Virus record (IMG/VR): IMGVR_UViG_3300042294_001322
Span: 1-40,620 of that record
DNA length: 40,620 nucleotides
Source: a virus
Strand: one strand, 5' to 3'
The stretch's first letter is position 1. Every line of letters starts with the position of its first letter. The notes under the pieces were generated by a model. The model did no database searches, was not told where the DNA came from, and worked only from the letters and a program-made list of their open reading frames with translations. Positions 1 through 40,620 of the stretch are shown piece by piece. A program made the translations under genes and the position numbers.

Positions 1-27
1 AGACCAAACGCCCACCCCCTCAGACAT
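1..27. repeat. Terminal direct repeat, left copy
   Basis: These 27 bases are identical to 40594-40620. An exact repeat at the two ends of a contig normally means a circular molecule or a circularly permuted genome cut by the assembler. The unique length is therefore about 40,593 bp and position 1 is arbitrary. It lies inside a non-coding control region, not at an obvious packaging site. Confidence 0.95.
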
Positions 28-69
28 GCCACGGGGGGAGGGGGGGTGTTAAGAATCCGCAACCTACGC

Positions 70-108
70 GACAAGGGGGCTTGTCCTGCTAAGACAAGGG
101 CGCTTGTC
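70..108. repeat. Two tandem palindromes
   Basis: GACAAGGGGGCTTGTC (70-85) and GACAAGGGCGCTTGTC (93-108) are near-identical inverted repeats with 6-bp arms GACAAG/CTTGTC, set 23 bp apart (about two helical turns). The layout resembles paired binding sites for a dimeric protein, such as a repressor or origin-binding protein. They could instead form small hairpins. The protein that binds them is not evident. Confidence 0.7.
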
Positions 109-110
109 GT

Positions 111-133
111 GGGGGGAGGGGGGGAGGGTGGGG
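111..133 (+). other. G-tract run, possible G-quadruplex
   Basis: Four runs of three or more G separated by single bases (G6-A-G7-A-G3-T-G4) lie on the plus strand, just after the tandem palindromes. The pattern satisfies the usual intramolecular G-quadruplex motif. A shorter G6-A-G7 run lies around 33-47. Whether it folds in vivo cannot be judged from sequence. Confidence 0.55.
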
Positions 134-144
134 CGATACCCCCT

Positions 145-208
145 CTGACACAACCCGTGCCACAATGGGCAGACCTGCCCGCTATCCCCTGACACAAACC
201 GTGCCACA
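145..208. repeat. 20-bp direct repeats, iteron-like
   Basis: The 20-mer CTGACACAACCCGTGCCACA (145-164) recurs with one mismatch at 189-208, 44 bp apart and in the same orientation. The core CCGTGCCACA is identical in both. Direct repeats beside palindromes in the only long intergenic region are compatible with an origin or a multi-site operator. Two copies are too few to call true iterons. Confidence 0.6.
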
Positions 209-280
209 CCTGCCAGACCCTGAACGCGCCACCGTGCGCCCCGATAATCGCCGCAGGGTATCAACATGCCACCCCGCCCC

Positions 281-306
281 CTTTCGCGCCTCTACGGGCT
301 TCCTAG
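281..306 (-). repeat. Copy of an element shared with the endolysin linker
   Basis: Positions 282-306 match 33565-33589 at 23 of 25 bases, in the same orientation, with a 15-base exact core (GCCTCTACGGGCTTC). Read on the minus strand both give KPVEARK. In the endolysin this is real coding sequence; here it is not in a credible gene. See also 19954-19997. Confidence 0.6.
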
Positions 307-312
307 CCCTAT

Positions 313-324
313 GAACATCTGTTC
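313..324. promoter_or_regulatory. GAAC-N4-GTTC box, LexA/DinR-like
   Basis: GAAC ATCT GTTC fits the core of Gram-positive SOS boxes (GAAC-N4-GTTC). The fuller actinobacterial form TCGAAC-N4-GTTCGA is only partly matched (flanks AT/TA). It lies 59 bp upstream of the -35 of the first rightward promoter. It could let host LexA or a phage protein sense DNA damage, but no phage repressor is encoded, so regulation is speculative. Confidence 0.3.
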
Positions 325-382
325 TATTTGTATTGTTTAGGAATCTTATCCAAACAACAACCAAACCGCAACCAAAAACCCC

Positions 383-412
383 TTGACAGGCATGGAAGAG
401 GGGTGCTATCGT
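383..412 (+). promoter_or_regulatory. Rightward early promoter
   Basis: TTGACA (383-388) is followed after 18 bp by TATCGT (407-412), a perfect -35 and a 4/6 -10 of the TAnnnT type. Transcription would begin near 419, leaving a leader of about 55 nt before the ATG at 474. Three further TTGACA boxes in this arm have the same 17-18 bp spacing, which supports the call. Confidence 0.65.
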
Positions 413-473
413 GCTTGCATCGGGATCAACTGCACCAGATGCAGGGGGCGATGATGACACAAAGGGGGCACAC

Positions 474-722
474 ATGAACCGCCTAGACAGGGCAGCAGCG
501 GACATGCTCGCAAGCAGCGACTTTCAGCGCACATGCGACCTGCTACGGGAGGCATCCTACGCGTTGCACCGTGCAGCGAAGGGCATGAACGATGACGCGC
601 TGTATGCCCGCGCGATGGTAGCCGCCACACATGTGGCAGACATGCGCGAAGCCCTAGCGGGGGCGAAGGAGCGCAACGAGCGCGAAAATGAGCACATCCG
701 CGCCGTGCTAGGCAACGCCTAG
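474..722 (+). CDS. Hypothetical early protein, 82 aa
   Basis: First gene of the right arm; family not recognised. The product is Ala/Arg-rich and probably all alpha-helical, with no Cys cluster, signal peptide or membrane segment. The ATG at 474 is preceded by AAAGGGGGCACAC, the same ribosome-binding block used by the next three genes. A GTG at 411 in frame would lie within the -10 of the promoter, so it is rejected. Position right after the first promoter suggests immediate-early expression and perhaps a host-takeover role, which is inference. The stop is followed at once by the next gene's promoter. Confidence 0.7.
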   Translation: MNRLDRAAADMLASSDFQRTCDLLREASYALHRAAKGMNDDALYARAMVAATHVADMREALAGAKERNERENEHIRAVLGNA

Positions 723-731
723 CGGGGGGTA

Positions 732-760
732 TTGACACCCCGCCCCGCTAGGGGTAGGGT
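732..760 (+). promoter_or_regulatory. Promoter of second early gene
   Basis: TTGACA (732-737), a 17-bp spacer and TAGGGT (755-760), preceded by GGGGGTA. The same string GGGGGTATTGACA is found at the 1493 and 3662 promoters. TAGGGT fits the TAnnnT -10 of actinobacterial housekeeping promoters. It lies between the stop at 722 and the start at 818. Confidence 0.65.
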
Positions 761-771
761 ATAGGCAGAGG

Positions 772-817
772 GGGGGGCGGGATCTACCCGCTCCCCCATA
801 GTAAGGAGGCACACAAC
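772..817 (+). promoter_or_regulatory. Leader hairpin and conserved ribosome-binding block
   Basis: A GC hairpin (GCGGG 777-781 with CCCGC 787-791, extended by GGGGG 772-776 and CCCCC 793-797 around a bulged T, loop ATCTA) is followed by GTAAGGAGGCACACAAC and the ATG at 818. The hairpin lies downstream of the promoter, so it sits in the 5' leader. There is no U-run, so it is not a classical terminator. It may stabilise the message, or the C-rich arm may pair with GGAGG. Confidence 0.6.
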
Positions 818-1141
818 ATGACTCGCAAACACTTTGAACACCTAGCCCGCACGCTAGGGGTAGCCGTTGCGGAGGAGGGCGGCGACAACGACAACAAAGC
901 GGCAACATGCGCCGCGTATCGGGTAGCCCTAGCCGTTGCCCGTAGTCTGCACGCTATGAGCGACACCTACGATGAGGAGCGCTTTATGGATGCCGTAGAC
1001 AAGCATGCGCGAAAATGGGCGCAGGTTGTGGCACGCGGCGGGGAGGGTGTAGGATACTCCTCCGCCGCCCGTAGCGGCATGGAGTACGCAATTAAGCAAC
1101 GCGAAGCACAACCCGCCCCATACGCACGGGGCAACGTTTAG
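818..1141 (+). CDS. Hypothetical early protein, 107 aa
   Basis: Not recognised. The translation is soluble and mostly helical, with an acidic GGDNDN stretch near residue 22 and a basic C-terminus; no Cys motif or membrane segment is present. The ATG follows GTAAGGAGG at good distance. It has its own promoter and hairpin leader, so it forms a one-gene or few-gene unit. Leucine is often CTA and CTAG strings are frequent, unlike the left arm. Small size, separate promoter and early position suggest a host-interaction protein, but nothing in the sequence shows what it does. Confidence 0.7.
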   Translation: MTRKHFEHLARTLGVAVAEEGGDNDNKAATCAAYRVALAVARSLHAMSDTYDEERFMDAVDKHARKWAQVVARGGEGVGYSSAARSGMEYAIKQREAQPAPYARGNV

Positions 1142-1153
1142 GGATAGGGCAGA

Positions 1154-1203
1154 GGGGGCGGGATTTACCCGCCCCCCTAGCCCATAGCGAAAGGGGGCAC
1201 ACA
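1154..1203 (+). promoter_or_regulatory. Leader hairpin and conserved ribosome-binding block
   Basis: A perfect 9-bp stem (GGGGGCGGG 1154-1162, CCCGCCCCC 1168-1176, loop ATTTA) is followed by AAAGGGGGCACACA and the ATG at 1204. The upstream words GGATAGGGCAGAG match the leader at 755-770. No TTGACA is present, so this gene probably reads through from 732. The C5 arm could instead pair with the G5 of the ribosome-binding site. Confidence 0.6.
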
Positions 1204-1482
1204 ATGAGCGCAACGGGGTACGGCGTGCGGGGATGCACGGAGGAGGGATGCGGCGCGGTGCTAGTCTATCCCGATGAGGGGAGCACCTGCGCGGAGCATA
1301 CCTGCGAGGGGTGCGGGGCGGCGGTAGAGAATCTCTCCCGCTTCTCGCTCCCGTGGCGGGATGAGCGCGGCACCGTGCACCTAGACAATAGCGCAACCGC
1401 GTGCGTAGATTGCTACGCCGCAACGATGGAAGCACTACCCCTAGGGCGTATGCTACGGGTAGGGTATAGGCGGCGCGGATAG
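1204..1482 (+). CDS. Cys-rich zinc-ribbon-like early protein, 92 aa
   Basis: Family not recognised. Eight Cys lie at about residues 11, 16, 29, 34, 37, 67, 70 and nearby, including CEGC and CVDC knuckles, the pattern of a treble-clef or zinc-ribbon fold. The C-terminus is Arg/Gly-rich (YRRRG) and may touch nucleic acid. It is the third leader-cassette gene. The last codons contain GGGTAGGGTATAGG, a word also present in the leader at 752-766. Zinc-dependent binding to host transcription machinery is a possibility, not shown. Confidence 0.65.
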   Translation: MSATGYGVRGCTEEGCGAVLVYPDEGSTCAEHTCEGCGAAVENLSRFSLPWRDERGTVHLDNSATACVDCYAATMEALPLGRMLRVGYRRRG

Positions 1483-1492
1483 GCGGGGGGTA

Positions 1493-1522
1493 TTGACAAA
1501 CCCGCGCCGCATGGCGTAGGGT
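1493..1522 (+). promoter_or_regulatory. Promoter of fourth early gene
   Basis: TTGACA (1493-1498), an 18-bp spacer and TAGGGT (1517-1522), again preceded by GGGGGTA. It is nearly a copy of the promoter at 732-760 and lies just after the stop at 1482. It should drive the run of overlapping genes from 1570 to about 3665. Confidence 0.65.
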
Positions 1523-1530
1523 AAGGATAG

Positions 1531-1569
1531 GGCGGGGACAATCCCCGCCGATAGTAAGGAGGGCACACA
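1531..1569 (+). promoter_or_regulatory. Leader hairpin and conserved ribosome-binding block
   Basis: GGCGGGGA (1531-1538) and TCCCCGCC (1542-1549) form a perfect 8-bp stem with loop CAA, nine nt downstream of the -10. GATAGTAAGGAGGGCACACA and the ATG at 1570 follow. The stem sequence differs from the other two leaders, yet structure, position and ribosome-binding block are kept, which suggests selection on structure. Confidence 0.6.
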
Positions 1570-1971
1570 ATGGCGACACGATACACAACCAAAGACATTG
1601 CGGGAGCCTTGCGAGGGCTAAACATTACGGCAGGATTCACGGCGGCAGAGGCAGACTCCCCGCTATGGTATACGGACACGGACGGCGAGCGCCGCGCCAT
1701 GGTAGGGCGCTACTATGTGCAGGGCGCCTACGGCGGGTGGAAACTGGTGCAGATTGTGAACGAGGGCGGCGGGGAACGCTCCATAACGGCGGGCTATTGC
1801 CCACGGCGGGAGTTGTACGCCCTGATCCACGCCTACCGCGAGGGTATGGGCGCAGGGGGTGCGGGCGATCCGTACACCATCGCCGCGCTACGGGAGGAAA
1901 TCCCCGCATACCGCGCGGAGCGGGCAGCATACGCGGCGGCGGTAGCGTCGGCGCGGGAGGGGGTACGATGA
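1570..1971 (+). CDS. Hypothetical early protein, 133 aa
   Basis: Not recognised. The N-terminal half has alternating aromatic and charged residues (SPLWYTDTDGERR, then GRYYVQGAYGGWKLVQIVN), suggesting a small beta-sheet domain. The C-terminal third is an Ala/Arg/Glu helix. There are no transmembrane segments. The start follows GTAAGGAGGG with the shared CACACA spacer. The stop overlaps the next gene's start in ATGA (1968-1971), so the two are translationally coupled and begin a long overlapping run. Confidence 0.7.
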   Translation: MATRYTTKDIAGALRGLNITAGFTAAEADSPLWYTDTDGERRAMVGRYYVQGAYGGWKLVQIVNEGGGERSITAGYCPRRELYALIHAYREGMGAGGAGDPYTIAALREEIPAYRAERAAYAAAVASAREGVR

Positions 1972-2324
1972 CGGACGCAAGAGTAGGGCAATGCGCTTGC
2001 GGTAAGGGCGGCGCATGGTACGCAGACAACAACGGCGCACGCTCGGCGCAATGGTATTGCGGGGAGTGCGAGGATCGTCGCGCAGATCTATGGGGCTGCG
2101 CCCGCGTGGTATCGGAGGGGTGCGGATGCGTACCTAGCGATCCGTGCGCGTGCGGATGCGACGGGAGCGGGGTTCTCGTGCAGGACTATGACCCCTGCTC
2201 TAAGTGCGGCACGGAGTACGCAGAAACTAAGGACGTGGCAGGATTCCCGCTCTGCGAGCAGTGCTACAACACGTGGCGCTGCGGATGCGGCACAGGGTGC
2301 GAGAGTTGTAAGGAGGCAGAATAA
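1968..2324 (+). CDS. Very Cys-rich multi-zinc-ribbon protein, 118 aa
   Basis: Eighteen of 118 residues are Cys, arranged as CAC, CGEC, CGC, CACGC, CSKC, CEQC and CGCGTGCESC. This suggests three or four stacked zinc knuckles, with the later part like DnaJ-type or zinc-ribbon repeats. There is no signal peptide, so cytoplasmic zinc binding is more likely than disulphides. It starts at the ATGA overlap with the upstream gene; longer upstream reading in this frame is a shadow. Function unknown; such phage proteins can bind nucleic acid or host RNA polymerase, which is only inference here. Confidence 0.7.
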   Translation: MTDARVGQCACGKGGAWYADNNGARSAQWYCGECEDRRADLWGCARVVSEGCGCVPSDPCACGCDGSGVLVQDYDPCSKCGTEYAETKDVAGFPLCEQCYNTWRCGCGTGCESCKEAE

Positions 2325-2539
2325 TGGCGGCACATGTGGATGATTTTCAGATTGTCGGCGGGGGTAGTGTCTACCTTCTGCTACCGATTACGGGCGAGGC
2401 TCGGCGGTGGATTAGCGACAATCTCGGGGATGACCTATTCTATTTGGGGAACGGTGTTGCGGTGGAGCACCGCTACATCGGGCAGATTGCGGACGGGATT
2501 ATCTCGGACGGTCTGACCATTAGCGAGGGGGTGCAATGA
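2324..2539 (+). CDS. Small conserved-looking phage protein, 71 aa
   Basis: The start overlaps the upstream stop in TAATG. The pattern DFQIVGGGSVYLLLPIT, then aromatic/acidic residues and EHRYIGQIADGIISDGL resembles small proteins I recall from many tailed phages, where function is unknown. Predicted fold is a small alpha/beta domain without membrane segment. The gene is part of the overlapping early run; its stop overlaps the next start. The family resemblance is from memory and would need a profile search. Confidence 0.65.
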   Translation: MAAHVDDFQIVGGGSVYLLLPITGEARRWISDNLGDDLFYLGNGVAVEHRYIGQIADGIISDGLTISEGVQ

Positions 2540-2667
2540 TGGAGTCATACGGACAGCGACGGCGCAAGGAGCGCGAAGAGATGGAGCGATACCATACGGA
2601 TACGGTGCGCATGGTTATCGTCGGGTTCTTATTCATCGTAGCGTTGATTACGGGAGGGTTGGCATAA
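2536..2667 (+). CDS. Small single-pass membrane protein, 43 aa
   Basis: Starts in an ATGA overlap with the gene before and ends in a TAATG overlap with the gene after, so it fits the run exactly. The first 26 residues are strongly charged (RRRKEREEMERYH); the last 17 are a hydrophobic helix (MVIVGFLFIVALITGGLA). This is a C-terminal tail-anchor layout with the charged part in the cytoplasm. Function unknown; small early membrane proteins may alter the host envelope or exclude other phages. Confidence 0.6.
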   Translation: MMESYGQRRRKEREEMERYHTDTVRMVIVGFLFIVALITGGLA

Positions 2668-2957
2668 TGGGATACGAGAAGCAGGACGGCACACCAGTGC
2701 ACACGGGCACGTGGGAGGTGTACGCGGTCTATGAGTTCATCGTGGTAGCCGATGATGCGGGCGCGTATGAAGCATACGATACCGCAGATGAGGCACGCCT
2801 AGCAGCGCGTGCGTGGCTCATTGAGGAGATGGGCGGCACGGACTTTGAGGTGTCCGAGGTGGATGCCATGACGGATGAGCAGGTGCTTGACGCTATCATG
2901 GACTACGACCATGTGGCATTTGCGGATGTGGCGCATCGCCGCATCCTATTTGGATAA
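2667..2957 (+). CDS. Hypothetical acidic protein, 96 aa
   Basis: Not recognised. The protein is acidic and has a beta-rich N-terminal part (TWEVYAVYEFIVVADD) followed by helices with many Asp/Glu/Ala residues (DTADEARLAARAWLIEE, then DEQVLDAIMDYDHV). There are no Cys and no membrane segments. The high negative charge could suggest DNA mimicry, but there is no specific motif for that. TAATG coupling to the upstream gene decides the start. Eight bases separate it from the next gene's ribosome-binding site. Confidence 0.65.
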   Translation: MGYEKQDGTPVHTGTWEVYAVYEFIVVADDAGAYEAYDTADEARLAARAWLIEEMGGTDFEVSEVDAMTDEQVLDAIMDYDHVAFADVAHRRILFG

Positions 2958-2967
2958 GGAGGGGATG

Positions 2968-3213
2968 ATGAAAGGCGACAGGATTATGTGCGGAGAGTGC
3001 AAGAAGGGCGAGATGGTCGCAGACGAGAGGGTGCTCATCGGGTTTGAGATTGTATCGGACGGAAATGGCGGGTACGAGTACACGGGAAATAAGAAGTATG
3101 AAGTACCGAGCGAGGAAGACGACATCATAGTGCGGTGCGTGGAGTGCGGCTATGACATGGTGATTTGGGAACTGAAAGACTTGCAGTCGGTTGATGGGAT
3201 TGTGTACGCATGA
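2968..3213 (+). CDS. Zinc-ribbon-like protein, 81 aa
   Basis: Two Cys pairs, CGEC near residue 8 and CVEC near residue 57, frame a beta-rich middle (LIGFEIVSDGNGGYEYTG), as in zinc-ribbon domains. I chose ATG 2968 over ATG 2965 because GGAGG at 2958-2962 is better spaced. A longer frame from 2875 overlaps the upstream gene and lacks a ribosome site. The stop overlaps the following start in ATGA. Function unknown. Confidence 0.65.
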   Translation: MKGDRIMCGECKKGEMVADERVLIGFEIVSDGNGGYEYTGNKKYEVPSEEDDIIVRCVECGYDMVIWELKDLQSVDGIVYA

Positions 3214-3665
3214 TCGCCGCGTTGTTGGCAGTGTCGCTGCTCACGCAACCGATGCCGCCGCTCACGCCTCACGGAATACCAACGAGCGGCGTAGCCACGT
3301 GGTATGGCGCACGATGCCCGCAAGGTGTGTCGGTGTACGGCAGGACGGATACCTGCACTCCCTATAAGAGTGTCAAGAACGGCGGCAGGGGTGGAGAACT
3401 GGTGCTCTATGCAGCAGTCGGATCATTCACCTACTATGACAAGCCCTATCGGGTGCGCGTATGCCTACGGGGTAGCAGCAGGTGCGTCATCGCTACCGTG
3501 CGAGACTATTGCCATGGAGCATGGCGTGCATTGCGCAAGCCGTGGAACAGCAAGAGCAGAGTCATTGACCTAAGCCCTGCTCTATTTAGGCAACTCGCCC
3601 CGCTATCGCGTGGCGTGGTCTATGTCGAGATAAAAGAGTTAGGAGGTGTACGTCGGGGGTATTGA
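3210..3665 (+). CDS. Exported RlpA-like double-psi beta-barrel protein, 151 aa
   Basis: The hallmark SGVATWYG (26-33), a central VIATVRDY (93-100) and SRVIDLS (116-122) match the RlpA-like double-psi beta-barrel fold, in which RlpA acts on peptidoglycan as a lytic transglycosylase. The usual DRGP is replaced by RDYCHG. Five or six Cys may form disulphides. The N-terminus (MIAALLAVSLLTQ) is a short hydrophobic stretch without a positive start, so export is likely but weakly supported. Length is that of one domain with no SPOR repeat. It begins in an ATGA overlap, and its stop lies in the -35 of the next promoter. Early placement suggests wall remodelling or blocking superinfection rather than final lysis. 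Confidence 0.7.
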   Translation: MIAALLAVSLLTQPMPPLTPHGIPTSGVATWYGARCPQGVSVYGRTDTCTPYKSVKNGGRGGELVLYAAVGSFTYYDKPYRVRVCLRGSSRCVIATVRDYCHGAWRALRKPWNSKSRVIDLSPALFRQLAPLSRGVVYVEIKELGGVRRGY

Positions 3666-3691
3666 CAGATTGATGGGGAGTATTCTAAGGT
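3662..3691 (+). promoter_or_regulatory. Second-block rightward promoter
   Basis: TTGACA (3662-3667), 18-bp spacer, TAAGGT (3686-3691), preceded by GGGGGTA as at the two early promoters. The -35 overlaps the stop codon of the upstream gene. The start at about 3698 gives a short leader before the ATG at 3735. This should drive the genes from 3735 to 7203, including the helicase. Confidence 0.65.
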
Positions 3692-3734
3692 AATGCAGTT
3701 GGCGCTTGCCAACATAGTTAGAGAGGGGAACACA

Positions 3735-3932
3735 ATGAACAAGGAAACAGTATTCGTATACGCAATCGCTACGGGGTGTGGCTTGGCATGGCTATGGGTT
3801 AGCCTCAGTGTTGGTCAGGCGCTGGTCGCAGGACTTGCGGCGCTTGGTCTGACGGTCATCGCATGGCACGCCATTGATACGATTGACGGTGTGGCACGCA
3901 GCCATTACTCGCCAAAGAATAAGGGGGAATAA
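3735..3932 (+). CDS. Two-pass small membrane protein, 65 aa
   Basis: Two hydrophobic segments cover about residues 5-24 and 27-46, with a charged tail ending PKNKGE. The ATG at 3735 follows GAGAGGGGAACACA; an in-frame ATG at 3693 would leave almost no leader after the promoter, so it is rejected. Size and topology recall small holins, but the position at the head of the helicase block, far from the lysis cassette, argues for another role at the membrane. Function not known. Confidence 0.6.
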   Translation: MNKETVFVYAIATGCGLAWLWVSLSVGQALVAGLAALGLTVIAWHAIDTIDGVARSHYSPKNKGE

Positions 3933-3933
3933 C

Positions 3934-4098
3934 ATGGCACAGACAGGTAAGCAACTACGAGCGTCGCTCCTTACGGGTGCGGCTAAGGACTATCAGGATT
4001 GGGAAAGGCAGCGCAGGTTCTGGCAGCGGGTGTCTATCACCTGCGCCATCATCGCCGTCTTCTTTGCAGGCGTAGCAGTAGGGGGTGCGATCTCATGA
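3934..4098 (+). CDS. Small single-pass membrane protein, 54 aa
   Basis: A polar N-terminal region (residues 1-33, with a WERQRRFWQR amphipathic stretch) precedes one C-terminal membrane helix (about 34-53, ending GVAVGGAIS). The start ATG 3934 has AAGGGGG seven bases upstream, inside the end of the previous gene. The stop overlaps the next start in ATGA. It resembles the 43-aa protein at 2536 in layout but not in sequence. Function unknown. Confidence 0.6.
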   Translation: MAQTGKQLRASLLTGAAKDYQDWERQRRFWQRVSITCAIIAVFFAGVAVGGAIS

Positions 4099-4451
4099 GC
4101 GCAGCAGCAGAGGTCTACATCAGCGTAGATACGCCACAGAAAGAAACACGCGAGAAGATTGAGGTGGCGATTGACCAAACCCTTCGGGGTATGGGATTCG
4201 ACATCAGCGCCAACGACCGATACAACATCGGACGATACGACTCTGGCATCATTGTAGAGGCGAAGTCATACAGCGTACCGTGGGAAATCTTTGAGAAGGA
4301 GTGGGCGGAGAAGTTGGTGCGAGAACTCCATGCCATTGACGAAGCCTCGGATGTTGAGTTGTATGTCTACAATCTTGACCGAGAGGCGGATGTGTCAGTC
4401 CTCACGAGAGATTTATTCAGCGAGTCATACGCTGAGAAGGCTCACGCATGA
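4095..4451 (+). CDS. Hypothetical protein, 118 aa
   Basis: Not recognised. It looks like a compact alpha/beta domain: an N-terminal strand (AEVYISV), a helix (TREKIEVAIDQTLRGMG), strands with GIIVEAKSYSV, another long helix and VELYVYNLD. No membrane segment or Cys cluster is present. Start and stop overlap both neighbours in ATGA. It belongs to the helicase block, but no function follows from that. Confidence 0.6.
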   Translation: MSAAAEVYISVDTPQKETREKIEVAIDQTLRGMGFDISANDRYNIGRYDSGIIVEAKSYSVPWEIFEKEWAEKLVRELHAIDEASDVELYVYNLDREADVSVLTRDLFSESYAEKAHA

Positions 4452-4630
4452 CAGACCAGTTGATGTGCGACTGGTGCGGTGCTCCGATTGAGATTCGAGA
4501 GCCATACGCACCGCTAGATTGGGGGAACTTTCACGTCGGCACCTGTGTCGATGAGGCTGCGGCGGATGCCGCATCCTCTACACAGGAAGAGATTGGCGTG
4601 GAGCAAGCACGAGAGGAGGGGAAACTGTGA
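4448..4630 (+). CDS. Small zinc-finger-like protein, 60 aa
   Basis: CDWC at residues 7-10 and HVGTC around 29-33 make a single C-C-H-C site typical of small phage zinc proteins; the second half is an acidic helix. It is ATGA-coupled to the gene before and GTGA-coupled to the gene after. One of at least five small Cys-knuckle proteins in this arm. Function unknown. Confidence 0.6.
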   Translation: MTDQLMCDWCGAPIEIREPYAPLDWGNFHVGTCVDEAAADAASSTQEEIGVEQAREEGKL

Positions 4631-5016
4631 AACTCACAACGGATTACCGATGCCATAACTGCGGCAAGATGTTTGAGGCTGCCGCCTATTACCCAGCCGA
4701 CGCGACGCCGCGCTGCCCCGATGAGGAGCAGCACGATAACCGCGTGAGCACGGATGCTCTGATCGAGAAGATCAAGAAGTCGATGGGAAGATTCTTCACC
4801 ATCGTCTTCACCAAGCGCAGCACGGGAGAGAAGCGCACAATGACCTGCCGATTGGGTGTGAAGAAGCACCTCAAAGGTGGGGCGCGTGCGTATGACCCTG
4901 CGTCCATGAACCTCATGATCGTGTGGGAACCACGCTCGGCTATGTATAAGTCAATCCCAACAGACGCGATTGTCGAAGCGAAGATCGCGGGAAAGGTGTA
5001 TCAGGTGGTCAAGTGA
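4627..5016 (+). CDS. Zinc-ribbon plus SH3-like beta-barrel protein, 129 aa
   Basis: GTG start overlapping the upstream stop (GTGA). Residues 1-35 carry CHNC (9-12) and a third Cys at 30. Residues about 55-128 (FFTIVFTKRSTGEKRTMTCR, then LGVKKHLKGG, YDP and a final GKVYQV) resemble the phage family annotated as SH3 beta-barrel fold proteins, small domains of unknown role that may bind nucleic acid or protein. Joining a zinc ribbon to this domain looks unusual to me. It lies two genes upstream of the helicase coding block, so a replication accessory role is possible. Confidence 0.6.
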   Translation: MKLTTDYRCHNCGKMFEAAAYYPADATPRCPDEEQHDNRVSTDALIEKIKKSMGRFFTIVFTKRSTGEKRTMTCRLGVKKHLKGGARAYDPASMNLMIVWEPRSAMYKSIPTDAIVEAKIAGKVYQVVK

Positions 5017-5084
5017 TAGACGCACTATGGTCTCTCGCCAAGTTGATGCTCCTACTATTTGCGATGGGTTTGGCTACAAAATGA
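5013..5084 (+). CDS. Possible 23-aa hydrophobic peptide
   Basis: A GTG-started frame fits exactly between neighbours: GTGA overlap with the stop at 5014-5016 and ATGA overlap with the start at 5081. The peptide (MIDALWSLAKLMLLLFAMG and four more residues) is one hydrophobic helix. Without it the gap would be 64 bp, unusually large for this tightly packed arm. It may be a real micropeptide or simply a translational bridge. Confidence 0.4.
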   Translation: MIDALWSLAKLMLLLFAMGLATK

Positions 5085-5632
5085 TGACCGAACAGGAGGC
5101 ACTCAGCCTAGTGATGGAGGCACGCAACTCGCCGCATACAAAGGTGAACGATGGCGGCGACCTGCACCCAGATAGGAACGATGGATACATCCAAGACCAA
5201 GAGCCAGAGGGAGTGGTGTGGATCTCCTATCGTCCCAACCCAGTGCTAATTGCTAAGGATACGTACTCCTACCAGCCGTGGGTAGATATGGTCCTAGAGG
5301 CTGAGAATCGTGTATACTTACTTGTCCAGAAGGGGCACGCCCGTGCCCGTGCGGTGGTAGACCTGCACTATGAGATGGCGCTGGCGTGCGATGGCTGCGG
5401 ACTATGGTCGGCAGTCGGCCATAGATCCTCACGGGATAAGTTCTCCACGGAGTACGAGTCTGGTGCGCTTCTTTCTGCCGAGTCATGCGACCCGCAAGCG
5501 GTACACAAACTATTCGGCAAGGAGTTTGACCCAGAGTCAGCCTTCGACCGAGAGGCAGACATAGACTACGGTGAAGATTCATCGCAGGCAAGAAGGGGGA
5601 GTAGCAATGCGGCAACCGCCAAGAAGCGTTGA
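5081..5632 (+). CDS. Hypothetical protein, 183 aa
   Basis: Not recognised. I start it at ATG 5081 (adjacent ATG 5084); an upstream frame from 4970 only overlaps the previous genes. The protein has a helical N-terminus, a strand-rich middle (VVWISYRPNPVLIAK, then NRVYLLVQKGHARARAVVDL), a lone CDGC near residue 104 and an acidic, disordered C-terminus ending in a basic tail. Its last 26 bases overlap the helicase start. The context suggests a replication partner such as a helicase loader, but no loader motif (Walker A) is present. Confidence 0.55.
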   Translation: MMTEQEALSLVMEARNSPHTKVNDGGDLHPDRNDGYIQDQEPEGVVWISYRPNPVLIAKDTYSYQPWVDMVLEAENRVYLLVQKGHARARAVVDLHYEMALACDGCGLWSAVGHRSSRDKFSTEYESGALLSAESCDPQAVHKLFGKEFDPESAFDREADIDYGEDSSQARRGSSNAATAKKR

Positions 5633-6917
5633 GGCAGAGGTTGGACTGATCGGCTCGTGCTTGATTGACGCAGACGCTGCGTCGCTGGCATCGGACATCA
5701 CGCCAGCGGACTTCTCCAAGCCGAGCAATGGCTACGTATGGAAGGCAATCCTTGCCTTGCAGCAGCGTGGCGATGTGCTTGACGTGGTGTCAGTCGGTGA
5801 GGAACTCGCCCGCAGTGGTCATCTAGATGCCGTCGGTGGCTATGCGTGCCTCTCTGACTTCATGGCGATGACCCCGACCAGCGCCAACGCCAGCCAGTAC
5901 GCCGACTCAGTGCGGACGAAGGCCACGCTGCGCCGCATCCTTGCTGCGGCAAGCCGCATCTCGGAGATTGCCTACGCTGACCCAGCCGATGCGAATGAGG
6001 CACTCGACAAGGCAGAGGCGGAGATCTATGCCGTCGCTCGCTCGGTCAAGAAGTCAGACTTTGCAGGGATGTCATCGCTCGTGCAGGATGCAGTCTCTAA
6101 GTTAGATTGGATTCGGCACAACAAGGGCAGTGGTAGGGGTGTGGGGTCTGGGCTTGCCGCCCTTGATGAGATGACTGGGGGCTGGCAGCAGTCCGACCTC
6201 ACCATCTTGGCGGCTCGACCGAGCGTGGGCAAGACAGCGATGGCGCTCAACATCGCGCAGCACGCAGCCATCAAAGAGGGTAAGCGAGTAGCAATCTTCT
6301 CGCTAGAGATGAGCAAGGATCAGTTGGCTACCCGCCTCATGGCTGGTGTGTCTGGCGTAGACATCTTCCGTATCCGACGCGGCGACGTTGAGGGTATGGA
6401 CTTGGCTCGCATCGCAGCAGCCGTGCATCATCTAGAGAGCGCGAGTATCTTCATCGACGATAGCCCAGTCGCATCACCCGTAGACCTACGCTCGAAGGCG
6501 CGTCGGCTTGCGGCAGATGGCGGACTTGACCTCATCGTCGTGGACTACTTGCAACTGATGATGCCTACGAAGCAGACGAAGGAGGGCAACCGCGTGGTCG
6601 AGACCTCCGACATCAGCCGTGGGCTGAAGGCAATGGCAAGGGAACTCAACGTTCCAGTCATTGCGCTCTCGCAGTTGAGCCGAGCAGCCGAGCATAGAGA
6701 AGGAGGCCAGCCACGATTGGCTGACCTCAGAGACTCTGGTGCGATTGAGCAGGACGCTGACCTAGTGATGCTGCTTTGGCGCCCGAACGGACAGGAGCAT
6801 GGGCAGGCACGGGAGCGAGTGAAGTTGTCGCTGTCGAAGCATCGTAATGGTCCGACTGGAGAGATTGATTTGGTCTTCGTCAAGGCGACGACGACCTTTA
6901 GCGAAGGAGACTTGTAA
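5607..6917 (+). CDS. dnaB: DnaB-type replicative helicase, 436 aa
   Basis: Hexameric 5'-3' helicase that unwinds the replication fork. The N-terminal helical domain (about 1-115, starting RSVEAEVGLIGSCL) is followed by a RecA-like core: Walker A ARPSVGKTA (203-211), FSLEMS (231-236), Walker B LIVVDYLQLM (309-318), SQLSR (355-359), DLRDSGAIEQDAD (373-385) and the arginine-finger region KHRNGPTG (411-418). Length is close to bacterial DnaB. I start at ATG 5607 because AAGGGGGAG lies just upstream; ATG 5571 lacks a site. It is the only clear replication enzyme; no primase or polymerase gene is seen, so the host replisome is probably recruited. Confidence 0.93.
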   Translation: MRQPPRSVEAEVGLIGSCLIDADAASLASDITPADFSKPSNGYVWKAILALQQRGDVLDVVSVGEELARSGHLDAVGGYACLSDFMAMTPTSANASQYADSVRTKATLRRILAAASRISEIAYADPADANEALDKAEAEIYAVARSVKKSDFAGMSSLVQDAVSKLDWIRHNKGSGRGVGSGLAALDEMTGGWQQSDLTILAARPSVGKTAMALNIAQHAAIKEGKRVAIFSLEMSKDQLATRLMAGVSGVDIFRIRRGDVEGMDLARIAAAVHHLESASIFIDDSPVASPVDLRSKARRLAADGGLDLIVVDYLQLMMPTKQTKEGNRVVETSDISRGLKAMARELNVPVIALSQLSRAAEHREGGQPRLADLRDSGAIEQDADLVMLLWRPNGQEHGQARERVKLSLSKHRNGPTGEIDLVFVKATTTFSEGDL

Positions 6918-6918
6918 G

Positions 6919-7203
6919 ATGTTTGAGGGATTGAAGGCAGACGGATTCGATGACTGTGTGGTCGGCGTTGGGCGACAGTTCAACAATGACGTCGTGGTCT
7001 ATGATCAGGACAGGATCATCAAGAAGTTAGCCGATGACTTCACTGAAGGGTGTGAGGATGCGCACGATAGGGACTCAGAGTGCGACCACTACTCAGAGGC
7101 AGAGGAGTACTTCGAGTTCAACATCGTTGGCGGATACGTCGGTGTGAACACGCCAGTCTATATTCAACTCGGCTCACTTGACGAACTCATTCAAGAAGAG
7201 TAA
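6919..7203 (+). CDS. Hypothetical acidic protein, 94 aa
   Basis: Last gene of the right arm, one base after the helicase stop, with GAAGGAGA as ribosome site; an in-frame ATG at 6847 inside the helicase is rejected. The protein is acidic and rich in Asp/Glu (ADDFTEGCEDAHDRDSECDHYSEAEEYFEF) with strands at both ends (VVGVGRQFNNDVVVYD, then VGGYVGVNTPVYIQLG). Family not recognised. The charge could suit binding to a basic or DNA-binding partner. Confidence 0.65.
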   Translation: MFEGLKADGFDDCVVGVGRQFNNDVVVYDQDRIIKKLADDFTEGCEDAHDRDSECDHYSEAEEYFEFNIVGGYVGVNTPVYIQLGSLDELIQEE

Positions 7204-7240
7204 TATGTCTTAGATCGGGTGGCCCTCCTACCCGACTTCC

Positions 7241-7281
7241 GACCCCTACCTGTGTTGTGTCAGGTAGGGGTCACTCTTTTT
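7241..7281 (+). terminator. Strong intrinsic terminator at the convergence point
   Basis: A perfect 12-bp stem, GACCCCTACCTG (7241-7252) and CAGGTAGGGGTC (7261-7272), with an 8-nt loop is followed by ACTCTTTTT. It ends rightward transcription after 7203. The leftward arm ends at the same place: its last stop codon (7271-7273) is within the stem. On the minus strand the hairpin also forms but no T-run follows it. A weaker stem TCGGGT/ACCCGA lies at 7215-7235. Confidence 0.9.
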
Positions 7282-7477
7282 CACAGGCTGGGCAACTACC
7301 AAAATACTTACCAGCGTGGTCGTGCATGGCAGACAGGGGCAGGTCGGACGGGATCTCTCGACCGACAAGGGTTTCGTAGATGATGCCATTGTCTCGGCAC
7401 CATTGGCGCAGGGACTTGCCATCCGCTATGGCCTTAGCGCGGAATAGTTCCCTGATCTGTTCGTCCTGCTCGCTCAC
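7271..7477 (-). CDS. Small hypothetical protein with HTH-like segment, 68 aa
   Basis: Last gene of the left arm. GTG start; GGAG lies about ten bases upstream. It overlaps the gene before by 44 bases. Residues 22-42 (LRQWCRDNGIIYETLVGRE) look like a helix-turn-helix, and the C-terminus has CPAC. The stop codon lies in the stem of the convergent terminator. Family not recognised; a small DNA-binding protein is possible. Confidence 0.5.
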   Translation of the reverse strand: MSEQDEQIRELFRAKAIADGKSLRQWCRDNGIIYETLVGREIPSDLPLSAMHDHAGKYFGSCPACEKE

Positions 7478-7652
7478 GGCGGATCAACTCCAATGCAAGG
7501 TGAACCCCGACAGCGGCGATCTGCCGCTCGTGTGGGGATAATAGGGGTAGGACACTACCCATGGTAGAAAGTGCGCTCTCCGTGGCTCCTAGATCCCTCT
7601 GGAGCGACGCTAGTCTCTGCTCCAGAAGGTCTAGATCAAGACTCTGCGCCAT
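7434..7652 (-). CDS. Hypothetical helical protein, 72 aa
   Basis: Start placed at ATG 7652 (MAQSLDLDLLEQRL); a frame extends up to 7700 but would overlap the upstream gene deeply. The protein is a helical pair with leucine heptads at the N-terminus (LLEQRLASLQRDL), likely a short coiled coil. It overlaps genes on both sides. No ribosome site is obvious, so the start is uncertain. Function unknown. Confidence 0.5.
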   Translation of the reverse strand: MAQSLDLDLLEQRLASLQRDLGATESALSTMGSVLPLLSPHERQIAAVGVHLALELIRRERAGRTDQGTIPR

Positions 7653-8007
7653 CGTCGGCGCTGTCGTAGTCAACCTGAAGGTTCGTCCACTTCCCATCAA
7701 TAAGACTAAGGAGAATCAGCGCGTAGTTGGCTGAGTCAATGAGGGCATCCCGTACCGACGGGTGCTGGAGTTCGGCAAGGGACGCATCGGAGAGGACGAC
7801 GCGCCCCTTGATTACCGAACCGTTGAGAGCCTTCTTAACGCGACTCATCTTGTCGTCGCTCATTCGGGAGAACACACCTGGTACGCCGAGCGACTCGATG
7901 TTCGCTGGGCCATACTGTCGCTGTCGTTCTACAAGGATGCCCTTGGCTTCGTCATAGAGCGTGGTGAAGTACGTCTCAAAGTCCTGGATCTTCGGTGTGT
8001 TCTTCAT
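7636..8007 (-). CDS. DUF1599/Nmad1-like protein, 123 aa
   Basis: All-alpha protein with ERQRQYG (27-33), DDKMSRVKKAL (51-61) and RDALIDSANYALI (86-98). This arrangement fits the DUF1599 group, named nucleotide-modification-associated domain 1, which is related to all-alpha NTP pyrophosphohydrolases and occurs in phages with odd nucleotide metabolism. The acidic pairs typical of true MazG enzymes are only partly visible, so activity is uncertain. It starts at ATG 8007 with GAGAGG upstream and overlaps the gene before by 32 bases. With the sugar-transfer genes elsewhere in this arm it could belong to a DNA-modification pathway, which is inference. Confidence 0.6.
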   Translation of the reverse strand: MKNTPKIQDFETYFTTLYDEAKGILVERQRQYGPANIESLGVPGVFSRMSDDKMSRVKKALNGSVIKGRVVLSDASLAELQHPSVRDALIDSANYALILLSLIDGKWTNLQVDYDSADDGAES

Positions 8008-8185
8008 ATAGCCTCTCTAGCCATCTGGCTTTCTGCTTACCGACAACAAACGATGCGACCGCCATCTTCTTGCTGCACTTCAGACACTCGTACAGCCGAA
8101 GGCTATACTCCTGCAACCGATATGGCTTCTTGCGTGATGGCTTGATGTCCCCTTTGCAGGTCAGACACTCAAGTCCAGAGTTCAC
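7976..8185 (-). CDS. Zinc-ribbon-like protein, 69 aa
   Basis: Two Cys pairs, CLTC (7-10) and CLKC (34-37), around basic and aromatic residues (KPSRKKPYRLQEYSLRLYE), as in a small zinc ribbon; the C-terminus is a charged helix. GTG start overlaps the upstream stop in GTGA. Probably a nucleic-acid or protein-binding accessory. Not assigned to a family. Confidence 0.55.
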   Translation of the reverse strand: MNSGLECLTCKGDIKPSRKKPYRLQEYSLRLYECLKCSKKMAVASFVVGKQKARWLERLYEEHTEDPGL

Positions 8186-8385
8186 TTCTTGCGGTCAGCC
8201 GCAAGGATGGCAATGCTAAACGCTGCCAGTGCGCCGAACGGGAACGGGGCAAGCGAGCCGAGCGCGGCGGCTACCCCGTAGAGCAGCGTCGTGCGTGCGC
8301 TAGAGCTGGTTGCTGGTGCAGTCACGAACTGACGGATCACCTGAGTTGCCGTGTACTCTTCCTTTTCCAATGGTTCAGTCGCCAA
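8182..8385 (-). CDS. Small membrane protein, 67 aa
   Basis: A polar N-terminus (about 1-30) is followed by a long hydrophobic stretch (about 31-63: LLYGVAAALGSLAPFPFGALAAFSIAILA split by PFPFG), which would make one hairpin or two short helices, and a DRKK end. TTG start with AAAGGAG seven bases upstream, inside the previous gene. Size and topology suit a holin, but it sits away from the lysis cassette. Function unknown. Confidence 0.5.
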   Translation of the reverse strand: MATEPLEKEEYTATQVIRQFVTAPATSSSARTTLLYGVAAALGSLAPFPFGALAAFSIAILAADRKK

Positions 8386-8542
8386 GATCGATCTCCTTTA
8401 CGATTGCATTGGCCGCGTTAGCGGCAATGGATTCCTTGTTCGGCGTGTTCTCCAGAGCCGACAAGATGATGGAATAGATCTGAAGCCAGACCTGAGAGAC
8501 ACTCAGCGCGTCAGGCTTCTTCTTCTTATACGAGACGCTCAC
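8375..8542 (-). CDS. Hypothetical helical protein, 55 aa
   Basis: A GTG-started frame overlaps the RmlC-like gene's stop in GTGA and ends ten bases inside the next gene. It fills what would otherwise be a 150-bp gap in a packed operon. The translation starts basic (SYKKKKPDAL), then forms two helices (SVSQVWLQIYSIILSALE and ESIAANAANAIVKEI). No known motif. Supported mainly by fit and coupling. Confidence 0.5.
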   Translation of the reverse strand: MSVSYKKKKPDALSVSQVWLQIYSIILSALENTPNKESIAANAANAIVKEIDLGD

Positions 8543-9084
8543 TCTTCGTCAAACGCCATCTCATCGCCGACACGCTTCCATTCACGGAGTGCCGTGATTG
8601 TATCGCTGGTGCCGAAGATGTTCGCCTTCTGATCCTTCTCGCTAATGATCAGGTTCAAGGAGGTTGCCTTGACGACAGCCTCAACTTCTGGAAGCGAGGT
8701 GTACGCAATGGCGATCTCATGCTCTGCTCGGTAGATGTCCGTCGTGGCATAGACCACGCTGGTATCTTCGTGGGCGATGAAGCCGCGACCCCACCACCAC
8801 GGGGCGAAGAAGACCTTGCCGTCGCCAGCCACCATCTCCTCAGCAATGGTCTTGCCGAAGAGCGACGACGCTGGGTCAAGGTTCACTGCGAAGATCGTTG
8901 CTTTGCCAGATGCCAGCCACATAGCCTTGGCCATCTGACGCTGCGCGTGGATGCCACGAACGGTTCCCTTCTTCGACCAACTCATGTTGATCTGTCGGAA
9001 GCCGAAGTCTTTGAGGACTTCGGTGAAGAACCCGCGATTATCTGAGTAGACGTTTGACTTAATGACTGACGGTTCAAAGCTCAC
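8539..9084 (-). CDS. RmlC-like dTDP-sugar 3,5-epimerase family protein, 181 aa
   Basis: Cupin-fold protein like dTDP-4-dehydrorhamnose 3,5-epimerase. It has DNRGFF (15-20), RGIHAQ (43-48, holding the expected catalytic His), GRGFIAHED (99-107) and VVYATTD with the expected Tyr. Length matches the family (about 180). GTG 9084 is preferred: AAAGGTGG lies just upstream, and an earlier in-frame TTG at 9102 has none. Its substrate could be any dTDP-4-keto sugar. RmlD-like and epimerase genes lie 2.6-4.4 kb upstream in the same arm, but no RmlA or RmlB is present, so the host must supply the dTDP-keto sugar. Confidence 0.8.
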   Translation of the reverse strand: MSFEPSVIKSNVYSDNRGFFTEVLKDFGFRQINMSWSKKGTVRGIHAQRQMAKAMWLASGKATIFAVNLDPASSLFGKTIAEEMVAGDGKVFFAPWWWGRGFIAHEDTSVVYATTDIYRAEHEIAIAYTSLPEVEAVVKATSLNLIISEKDQKANIFGTSDTITALREWKRVGDEMAFDEE

Positions 9085-9436
9085 TTGATTCCACCTTTCC
9101 AAACCATGCTACGAAGTCGTCAAAGTCGACGACCGCCAATGCCCTGCGCCGTGTGCCAGCACCAGGGGAATCGCCGACCACTAGCACGGGCAACTGCCCA
9201 GCCTTCGGCTTTAGTTCACGAAGCCACTTATCCAGACGCTCTGGATAGGAGAGGCCAACCTTGCACTGAATCACAAACACGCCAGCCTGCACGTCGTCCT
9301 TGCCGCCGTACATCCCAGTGCGCTTGCCGTTCAGTCGAGTAGCGACCTCGCGCTCAAAGGCATTGCCACGCTGACGCGCACGCTTGCCACGAACTGACCG
9401 CTCTCTGTTTGCCTCATCAATGGCTAGGTCTTTCAT
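9074..9436 (-). CDS. PD-(D/E)XK nuclease, Holliday-junction-resolvase-like, 120 aa
   Basis: A basic N-terminus (RGKRARQRGNAFEREVATRL) is followed by KDDVQAGVFVIQCKV, the E...D...(E/Q)xK layout of archaeal-Hjc-like and related phage resolvases, with Gln in place of the usual Glu. It probably cuts branched DNA produced by replication and recombination, working with the ERF and Cas4-like proteins upstream. ATG 9436 lies one base after the upstream stop; the longer frame to 9478 overlaps the previous gene. Length suits single-domain resolvases. Confidence 0.6.
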   Translation of the reverse strand: MKDLAIDEANRERSVRGKRARQRGNAFEREVATRLNGKRTGMYGGKDDVQAGVFVIQCKVGLSYPERLDKWLRELKPKAGQLPVLVVGDSPGAGTRRRALAVVDFDDFVAWFGKVESSEL

Positions 9437-9437
9437 C

Positions 9438-9734
9438 TTACCCACGGAGCAACCTCGCTGTCTGCGCCTTTCGACCATCGCCTAGGTTGACCTTCTCGCC
9501 CAACTCAATGGCTCCAGCCTCAAGCAACTGCTTGTTGAGAACCCTGTTCTCAATCGTCTCCCTCAAAAAGAACCAACCTTCTGGTGGTTTGATACCTTCG
9601 TCAAGGTAGCGCCGCGAGAGGAATGCCCAGACGCGGAACATCTTGGTATCCGCAGCCCAGCAGACATCTTCTCGCTGGATCAACTCTAGGTTGTCATCCA
9701 GGAAGCGACCGTCGCGTCTTATCTCTTCGGACAT
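9438..9734 (-). CDS. Hypothetical protein, 98 aa
   Basis: Not recognised. Mixed alpha/beta with several aromatic residues (VCWAADTKMFRVWAFLSRRYLDEG, PPEGWFFLRETIENRVLNKQ) and a basic end. ATG 9734 is chosen; an upstream TTG at 9755 has no better site. It overlaps the previous gene by 16 bases and sits in the recombination cluster between the small zinc protein and the resolvase-like nuclease. Confidence 0.55.
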   Translation of the reverse strand: MSEEIRRDGRFLDDNLELIQREDVCWAADTKMFRVWAFLSRRYLDEGIKPPEGWFFLRETIENRVLNKQLLEAGAIELGEKVNLGDGRKAQTARLLRG

Positions 9735-9907
9735 ACTCGATGCTGCCAACGCCAACCTGTGCGCCTACCTTCTGGAACCCAGAAGATGAGCTTCACCTTC
9801 ATTGCGTCGCCTTCTTTCTCAATGTCCGTGGCGCACTCAGAGCAGACAGGATTCAGCCACGCTGCGGCCCTCTTCCCCTCTGCCTTGGCTACCTTCTTTA
9901 CTGCCAC
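9719..9907 (-). CDS. Small Cys-containing basic protein, 62 aa
   Basis: GTG start with GGAG upstream, overlapping the previous gene by ten bases. A basic first half precedes CSEC (22-25), and a lone Cys near the end (HRVCPKR) with a nearby His could complete a zinc site. Trp-rich C-terminal part (FWVPEGRRTGWRWQHR). Function unknown; zinc-dependent nucleic-acid binding would fit the neighbourhood. Confidence 0.5.
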   Translation of the reverse strand: MAVKKVAKAEGKRAAAWLNPVCSECATDIEKEGDAMKVKLIFWVPEGRRTGWRWQHRVCPKR

Positions 9908-10128
9908 ATTGACTCCATCAGTTTCTGCGACGTACTGTTTTCGTAGAGCCGAATGGCAGCGGAGTTCGCGGAGTTGTCCATGAACTCAGCCACCATTCGG
10001 CAGAGGTCTCGCGGATCAATCTTGCAGAACGAGCAGCCTTCGTTGTGCTGACCCTGAGACTTGAATGTCGAGATACGCGCCAGCGCACAGGTAGCGGCTG
10101 CTACTGCGCTCTCTGGCGTGGTGATCAC
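9898..10128 (-). CDS. Hypothetical protein, 76 aa
   Basis: GTG start in a GTGA overlap with the upstream stop. Helical, with four Cys (residues 14, 32, 35, 43), two of them as CSFC beside His and Asp, suggesting a metal site. No family recognised. It lies just after the possible single-strand binding protein within the recombination genes. Confidence 0.5.
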   Translation of the reverse strand: MITTPESAVAAATCALARISTFKSQGQHNEGCSFCKIDPRDLCRMVAEFMDNSANSAAIRLYENSTSQKLMESMWQ

Positions 10129-10541
10129 GCCTGCTCCGCAGGAGTCCAGATCAATGGCGAGCAGTCGCGGACGGTGATGTCCTCGTATGACTTGCCCTCA
10201 TAGATGCGAGCATTGCGTAGCTCGCCCGTGACGTGGAGGTTCGGTCGCTTCTCGTTCGGGTTCTTTGCGCGGGCTTCCTGCACCTTGTAGTAGATCTTGT
10301 AGAGATGCTCTTGCGTCTTCTTGTCAAAGACGGTGAGCGTCACATAGACATACTTGTTGGCTGGAGCCTCTGGCTTGCCTTCCTTCGGAAGCGCACGCCA
10401 TGTGGTGTACTCGTCCGTGCTTCGGCTGGCGAAGAACTCGATGGCAGTCGTCCCGCTCTGGAACGTCTTCTCCTTCGGCTCCTTCTTGTCGGAAAGCCAT
10501 ACATCAACTGCGACCTGTGGGCCGCGCTTGTTCTCAGTCAT
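10125..10541 (-). CDS. Possible single-stranded DNA-binding protein, 138 aa
   Basis: Predicted mostly beta-strand, with alternating hydrophobic segments (NKYVYVTLTVFDK, HLYKIYYKVQEAR, NLHVTGELRNARIYEGKSYEDITVRD) reminiscent of an OB fold; the VTGELRNARIYEGK part recalls the third-to-fourth strands of SSB. There is no acidic DDIPF-type tip. It directly follows the ERF annealing gene (TAATG overlap), where phages often place SSB. The call is structural inference plus context. Confidence 0.45.
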   Translation of the reverse strand: MTENKRGPQVAVDVWLSDKKEPKEKTFQSGTTAIEFFASRSTDEYTTWRALPKEGKPEAPANKYVYVTLTVFDKKTQEHLYKIYYKVQEARAKNPNEKRPNLHVTGELRNARIYEGKSYEDITVRDCSPLIWTPAEQA

Positions 10542-11056
10542 TAGAAATCAAACTCCCCTACTTCAACCTTCTTCGTTGGGGCTGGAGCCACTCGCTCCTG
10601 ATCCCCAAACAATGCCTTCGCCGCCGACGATACCTTGTCGGTTGCAATGTCGGACTCTGGATCATCACCTGTTGGGATGAGGAACCCAGTGAGCAGCGCG
10701 TACTTCAATGCGCCAGTGGCAGCCTTGTATGCCGCCTTGTCGCCCGAGTCAGCGCCCGTGCCGATGGACTGGAACGAGAGGGTCTCGCCCGTCTCTCCGT
10801 CCGTCAGCGTCCATGTGAAACGGAGGGTAAGCAACGCCTGCTTGCCGCTTGGCGTAAGCCCTTCGCTGATCACATCAATGTTGGTTGGCGTCATCGAGAC
10901 GCTCAACTTTGACAACTGCTCGCGCACCTTGTCGGCAACTGCCGATGCCTGCACGAACTTGTATCCCTGCGCCGAGTTTGTTCCCGTCTTGGCAACGTAC
11001 CCGACCGCTTCCATGACCTTGGCGATCTTCGCCGCGAGTTTGATTGGCTGCGTCAT
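10541..11056 (-). CDS. erf: ERF-family ssDNA-annealing protein, 171 aa
   Basis: ERF proteins pair complementary single strands in phage recombination. Visible hallmarks are GYKFVQASAVADKVREQL (31-48), a central beta region and GTGADSGDKAAYKAATGALK (99-118) leading into LLTGFLIPTGDDPE. The C-terminus ends in an acidic-aromatic tip, GEFDF. I choose ATG 11056, in ATGA overlap with the exonuclease gene, over an upstream in-frame start at 11098. Pairing with the Cas4-like exonuclease gives a complete exonuclease/annealase system. Length is typical for a compact ERF. Confidence 0.85.
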   Translation of the reverse strand: MTQPIKLAAKIAKVMEAVGYVAKTGTNSAQGYKFVQASAVADKVREQLSKLSVSMTPTNIDVISEGLTPSGKQALLTLRFTWTLTDGETGETLSFQSIGTGADSGDKAAYKAATGALKYALLTGFLIPTGDDPESDIATDKVSSAAKALFGDQERVAPAPTKKVEVGEFDF

Positions 11057-11727
11057 CCTCTGCACTCCTTCAACCACTGGCAGCCCTTGCAGGGCCACTC
11101 CGCCTTCATATCCTTCCCCTTGCGGGACGGCAAACGGGGCGGCTTCCGCTTGTCGAAGTATTGTAGCACATGAAGAACCCTCATGGCGCGATTACGCCAC
11201 GCCCTGTCCAACGTGTACTCCACAATCTGGAAGTTGTCAGCGGCGACATAGACCACACGGGCTTCGTGCGGGTCGCCTGTCTGCAACTCTAGGATATGTG
11301 CGTAAATGGAAGCCTGGATTGCGTGCTCTGGCTTGACGCCCTTGAGGTATTGCATCCCACGGCTGTTGATCGACTTGTACTCCCAGACCTCATTGATGCC
11401 ATCCTTGCGGAGCACGACGGCATCGGCGTTGCCAGAGAAGTTGTACTCGTCCCAGACCAGCGGCACTTCCTCGCGGAAGGACTCCAGCAGACCAAGCCGC
11501 TCGGCTTCACGCCCAGCTCGGTTCAGGACTTCGGCAACGACATGGCCGCGCTCAAAGACGCGGTACAGGCTATCTGGGAATGGGTTGCTTGGCTCCACCT
11601 TCTCGGCGTTGTACCACTGCTGACGGATGCAGGCACCCAGCAGCGAGCCGCGCCAACGACGAGCCGATGGTCGACCGACCTCAGCCTTTGCCTTTAGCGC
11701 GACATCAAGAACCTGCGAGACGTTCAT
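11053..11727 (-). CDS. Cas4-like PD-(D/E)XK exonuclease with Cys cluster, 224 aa
   Basis: RecB/Cas4-type nuclease core: His62, Asp102 in GNADAV, Glu116 and Lys118 in WEYKS, and a Gln near 138, in the order of the PD-(D/E)XK superfamily. Cys33 early plus Cys213, Cys216 and Cys222 late form the four-Cys pattern that holds an iron-sulphur cluster in Cas4 and AddB. It probably resects DNA ends to give single strands for the ERF protein next to it. ATGA overlaps both neighbours. No CRISPR array or other cas gene is present, so a role in spacer capture is not supported. Confidence 0.82.
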   Translation of the reverse strand: MNVSQVLDVALKAKAEVGRPSARRWRGSLLGACIRQQWYNAEKVEPSNPFPDSLYRVFERGHVVAEVLNRAGREAERLGLLESFREEVPLVWDEYNFSGNADAVVLRKDGINEVWEYKSINSRGMQYLKGVKPEHAIQASIYAHILELQTGDPHEARVVYVAADNFQIVEYTLDRAWRNRAMRVLHVLQYFDKRKPPRLPSRKGKDMKAEWPCKGCQWLKECRG

Positions 11728-12683
11728 TCGCCCAGCAACTTCTTGTACATATCTGTGCGAGTTGGTAGGTACCCGCTATACGTTCGCAGGCACTGGTCTA
11801 CGCGCCAGAGATTGTCTGGATTGTGCGTGGTCTTCAACTCGCCCTCCCTAATCTCCAGGTTGTACAACGCCCGCGCATTGTCCATGTGGTAGTCACGGCG
11901 GTCGCCGTCGCCACTGCCGTACTCTACACGAACGCCAAGCGCATCGCCAACTCGACTGGCTAGGTCATAGACCGTGATGTTCTCAGAGCAGACATTGAGG
12001 ATACCACGGACAGCTGGGCTAAGGGCGGCAAGGGCAATGCACCACGCCGCGTCGTCCACGTTGAGGATCGGACGCCGAGCATCCGACGCTGGTTTGATGA
12101 CGCCATTGTGGATGGCCTCCCAGACAAAGGCGTTGACCACAAGGTCGCGGCGCATATTGGGAGACTCACCCCAGAGCGTACCAAGGCGCAAGGACACCCA
12201 TGGGTGGTGCTCCTGCCCCAGCAGCCACGCATCCATCGCCGCCTTGGTGCGACCATAGGCAGAGAGCGGGTTGACTGGCGACAACTCCGTAGATGGTTGG
12301 GTTTCACCAGCTCCGTAGACGGATGCCGACGAGATGTAGATGAACTTGCCCGATGGGTTCTCGTGCCAGAACCGCTTCGCCTGGAGCATCGGCTGCTCAT
12401 AGTTAGACCACTGCGTGTCCAAGACATTGAGTTCGCCCAGTGGGTCGTTAGAGACAGCGGAGAGCCAGACGATCACATCGTAAGATCCGAGCGGGTCAAG
12501 GTCGACCAGCCGTGCATCCAGCCCGTTGCGCTCGCTATGCGGCACGTGCTCGCCCTTCAGCCCGTTGAGGGTCTCGGTGTACCAGTCCTCATCCAGCCCG
12601 TGAACGGTGACGCCGCCACGCTTGAGGTGCTTGACGACGAGTGGCCCTAGGTAGCCACGATGTCCAACGATTAGTGCCTTCAT
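11724..12683 (-). CDS. NAD-dependent sugar epimerase/dehydratase (extended SDR), 319 aa
   Basis: Rossmann start KALIVGHRGYLG (2-13, a variant of GxxGxxG), SSASVYG (118-124) with the catalytic Ser region and YGRTK (143-147) with Tyr-x3-Lys. This is the nucleotide-sugar epimerase/dehydratase group, acting on UDP-, GDP- or dTDP-hexoses. Substrate cannot be told. It is ATGA-coupled to the RmlD-like gene upstream, so the two probably act in sequence. Length is normal for the family. Confidence 0.82.
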   Translation of the reverse strand: MKALIVGHRGYLGPLVVKHLKRGGVTVHGLDEDWYTETLNGLKGEHVPHSERNGLDARLVDLDPLGSYDVIVWLSAVSNDPLGELNVLDTQWSNYEQPMLQAKRFWHENPSGKFIYISSASVYGAGETQPSTELSPVNPLSAYGRTKAAMDAWLLGQEHHPWVSLRLGTLWGESPNMRRDLVVNAFVWEAIHNGVIKPASDARRPILNVDDAAWCIALAALSPAVRGILNVCSENITVYDLASRVGDALGVRVEYGSGDGDRRDYHMDNARALYNLEIREGELKTTHNPDNLWRVDQCLRTYSGYLPTRTDMYKKLLGE

Positions 12684-13525
12684 CGTGTAATCCTTTCTTC
12701 AGCCAACTGGCCTCTGCAATATTCTTCCATAGCAATCATCCAATGTCGGAACGGGAGGAGCCTGCTGTTCACCAGCGCACCATGCTTCGGTCGCGTCTTG
12801 TCGTTGCGAGCGGAGCTGGTGACCTTCTGCTTATTCTTGCGGAACTTGCGAGCGATCTGGGCAAAGGCTGCCCAGTCCGTCCTGCCGCTGGACACTAGGT
12901 GGTAGATGCCGTCGTGCTTCTCGTCGATTGCCAGATCCACCATCGTGCCAACCACATCGGGCAGGTACGTTGGGTTGAAGAACTGGTCATTCGGTAGGTC
13001 TAGTGTGTTTGGACTCATGATCGCAAAGTCAGCGAAGTGCGGCTTGAACGGCGACGGATACAGCCCCCATGGGCTGCTGATCCGCGCCACGACACCGTTG
13101 TTGGCAAGCACCATCTGCTCGCCCTTCAACTTGGTGGTGCCGTAGATGCTGAGTGCGCCCTTGCTCTCGGTGTCTTCCGTGAGTGGGCGGCTCTCTTCGT
13201 TGCGGTCAAACACATAGTCGGTGCTGATGTACACCTGACGGACGTGCTGGCCAATGATCGTTGGCAACACGACGTTCGCCGTGACCGCCGACCCTGGATC
13301 TTTCTCGCAGGCGGCGATGTCCCGCTGCGCTGCACAGTTGATGACACTCGTCACCTTGTGCTCCCTAAGCAAGTCAGGTAGGGTTGCTTCCGTGTACAAA
13401 ACAGAAACGCCCGACTCGCCAATAGGCGCAGCCGAGCGTGAGAAGACAATATGTGGCAGCGCCCGACGGCGCAGCTCTGCAAGAACGTGTTGGGCTACTT
13501 GCCCAGTGCCTACGACCCCTATCAT
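12680..13525 (-). CDS. RmlD-like dTDP-4-keto-sugar reductase, 281 aa
   Basis: Extended SDR with MIGVVGTGQVAQ at the N-terminus, INCAAQRDIAACE (62-74), STDYVFD (101-107, a hallmark of RmlD) and YGTTKLKGE (128-136). RmlD reduces dTDP-4-keto-rhamnose with NAD(P)H. Start ATG 13525 follows AAAGGGTCGAA. Length is normal. Together with the RmlC-like gene at 8539 it could finish a dTDP-deoxyhexose; the first two enzymes of that route are not in the genome. The sugar may decorate virion proteins, host surface or DNA. Confidence 0.8.
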   Translation of the reverse strand: MIGVVGTGQVAQHVLAELRRRALPHIVFSRSAAPIGESGVSVLYTEATLPDLLREHKVTSVINCAAQRDIAACEKDPGSAVTANVVLPTIIGQHVRQVYISTDYVFDRNEESRPLTEDTESKGALSIYGTTKLKGEQMVLANNGVVARISSPWGLYPSPFKPHFADFAIMSPNTLDLPNDQFFNPTYLPDVVGTMVDLAIDEKHDGIYHLVSSGRTDWAAFAQIARKFRKNKQKVTSSARNDKTRPKHGALVNSRLLPFRHWMIAMEEYCRGQLAEERITR

Positions 13526-13555
13526 TTCGACCCTTTCGTTACGGATTTATTGTGA

Positions 13556-14707
13556 TTACTTTACCACACTCTTAGGCTGGTAGCGTTTTCCACGCCATAC
13601 CAGTTCCGTCCCTGTCCATGATGCGAAGTCAGGCTGCCACTGGCCAGCCTCTTCTCCCCACAGTTCGATGACCGCAAAGCCAGCAGCCCAGCGGCTGACC
13701 TGATGCTGGGCAAGGTAGCCCAACTCCGTCCGTCGGCACATCATCCCCGTGGAGATGGCGGCGGTGCGACGCTGCTCAATGCCAGCGAAGCCACCGACGG
13801 TCTTGAACGCCACGCCCTGCGAGTGGTCGTGACCACCGACGACGGAGACACCAGCGGCGTCCACAATCGGCAAGATGCTTGCGCCACCGCCCGTGCTACG
13901 GGAGTAGGTCCCGTGCGTAGCGATGAGGTCTGGAGCAATCTGGTAGTACGAGCGGAAGTGCTCTGGACCAGCGTATGCCAAGCCATCGCTGAGGCACGGG
14001 ATGATGTCCAGTGCGTCAAGGCGGAGCAGGTTCGCCAGCGAGAGAATCTCTCGACCTTCGGAGTCGGTCATGCCAACCAACTCTGGCGCACGCTTCGCCA
14101 GCCACTTGGAGAGGCGAGCTTCGTGGTTGCCGTACAAGAAAAAGATCTGCGCCTCTGGCCCAGCCGATGCGCGGATCTCTGCGAGTCGTCGGTGCGCGTG
14201 GTTGAGTTCTTCCTGCACTGGCATCCCCAGACGTGGGTCTCGGTCATACGCCGACACAGCCGTGAGGTCTAGGATGTCACCTGTCAGCACGATGCGATCT
14301 GGTCGCTCTGCTGCCAAGAAGGTAAGGAAGGATGCATAGACCTCTGGGTCTTCGAAGGGGAACTGGAAGTCCCCCGCCGCCACAACCAGTTCGTTCGTGG
14401 TTTCCTCACGAGAGCCAATCCTTGGAATGTAGTCTAGTTGCACTGGCTCAACTGGTGTGATAAGATCCTCGACCTTGGGGGGGTAAGGGGGGGTATCTCT
14501 CTTAACCTGACCCCCTCTAAAAGACCGATCCCCCTCTAAAGAAGACCAGTCCCCCTCTGGGGAGGGGGTGTGGGGGAGGGGGTTGGACAACAGGAATCTT
14601 TGGTATCGCTTCTGCGCTTGATCTTTGGTGAGGCCGAGCTTTAATCCAATAATCGAGAACGGAAGCCCCATCTGCCGCATGGCATGGATATCTTGTTCTA
14701 GACTCAT
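13556..14707 (-). CDS. Metallophosphoesterase with N-terminal HTH-like region, 383 aa
   Basis: Calcineurin-like phosphoesterase motifs occur in order: GDFQF (112-116, Gln where DxH has His), GDILD (143-147), GNHE (193-196), THG (264-266) and GHDH (292-295). Residues 4-40 resemble a helix-turn-helix (QMGLPFSIIGLKLGLTKDQAQKRYQRF). A low-complexity Pro/Glu linker (43-90) joins the parts and is encoded by the G/C-tract repeats at 14477-14582. Possible substrates are nucleic-acid ends, cyclic nucleotides or phospho-sugars. The HTH plus phosphatase layout suggests a DNA-directed enzyme. SD GGGAG lies before ATG 14707. Confidence 0.78.
   Translation of the reverse strand: MSLEQDIHAMRQMGLPFSIIGLKLGLTKDQAQKRYQRFLLSNPLPHTPSPEGDWSSLEGDRSFRGGQVKRDTPPYPPKVEDLITPVEPVQLDYIPRIGSREETTNELVVAAGDFQFPFEDPEVYASFLTFLAAERPDRIVLTGDILDLTAVSAYDRDPRLGMPVQEELNHAHRRLAEIRASAGPEAQIFFLYGNHEARLSKWLAKRAPELVGMTDSEGREILSLANLLRLDALDIIPCLSDGLAYAGPEHFRSYYQIAPDLIATHGTYSRSTGGGASILPIVDAAGVSVVGGHDHSQGVAFKTVGGFAGIEQRRTAAISTGMMCRRTELGYLAQHQVSRWAAGFAVIELWGEEAGQWQPDFASWTGTELVWRGKRYQPKSVVK
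14477..14582. repeat. G/C-tract repeats in the phosphoesterase linker
   Basis: Two seven-G runs (14477-14483, 14487-14493), three imperfect repeats of a GACC..CCCCCTCT unit (about 14508-14557), and four G-tracts (14559-14582, G4-A-G5-TGT-G5-A-G5) that fit a G-quadruplex motif on the plus strand. They encode the linker between the HTH-like and catalytic parts. The composition resembles the G-runs in the control region (33-47, 111-133). Confidence 0.6.
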
Positions 14708-14717
14708 GTATACTCCC

Positions 14718-14735
14718 AGCCTACTGAAGTAGGCT
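14718..14735 (-). promoter_or_regulatory. Hairpin overlapping a stop codon
   Basis: A 7-bp perfect stem AGCCTAC/GTAGGCT with a 4-nt loop covers the last codons and stop of the upstream gene (14721) and ends just before the GGGAG ribosome site of the phosphoesterase gene. There is no T-run. It may tune translational coupling between the two genes rather than end transcription. Confidence 0.45.
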
Positions 14736-14957
14736 TACGATCAGGGTTGCTACCACGCCCACAGCGGACACGGCAATCCCTAACTTCCATTGTACACCAA
14801 GCGTGCGCTCCTTGTCGTTTTCCACAACGGCTGACGCCTTCGCCTGATCGACCTCCACGGTGCGAAGCCGCTCCTCGATGGTGTCCAGCTTTGCCGAGAG
14901 GTCGGTGCGGACGTTCTCAATGGCGGTTAGGATTGTGGTAAACTGGCTTCCTGTCAT
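14721..14957 (-). CDS. XhlA-like coiled-coil membrane protein, 78 aa
   Basis: Residues 10-50 form a coiled coil (IENVRTDLSAKLDTIEERLRTVEVDQ) and residues about 57-77 a C-terminal membrane helix (GIAVSAVGVVATLIVSLLQ). This is the layout of hemolysin XhlA and of many phage membrane-anchored coiled-coil proteins, some tied to lysis. It follows the last tail gene, with GGGGAGGAAA before ATG 14957, and is ATGA-coupled to it. It could be a second holin component or a membrane anchor. Confidence 0.6.
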   Translation of the reverse strand: MTGSQFTTILTAIENVRTDLSAKLDTIEERLRTVEVDQAKASAVVENDKERTLGVQWKLGIAVSAVGVVATLIVSLLQ

Positions 14958-17146
14958 TTTCCTCCCCTACTGTAGATTGATCTCGTTGGGATATTAGTAG
15001 CGGTAGTCGTTGTGGGCGTTGTGGTTCTTGGGGTACGCGATGTTGGCGAAGGCTTTCGGGAGCGCGGTACGGCAGTTCCGCCAAACGATGATGCACCTGG
15101 TGCTGATGGAGCGCCCGTATCTCCGCTATCTGGCGCTACGGATGAAAGGTTGTACGATGCAGCGAACGAGGAACCCTGAACGAGGTCCATCTCCAACCGC
15201 TCGTGACCGTCGCTTTCACCATACCATCGGTACCCAGCGATAACAAAGGGTTCGTTGATGTCTACCAAACCATGCTTAATCTGCACGTTAATGGAGTCAC
15301 CTACATCCCAACTGCTGTTTACATAAAGTCCGTCTACCGCAATCTTGAGGCCGACCTGCTTAGTGTTCTTAGGGACAACGGTTGAACTCAGGATGGAAGT
15401 ATTGGTGTTAGTCCGTAGTGTTCCGTATAGCTCAATCATTCGAGACGCTTCGTTGGTTGCGGACTGAGCGTTTATGAACCCGCCCTTTGCCACAATCATT
15501 GGGATTCGACCAAACTGAGCAATAGATGAAGAATTTGATGCCGTTGCCCCAATAATGCTTGCCCCAGTACCCTGGCCAGTAGAGCCAGAGAGATACCTTT
15601 CGGTAGGGATGACTGTCACGTCGTTCCTAACTTTTGCGTATCCAGGAGCATAAGTATATGACTTAATAGTTTCTGGGTATCTTAAGGCTGGTCCAGTAGT
15701 AATAGGGCTACTAGAAACGTTTAAACGAAGCTGGAATGTTCCGTCGTAGGAACTACCAGCGGCTGGCTTTGTGATTCCAAAAACGGCCTTGCCACCGTCG
15801 GTTCTTGCGCCCATCTCTATATCGCAAACATCACCGATGTGCTGCAAAGACGGCTCGCCCGCACTGTAGACGGTATGGGTCGTCGCAGTACTTCCGCTAT
15901 TGATGACCGACATAGTAGAATATCTGAGCCGACCACTTGTTGATCCAGTAGCGACATTGTTAAAAATTCTCTGTACGATGTCTACAATATTGTTAGTTCC
16001 TTGACCAAGGGTAACTTCTTGGGTAGATTTTGCTTTTGATCCAGCAGATACGAACCACTTATTGATACTCGTGCTGTAGGCAGCGTAGATTCCAGCGTAT
16101 AGATCTAAGTTGTACGTCAAGCCGTTTCTAAATGCGTACACGGTCTGTGTGCCAGACTTGCTCGCAGATCCAGTTGGGGTTTCAATAAGCGCAGAAGCAA
16201 CCGTTGCCGATGCAGCACCCTGTGCGACAAGCGCAGCATAAAGTTTTTCTCGCGCCGAAAATGGCAATACGTCGACTACTCGATTCTGAGCCTTAAATCG
16301 ATTGACACCAGAAGACGTGTCGGCGTTGATGTTGAATTCTGCAATTCTTCCAGTTGCCCCAATTGCAGGGTCTCCAAGGTCTTGTGCCGCTGGCGGGGAG
16401 GCGAATATTGCGACTCGCATTCTTGGGGTATTGGGCCATCCGCCAGTGAACGTAAGTCCGCCAATGGTTCCAGTAAAGCCACCAGAGAGCGTTGTTGCGC
16501 CTGTCCAGGCTAAACTATATGTCAACTGCAAATATGGGGTTTCAACCGACGCCGTATATGTAGATGTGCCAGAGGAAACGCTAACGGTTTTAGTGGTGTT
16601 TGCAACCGCAGAAACCTCTGCCGAAGAAACAGTCATTGAATCAGTGACATCAAATCCGACCCTACCGTTAACGTCGTAGGATGACCCGAAAACTTGGTCG
16701 GTACCCTCAACACCGTCAGTCGAGTTAAAGATCGTTGTTTTTTGAACCGTGGCAAGGTTTGGGTTGATCGGGCTAACGGTTTCAAATGTAATCTGGCTTA
16801 GTGGAGTCGTTACCTGATTCATCACTGCCTTGTAGTCAATGCCAGCAAAGACAGTTTCATACTCCGTAGCGTTAAAGTCGTTAATCACGCCTGCGCCAAC
16901 GAACTCCCATCGTGGTGTGGCAATGCTGTCGTTCCATCGAGCAATCTCATAGTGGCGCTCAAGGGGAACAAACTCGGAAATCTGCGGGTGGTCGTTCTTC
17001 AGTGTCCAGAACGCAGACCCAACATCGTTTGCATTCTCTTCTACGCCAATGTCAGAGGCATCGTAGACAACTGCCTTCTGCGTTCCGCGCCAGCCGCTGA
17101 TTGAAAAGTCCCAGATCGTAAGGCGGAACTTCTTCTGATCGCTCAC
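14954..17146 (-). CDS. Tail tip/baseplate-like protein, Gp37-like, 730 aa
   Basis: The N-terminal 130 residues (FRLTIWDFSISGWRG, then HYEIARWNDS, WEFVGAGVINDFNATEYETVFAGIDYKAVM) resemble the siphovirus ReqiPepy6 Gp37-like and related hub-like tail proteins that follow the distal tail protein. The middle and C-terminus are Ser/Thr/Ala-rich beta regions, and the last 40 residues are a disordered Pro/Thr/Ser tail. It probably forms the tail tip or hub facing the host. GTG 17146 (GTGA overlap, GAGG seven bases upstream) is preferred over GTG 17152. Confidence 0.62.
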   Translation of the reverse strand: MSDQKKFRLTIWDFSISGWRGTQKAVVYDASDIGVEENANDVGSAFWTLKNDHPQISEFVPLERHYEIARWNDSIATPRWEFVGAGVINDFNATEYETVFAGIDYKAVMNQVTTPLSQITFETVSPINPNLATVQKTTIFNSTDGVEGTDQVFGSSYDVNGRVGFDVTDSMTVSSAEVSAVANTTKTVSVSSGTSTYTASVETPYLQLTYSLAWTGATTLSGGFTGTIGGLTFTGGWPNTPRMRVAIFASPPAAQDLGDPAIGATGRIAEFNINADTSSGVNRFKAQNRVVDVLPFSAREKLYAALVAQGAASATVASALIETPTGSASKSGTQTVYAFRNGLTYNLDLYAGIYAAYSTSINKWFVSAGSKAKSTQEVTLGQGTNNIVDIVQRIFNNVATGSTSGRLRYSTMSVINSGSTATTHTVYSAGEPSLQHIGDVCDIEMGARTDGGKAVFGITKPAAGSSYDGTFQLRLNVSSSPITTGPALRYPETIKSYTYAPGYAKVRNDVTVIPTERYLSGSTGQGTGASIIGATASNSSSIAQFGRIPMIVAKGGFINAQSATNEASRMIELYGTLRTNTNTSILSSTVVPKNTKQVGLKIAVDGLYVNSSWDVGDSINVQIKHGLVDINEPFVIAGYRWYGESDGHERLEMDLVQGSSFAASYNLSSVAPDSGDTGAPSAPGASSFGGTAVPRSRKPSPTSRTPRTTTPTTTTATNIPTRSIYSRGGK

Positions 17147-18039
17147 AGCCACGCCTCGTTGAAGCTGAATGTCCCAGTAACCGAGTCCATCGCTGAAACG
17201 GTAAGCACCGTTGCTCCAGCAAGGAGATAGGGCATACTGGTTGTTCCAGTGGTGACCAAGTCCATCCGCAGGGCAGTTCCAATCTTTACTGTCCGAGCGT
17301 CGGCATCAACCGTAATGGTTGAGGACGCTGGAAGTGTAATCACGCTTGTCCATGCGCTGGTGCTGATGGTCGCCGTTCGGCTGGCCGTCGCAGCATTCAC
17401 AAAGACAAAGGTCGGATACGCCACATAGTTGCCATTGTTCGTCAGCGTTGTTGTCGTTGCCGAAGATGAAGAAACGTTAATCGTCCCCGTGGTTGCCGTC
17501 TGTCTGGTCTTCCGTGGGTCTTTAGCCATCAGGGAGATAGCAGCCTTAGTGGAGATACCACGGTCGGTTGTCCGTGGAGTCACTAGGTCATTGTTCAAGT
17601 TATAGGTGGGGATGCTCGTTGGGCGAACCTTCATCCGCATATTGATGAATCCGCTGGTGTAGGCGGTGGTGTCCAGCGTTGCCTGATCGAAGTCCAACGA
17701 ACGGAACCCGTCATCGCTTGTGGCGAAGGACGGGTATGGTTGAAGCGACGAGTTGAGGGCGTTGAGCTTGTCGTAGAAATCCGCAGACGACGACCCGTAC
17801 ACCTGCACAATCATCTGAATCTGCCGCGTGCCGAGCAGGGCAATGTTGGCCTCTGCGCCGTCGCGTTGGGCGATAGAGTCCATGAAGCCGCTGACGCCAG
17901 CATTGGCGTAGGCAACGCTCTCAACTACATAGCCGCTGAATGGCGTACCAACCGTCGGTGCGGTCGTGATGCTGTTGAGATTGAGGTACGCTGAGGTCGC
18001 CGTACCAGTGGCGATCTTGATTTCCCTGTTGAAATCCAC
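17143..18039 (-). CDS. Distal-tail-like structural protein, 298 aa
   Basis: The order FNREIKIATG, SVAYANAGVSGFMDSIAQRDGAEA, IQMIVQVYGSS and a region around DFDQATLDTTAY fits the Dit/tail-component family: an N-terminal beta-barrel that caps the tail, followed here by a Ser/Thr-rich galectin-like C-terminus. It lies between the adaptor and the hub-like gene, the expected position for Dit. In the absence of tape-measure and tube genes it may form part of a short tail. GTG start with AAGGGAGG upstream. Confidence 0.6.
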   Translation of the reverse strand: MDFNREIKIATGTATSAYLNLNSITTAPTVGTPFSGYVVESVAYANAGVSGFMDSIAQRDGAEANIALLGTRQIQMIVQVYGSSSADFYDKLNALNSSLQPYPSFATSDDGFRSLDFDQATLDTTAYTSGFINMRMKVRPTSIPTYNLNNDLVTPRTTDRGISTKAAISLMAKDPRKTRQTATTGTINVSSSSATTTTLTNNGNYVAYPTFVFVNAATASRTATISTSAWTSVITLPASSTITVDADARTVKIGTALRMDLVTTGTTSMPYLLAGATVLTVSAMDSVTGTFSFNEAWL

Positions 18040-18041
18040 GA

Positions 18042-18686
18042 TCAGCCTCCCTTACGGAATCGTCGAATTCGGTTCTTCTCCTGGCGCCATCGCTGCTGGG
18101 CAGCAAGGGCAAGGTTGTTCATGCCGAGGGCAGAGATGTCGGACGAGCCAGACGAGACCTGCCACTGCTGGTACTGCGCTCGGTCAAAGGTAAGCATCGT
18201 GAGCGCCTCAGCCTCAACGTAGACCTTCACTGCGTTCTGGGCAGTAGTATCAAGGTTGGTGGCGGAAGTGGTCTGCGCAGTATTGATCTGCGTCCACGGA
18301 CCGTAGCCGACAATGTTTAACGTACCTTCTGAGACCGCAAGGACGTAGCGGGTTGGGAGATACAGGATTCCTCCATGCGTCTCCCAACCCGAATCGGGAC
18401 CATCGCCAGACGAGGGTCGAACCGTCTCACGATATTTCCCGCTGTCGTCGTAAACATCAACGCGCACTGGCCACGTCACCGTGGTGAGCGCAACGCTAAA
18501 TACCGAGCCGCTGATCGGCTGGGTGAAGGCGGTGGACTGGATGGTCTCGGACTGGTAGACGTCACCGATGGCATCAATGCCACGGTTGATCAGTTCACCG
18601 AGTTGGCCATCCGACCACGTGGTCCCGTTGGGGTCACGTAGGGAGAGCCGCAGCGAAGTGAGTAGGCTGGAAAATGTCGTGCTCAT
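18042..18686 (-). CDS. Head-tail adaptor-like protein, 214 aa
   Basis: Helical N-terminus (TFSSLLTSLRLSLRDPNGTTWSDGQLGELINRGIDAI) then a strand-rich middle and a helical, basic C-terminus (QQRWRQEKNRIRRFRKGG). This matches gp6-like connector/adaptor proteins that bind beneath the portal, in which the DxxG...W.D..L...IN..I pattern is usual. It could also be compared to the podovirus tail tubular protein A. ATGA-coupled to the glycosyltransferase gene upstream. Confidence 0.65.
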   Translation of the reverse strand: MSTTFSSLLTSLRLSLRDPNGTTWSDGQLGELINRGIDAIGDVYQSETIQSTAFTQPISGSVFSVALTTVTWPVRVDVYDDSGKYRETVRPSSGDGPDSGWETHGGILYLPTRYVLAVSEGTLNIVGYGPWTQINTAQTTSATNLDTTAQNAVKVYVEAEALTMLTFDRAQYQQWQVSSGSSDISALGMNNLALAAQQRWRQEKNRIRRFRKGG

Positions 18687-19915
18687 GCGATCTTGGCTCC
18701 TTTGCCTTTATTCTCGGCTGCCCATTTGAAGGCGTCAGCCCATTCCTTTGCTCGATCTTTGTAGTGATATTCCTTTAGCACACGCTCACGCGCCGCACCT
18801 GCGAGTTGTTCTCGCAGATCCTTGCTGCGTGTGAGCTTTTTCATTGCGTCGTACCATTCGCCGCGACCACGGGCAAGCAGCCCGTCCACACCCTCACGGA
18901 CCATCTGGTACGGACCATCCCCACGGAACCTCTCGCCGATGAAGGCAGCGCCCGTCAGGGCGTACTCAAGCCAGTGGAGTTCGGACTTGGCTTGATCAAA
19001 TTCATCGCCCATCAGTGGGGCAATGCCGATGTCTGGGTGGGTATTGGCAAGGGTCTCGCAGAACTTCTGGATACCCTCAACGTAGCCGTGCTGCTCCTGG
19101 AAGAACTGCGCTACAACTGATTCGGTTCCAGGGTTGGTCCCAACGAAGACGGTATGCAGTTCCTTGTTGAGGTCAGTCACCGCCTTGGCAGCGTAGCCAC
19201 CAGCGATCTTTCCGCGCGGACCTTCTGGGAACCCAGCGTAGTCTCGGAGTCGGGCGGTGCTTCCGTAGTAGACAACACGCGGCTTGTCCCCTGCTGGTCG
19301 CTCAACGGTTGGCTTGTACAACTCTGGGTCAATGGCGTTGCGGATGACACGGATGTTGTCATTGAACCGTGCGTAGCGCCGAGCGATGGTGTTGGTGGAG
19401 GTGGTGAGAAGATCGGCACGCTTTGCCATCTGCTCAATCATCTCGTACTCTGGGATCACATCTTTAATGTAGCCGTTCCACGGTCGAATGTTGAAGTGGT
19501 CATCGTCCGTTTCGTAGACGATTGCCTTGCCGTGGTTGGCATACTGGAAGGTGGGCCAGAGGAGCCGCGTAATGAGGTCGCGCTCTTTCCAGCCATGCTC
19601 ATGCTTCATTGCTTCTGCGTAGGAGAAGGTGACAAATGGACACGCTTCATCCTTGCAGGAGATCGTGGTGTTGTAATAGCGTCGGAAGACAACGACGTCT
19701 GCCCAGTCCACATCGGAAGTGTCAAAGTCCACAAGGCCCTTGGCCATTGCCTCTGGGAGGAGTAGTTTCTCCCCGCCCTCTTTGATCTTCATCCCGACCT
19801 TGTTCAGCCCGCGATATTCAACGCCGAGCTTCTTGAGTTCTTCGGTAAACTGGTGACCACGGAAGTAGGCACATGGCCCTTCCTCAACGTGTCCCCAAAC
19901 TAGGACTTTCAGCAT
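18683..19915 (-). CDS. GT-B (GT4-like) glycosyltransferase, 410 aa
   Basis: Two-lobed glycosyltransferase: N-terminal Rossmann lobe (LKVLVWGHVEEGPCAYFRG), a DTTS-like stretch ADLLTTSTNTIARRY followed by IRVIRNAIDPELYKP at the hinge, and a C-terminal lobe with SELHWLEYALTGAAFIGER, a typical donor-binding E-rich segment, and VREGVDGLLARG. It transfers a sugar from a nucleotide donor. It is inserted between capsid and adaptor genes, with its own promoter (19995-20023), so decoration of capsid or tail proteins is a reasonable guess; host-surface glycans or DNA are alternatives. SD AGAGGG. Confidence 0.75.
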   Translation of the reverse strand: MLKVLVWGHVEEGPCAYFRGHQFTEELKKLGVEYRGLNKVGMKIKEGGEKLLLPEAMAKGLVDFDTSDVDWADVVVFRRYYNTTISCKDEACPFVTFSYAEAMKHEHGWKERDLITRLLWPTFQYANHGKAIVYETDDDHFNIRPWNGYIKDVIPEYEMIEQMAKRADLLTTSTNTIARRYARFNDNIRVIRNAIDPELYKPTVERPAGDKPRVVYYGSTARLRDYAGFPEGPRGKIAGGYAAKAVTDLNKELHTVFVGTNPGTESVVAQFFQEQHGYVEGIQKFCETLANTHPDIGIAPLMGDEFDQAKSELHWLEYALTGAAFIGERFRGDGPYQMVREGVDGLLARGRGEWYDAMKKLTRSKDLREQLAGAARERVLKEYHYKDRAKEWADAFKWAAENKGKGAKIA

Positions 19916-19953
19916 ATTCGACCCTCTGGGGGTATCTAGGTACCACCCTGACC

Positions 19954-19997
19954 CTTTTCGAGGCTCCTAGCGCGTCTGGCGTGCCTCTACGTTGATT
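19954..19997 (-). repeat. Copy of a 44-bp element shared with the endolysin gene
   Basis: CTTTTCGAG (19954-19962), 18 bp, GTGCCTCTACGTTGATT (19981-19997). The same two blocks with exactly the same 18-bp gap lie at 33563-33606 inside the endolysin gene. Here the element begins within the -10 of the minus-strand promoter and forms the 5' leader before the glycosyltransferase gene. Confidence 0.65.
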
Positions 19998-20023
19998 CTA
20001 GCGGGACTCCCCCGCCCAGTCAA
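19995..20023 (-). promoter_or_regulatory. Leftward promoter after the capsid gene
   Basis: On the minus strand TTGACT (20023-20018), a 17-bp spacer and TAGAAT (20000-19995) give 5/6 and 5/6 matches with ideal spacing and a TAnnnT -10. The start near 19988 leaves a leader of about 70 nt before ATG 19915. The -35 lies inside the hairpin that follows the capsid gene. Confidence 0.65.
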
Positions 20024-20037
20024 AGACTGGACGGGGG
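20009..20037 (-). terminator. Hairpin after the capsid gene
   Basis: CCCCCG (20009-20014) pairs with CGGGGG (20032-20037) and CCAGTC (20016-20021) with GACTGG (20025-20030), with one C/A mismatch and an AAA loop. It begins 19 nt after the capsid stop. No T-run follows, so it may be an actinobacterial-type terminator, a 3'-end stabiliser for abundant capsid message, or both. Confidence 0.6.
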
Positions 20038-20055
20038 TATCGGCGTCCCAACCGA

Positions 20056-21027
20056 TTAGACTCCGACCGTGGCCTGGGTCTTGACGACGCGGTAACGGGC
20101 GCCTGCCTCATCAAGGAGGAGCGAACCGAAGCGCATCTTGTAACCCAACAGCGCCTTCTGTGCGAGTGGGTCGGTGTGGTCGCCACCAGGGGCTACGAAG
20201 TAGCTCTGGAGGGTCTGGCTGTCGCCGATTGCGTAGGCGTCAGGGCCAAGGAACAGGGCGGCGTACACGTTGCCAGCCGAAGCGCCAGCGGTCGTGTAGA
20301 CCTTGGCGTCCGAAGACACAATGAAGCGAACGCCAGCGAACATACCAATCTCGCCCGTGAGCAGATCGGTGTTGTCCACGTACTTGCGCGACTCAATCCA
20401 GCCGTTTACGGCGGTATCGCTGATCAAGTCATACTCCTGTGAAGGATGGATGATTGCGCGATACGTGCCATCAGCGAACTGAGGAACGTTGGAACCCTTG
20501 AGTCGAGCAACGATCTGCTTGACAAAGGCGCCATTGAGAACACCAGCAGCAGCAACGGCGCTGTTCGCGGCGTTCTGGGTGAGGGTGCCCGATGCGGTTG
20601 CGCCGAAGACGGCAGCGGTTGCCGCGTTCGAGTGCAGGTTGTCGCGGACCAAGTGGTCCATCGAGCGAACTGCCTGATACGCCACTCGTTCAGCAGCGAT
20701 GCTGATGAGGTCATGTGGCGAGTCAATGTTGGCAAGGTCCGAGATTGCAATCGTTGAGCCGTACTGCGTTGCAGTGAAGAACTCGGACGAAATCGTCAGG
20801 GCCTGGTCAACTGGTGGGGCGCCTTCCGTAAGCGGGGTCGTGTTGACACCAAGGTCAGCATAACGAGCGTAGCGGAGGGTGTTCGTGCCCTTGATAAAGC
20901 GAGCTGGGACATACATCCCTGGCATCGCGTGAACAGCACGTGCGCGCAGTTCCTCTAGAGCGCGTGCAGAAACAAGTTCCTGTACGAGATCAGCGAAACC
21001 CGACGTGCTGGTAGTTGTGGTAGCCAT
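20056..21027 (-). CDS. Major capsid protein, N4-gp56-like HK97 fold, 323 aa
   Basis: HK97-fold shell protein. Recognisable parts are the helical N-arm (ADLVQELVSARALEELR), PARFIKGTNTLRYARYADLG, TTPLTEGAPP, QYGSTIAISDLANI and a C-terminal domain with PSQEYDLISD and GSLLLDEAGARYRVVK, consistent with the N4-gp56 capsid family. There is no large N-terminal delta domain, in line with a separate scaffold gene just upstream. AAGGAG precedes ATG 21027. A hairpin follows its stop, consistent with a need for high, separate expression. Confidence 0.85.
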   Translation of the reverse strand: MATTTTSTSGFADLVQELVSARALEELRARAVHAMPGMYVPARFIKGTNTLRYARYADLGVNTTPLTEGAPPVDQALTISSEFFTATQYGSTIAISDLANIDSPHDLISIAAERVAYQAVRSMDHLVRDNLHSNAATAAVFGATASGTLTQNAANSAVAAAGVLNGAFVKQIVARLKGSNVPQFADGTYRAIIHPSQEYDLISDTAVNGWIESRKYVDNTDLLTGEIGMFAGVRFIVSSDAKVYTTAGASAGNVYAALFLGPDAYAIGDSQTLQSYFVAPGGDHTDPLAQKALLGYKMRFGSLLLDEAGARYRVVKTQATVGV

Positions 21028-21041
21028 GAAGCTACTCCTTC

Positions 21042-21599
21042 CTAATCAGCGAATGGATTACCCAGTCCCTTGAGCTTCTCAGTGATGCTCTTGGAATCTG
21101 GCTTAGTAATTGGCGCAGCGGTTGCCCGACGCGCATTGTTTGGATCAACGATGGCGGGCGCCGTCTCGACCTGCTCCTTGGATGAGGCAGCATCTCGGAT
21201 GAACTTCTCTAGCGCAGCAGCGCGAGAGGTCTCATCAAGACCACTGGTATCCTTCTGGAACTGGTAAGCGAGAGGGAATTCCCGCGCTAATCGCTCTTCT
21301 TTCGCGGCAGCCTCGGCAGCAGCGGCCTTTGACTCCAGGTCTCGAATCTTGGCTTGCGCCTTCTCGAATTCCGTCATCTGAGCCTGCTCCTGCTCCGCCT
21401 TCCAGCGAGAGAGTTCCTCTGCCTTGGACTTGATATCATCAAGTTCCTTCTTGGCAGCGGTGAGCGCCTGATCCTTGCCTGCTAGACGCTTCTTCCAAGT
21501 GGCGACATCACCGTCGTTCTCAGTGGGCACAGTAGCTACCTCTGGGGCAACTACCTCAGCCGACTGGTCCACGACGCTGTTCACGACTTCTTCAGCCAC
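21042..21599 (-). CDS. Capsid scaffolding protein, 185 aa
   Basis: Highly charged, Ala/Glu/Lys-rich coiled coil (TWKKRLAGKDQALTAAKKE to KAAAAEAAAKEERLAREFP) with a short basic C-terminal tail (SKSITEKLKGLGNPF), the make-up of scaffold proteins that guide capsid assembly. It lies 14 bp before the capsid gene, the usual place. I choose GTG 21599, eight bases after AAGGAG; an upstream in-frame GTG at 21626 has no such site. No protease gene is seen, so the scaffold may be released whole. Confidence 0.75.
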   Translation of the reverse strand: MAEEVVNSVVDQSAEVVAPEVATVPTENDGDVATWKKRLAGKDQALTAAKKELDDIKSKAEELSRWKAEQEQAQMTEFEKAQAKIRDLESKAAAAEAAAKEERLAREFPLAYQFQKDTSGLDETSRAAALEKFIRDAASSKEQVETAPAIVDPNNARRATAAPITKPDSKSITEKLKGLGNPFAD

Positions 21600-21654
21600 A
21601 GCATTTTCTCCTTCTTTACAACCCACCCCAACACAGCGTCAGGGGTTTATTTTC

Positions 21655-24600
21655 TTAATTACCGCGCAGGCTTAGAACTGTTTCCTGAATGTCCTGTGCG
21701 CTTGATTGAATGAAATCACTGATGTTCTCATTGACCTTGGCAGTGTCCTCAACAGCCTGAAGCCCTTCAAGAATTGTGCGTCCCTGACCAAGCACCGTAC
21801 CTCGACCCAGCTGGGCAACCGCCTCAGTAAGGGTCGGAGCCAACTGACCAGGAGTAAGTGCCTGGCCACGAAGGGCTGGCTGGATGAATCCTCGGCGCAG
21901 CCACGATGGAGCAGAGAAGCCGAGGTTGTCGGGCGTCGCTGGGAGAATAGTTGAGAACACATAGAGAATCGCATCGTTCTGGAGCAATTGATCCAGTAGT
22001 GTCTCGTCACTATTGACGCGATTGCTGGCGTATTCAAGGAAGTTCTGATATTTAGCGTAGCCGAACCCTGGCATAACGATACCCTTTGCTCCTGGAGTCA
22101 AGAACATTAAGCGCATCATTAGCGGGAACACTTTTTGTGTCATGTAGGAATACGGATAGATTCCAAGGAATGGGTGGTTGAGGCTTCGCTCAAGCCAGGT
22201 GCGCTGGCTGGCAAAGTACTGCGCCTTGTCTGCCTTTCGGCTACCCTTGAGGATAGCGACCTCATAGGCACCAACGACGGCATCGGCAAGGGCCTGCGCT
22301 TCCTCTACGCCCATCTTTTCGGCAAGTTCCTTGGAGACAAGACCGCGAACCTGCTTTCCAGTCTGGGCAACATACTCCGCAAGTCGAATTGGATCGGAGT
22401 GGATCATGTACTCCTCAAGGAGCAACTGCATCACCTGTCGCGGTTCGCTTACACCATAGTGGATTGCCAGCTCATCAAACTTTCCAGGAGCAGCCCTATC
22501 CAGAAGATCAATAAACTCATCGGCGGCAAACTTGTCGGACATGATATCTCGTGCAATTTCCTTTTCGGTCCGAACTCTTTGGATAGAAAACCAACTCTTA
22601 ATGCGTTGCTCCACTCGCTGCTTAAAGTTGGTTGCCGTCTCCACGGCAGCAGCGGTATTGCGGTTTGCTCGAGAAGCCATATACAACTGACCGTCCGCAA
22701 TCTCTCGGTTGACATTTCGCGGATCTAGGTATGCTTTGCGGAGGGATGTTCCAGTGATCTCTTGGGCTAGTTCGTCGGCAGACTCTCGTCGAATGCCGTA
22801 GGTGATCTTCTGCGTTGCCGTCTCAATGCGCTCTAGTACCAAGTTAAAGAATGGGTTGAGCGAACCGAAGCGAACCTCTGGGTAGATCTTGTCGGTTAAT
22901 AGGGTGATGGCTGGGAATACTGCCTTTACTCGACCAGTGAACCCGCTTGTGAGACCAGCAGAAGCGAGGTCGCCAGCAGCAGCGTCTAGGATTTCCTTGA
23001 AGGCCGTGCTGCCCTTGTCCAGAATCTTACCATAATCATCGCCCATCATATCTGGTCGTCGGAAGATGCTTTCCAGCTCATTGCTATCAGCAAGCAACGC
23101 TTTTGGTTGCACGCCCTTAGAGGCGGCAAGGTTGTTGACCTCAGCCAAAATGCGGCGAGCCTTGTTAACAGAGATGCCGTACTGCCCAACCATTCGCGTG
23201 ACAAATCGTTCAGCGACGACATTCTTGGTAACTTCTGCGCCGAACGGTCGAGATACGCGATCAAAGATACGACCAAGGCGGCTTGGGCGAAGCGCAACCC
23301 CAGCGTTGTCAATGGCGTCAATAGCCACATGATCAATCGTATCGGCAAATGGCATCGTCATCTCAATGAACTTCTCGTTGCCAAAGTGGTCTGTTGCCAT
23401 CGTGGTGACACGGGCGATGTCGTCATTTGGGGCAACTCCAAGGCGATAACCCATCCCAACAAGTTCCTTGTCTAGTGCATCAACCTGGCGAACTGCGTCA
23501 TCGCTCACGGACTCGGCAAGGATTCTTGCTCGATCTGATTTAGAGAGTTCCCGAACAGTAAGATTCGGAGCCTTATTCAAAAAGTCAAAGACTTCATCGT
23601 AGGTATGGAGTCCATTGGTGCCAAACTGAGCAGCAAACTCATCGTACCCCTGAACCAATCGGTCGGACTCTGATTTGAGTTCAACCTTTACCGCCTTCTG
23701 TGTAGCGGTATCGCCTTCCTTAATGGCTTGATTCAACTGCGCTTTCAGACCATCAACGCGCTTGATTGTCGCCTCAGCTTCTGCCCTTGTTAGGCTGCGC
23801 TGTGAGGTGATGGTCAACTTGGAAAACGGGTCACCCTTCGGGAAGAGGCTGCGAACGGCAGCTAACTTGCGAGCTGCCTGACCAAAGTTTGCACCACGAG
23901 CAATAGCAAGGATATCTGTCAATGCACGAGTATCGCCAGCGTGCTTGGCAAACTGTCGCTGGGCAACAGCAAGAGCCAGCTCTGGGGAAAGACCACCGCC
24001 GTTAATAATATATTTAGTCAACTCCTGAACACCAAGAACTGGATCTGCGGCAAGGGCAACTACATCGTTCTTTGCCTCAAAAAGGACGCGGGTCATCTCT
24101 TCGGCGGCCAATCGAGAGTCTGCCGCAACACGAACATCGGCAACCATCTTCATAGATGCGCCTTTATTAGCAACGGTCCAGTTGGCGTGCCTGCTGGCAA
24201 GTGAATTTACAATGGATCGGATCTCATTGTCCTTGACCAACTCATCCAGTCGATTGACTCCAACTTTTTCTTGGATCTTTGAAGAAATCGTTGCAATGTC
24301 TGCATCCTCAAGACCGATACGCTTGAGCAGAGAAGCCATATCCCCATCGCCATAGACTTGGGTGGCAAGCACCTCATCTACGCTCTTGCCCTTGCTCAGG
24401 TCATCCCAGAATCGGTGGACAATAGTATTGGCAAGGTCTTCTGATCCAGAACGTCGAATTGCGGTTACGGCACGAACGGCACCAGACTTCACCGCGTTCA
24501 TTGACGTTACGGAAAAGTTCTTTAGAAGTCGGTCGGCAACATCCACACCACCAGCGGCAGCAACATCATCCATAAATCCTCCAAACGTCTTCATGTTGTA

Positions 24601-25488
24601 CACGTTTGGAGTTGCTGCAACAACCTCTTTTGCCAGCGTAGAAGTAAACATTTGCGGTCGCCACGATAGCGTCTTTACCGTAGCGTCGTGGACCTTCCCA
24701 GCCCATCCCCATTTCCCAAGGAATGTTTGCGCTTCGGCAATCTGAGCAGTGTCAGTGATTCCCTCAAGGGCGGCTCGATCCGCAATGCGAGCAAAGACTG
24801 AAGCCTGTTTGCCCATCTTGGCAGCATAGCCAACACCAGGAGCAATAACGTTGATTGGGTCAAGTAGAAGCGACCAGCCAAGATTTGCAAGACCGTTCTC
24901 ACTATATCCAGCATTGGTGGTGGAAAGGTGCTCGGCTGCCTGCTCAAGAGAAGCACCACCCTGCACCATTGCCATAACATCCTTTGGAGCTGCACCAAAG
25001 AGTGCGCTCACAAGATCCTGCTTGCCAGTCTGAGTGTTGCGGATTCTGGCCTCAGCAGTCTTCTGCTCAACAAATCGTCCAGGAGCAGAGATAACATCAA
25101 GTCCCCAACCGAGTGGCTGACCGACAAACTCCAAGGCATTGACTGACGCCTGGGCAAGGTTAGAGTCACCGATGCGGATTCCCTCCAGTGCGCTTACGCC
25201 ACGACCAATCGTTGCGTCGGCAATGGAGCCAACAAACCCAATAAGAGGCTTGGTAATTCCACCAACAATTGGAAGATTTTCTGCAACGGACACAAGCCCC
25301 TTACCAACGCCGATGAACCCAGCATTGATATCGCCAACGGACTTCTGGATAGAAGTTGATGGATCGGCAATACTTACCTGAATTCGACCTGCGCCCTGGA
25401 CTGCTTTTGCGGAACTTCCAGATGGGGTGATGGAGGCAAGTTGCGTCGTCCCAGTCTTTGCCGAAGGTTTGTCAAAGATGCTCGGCAT
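21655..25488 (-). CDS. Very large virion protein, possible ejection protein, 1277 aa
   Basis: Family not recognised. The N-terminal 45 residues are Ser/Thr/Ala-rich and disordered. Residues about 50-130 are glycine-rich and hydrophobic (FIGVGKGLVSVAENLPIVGGITKPLIGFVGS). A long mostly helical body follows, and a C-terminal part has aromatic, hydrophobic strings (HPFLGIYPYSYMTQKVFPLM, LMFLTPGAKGIVMPGFGYA). Size, helicity and membrane-friendly segments suit an internal virion protein released into the host with DNA, as in podoviruses. It lies between portal and scaffold, immediately after the 865-aa gene (TAATG overlap). A tape-measure role is possible but the position is wrong for it. Confidence 0.6.
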   Translation of the reverse strand: MPSIFDKPSAKTGTTQLASITPSGSSAKAVQGAGRIQVSIADPSTSIQKSVGDINAGFIGVGKGLVSVAENLPIVGGITKPLIGFVGSIADATIGRGVSALEGIRIGDSNLAQASVNALEFVGQPLGWGLDVISAPGRFVEQKTAEARIRNTQTGKQDLVSALFGAAPKDVMAMVQGGASLEQAAEHLSTTNAGYSENGLANLGWSLLLDPINVIAPGVGYAAKMGKQASVFARIADRAALEGITDTAQIAEAQTFLGKWGWAGKVHDATVKTLSWRPQMFTSTLAKEVVAATPNVYNMKTFGGFMDDVAAAGGVDVADRLLKNFSVTSMNAVKSGAVRAVTAIRRSGSEDLANTIVHRFWDDLSKGKSVDEVLATQVYGDGDMASLLKRIGLEDADIATISSKIQEKVGVNRLDELVKDNEIRSIVNSLASRHANWTVANKGASMKMVADVRVAADSRLAAEEMTRVLFEAKNDVVALAADPVLGVQELTKYIINGGGLSPELALAVAQRQFAKHAGDTRALTDILAIARGANFGQAARKLAAVRSLFPKGDPFSKLTITSQRSLTRAEAEATIKRVDGLKAQLNQAIKEGDTATQKAVKVELKSESDRLVQGYDEFAAQFGTNGLHTYDEVFDFLNKAPNLTVRELSKSDRARILAESVSDDAVRQVDALDKELVGMGYRLGVAPNDDIARVTTMATDHFGNEKFIEMTMPFADTIDHVAIDAIDNAGVALRPSRLGRIFDRVSRPFGAEVTKNVVAERFVTRMVGQYGISVNKARRILAEVNNLAASKGVQPKALLADSNELESIFRRPDMMGDDYGKILDKGSTAFKEILDAAAGDLASAGLTSGFTGRVKAVFPAITLLTDKIYPEVRFGSLNPFFNLVLERIETATQKITYGIRRESADELAQEITGTSLRKAYLDPRNVNREIADGQLYMASRANRNTAAAVETATNFKQRVEQRIKSWFSIQRVRTEKEIARDIMSDKFAADEFIDLLDRAAPGKFDELAIHYGVSEPRQVMQLLLEEYMIHSDPIRLAEYVAQTGKQVRGLVSKELAEKMGVEEAQALADAVVGAYEVAILKGSRKADKAQYFASQRTWLERSLNHPFLGIYPYSYMTQKVFPLMMRLMFLTPGAKGIVMPGFGYAKYQNFLEYASNRVNSDETLLDQLLQNDAILYVFSTILPATPDNLGFSAPSWLRRGFIQPALRGQALTPGQLAPTLTEAVAQLGRGTVLGQGRTILEGLQAVEDTAKVNENISDFIQSSAQDIQETVLSLRGN

Positions 25489-28085
25489 TACAACTTCCTA
25501 ACGCCGCCGCCACGATATGGCGGAAGCACTGCTTGCGGTGGTGGCGGTGCCACTGGAGCAACTGGAGCAGTAGGCGCAATCAGGTCTGGTGTTCGTGGCT
25601 TAGGCGTTGGTGGAACAACTACCGACGGAGCCATGGCCGCTGGTGGAAGAGCAGGCGGCAGAGCGCCATACTGCTGCTTCTTGGTCGTTGGCATATTTCG
25701 GAAGAAGTTATCCGACGGGGCTTGACTTGATGCAACGCCATATCCAGCAAAGATGCGTTCTGCGTAATTCACATCCCGCTCTTTGTCGCTAGACTTCACC
25801 CATTCTGGGCGAAGGTCAACGACTTGTGGGAGATTTGAAAGGCCAGCGGCATCAAATCGATTGCCAACCTGACCGCCCATTGCCATGTACTTGTTCTGCT
25901 CTGCGGCGTTTCTTTGCGCCCCAGTGTCCTTGAGTCGGAAGAGACCCTTGGAGACCTCTTCGTACTTGTCCATATTCGGCTTGACAAAGGTCTCGTATTG
26001 TGCACCTTCTGGCTTGCCGCGAAGCGCAGCAGCCTGGGCAAGCTGATCTGAACCAGCAGCAGGAGACTCAAGTTGCGTGGCGCGGATGTTTACTGAATCA
26101 GCAGTAAGTTTTCCAGCCTCTGTCTCAATCTGCGTTCTGGCAGTTGGGTCAAGACCAGCAGCAACTTCAAGGGCAAGGGCAGCAGCAGTGTCAAGATCAG
26201 CAGCGTCTACGCTAAATTCTCTTATGGCTGCACGGCGAGCCTCTGGATCCTCTGGATTGAACTCCCCAAGGTTTACGCCCTGACGGATCAGCGACGTTGT
26301 ATCAATGAGCGGAACGGTATCAATCTTTGTGCCAATATTGGCGAAGTCATCAACAGCATATCCTTCTCGTGCCACTGGAACTGCGCCAGTGACCTCATAG
26401 GCATTGCCCTGAATGTCTGTGGCATAGGTCTTCCCATTGGGAAGCTCGTAGATGAAACCGTTATCGTTTCCGCTGGTATTAACAATCTTCTTTCCAGTCA
26501 CCGAAATGACTGATGGAACCTTTGTTCCGTCTGGAAGAACGGTGAAACTGACGTACTGATACGAGCCTTCTTTCACCCCAGTTGCGCGTGGTGGCTCAGT
26601 GGTGAAGGAACCAGTCTCCTTATTCCACACCTTGACAGCGGCACCAGTTCGCAACGCCTTAGCGTTGTCAACCGTTACACTAATATTAGTCCAGGTTGGC
26701 TCGCCGCCATTGAGTGCGCCAGTAAGTGTGAGAGACCCGTCCTTATGGCCCCCATTCATTGCATTGAGTTCATTTTGCACGACAGCGAACTGCTGTTCGT
26801 ACAACCCGTCAATGGATGGTCTATCTCCGTAGTATGACTTTTCACCAGCAAGGAACTTGCGATACTCCGTGTCATAGAAGGAGATGAGTGAGTCGTCCCC
26901 ATTGGCGGCAGAGACATCTCGTGCGTGCTTGCTGCTCGTAACGGCAAACTCGTCAAAGGTTGTGAGTGCGCCGTTCGTTGTCGCGGCAGCAGTCCAGTCA
27001 TCCCAGTTGGCATTTCCACCAGCAGCCGTCACAGCCTGAGCGTCGGTAAGTCCACTCTTCAGTGCGCCATCAAACCACTGTCGGAAACTTGCCCCGTCAG
27101 TGATTCCAAGGGCGGTAAGCGTCGGTCCGATAGATGACGGATTATCGTCAATCCAGTCAGCGTACAGACCCATGAGATCTGGGTTCTTGGAGAGCTTATC
27201 CAGTACATCTTTTGGATCTGGCATGATGTCTTCAACGCTAACCTCAACGCCGCCGATAACAGCCTGCGCTAGGGCGAAGACGTTATTAAGGTCTCCAAGG
27301 GTCTTGTTCAGTCGAGTATTGGTTGGGCTATCGCCAACGGCAATGCTTGCTTGGCTAATGCTTGCACCAACGGACGTGTAGAGGTCGCTGTCCTTGGAGA
27401 TACCAGACTGCACCAGTCGGTTCTTGAAGGAGTTCGCCCACGCACGGAACTGCGCGTTGGTTGCGGTTCCAGCCTTGACGCGGTTAGACCACTTGTTTGC
27501 CTCTGCGTTCCACTCGTACTGGAATGCGTCATACACCGCATTGGTGTAGGCAACGCTCCCAGGATCAAGAACCTTGAGCGACTCTAAGGTAATCTTCTGA
27601 TACTCGGCTGCGGTCAGTTCGCCACGGACGAGACGCTGGCCCTGATACTTCAGGTAGGCGCTTGTGGTCGTCTCAATGGAGTTTGCGTAATCCGCAATGT
27701 CGTTGGAATCAGTGGATGTCTGAGCCTCATTACCAAGGAAGTCAATGATCTCCTGATAGTTTGAGCCGTCAGTCGTATTGAAGGTCGAGATCAACGCATT
27801 GAACTGCTTCTTCAAGTCATAGTTATTGAGGTCAGACTTCTTCTGGAAGATTGCCTGATACTCAAGCGAACCTGGGGCGTAGCCAGATGCCGAAGCCCAC
27901 TGGTCATAGAACGACTGAATGTCAGCCGCCGTTGGGACAACGCCATTATAGGCAGTCCCAGTTCGGTAGGCATCGAGAAGTGCCTGCTCCTCTGCGTTTT
28001 TTCGCTCACGCAGAAGGCTGGTAATCAGCGCGGTAAGGTTCTGTCCGCCCGAATTCGGGCTTGTGAATCGTCCTCGTCGTGCCAT
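25488..28085 (-). CDS. Large virion protein of unknown function, 865 aa
   Basis: Not recognised. Residues 1-380 are helical with acidic and aromatic residues. The middle (about 480-600) is beta-rich (SLTLTGALNGGEPTWTNISV, then KKIVNTSGNDNGFIYELPNG). The last 65 residues are a Pro-rich disordered tail (ALPPALPPAAMAPSVVVPP) ending RGGGVRKL. It directly follows the portal gene (TAATG overlap) and precedes the 1277-aa gene, so the two probably form one internal or tail-neck complex. Nothing marks it as an enzyme. Confidence 0.6.
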   Translation of the reverse strand: MARRGRFTSPNSGGQNLTALITSLLRERKNAEEQALLDAYRTGTAYNGVVPTAADIQSFYDQWASASGYAPGSLEYQAIFQKKSDLNNYDLKKQFNALISTFNTTDGSNYQEIIDFLGNEAQTSTDSNDIADYANSIETTTSAYLKYQGQRLVRGELTAAEYQKITLESLKVLDPGSVAYTNAVYDAFQYEWNAEANKWSNRVKAGTATNAQFRAWANSFKNRLVQSGISKDSDLYTSVGASISQASIAVGDSPTNTRLNKTLGDLNNVFALAQAVIGGVEVSVEDIMPDPKDVLDKLSKNPDLMGLYADWIDDNPSSIGPTLTALGITDGASFRQWFDGALKSGLTDAQAVTAAGGNANWDDWTAAATTNGALTTFDEFAVTSSKHARDVSAANGDDSLISFYDTEYRKFLAGEKSYYGDRPSIDGLYEQQFAVVQNELNAMNGGHKDGSLTLTGALNGGEPTWTNISVTVDNAKALRTGAAVKVWNKETGSFTTEPPRATGVKEGSYQYVSFTVLPDGTKVPSVISVTGKKIVNTSGNDNGFIYELPNGKTYATDIQGNAYEVTGAVPVAREGYAVDDFANIGTKIDTVPLIDTTSLIRQGVNLGEFNPEDPEARRAAIREFSVDAADLDTAAALALEVAAGLDPTARTQIETEAGKLTADSVNIRATQLESPAAGSDQLAQAAALRGKPEGAQYETFVKPNMDKYEEVSKGLFRLKDTGAQRNAAEQNKYMAMGGQVGNRFDAAGLSNLPQVVDLRPEWVKSSDKERDVNYAERIFAGYGVASSQAPSDNFFRNMPTTKKQQYGALPPALPPAAMAPSVVVPPTPKPRTPDLIAPTAPVAPVAPPPPQAVLPPYRGGGVRKL

Positions 28086-30313
28086 TATGCAGGTACCTCA
28101 TTGGTGCCAGTCGGCGCTGGGACAAGGTTCTCTTCCCCTGGCGCTGCGGCGTTTTCTGGCATGGCTTCAGGCGGCAACTGCGCCTGGTTCTCTGGCTGGT
28201 TTAGCGACTGGCTCCCAGGAACGCCCTGTTGGAGCGTTCGCTGGGCATTCGCAGCTTGCTCTTGCGACATCATCGCCTGCTGTTGCTGCATCATGGCCAT
28301 CTGCTGCATGACCTGCGACATCGTGGCGACGGCGGCAGGGTTCAGTGTGGCATCAGTCTGCTCATCACGGATGAGATCCTTCTCGCCAATCGGATCTTCC
28401 ACGCCCACTCGATCCATGGCACGCTCGGCGCTCCACAGTCGGTTCTGGACAAGGTTGATCGCGGTACTGGCAAGTTCCAGCGTGTCTCGCGGCGTCAGTT
28501 CTGGCGCAACGATGTCAATGCGGTACTGACCGCCAATGATCTCGGCAACGGCTGGGTTCTTGATCTCCCAGATGCGGGCGCACATCTCCCATACCTGTCG
28601 CATCCACTGGTAGAACACCTTGCGCTTAGGGGCAAGGCGTGCTTCGTAGTTAGCGATGAGCGCGGCGATGGCTCGTGAGGAACCAAGTACCTGCGCTGGT
28701 GCGAGACCAAGGAGCAGGTCATTCAATCCAGTTGCAACAGCAAGTTCTCGGTCGATACGACCGATGTACTGCTCAATTTGGAACGAAGGGATGAACGGCT
28801 GGATGGCACGGAGTTCGTTGCCAGGGCCAGGGGTCGCAACGCGACCTGGCTTTGGTAGCGCGTTTGGCGGTACCTCATCAGGAGCCTCTGGTCCAACGAG
28901 CTGCCACATCTGACCGCCGACGATGGACTGAATCATCTGCGCCATGGCGGTGACTCGCTCGTCCTTCTCGCGGAGCAGTTGCTCGGCATCGTAGAGTGCT
29001 GGCTTACCGTATGGGCTACCAGGAATCTTGCCGTTTGGTAGGTGGACATACGGGATCTGTCCCTGATACTCTGGGTGCGCGTCGTTCTTTACCAGCGAGT
29101 TGCCGACAAAGATTGCGTTGTACACGAGCGGAGCCTTACCTGGCTTGGTTGGCACCTTGTACCAGTAGTCGTAGACCTCGACCTGCATCTGCTCGTAGGC
29201 AGTCTCGCGGCGGAGCGGATTGCGCTCAAAGGTGTTGGACCACACGTTGCCGATTGGGTCATCGTGTGTGCCACGGGTGGTGTATGGGAAATACTTGTCG
29301 CCCTGCTTGACAGGGATGACCTCAACGCCGTAGTCCTCTTGGACTGACTGCGGAGACATACCGTAGCAGTAGAGCGCCCAGTCTAGGCGATTGAAGTCGC
29401 TATCGCCGAACCCAAGGTAAAGGTTCTCTGGTCGTTCAATGACGCTGATCTTTGGCAGTTCGGCAACTGGATCCCAGTACACTTTTGCCGCCGTGTGGCC
29501 ATAAAGTTCCTTGAGAAGCGCAGCGTGCTCGTGGAGCAAGTCCATCTCGTTGGCATCCCACCAGCGGAAATAGAGTCGCTCGCGCAGTTGCGCGGCATCG
29601 CGCTCTTCGGGGGTTGGTCCAGTGGCAACATAGTTGACGACTGGTCGCACAGCCTGGATGGAGGCTGGGATCTGGACATAGGCGTGGTGGATGTTGACCG
29701 AGACGTGTGCTCGACCAGCAAGCCGTGCGCTTGGATCATCTGCCCAATGGTCAGCACCGCCAAGGGTGATGGTCTCTGGGTGATAGAGGTTATCCATGCG
29801 GCGGAAGAGCGAGCGCAGGCGGTTCTGCTCTGGCTCAACCAACTGCTTGCGACCAAGGATCTCCTGAAGAAGAAGGTGCGCTTCGTCCTTGCTTGGGTCA
29901 ATGCCCTGCCCGTTGAGTGAGGTCTCGGACATCTTGACGGAAGCCTGTTCGCCAAGGGTGAGCTTCTCGAAGTTCGGCTTGATGCGGGAAGAGGCGCGGT
30001 TTCGTGTCGTGATGGATGGGTCGTTGATGCCAATGCCAGCACCGCCAGCGATTGGTCGGTTTGCCTGACCCTTGACAGAACCTTGCTTGTTGACGGTAAT
30101 GTTGGTGAATACTGGGGCGGTGGCAATTGGCTTGCCGCCAGCAGCAGCCGCAACGATACGCTGACCCTTTGCTAGTTTACGCGCCTTCTCGGTGGCAGAG
30201 CCAATAGAGGCAATCTGCTCAGGCGTGGCGATATCAGGGTCAGTCGTGTACTGCGCTGGAATCGCCCGCGTTCCTTCGAACGCTGCGGGGATCTTTCGTA
30301 CCTTGTCGGCCAT
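28085..30313 (-). CDS. Portal protein, 742 aa
   Basis: Dodecameric ring at the capsid vertex through which DNA enters and leaves. The core runs from about residue 120 to 650, with RSLFRRMDNLYHPET, HHAYVQIPASIQAVRPVVNY, the aromatic-rich wing (LYFRWWDANEMD), PYVHLPNGKIPGSPYGKPALYDAEQLL and the stem-like helices near TGLNDLLLGLAPAQVLGSS. The N-terminal 110 residues are basic and flexible; the C-terminal 90 are Gln/Met-rich (barrel-like) and disordered. It is large, as in podoviruses. One-base overlap (TGATG) with the terminase gene. Confidence 0.85.
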   Translation of the reverse strand: MADKVRKIPAAFEGTRAIPAQYTTDPDIATPEQIASIGSATEKARKLAKGQRIVAAAAGGKPIATAPVFTNITVNKQGSVKGQANRPIAGGAGIGINDPSITTRNRASSRIKPNFEKLTLGEQASVKMSETSLNGQGIDPSKDEAHLLLQEILGRKQLVEPEQNRLRSLFRRMDNLYHPETITLGGADHWADDPSARLAGRAHVSVNIHHAYVQIPASIQAVRPVVNYVATGPTPEERDAAQLRERLYFRWWDANEMDLLHEHAALLKELYGHTAAKVYWDPVAELPKISVIERPENLYLGFGDSDFNRLDWALYCYGMSPQSVQEDYGVEVIPVKQGDKYFPYTTRGTHDDPIGNVWSNTFERNPLRRETAYEQMQVEVYDYWYKVPTKPGKAPLVYNAIFVGNSLVKNDAHPEYQGQIPYVHLPNGKIPGSPYGKPALYDAEQLLREKDERVTAMAQMIQSIVGGQMWQLVGPEAPDEVPPNALPKPGRVATPGPGNELRAIQPFIPSFQIEQYIGRIDRELAVATGLNDLLLGLAPAQVLGSSRAIAALIANYEARLAPKRKVFYQWMRQVWEMCARIWEIKNPAVAEIIGGQYRIDIVAPELTPRDTLELASTAINLVQNRLWSAERAMDRVGVEDPIGEKDLIRDEQTDATLNPAAVATMSQVMQQMAMMQQQQAMMSQEQAANAQRTLQQGVPGSQSLNQPENQAQLPPEAMPENAAAPGEENLVPAPTGTNEVPA

Positions 30314-31812
30314 CAGTCACTCACTCCAAAATATGTGAACACTGGATCGTTCACGGGCTTCTCTGGGTTTCGCAAAGCGTGTCGCACAGCAATGGCCAGT
30401 GCCATCACTGCATCTTGCTCCAGCTTCTTATCATCCAATTTGTAGGTGAGGAGTTGCCTTCGCATCTCATCCCACGCACCGCCAGTTGGCAGTTCGATTT
30501 GTCCCTTGTCTAGGACCGCCTTCAAGTCATTAAGGAGTTCCACCTTCTTCGCCTTAGTCCCACCGAAGTCAAAGCCTCGGAGCGGGCGGATGATGCTGAA
30601 CTCCTGTTGGAATAGTCGTCCACCGAGTCCTGTGGAATCGACGATGGTGGTGCAGTACGCACCGTCTTGCTGGTAGAGGAGGTGTCCTTCGCGGACCATG
30701 TTCACGACGGCAGAGATGCTCTGCTTGCCGCCACGCTTTCTAATCCGCGTGCCGCGAAGGAGTTTTCTGTCAGTGATGTCGAGTGTGATCGCCCACGTTG
30801 CGTCATGTGAAATCCCTGGGTCTACACCCTGGACATACTTATGGTGACGTGTCGGGCCTAACTCTGCGACTCCTGATTTGAATACTGCCTGAATGGACTG
30901 GGACCAGAAGAATGCGTCCCTAGCCTCAATGAAGAATCCGTCAATGTTCTGGGGGATGAGGTACTCGGCTTGCTGCCGAACAACGTCATCAAAGTTCTCC
31001 TGGGTTAACCCGTACCCAATGTTATCACGAGTGGACAATCGGAACGAGATGAACTTGTCGTCGCGGGCTGGGTTGTCGGGGTTCCCCTTCTCCCACAGGT
31101 CCGCGTATTCGTTGAACCCCTCAGTCGGCGTTCCAATGAAGTGGAGTGGTCCGCCAGTGGAGAGTCGTCGGAGGTTGAGCACCTCTTGGTAGATCATCAG
31201 CAAGTGCGGCTCAAACGCTGCCTCGTCAAACGAGATGCCGTTCATGTCCTTACCAAGGAGAGCCTTGGCTCGATCCTGTGTAGTTCGGAAGTGGATGCTC
31301 GCTCCGCCCACGATAGGGTTGAACTTGATCCACGGATACTCACCGCGATACTTCTTGGTGGTCTCTACGATCTTACCAAGTTCCTTGACCATCGGGCAAC
31401 CACGACCTTTTTGGGCGGGGTGCTGGCCAGTGAGGATGGTCTCAATTTCTCGGAAGACTAGCTCTGCGGTCTCCTGCTGGATACCGATGTGGAACCAGTC
31501 ATAGGGAGAGTCTAGCCACGCAAGGTGGGACTGGGAATCACCATATTTCGGGTTTGGAAGTCCCAGTTTGTACAAGGCGTGGTGGAAACAGACCACCGCC
31601 ATTGCCATCGTTTTGCCCGCACGGTTGCCAGCGGATACGACTGTTGTGATGTATTTCGGTCGATACCCAGATTCATCGCGCTCGGAGCAGGACTTCCACC
31701 ATGCAACCTGTCCAGGATTTCCCTGGATGCCAAGCCACCTGCGAGCAAAGAACTCGATGTCAGAGCGACCACGAGCCAGATCGACCGCAACCTCATTGGC
31801 TAGTTGCTTCAA
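30313..31812 (-). CDS. terL: Terminase large subunit, 499 aa
   Basis: DNA-packaging motor and nuclease. ATPase: Walker A SAGNRAGKT (60-68), Walker B GISFDEA (192-198), and the coupling segment LHFIGTPTEGFNEY. RNase-H-like nuclease: GVDPG (329-333), Asp392 in TIVDSTG and Asp467 in LEQDAVMALA. I place the start at TTG 31812, overlapping the previous stop as TTGA, the same arrangement as the gene at 32743. The frame stays open to 31878, also without an ATG. Followed directly by the portal. Confidence 0.93.
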   Translation of the reverse strand: MKQLANEVAVDLARGRSDIEFFARRWLGIQGNPGQVAWWKSCSERDESGYRPKYITTVVSAGNRAGKTMAMAVVCFHHALYKLGLPNPKYGDSQSHLAWLDSPYDWFHIGIQQETAELVFREIETILTGQHPAQKGRGCPMVKELGKIVETTKKYRGEYPWIKFNPIVGGASIHFRTTQDRAKALLGKDMNGISFDEAAFEPHLLMIYQEVLNLRRLSTGGPLHFIGTPTEGFNEYADLWEKGNPDNPARDDKFISFRLSTRDNIGYGLTQENFDDVVRQQAEYLIPQNIDGFFIEARDAFFWSQSIQAVFKSGVAELGPTRHHKYVQGVDPGISHDATWAITLDITDRKLLRGTRIRKRGGKQSISAVVNMVREGHLLYQQDGAYCTTIVDSTGLGGRLFQQEFSIIRPLRGFDFGGTKAKKVELLNDLKAVLDKGQIELPTGGAWDEMRRQLLTYKLDDKKLEQDAVMALAIAVRHALRNPEKPVNDPVFTYFGVSD

Positions 31813-32108
31813 GCCTTGTTGCGCTTGCTGATCGCGGCTGCCTTTGCACGGGCATCCGTCTTGCTGCTGGCGCCCCAAGCCTGAAGGCTAAGGAGCAAGC
31901 GCGTCGGTCGACCTTTCGAATCACGCTCTGGACCAGGCATACCGCCCATGCGGGCGAGGAATGAAGCTCGTCGGGGATTGTCCCCACTCTTGACAGGAGC
32001 CTTCAGTGTGCCGCCAGTCTGCGCCTTGTAGGACGCGCGACCCTTGGCATTGAGTCCGCCCTGCGGATTCTTGCCTTCCTTGCGTTGCCATGCAGCACTC
32101 TTGGGCAT
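31809..32108 (-). CDS. Small basic phage protein, 99 aa
   Basis: Lys/Arg/Gly-rich with AWQRKEGKNPQGGLNAKGRA, SGDNPRRASFLARMGGMPGP and GRPTRLLLSLQAWGASSK. I recall similar small proteins near the terminase or capsid genes of many environmental phages, with no known function. A structural, DNA-binding or small-terminase-like role is possible. GAAGGAG precedes ATG 32108, and the stop overlaps the terminase start. Confidence 0.65.
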   Translation of the reverse strand: MPKSAAWQRKEGKNPQGGLNAKGRASYKAQTGGTLKAPVKSGDNPRRASFLARMGGMPGPERDSKGRPTRLLLSLQAWGASSKTDARAKAAAISKRNKA

Positions 32109-32743
32109 CAGATAACTCCTTCGGCAGCAGCCGAATTCATGTGGTGGGTATCGTGGACAACTTGGCCATCAACTGGGTGGAATGGTCCACCAAGGTCACG
32201 CCAGAAGATTGCGTCTGCAAGGTCTGGGTTTGCCTTGCCCATGTCCGTTGTCCATCGGGCGGTTGTTGGGCGGTGCATCACCTGGGTGTAGTTCAGAATT
32301 CCGTACCCATCAGGAATGATGCGGTCTGCTCCATTGGTTTCTTCTCGGTACCCTGTACGCTGTTGCGTACAGTATACAGCGCCCCAATCGGGGTTGTCAA
32401 GTAGAGCCTTGAGCATGACCTCAAACTTGGTCTCTGAGGGCATGGAGCCATTGTCCACATAGACAATGGCATCCGCCTTCGTCCTGTCCAGTACGTAGTT
32501 AATCTTGTTGGAGTATGGGATAACCGCATATCGGTTACCATCTCGTGGCGTTGGCAAGAGGATGGGGGTCACGTTCACGCGCCAGAGTTTGTCTAGGGCC
32601 GCGCTCGCAACGTCAAAGTCATCTTGCCCTTCGCACATAATCCAAATCTCATCTGGAATCTTGCTAGAGGTTAGGACTCGCTCAATGAGCGGATAGGTAT
32701 TCTCGTGTCGACCGTACATGGTCATGATGACCGCGAGCTTCAA
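32108..32743 (-). CDS. GT-A (GT2-like) glycosyltransferase-like protein, 211 aa
   Basis: Starts LAVIMTMYGRHENTYPLIERVL, the nucleotide-binding opening of GT-A enzymes, and has VYVDNGSMP (94-102) where the metal-binding DxD would be; Asp-Asn-Gly is a variation that leaves activity uncertain. The C-terminal FHPVDGQVVHDTHH might supply the late His/Asp ligands. Start is TTG in TTGA overlap with the cytidylyltransferase gene, and AAGGG lies upstream. The pair could make and transfer an activated alditol or sugar phosphate. An internal promoter-like site lies at 32371-32400. Confidence 0.68.
   Translation of the reverse strand: MKLAVIMTMYGRHENTYPLIERVLTSSKIPDEIWIMCEGQDDFDVASAALDKLWRVNVTPILLPTPRDGNRYAVIPYSNKINYVLDRTKADAIVYVDNGSMPSETKFEVMLKALLDNPDWGAVYCTQQRTGYREETNGADRIIPDGYGILNYTQVMHRPTTARWTTDMGKANPDLADAIFWRDLGGPFHPVDGQVVHDTHHMNSAAAEGVI
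32353..32400 (-). promoter_or_regulatory. Promoter-like site with overlapping palindrome inside a gene
   Basis: Minus strand: TTGACA (32400-32395), 18-bp spacer, TATACT (32376-32371), 11 of 12 consensus bases. An 8-bp inverted repeat, CTGTACGC/GCGTACAG with a 4-nt loop (32353-32372), overlaps the -10 and start point like an operator. It would feed the small basic gene, terminase, portal and downstream genes. One such promoter match could arise by chance in 40 kb, so it is a candidate. Confidence 0.4.
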
Positions 32744-33171
32744 CCCTTAATTCTCCTAATGATCTCGCTGGTAGAGATGCCCTCGGTGTACGGGATGTAG
32801 AGCATCTCAATGCCCTTCTCATCCAGCCACGGCTGGCTGACGTTCAACTGCTTCAAAAGGCTCTCTCCAGTCCAGTCATCGCCGTGGGCAATGTACTTGA
32901 TCTTGCAGTCAACTGGCATCGTGTTGATGGTGATCCAACTGTCTTCGTTCCCGATGTTGACAAAAACCTTGTCTACGAATCTACACGCCTCAACCGCGTC
33001 GTAACGCTCCGCGAGGGAAAGGATCGGCTGCCGCTTATACCGAGCGGCAAACTGATCCGTGTTTAGTGCGACGACAACCTTGCCGTACTCGGCACATCGG
33101 CTAAGGAAATTGATGTGCCCTGAGTGGAAGAGGTCAAATGTTCCGCCGACATAGACCCAATTGTCGGACAT
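32740..33171 (-). CDS. Cytidylyltransferase-family nucleotidyltransferase, TagD-like, 143 aa
   Basis: YVGGTFDLFHSGHINFL (7-23) holds the HxGH signature, and GISTSEIIRRI near residues 131-141 the second (ISTSE) motif of the glycerol-3-phosphate cytidylyltransferase/HldE group. These enzymes join CTP or ATP to a phosphorylated alditol or sugar. Length fits TagD. It makes a nucleotide-activated donor, perhaps for the glycosyltransferase it is coupled to (TTGA). TagD products go into teichoic acids, so host-wall change is as possible as virion decoration. Confidence 0.8.
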   Translation of the reverse strand: MSDNWVYVGGTFDLFHSGHINFLSRCAEYGKVVVALNTDQFAARYKRQPILSLAERYDAVEACRFVDKVFVNIGNEDSWITINTMPVDCKIKYIAHGDDWTGESLLKQLNVSQPWLDEKGIEMLYIPYTEGISTSEIIRRIKG

Positions 33172-34316
33172 TAGCCCTTCTTCTGGACGCCGTACTCAGT
33201 GGAGTTAGGGTCAAGAGCCTTGACGACGATCTGGAGGGCAGACGCCAAGCCTGCGCTGATGATCGTTCGGAAGTCGCCGCCGTTGATGTCCAGGAGCGGG
33301 ATGCCCAAACCAAGTGCGACCGAGATCGACACGGTGAGGAACGTCCGAACTGCATCAAGCAGCATCTCGTCAATCTTGCTGTTGTCTGCGATGTACTTGA
33401 ACCATGCGCCAATCTTACCCACGGTGGTCTTCTCCTTCTTAGCGGCCTCAGCCGCGCTTCCTGCCAGAGCCAGACCCTTTGCTCCGATTGATGCCCAGTC
33501 GACCTTTTCCAGGGCTTTTACAGCCACATCCAACTCGGATGGTGTCTTAGTACCAGATTCTACTTTTCGAGCCTCTACGGGCTTCGTAGGTGCCTCTACG
33601 TTGATTGTGGCAGCCACTGGAGCGACCACTGGGGCAGGGGCAACCACTGGCACAGCGATTGGCGCTGGAGCGGCAACCTTGCCTGGGTGGGTGACGATGA
33701 GGAGCGCCTTGAAGTCAGCCTTCAACTTGCCAGCCTTGACCTTGCTGTTGGCGATCTGGCGCAACTGCGCCTCAGTCACTGGTACGCCGAACTTCTCCGC
33801 AGCGACCTTCTCATCGCGCGTTGGACACGCCCACTGCCAGCCGTGATCTTCGCACCAGCCAGCGGAAGTCATGTGGCCGTAGCCGAGCTTGATCTTCTCT
33901 GGCTTCTGCTTCGACCACCACTTGTGCCAGCGGTCGTGCCACGCCGAGATCTTTACGCCTGCTGGGTATTGCACAGGCTGTTGCACCCAGACCATCAACG
34001 CCGCGCCAGCCTTGGCAGCGGCAACGGCGTCTTCCCAACTCTTTGCGTAGCGAGCCTTGCCACCTAGGTGCGCGATGACCTTGACTGCCTCTGGAAGGGA
34101 GCCGCCGTTATCGCTGACGCCTTGCTTATCGACGCGCTTGAGTGCAGCCTTCTGCGCCGCAACACCCTGGGCCGCGCTGTAATCTACCGTGTAGCCAGAG
34201 GCCCACGAGACAGCAGCAGCGCAAGACGACCATGTGCAGTCATCAAGGATCTGCTTGGCGCCCTTCTGCTGGGCTTCTGCGTCAGAGTAGAGTTGCGACT
34301 TGACCCGATATTGCAT
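33171..34316 (-). CDS. Endolysin: cysteine-peptidase domain plus holin-like C-terminus, 381 aa
   Basis: Residues 15-160 look like a papain-fold peptidase: Cys27/Cys32 in DDCTWSSCAAAVSWASG, His148 in LGYGHMTSAGW, and further Cys155 and Cys164. This is similar in layout to N-terminal peptidase domains of actinophage lysins. A Pro/Ala/Val-rich linker (about 212-255) follows. Residues 300-381 hold two membrane helices (about 325-342 and 351-368) separated by LLDINGGDFR, a pattern like r1t-type holins. So lysin and holin-like parts share one chain. AAGGA lies before ATG 34316; a 56-aa holin gene lies just upstream. Confidence 0.7.
   Translation of the reverse strand: MQYRVKSQLYSDAEAQQKGAKQILDDCTWSSCAAAVSWASGYTVDYSAAQGVAAQKAALKRVDKQGVSDNGGSLPEAVKVIAHLGGKARYAKSWEDAVAAAKAGAALMVWVQQPVQYPAGVKISAWHDRWHKWWSKQKPEKIKLGYGHMTSAGWCEDHGWQWACPTRDEKVAAEKFGVPVTEAQLRQIANSKVKAGKLKADFKALLIVTHPGKVAAPAPIAVPVVAPAPVVAPVAATINVEAPTKPVEARKVESGTKTPSELDVAVKALEKVDWASIGAKGLALAGSAAEAAKKEKTTVGKIGAWFKYIADNSKIDEMLLDAVRTFLTVSISVALGLGIPLLDINGGDFRTIISAGLASALQIVVKALDPNSTEYGVQKKG
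33563..33606 (-). repeat. Shared element within the endolysin linker
   Basis: CTTTTCGAG (33563-33571), 18 bp, GTGCCTCTACGTTGATT (33590-33606), as at 19954-19997. Its left half (33565-33589) also matches 282-306 at 23 of 25 bases. On the minus strand it encodes INVEAPTKPVEARK, and contains GTAGAGGC twice. Confidence 0.65.
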
Positions 34317-34319
34317 TCT

Positions 34320-34490
34320 TTAATCCTTCCAGCGTAGTGGCCCAGTAAGGAACCACACTAGCGTCAGACCCGTGAAGATTGCTGACATGGTGTCTTTTGT
34401 TGCCCCGTCTGGCAGTACGACTACCGCGAAGAGCAAACCGAGGATCGTCCATGATCCACCGACGAGATCGTTAATAATGCGTGAAATCAT
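34320..34490 (-). CDS. Small holin, 56 aa
   Basis: Two membrane helices (about residues 13-27 and 35-50) joined by a short polar turn (LPDGATKDT), a basic N-terminus and a WKD end: class II holin layout. It is ATGA-coupled to the secreted Pro/Thr-rich gene and ends three bases before the endolysin start, the standard holin-endolysin order. It should form membrane lesions that time lysis. Confidence 0.65.
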
Positions 34491-35227
34491 TTCTTTCTCC
34501 CTGTGTTGGAGGCTGCGACAGCAGCCGCTGCTGCTTGGGCTACCTGGCTTACGATGATTGCCACCGCAACTGGTTGAGCCTGCTTCTTCTCCTCGACCGA
34601 GAGATCATTGCCTAATGTGGTGAGTGCTGAGACTGCCCCCCCAAGCGCCTGGGCTACTGCGTCCGCTGGCCCTTCAGGAGCCACGCTAGGACTTGGAACT
34701 GGTTCAGGACTCGGAGTGACTTCTTCGCTTGGAGTCGGGCTTGGAGTCGGCGTTCCGCTTTGTTCTGGACTAGGATCTGGAGTTCGCGTTGGAGTTGGTG
34801 ATGGTCGCTCACTCGGAACTACCGTTGGGGTAGGGCTTGGCGTAGGCTGCGGAGTTTCAGTCGGAGTTGGATCTGGGCTTGGCGTCGGCTCTTCAGTCGG
34901 AGTCGGAGTCGGCTCTGGTGTAGGCTCTGGCGTCGGCTCAGGCGTCGGGCTGGGTGTAGGCTCTGGCGTCGGCTCAAGGCTAGGCTCCGCACTCGCGCTC
35001 GGCAATGGGGTCGGCTCCACTGGTACTGGATCCCACGGTCGATTTGGCAGACAAATCTGCGTCCACGGATCTGGTTCGTCCGCCCACCAGAATGGACCCC
35101 ATAGTTTCCACTCCCCCGTGTACGGATTCGTTCCCCCGCACCAGATTTCCTGCTGGTTTGCATAAGCAATTCTTGGAAGAACAAGGCTTACTGCGACTAG
35201 AAGTACCAATAAGGCTGCGGAACGCAA
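34487..35227 (-). CDS. Secreted Pro/Thr-repeat protein with C-terminal hydrophobic helix, 246 aa
   Basis: A clear signal peptide (1-23, [23 protein letters not shown]) is followed by an aromatic two-Cys region (24-65), a long PTPEP-type repeat (72-185), a helical segment and a C-terminal hydrophobic stretch (216-240) ending in RKK. The repeat resembles cell-wall-spanning linkers. Being first in the lysis cassette and coupled to the holin, it may help lysis in a thick or lipid-coated envelope; a surface protein blocking superinfection is another option. TTG start with GGAG seven bases upstream. I know no family with this layout. Confidence 0.65.
34673..35014 (-). repeat. PT-rich coding repeat
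   Basis: About 340 bp of short imperfect repeats (6-12 bp units such as GAGCCTACACCC) encoding alternating Pro with Thr, Glu or Ser. Such repeats change length easily by slippage, so copy number may vary between related phages. On the plus strand the same DNA reads as a Gly/Val/Ser-rich frame, which is a shadow. Confidence 0.75.
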
Positions 35228-35716
35228 TCATGACTCCGATTCTCCGACCCCTAATGGTTTGATTTCCGTTGCTTCAATGATCTGGTAGGTGGCACCTCCG
35301 CCCAGAATGCCCGCAAGTTGCAGTGCAACCTCACGATCTGCGCCCTTTTCCTGGCGTCGGTCGATCATTTCCTGTGCACGAAGGCCTTCTGCCAGCGTTG
35401 GGGTCAAATCCCCCTCCTGAACCGCGCTGTGTACGTAGTCTCGTACCAGCATTGCCAGGTCGCCCGTTGCCTTGATGGTCTTCTTCTGCTTCTGTAGGTG
35501 CTTTACTGCGGAGATACGCTTGTGTTCGTGGTCTTCGGTGAGGTGATCACGCTTGTGCTTGCCAAGAGTGATGCGGGAGATGTAGTGCCCAGCGTCCGCA
35601 AGCCACTTCGAGAGCTGCACATCGGACATTCCGTCGCGCATCTTCTTGTTGACTGCCTCAACCAGTGGGCTGCGGCAAACGTGGCAGCCCGTGAGGACTG
35701 GTGCGAGGTCAGTCAC
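35228..35716 (-). CDS. Candidate small terminase or DNA-binding protein, 162 aa
   Basis: The N-terminus has CHVCRS (11-16) and then a helix-turn-helix-like segment (MSDVQLSKWLADAGHYISRITLGKHKRDHL, in which the second helix contacts DNA), followed by basic residues and long helices suited to oligomerisation. This is like small terminase subunits of several actinophages. It lies about 3.5 kb upstream of the large subunit, with lysis and sugar genes in between, which is unusual. A regulatory protein is the alternative. GTG start, eight-base overlap with the gene before. Confidence 0.5.
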   Translation of the reverse strand: MTDLAPVLTGCHVCRSPLVEAVNKKMRDGMSDVQLSKWLADAGHYISRITLGKHKRDHLTEDHEHKRISAVKHLQKQKKTIKATGDLAMLVRDYVHSAVQEGDLTPTLAEGLRAQEMIDRRQEKGADREVALQLAGILGGGATYQIIEATEIKPLGVGESES

Positions 35717-35918
35717 GTGACTCCAGTGCGGCAGTCAGCGCGAGCAGCGCGTCCGTTCGAGTTGCGCCAGTTGCGCGCTGCTTTGGCTCATCCCAAGAGT
35801 TTGGCAGTCCAGCGTCAGCAGTCCACACGCCGTCAATCTGATCTAGCAGAACGACCTGCCAGCCGTGAACATCAGCGGCGGCCATTGCTGCGTCCAGTGC
35901 CTGAAGTTCAGCATCCAT
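35709..35918 (-). CDS. Hypothetical protein, 69 aa
   Basis: Acidic, Ala/Leu-rich, with one strand-like centre (GWQVVLLDQIDGVWTADAG) between helices. TAATG overlap with the tail-fibre gene. Possibly a small chaperone or accessory for the fibre because of adjacency; nothing in sequence proves it. Confidence 0.55.
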   Translation of the reverse strand: MDAELQALDAAMAAADVHGWQVVLLDQIDGVWTADAGLPNSWDEPKQRATGATRTDALLALTAALESRD

Positions 35919-37663
35919 TACGCACCCACCCGTGCAACACTCAGCACTGGGTATGCGCCAGCAAGTGTTGATGTATTCAGTGCGCCACCAGAGTTTTGTC
36001 GCGCGTTCATCTGGACGGTATCGCCCACGTCAAGATAGAGGTTTGTTGAAATAGACAAACTTGTTTCGTTGGCAGGAGATGCGGCAACCTGAGTCGATGC
36101 AACCACACTTCCGTTTACTAGGAGAGTCATACCGCGACGAGAAGTTGCATTTGCAGCAAAGCCAACAGCGCCTTGGATGTTATAAACACCAGACTGACCA
36201 ATAACGATGTTGTCATCTGCATCGCTAAACCAGGAATGAGGGTCATACGAGTTAGTGGTAGCCGTGCTGCTTGCGGTATCCAATGCAATTTTTGTGTCCG
36301 AGTTATTTCCCAGCGATTGCGTTCCAGATGCACGAGTAGCTCTACAGATCCAGAGCGAGTTATCTCCATTAATATTTAAATCATTAAACGTGACATCGCT
36401 GCTGGTAGCAACGGCCTGTCCGATGGCAACGGTCTTTGCGGCAGCATTGGCATCCGCACCAGTGACGGTGACGCCAGTGCCAGCGGCAAGGGTGGCAACG
36501 AAGTTTCCGCTCGTAATGCTGCTTGTAGCGTGGGTGTGGACGTCAGAGGCATAACTTGCGCTTAGTCCAACAGTGACAACACCAGCGGTGTCGGTTGACG
36601 CCGTGATCGGTGCCGTGCCGTTGACGGCGGTGACGTAGGTTCCAGCGGCCTGGTACGGGTGAGTGTGGACAGATGCCGCAATGCCAGCACTGGCAATGGA
36701 CGATTTAGTCCAGAGGCTGCTTGAGGTCTTGTATTGAATGATGTCCCCATCAGACGGGCTTGCCGCAGAGACATCGTGGAGTTCGTCTAGTTCGTAGCCG
36801 TTTTGTACCTTGACAAGAATAGATCCGTTGTTTGATTGAACTCGGACCACAACACCAAGGTATACTGCGTGGCTTGGCTCTGCTGGCGGGGTTACGAATA
36901 CCAGCGAGCCAGGAGTATTCCCTAGCCAGACGGCTGCACCAGCGGTGGTTGCAGAGGTATCGATGTCGGTGAGATACCCAGCCTCAATGACGTACCCAAA
37001 TGCATCCGTTGCAATCGCTTCGGCGGTAATGCCAAGCGTCTTAGAGGAAGATGCCTCGGATGTTGCGGAGGCAAGAGAGATCAGCGCATTGTCGCCAGTC
37101 GCGCCAGACACATACACCGCAGAACCCTTCGGAATCGTGGTACCAGTCGTGTTCTTGACGAAGAAGCGGACGACCTGTGCGTTGGTAGCGGCGGTGGCCC
37201 CAGTGATCGCGCTCTGGTCAATGCCGACCGTGATGGCGGTGGTGCCAGAGGTGGTGATTGGGGCGGCACCAGTGATGGAGGTGATGTACGTGCCAAACGG
37301 CTGGTAGGTGCCATCGTGAAGGTGGCTGGTCGTAGAGTAGTTTGCGTTAAGGCTAATGGTTGAGGTACCAGCGGCAGTCGCAACGCTGATTGGCGTTGTG
37401 CCAATAATCGTTGGCGCACCAGGGAATCCAAGGGCAGTACCAGTAAGAGTAATGTCACCAACCGTAAGGCTAGACATCTGGATAACCCCAGTCGTCGGGG
37501 TTTCGGTAATGACTACCGAACCATCGGAGATCTGCAACGCCCAGTCCACAAGGAACTCCTCATGGAACGCATCTGGGAACGTGTGGGTAGAACCAGCCGC
37601 GCCGACGAAATCATTGTTTCGCCAGCGGGTGTTGATTACCTTGGTTGAGGTGAAGCGGGACAA
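35918..37663 (-). CDS. Tail fibre / receptor-binding protein, 581 aa
   Basis: Low-complexity Ser/Thr/Ala/Gly beta-strand repeats fill most of the protein. Two related units, SITGAAPITTSGTTAITVGI (about 130) and AVNGTAPITASTD (about 350), each follow an HDGTY or HTHPYQ His-containing segment, typical of fibre shafts that bind metal. The last 140 residues (SGVYNIQGAVGF, MTLLVNGSVVAS, NLYLDVGDTVQM) resemble a C1q/TNF-like trimeric head. It probably binds the host surface. TTG start after GAAGGGAAAG; no ATG nearby. Confidence 0.75.
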   Translation of the reverse strand: MSRFTSTKVINTRWRNNDFVGAAGSTHTFPDAFHEEFLVDWALQISDGSVVITETPTTGVIQMSSLTVGDITLTGTALGFPGAPTIIGTTPISVATAAGTSTISLNANYSTTSHLHDGTYQPFGTYITSITGAAPITTSGTTAITVGIDQSAITGATAATNAQVVRFFVKNTTGTTIPKGSAVYVSGATGDNALISLASATSEASSSKTLGITAEAIATDAFGYVIEAGYLTDIDTSATTAGAAVWLGNTPGSLVFVTPPAEPSHAVYLGVVVRVQSNNGSILVKVQNGYELDELHDVSAASPSDGDIIQYKTSSSLWTKSSIASAGIAASVHTHPYQAAGTYVTAVNGTAPITASTDTAGVVTVGLSASYASDVHTHATSSITSGNFVATLAAGTGVTVTGADANAAAKTVAIGQAVATSSDVTFNDLNINGDNSLWICRATRASGTQSLGNNSDTKIALDTASSTATTNSYDPHSWFSDADDNIVIGQSGVYNIQGAVGFAANATSRRGMTLLVNGSVVASTQVAASPANETSLSISTNLYLDVGDTVQMNARQNSGGALNTSTLAGAYPVLSVARVGA

Positions 37664-37666
37664 GGA

Positions 37667-37819
37667 CTACTTTCCCTTCGCGGTCTTGGCAGACTGCTTG
37701 AATGCCTTGGCGGTAGGGGCGCCCTTGCTACCAGGCTTACGCATCTTCTCGCCAGAGCCAGCTTCGATGCGCTTACGCTTGGCGTGGATGTTGGCGTACA
37801 GACCTGCTTTTGCTGGCAT
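37667..37819 (-). CDS. Small basic conserved phage protein, 50 aa
   Basis: Pattern AGLYANIHAKRKRIEAGSGE followed by KMRKPGSKGAPTAKAF. I recall close relatives in many environmental phages, usually near structural genes, function unknown. Lys/Arg-rich and probably a virion or DNA-associated protein. ATG 37819 follows GGGGATAAGTA, and the stop lies four bases before the fibre start. Confidence 0.75.
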   Translation of the reverse strand: MPAKAGLYANIHAKRKRIEAGSGEKMRKPGSKGAPTAKAFKQSAKTAKGK

Positions 37820-37822
37820 TAC

Positions 37823-38092
37823 TTATCCCCTTCGTCGAAAAACGCCACGCTCGTCGACTGGACGGCGCTCTGGCTTAGGCTTAGGTACTGGACGGCGCTC
37901 TGTCTTAAGCTTAGGCTTTGGAGCTGGGTAAACGTCAAAGAAATCTCGGTCTGGCTTACCGTATACGTCTTCCCGTGGTGGCTTTGGTGGCCTTGGCTCC
38001 ACTAGGCCAGATGCCTTTTTGCCCGCTGCTTTAGCTGCCGCAGCCTTACCAGCCTTTGTGTATGGGAACTTCTTCCCTCCGACCATTGGCAT
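37823..38092 (-). CDS. Small basic Pro/Lys-rich protein, 89 aa
   Basis: Starts PMVGGKKFPYTKAGKAAAAKAA, a segment I recall from small phage proteins of unknown role, then becomes a Pro/Arg/Lys-rich disordered tail with two similar units (KPKLKTERRPVPKPKPERRPV). Likely binds DNA or acidic protein by charge. TAATG overlap with the gene upstream. Confidence 0.65.
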   Translation of the reverse strand: MPMVGGKKFPYTKAGKAAAAKAAGKKASGLVEPRPPKPPREDVYGKPDRDFFDVYPAPKPKLKTERRPVPKPKPERRPVDERGVFRRRG

Positions 38093-38841
38093 TACTTCGC
38101 CGTCCTTCCACTCTTAAGTGCAGCGAGTCGTCGGCGAATCTCGGCGGCTGCCTCACGGGTCCCGCCTTCTACTCGGTTAGTTGTCTTCGCCAATGTCTTG
38201 GTTGCATCATAAATCATCTGCCCACCCTTTTTGACTCGTGCTTCACCAAGTTGCGCTAGATCATAGGCAGTAGACTTGCCAGCAGACTTCAATGCCTCGT
38301 TTGAACCATATCGTGTTGGTGCTGTGTATTTTACGCCATCAAATACTGTTTCTGCATTGCTAAACTTTCCAGCAGCATATGTTTGTGTAGCCGAACGCCC
38401 TGCTACATTGGCACTGCCCTTTGCATAGCCACCAGTCTCCTTAAGACCCTTGCCAAGTTGAATGGCAGTTTCCGCAGCCTGACCGCGACGAGCGGCACCA
38501 CGAACAACACGTCCCGCAGCCCCTGAAATTCGGACGGACGCTGGCGCAATCCTCGAAACCTTACCAGCAACCCCTGAAATTTTTCCCAGTACGCCGAATG
38601 CCTTACCAACTGGCAGGGCCATGGCAAGGGCCATGGGGTCCGACTGAAGACCTTTCTTCCCAAGGGTAACGATACCCGAGGTCAGCACCTCACCAGCGTC
38701 CTTGAGGCTAATGCTCTTGACGCCAGAGGCGGAGCCAGTAAGTGGCATCCCTGCCTTGAGCTTAAAGCCGATTGCCTCAGAACGACCAAGCTTACGCCCA
38801 GCGACGCCAGAGGTACGATTCATTTCCTTCTTCTTTGCCAT
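38092..38841 (-). CDS. Basic Gly/Ala-rich virion-like protein, paralogue A, 249 aa
   Basis: Shares its first roughly 80 residues with the 217-aa protein at 39264: MAKKKEMNRT, PLTGSASGVKSISLK, G(E)VLTSGIVT and MALPVGK. The rest (Ala/Gly/Arg-rich with GKAFGVLGKISGVAGKVSRI) is distinct. It is basic, without enzyme motifs. The duplication spans the HExxH gene, which lies between the two copies. A minor virion or DNA-condensing role is possible. Confidence 0.65.
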   Translation of the reverse strand: MAKKKEMNRTSGVAGRKLGRSEAIGFKLKAGMPLTGSASGVKSISLKDAGEVLTSGIVTLGKKGLQSDPMALAMALPVGKAFGVLGKISGVAGKVSRIAPASVRISGAAGRVVRGAARRGQAAETAIQLGKGLKETGGYAKGSANVAGRSATQTYAAGKFSNAETVFDGVKYTAPTRYGSNEALKSAGKSTAYDLAQLGEARVKKGGQMIYDATKTLAKTTNRVEGGTREAAAEIRRRLAALKSGRTAK

Positions 38842-39815
38842 TAGTCTTCTCCTATGCTCGGCATCGGTAGCAACCGAGCCAAAGGTACGGAAAGCGAGTC
38901 AGCCGCTCGTTCCGTTTCAACATCCCATACATGGCTGAGGATGCTATGGGCCGCTGATCCCAGCGACTCCTCCAACGCCTCAACAAGGCGCTCCACCCCT
39001 GCCTGGTGTAGGTGGATCAGTTCGTGCGCTACCACCCGTCGGATCTCGTCCTTCTTCTGCTTCCAGAGATCTGGAGAGAAGCGGATGGTGGCGTTGTACA
39101 GGTTCGTGCTGACTTCTACGTCAGCCCAGGAATCGTCAGGCGGAGCGCCAGCTCCTACCGTGACCGTCCAATGCCCCAGTCCGAGGATGTCCTTGCAGCG
39201 ATTGACGTATTGTGTAACTGCCTTGGACATTCGACCCCCTCTGAATCGGTGGCGTTGTAACTATTACTTACCTCGTGGGCGCTTTGGTGTTTTTCCTGCG
39301 GCCTTAATTGCCTTCTGAGCAATGCTCTCGTAGGCCTCATTAGTTCCCTTGAGAATCTGAGGAATACGAAGCATCTCGCGTGACGGCTCCCTGCCCCCAG
39401 CGATCATGCTTTCCAATCCCTTTTGGTTTACCGTTCCGCGTCCACGGCGAACAGTTGTTCCTGCGCCACCGACTCGTGGAAAGATTGACCCTGACGCCGC
39501 CCGATCTGTTTTCCCGTACCCATAAAGGAATCCAGCAACTCCAGTTCCAGGCTCTCGTTTTGGAGACAAATCTCTAGCAAGCAAATTTCCAGCACTCTTT
39601 GCCTTTAGCCTTGACTCAAGTGCAGCTGCTACTCTAGTTTTACCAGCTGCCCGAAACACTTTAGCAGCCTTGGCGACCTTGCCCAACGGCAGGGCCATGG
39701 CAAGTCCTTCTGGGGCAAACTGGAGCTTCCCACCACGGGTCGTGACGATACCCTGCGTGAGGGCTTCACCAGCCTGCTTTAGGCTGATGCTCTTGACGCC
39801 AGAGGCGGAGCCAGT
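38711..39815 (-). repeat. Duplicated coding segments of the two paralogues
   Basis: An exact 29-bp match links 38711-38739 and 39787-39815, and a 23-bp match links the two start regions (about 38819-38841 and 39895-39917). Another 17-bp match (GGCAGGGCCATGGCAAG) lies farther in. The identity is confined to the 5' parts of the genes, so it is a partial gene duplication kept for its N-terminal domain. Confidence 0.75.
38841..39230 (-). CDS. HExxH zinc-metalloprotease-like protein, 129 aa
   Basis: HELIH (69-73) in VVAHELIHLHQ with a downstream DVETERAADSL whose Glu may be the third zinc ligand, as in gluzincin-type and SprT/ImmA-like families. The N-terminus (TQYVNRCKDILGLGHWTVTV) is similar to SprT-like small phage proteins. 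Alone it could cut a phage or host protein; a prohead protease is conceivable as none other is seen, although it lies far from the capsid. GAGGGGGTCGA before ATG 39230. Confidence 0.65.
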   Translation of the reverse strand: MSKAVTQYVNRCKDILGLGHWTVTVGAGAPPDDSWADVEVSTNLYNATIRFSPDLWKQKKDEIRRVVAHELIHLHQAGVERLVEALEESLGSAAHSILSHVWDVETERAADSLSVPLARLLPMPSIGED

Positions 39816-39917
39816 CAATGGCTTGCCCGTCTTCATGCCAAAGCGAATCTGTTCCGCCTGGCTGATCTTCCGCTTGGCCGTGCCAGCGGTGCGGTTCATT
39901 TCCTTCTTCTTTGCCAT
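39264..39917 (-). CDS. Basic virion-like protein, paralogue B, 217 aa
   Basis: N-terminal region like the protein at 38092 (see there), then a basic Ala/Gly/Arg-rich remainder (AAKVFRAAGKTRVAAALESRLK, VGGAGTTVRRGRG) and a Lys-rich end KTPKRPRGK. No enzymatic motif. Only two bases separate it from the previous gene. Expressed near the start of the leftward transcript, so it may be made early in the late phase. Confidence 0.65.
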   Translation of the reverse strand: MAKKKEMNRTAGTAKRKISQAEQIRFGMKTGKPLTGSASGVKSISLKQAGEALTQGIVTTRGGKLQFAPEGLAMALPLGKVAKAAKVFRAAGKTRVAAALESRLKAKSAGNLLARDLSPKREPGTGVAGFLYGYGKTDRAASGSIFPRVGGAGTTVRRGRGTVNQKGLESMIAGGREPSREMLRIPQILKGTNEAYESIAQKAIKAAGKTPKRPRGK

Positions 39918-39919
39918 GA

Positions 39920-40294
39920 TTACTTACCGCCTCGGCGGGTCACTGGCTTATTTTGTCGGCTGTTTCTGCTGTTAGGGTAAGCAGCCATGTATCCAAAGTC
40001 TGGTGAGTTGCGCAGTGTCTTTTCCTTAATGCCCATTGGCTTAGTATTCCCACCTGGCTTAATATCCTTTGGCATTGGAACTGGCTTCTTCCGCTTGTCC
40101 TTCTTTGGACCTGGCATTGGACGAGGGATCGGAAGCGGGCGCTTCTTATTCCTGTCTGGCATTGGCTGTCGCTTACCGTCTGGGACTGGCTGCTTCTTGT
40201 AACGTGGTCCGCCGCGCTTCTCCTCATTACGAGGGACTGCCTTTTCGATTGGTGCTGGGGTCTTCTTCCCCATCAGAATCTTGCCCTTTGGCAT
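39920..40294 (-). CDS. First leftward gene: basic disordered protein, 124 aa
   Basis: Rich in Lys, Arg and Pro (KKRPLPIPRPMPGPKKDKRKKPVPMPKD), no hydrophobic core, ends PVTRRGGK. Probably disordered and nucleic-acid binding. I choose ATG 40294, six bases after AAGGAG; an in-frame ATG at 40318 has no site. It is the promoter-proximal gene of the long leftward operon. Function unknown. Confidence 0.6.
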   Translation of the reverse strand: MPKGKILMGKKTPAPIEKAVPRNEEKRGGPRYKKQPVPDGKRQPMPDRNKKRPLPIPRPMPGPKKDKRKKPVPMPKDIKPGGNTKPMGIKEKTLRNSPDFGYMAAYPNSRNSRQNKPVTRRGGK

Positions 40295-40324
40295 TTTAAA
40301 CTCCTTGGGTTGCCCCATTCTTAA

Positions 40325-40389
40325 TCTGGCCTAGCGGCCAGAGCGAACTCAAATTAAGTGAGAGACCGTTCTCTGGGAGGGTGAGTTCG
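40325..40389 (-). promoter_or_regulatory. Structured leader of the leftward transcript
   Basis: Two structures lie just upstream of the first leftward gene: a 7-bp stem with loop TAGC (40325-40342) and a nested stem formed by 8-bp outer arms (40344-40351, 40382-40389) and 5-bp inner arms (40361-40365, 40370-40374). Both would be in the 5' untranslated RNA. They could protect the long message or act as an antitermination site. Confidence 0.45.
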
Positions 40390-40455
40390 TTGCCCCCTCT
40401 TTTATCTCCCCCATATAACCAGAAAAACGGGGGTGTTTTGTCGAAAATAACATGG

Positions 40456-40469
40456 TTAAGATGTCTTAA
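40456..40469. promoter_or_regulatory. Palindrome TTAAGA-TG-TCTTAA
   Basis: A perfect 6-bp inverted repeat with 2-bp centre in the AT-rich segment, operator-like in size. TTAACAG direct repeats follow 30 bp away. Together they are candidate sites for an origin-binding or regulatory protein; none is identified. Confidence 0.45.
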
Positions 40470-40593
40470 TCTTTATGAGGGAGGCTGTTGAGCACAACTT
40501 AACAGGGTTGCGTTAACAGATTGGGGTGAAACCCTAGTCAAAAGGGGGGTGGCCTTATCAGAAGGGGTGTTCATTGCGGGGTTGGGTATTCCT

Positions 40594-40620
40594 AGACCAA
40601 ACGCCCACCCCCTCAGACAT
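40594..40620. repeat. Terminal direct repeat, right copy
   Basis: Identical to 1-27. It shows that the contig closes on itself; one copy should be removed when the genome is drawn as a circle. Confidence 0.95.

Follow-up and report, generated by a model that had tools for sequence, protein, structure and literature searches.

The window analyzed here comprises 40,620 bases, the sequence of one IMG/VR virus record, and derives from an uncultivated freshwater phage. A 27-base direct repeat occurs at both termini (positions 1 to 27 and 40594 to 40620), so the window is probably a complete genome, and the record probably represents a circular or circularly permuted molecule. Genes are divided between one block on the plus strand, presumably early by analogy and referred to as such below, and a minus-strand remainder that includes the structural genes (Table 1). 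We found no close cultured relative: DNA comparisons yielded only short, weak matches, and the terminase had none. At the DNA level, the helicase weakly matched one already known from a phage, and it was also matched in relatives.

In a quickly built tree, the DnaB helicase (window positions 5607 to 6917) and its phage homologs form a group sister to Chloroflexota contigs (L212 to L216), with a support of 99 for the joint group and long phage branches. This grouping, the sole line of evidence on the question, does not support the actinobacterial host envisaged in the first-pass annotation and suggests that the host is more likely to belong to the Chloroflexota than to the Actinobacteria. Freshwater Chloroflexota such as Limnocylindria (PMC6169038) are plausible hosts, a suggestion offered as a lead and not as proof.

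Four early genes in the window are each preceded by a cassette in which a GC hairpin is followed by a ribosome site and the ATG, and three of these four cassettes (B to E) also carry a TTGACA promoter (Table 1). The first-pass annotation had described a shared leader plan before three early genes; the plan is real and larger than stated. Its claim that GGGGGTATTGACA and a TAGGGT −10 element occur in two of three leaders holds exactly at positions 725 and 1486 but missed a third copy of GGGGGTATTGACA at 3655, which opens cassette E (3655 to 3734). The first gene (ATG 474), credited with the ribosome block only, also has a promoter and a weak 5-bp hairpin of its own. A ribosome block ending in CACACA precedes the ATG codons at 474, 818, 1204, and 1570. 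The leader of cassette C (1142 to 1203) contains no convincing promoter (score of 7.0 versus 12 for the others). Relative L006 retains hairpin D, as does L025 with a G-U pair. Hairpin E, with 6 bp, is weak, and the stability of its leader as a whole is unremarkable (z = −0.23).

Table 1. Features of the window. P values compare the longest stem with dinucleotide shuffles.
Feature	Positions	Strand	Details
Plus-strand gene block	474-7200	+	Includes DnaB-like helicase (5607-6917)
Remaining genes	outside 474-7200	−	Terminase, portal, major head protein, tail genes
Leader, first gene	383-473	+	TTGACA 383-388, TATCGT 407-412, ribosome block 462-473, ATG 474
Weak 5-bp hairpin, first-gene leader	430-444	+	CTGCA-CCAGA-TGCAG; P = 0.15; letter-identical in L006
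Promoter, cassette B	725-760	+	GGGGGTATTGACA, spacer 17, TAGGGT 755-760
Hairpin B	771-797	+	11 bp, one G-U, loop ATCTA; first pair after 10 nt from −10; P = 0.0025
Ribosome site, cassette B	803-817	+	AAGGAGG and CACACAAC before ATG 818
Hairpin C	1147-1183	+	Inner 9 bp 1154-1176; outer helix GGGC/GCCC 1147-1150/1180-1183; P = 0.005
Ribosome site, cassette C	1191-1203	+	AAGGGGG-CACACA before ATG 1204
Promoter, cassette D	1486-1522	+	GGGGGTATTGACA, spacer 18, TAGGGT 1517-1522
Hairpin D	1531-1549	+	8 bp, GGCGGGG-ACAAT-CCCCGCC; first pair after 8 nt from −10; P = 0.0025
Ribosome site, cassette D	1556-1569	+	AAGGAGGG-CACACA before ATG 1570
Promoter, cassette E	3655-3691	+	GGGGGTATTGACA, spacer 18, TAAGGT 3686-3691
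Hairpin E	3698-3713	+	6 bp, GTTGGC-GCTT-GCCAAC; sequence unrelated to B-D; P = 0.025
Ribosome site, cassette E	3721-3734	+	GAGAGGGGAACACA region before ATG 3735

The element GGGGGTATTGACA with a downstream TANNNT was tried as a family marker and rejected because it matched unrelated contigs that lack the hairpins. The combination occurs in at least 120 IMG/VR stretches, and a strong hairpin lay just after it in 5 of 120 examined.

Relatives were gathered by a helicase search. Helicase identity was 98 to 100% in L004 to L009, L021, L024, and L026, about 80 to 84% in L010 to L020, L022, and L023, 71% in L025, and lower in further contigs; searches with the proteins encoded at window positions 3210 to 3665 and 1570 to 1971 yielded few new contigs. 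The near relatives contain dozens more cassettes, so that in this phage group the majority of early genes carry a short leader with a hairpin located at the predicted start of the message. A scan of the relatives for a stem, ribosome site, and start codon matched at 235 early-strand places and at 67 on the opposite strand; under stricter rules, cassette density was 0.29 per kb for the early strand versus 0.015 for the other. The corresponding densities were 0.021 and 0.031 per kb in G/C-rich unrelated viral contigs and 0.013 in Chloroflexota contigs. The cassettes are thus lineage-specific.

Near-identical cassettes also occur within one genome. Between genomes, positions 515 to 905 of L006 and 725 to 1206 of the window carry near-identical cassettes before nonequivalent genes: in L006, the gene driven by cassette B is a different one, and cassette C drives the equivalent of the window gene at 818. 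Cassettes and genes therefore reassort.

Stems beat dinucleotide shuffles (P < 0.05) in 51 of 56 leaders; most of these leaders were picked because their downstream genes are homologous and the others on account of a hairpin noticed beforehand, and since the set is partly selected and its rows are related, the combined P value is not literal. Whole-leader folding energy, a weaker test than the longest stem, gave a median z of −1.37 for early leaders and about −0.30 for others. Stem sequences are exchanged before equivalent genes or in the equivalent slot. The slot occupied by GTTGGC/GCCAAC before the window gene at 3735 holds CTGGC/GCCAG in L006, CGTGCGC/GCGCACG in L011, CTGCGGG/CCCGCAG in L016, and GACGCTG/CAGCGTC in L018, and quite different stems fill it in L010, L011, L016, L018, L019, and L023. 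Across 24 distinct stems, own arms pair at 99% of positions and swapped arms at 54%, with the observed value reached by 0 of 10,000 permutations, a result that demonstrates diversity under pairing rather than the existence of the stems, because they were picked as stems.

Covariation was assessed in column alignments. A MAFFT alignment of all equivalents of leader E (A1) was dropped, as stems that start at different distances put the arms in different columns, and tighter sets (A3 and A4) were used; A4 was too uniform to be informative (84 of 500 shuffles). Among ten cassettes of an extended type, related to hairpin C, 97.9% of alignment cells are paired, and both partners have changed in 6 of the 14 pairs. 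The covariation score was reached by 0 of 500 shuffles, and sliding the partner by one column lowered pairing to 53 to 62%. The first-pass annotation had taken a changed stem with retained pairing as a sign of selection on structure and had proposed a search for compensatory changes in related genomes; the relatives contain such changes and strongly support selection on the RNA structure.

These data also bear on the possibility that the inverted repeat is a DNA operator, bound over the start site by a phage repressor or activator, as has been proposed for the extended start-associated sequences (ESAS) of cluster K mycobacteriophages. Such an operator could account for inverted repeats near promoters and for the near-identical cassettes of a single genome, but equivalent genes have wholly different yet paired stems, G-U pairs are tolerated, some hairpins lack a promoter, and hammerhead RNAs (described below) occupy the same slot. 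We consider it very improbable. Recognition of the hairpins by a phage RNA-binding protein that coordinates early translation would likewise explain their repetition before many early genes, along with the recurring loops ACAAT, AGAAT, and ATCTA. It is a very unlikely role for hairpins that vary so widely, also within one genome, in stem sequence, stem length (6 to 12 bp), and loop (3 to 7 nt).

The likeness to SAS/ESAS drawn in the first-pass annotation stands for the layout: in both systems a promoter and inverted repeats recur just upstream of the start codons of many nonstructural genes. It fails in the particulars. ESAS are 17-bp inverted repeats with one consensus per subcluster, and they contain a SigA-like promoter (PMC3203893, PMC11373665), whereas the repeats described here begin 2 to 12 nt after the −10 element, leave the promoter outside, and vary in sequence between leaders. 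Departures in ESAS arms do not support RNA pairing (PMC3203893); here, in contrast, the arms pair as RNA (98% of cells, with double changes in 6 of 14 pairs). The 13-bp SAS motif GGGATAGGAGCCC, which lies by start codons in cluster K, had 0 matches in the window at up to 2 mismatches, and this absence, together with the different layout, rules out membership in SAS/ESAS.

The hairpins are also constrained in position. A good promoter with a −10 element ending 2 to 12 nt before the first base pair is present in 33 of 50 distinct cassettes, compared with 5% of random positions. Because transcription usually starts about 7 nt after the −10 element, the hairpin begins at or next to the predicted +1; the leader from this predicted +1 measures 33 to 57 nt, and the gap between stem and ribosome site is 4 to 17 nt. 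Stem-loops at the 5′ terminus stabilize mRNA in Escherichia coli and Bacillus subtilis (reviewed in PMC3997798), and the predicted +1 places the hairpin at the site where a stem-loop protects bacterial mRNA (PMC3997798). Some hairpins, for example, that at 1154 to 1176, have neither a clear promoter nor a ribozyme to set a 5′ end and would therefore be internal unless the RNA is processed. In the extended type, the outer helix would start upstream of the predicted +1 and would thus form only in read-through RNA.

Such GC-rich intergenic hairpins, some of them promoterless, might be read as terminators or RNase III processing sites. We regard this as extremely unlikely, since the hairpins lack a U-tract and are absent from the sites of a terminator scan, those of promoter-bearing cassettes lie downstream of the promoter, and stems of 6 to 12 bp are short for RNase III.

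When 41 leaders were folded together with 40 nt of coding sequence, the hairpin on average kept the ribosome site open: predicted openness was 0.63 for native leaders, fell to 0.51 when the 5′ arm was shuffled, and to 0.37 when A was substituted throughout that arm. The first-pass suggestion that the C-rich arm masks the ribosome site is thus not supported, the site being more open in predicted folds when the hairpin forms; moreover, several hairpins, GTTGGC/GCCAAC and CGTGCGC/GCGCACG among them, have no arm able to pair with the Shine-Dalgarno sequence. An RNA switch in which the C-rich arm pairs alternately with the G-rich ribosome site would suit the many leaders that combine a C-rich 3′ arm with such a site. 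We nonetheless find it highly doubtful, as the hairpin is part of the predicted minimum-energy fold in 4 of 4 window leaders, the ribosome site closes, on average, when the 5′ arm is removed, several hairpins lack an arm of this kind, and Rfam recognized no catalogued riboswitch (no match in the window at the gathering threshold and nothing relevant at a relaxed one).

More serious is the view that the hairpin acts purely as a translation insulator, freeing the ribosome site from pairing with upstream sequence or with the arm, with no part in mRNA stability. The openness values agree with it, as do the promoterless hairpins found at the same place before the ribosome site, and the hairpin of the synthetic insulator RiboJ has been suggested to expose the ribosome site (PMC6206723). 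Hairpins without a masking arm, such as the two named above, argue against it, as does the additional link of hairpin position to the predicted +1 in most cassettes. We judge this view unlikely, while giving it appreciable weight.

Two sister phages, L018 and L025, carry a second kind of element in the same slot. Rfam identified five matches to type II hammerheads (Hammerhead_II) above the cutoff, at 7332 to 7395 (60.3 bits) and 6745 to 6822 (40.2 bits) in L018 and at 5296 to 5357, 4974 to 5044, and 5659 to 5721 (41 to 44 bits) in L025; a weaker match before the L025 gene at 4706 (29.6 bits) fell below the cutoff. The contig listed as L085 is the same as L018. By the same Rfam search, the type II hammerhead (GAAAC, GUH, CUGAUGA, and stems I to III) is absent from the window and the other relatives tested. 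The matches flank single early genes, each falling in the gap that separates an early gene's stop codon from the ribosome site of the gene that follows. All five overlap the TAG stop codon of the upstream gene. In the same operons, promoter-hairpin cassettes precede the L025 genes at 6195 and 7173 and the L018 gene at 6534, and a promoterless hairpin precedes the L018 gene at 7649. Predicted cleavage after GUH would leave a message with a 5′-OH whose first base lies in or next to stem I, and the 5′ ends of the predicted products fall 45 to 59 nt before the start codon, near the geometry of the promoter-hairpin leaders.

Hammerheads are known to flank single genes in prophages, and one lies 13 nt upstream of an early helicase of haloviruses; the role of phage hammerheads before genes was left open at their description (Perreault 2011, PMC3088659). 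The L018 and L025 matches likewise flank single early genes, but they differ from the described examples in alternating with promoter-hairpin cassettes in one operon, and the window has none. More broadly, in IMG/VR, a ribosome site and start codon follow within 90 nt at 95 of 139 sites with the type II hammerhead pattern versus 88 of 695 random sites (13%). The pattern sites belong to contigs L292 to L411, and where a ribosome site and start codon follow, they mostly do so 13 to 45 nt from the core.

Two unlike devices thus share one slot, and both are predicted to yield a message that opens with a hairpin, which argues that the 5′-terminal hairpin is the product under selection. We therefore consider it likely that the cassettes are a device for giving each early message a 5′-terminal hairpin that protects against decay and insulates the ribosome site. 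Each message would open with a stable hairpin, separated by an open linker from a strong ribosome site and its start codon. In most cassettes, a sigma70-like promoter would set the hairpin at about the predicted +1, and in L018 and L025 a putative self-cleaving hammerhead in the same slot would set it at the 5′ end. Most probably, the hairpin conceals the 5′ terminus of the message from 5′-end-dependent decay (RppH together with RNase E or RNase J) and, in G/C-rich leaders, also sequesters a C-rich arm, keeping it from pairing with the ribosome site. The outcome would be constant, strong, and context-independent expression of each small early gene.

A comparable order of phage promoter, stem-loop at +1, and strong ribosome site is found in the T7 gene 10 leader, which is unlike the cassettes in being a single leader that serves a late gene and is transcribed by the phage RNA polymerase. 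The 5′-terminal stem-loops of E. coli papA and others and of B. subtilis aprE (PMC3997798) likewise combine a GC hairpin of free stem sequence, an open linker, and a ribosome site, with the hairpin here lying at the predicted 5′ end; unlike them, the present cassette is repeated before many small early genes of one phage. RiboJ, a hammerhead plus a hairpin before the ribosome site, raised mRNA about 2-fold and protein 2- to 10-fold, an effect that its authors ascribed to the terminal hairpin (stability) and the exposed ribosome site (PMC6206723). The phage leaders resemble it in placing a 5′ hairpin on the message ahead of the ribosome site, by predicted hammerhead cleavage in L018 and L025. 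They differ in being natural and viral, in having the hairpin set by the promoter in the window, and in using a type II ribozyme motif in L018 and L025.

A broader and more tentative proposition, which we hold as a real possibility without regarding it as likely, is that 5′-hairpin capping extends to nearly every early message across the lineage, with promoter and type II hammerhead interchangeable in the slot. If so, it would provide a general and testable reason for hammerhead ribozymes sitting just before the start codons of phage genes, and a natural counterpart of the synthetic RiboJ insulator that phages make in two ways. Expression work in G/C-rich bacteria can also draw on the cassettes as ready-made natural leaders, and the rule that structure rather than sequence is conserved offers a means of finding early genes in uncultivated phages.

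Contig L144, which entered the analysis through the promoter pattern only, has TTGACA and TAGAAT at 488 to 523 and then, after 3 nt, a hairpin of 9 bp (GGTACCGGTTCGAACCGGTACC) ahead of a start codon; this may be an instance of the same plan in another phage. In the window, the leader of the first late gene (minus strand) contains a hairpin, TCTGGCC-GCTA-GGCCAGA, at 40325 to 40342, with no obvious promoter adjoining; L008 and L021 share it, and L018 has it with a T-A pair exchanged for C-G. The protein encoded at 3210 to 3665 begins with a hydrophobic stretch and matches a double-psi beta-barrel (DPBB_1) at a score slightly below the Pfam cutoff; it is an unusual product for an early region and could act on the cell wall. 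Beside long G runs in the divergent intergenic region, positions 142 to 219 contain a 34-bp direct repeat (beginning CCTCTGACACAACCCGTGCCACA), which could mark an origin or control region.
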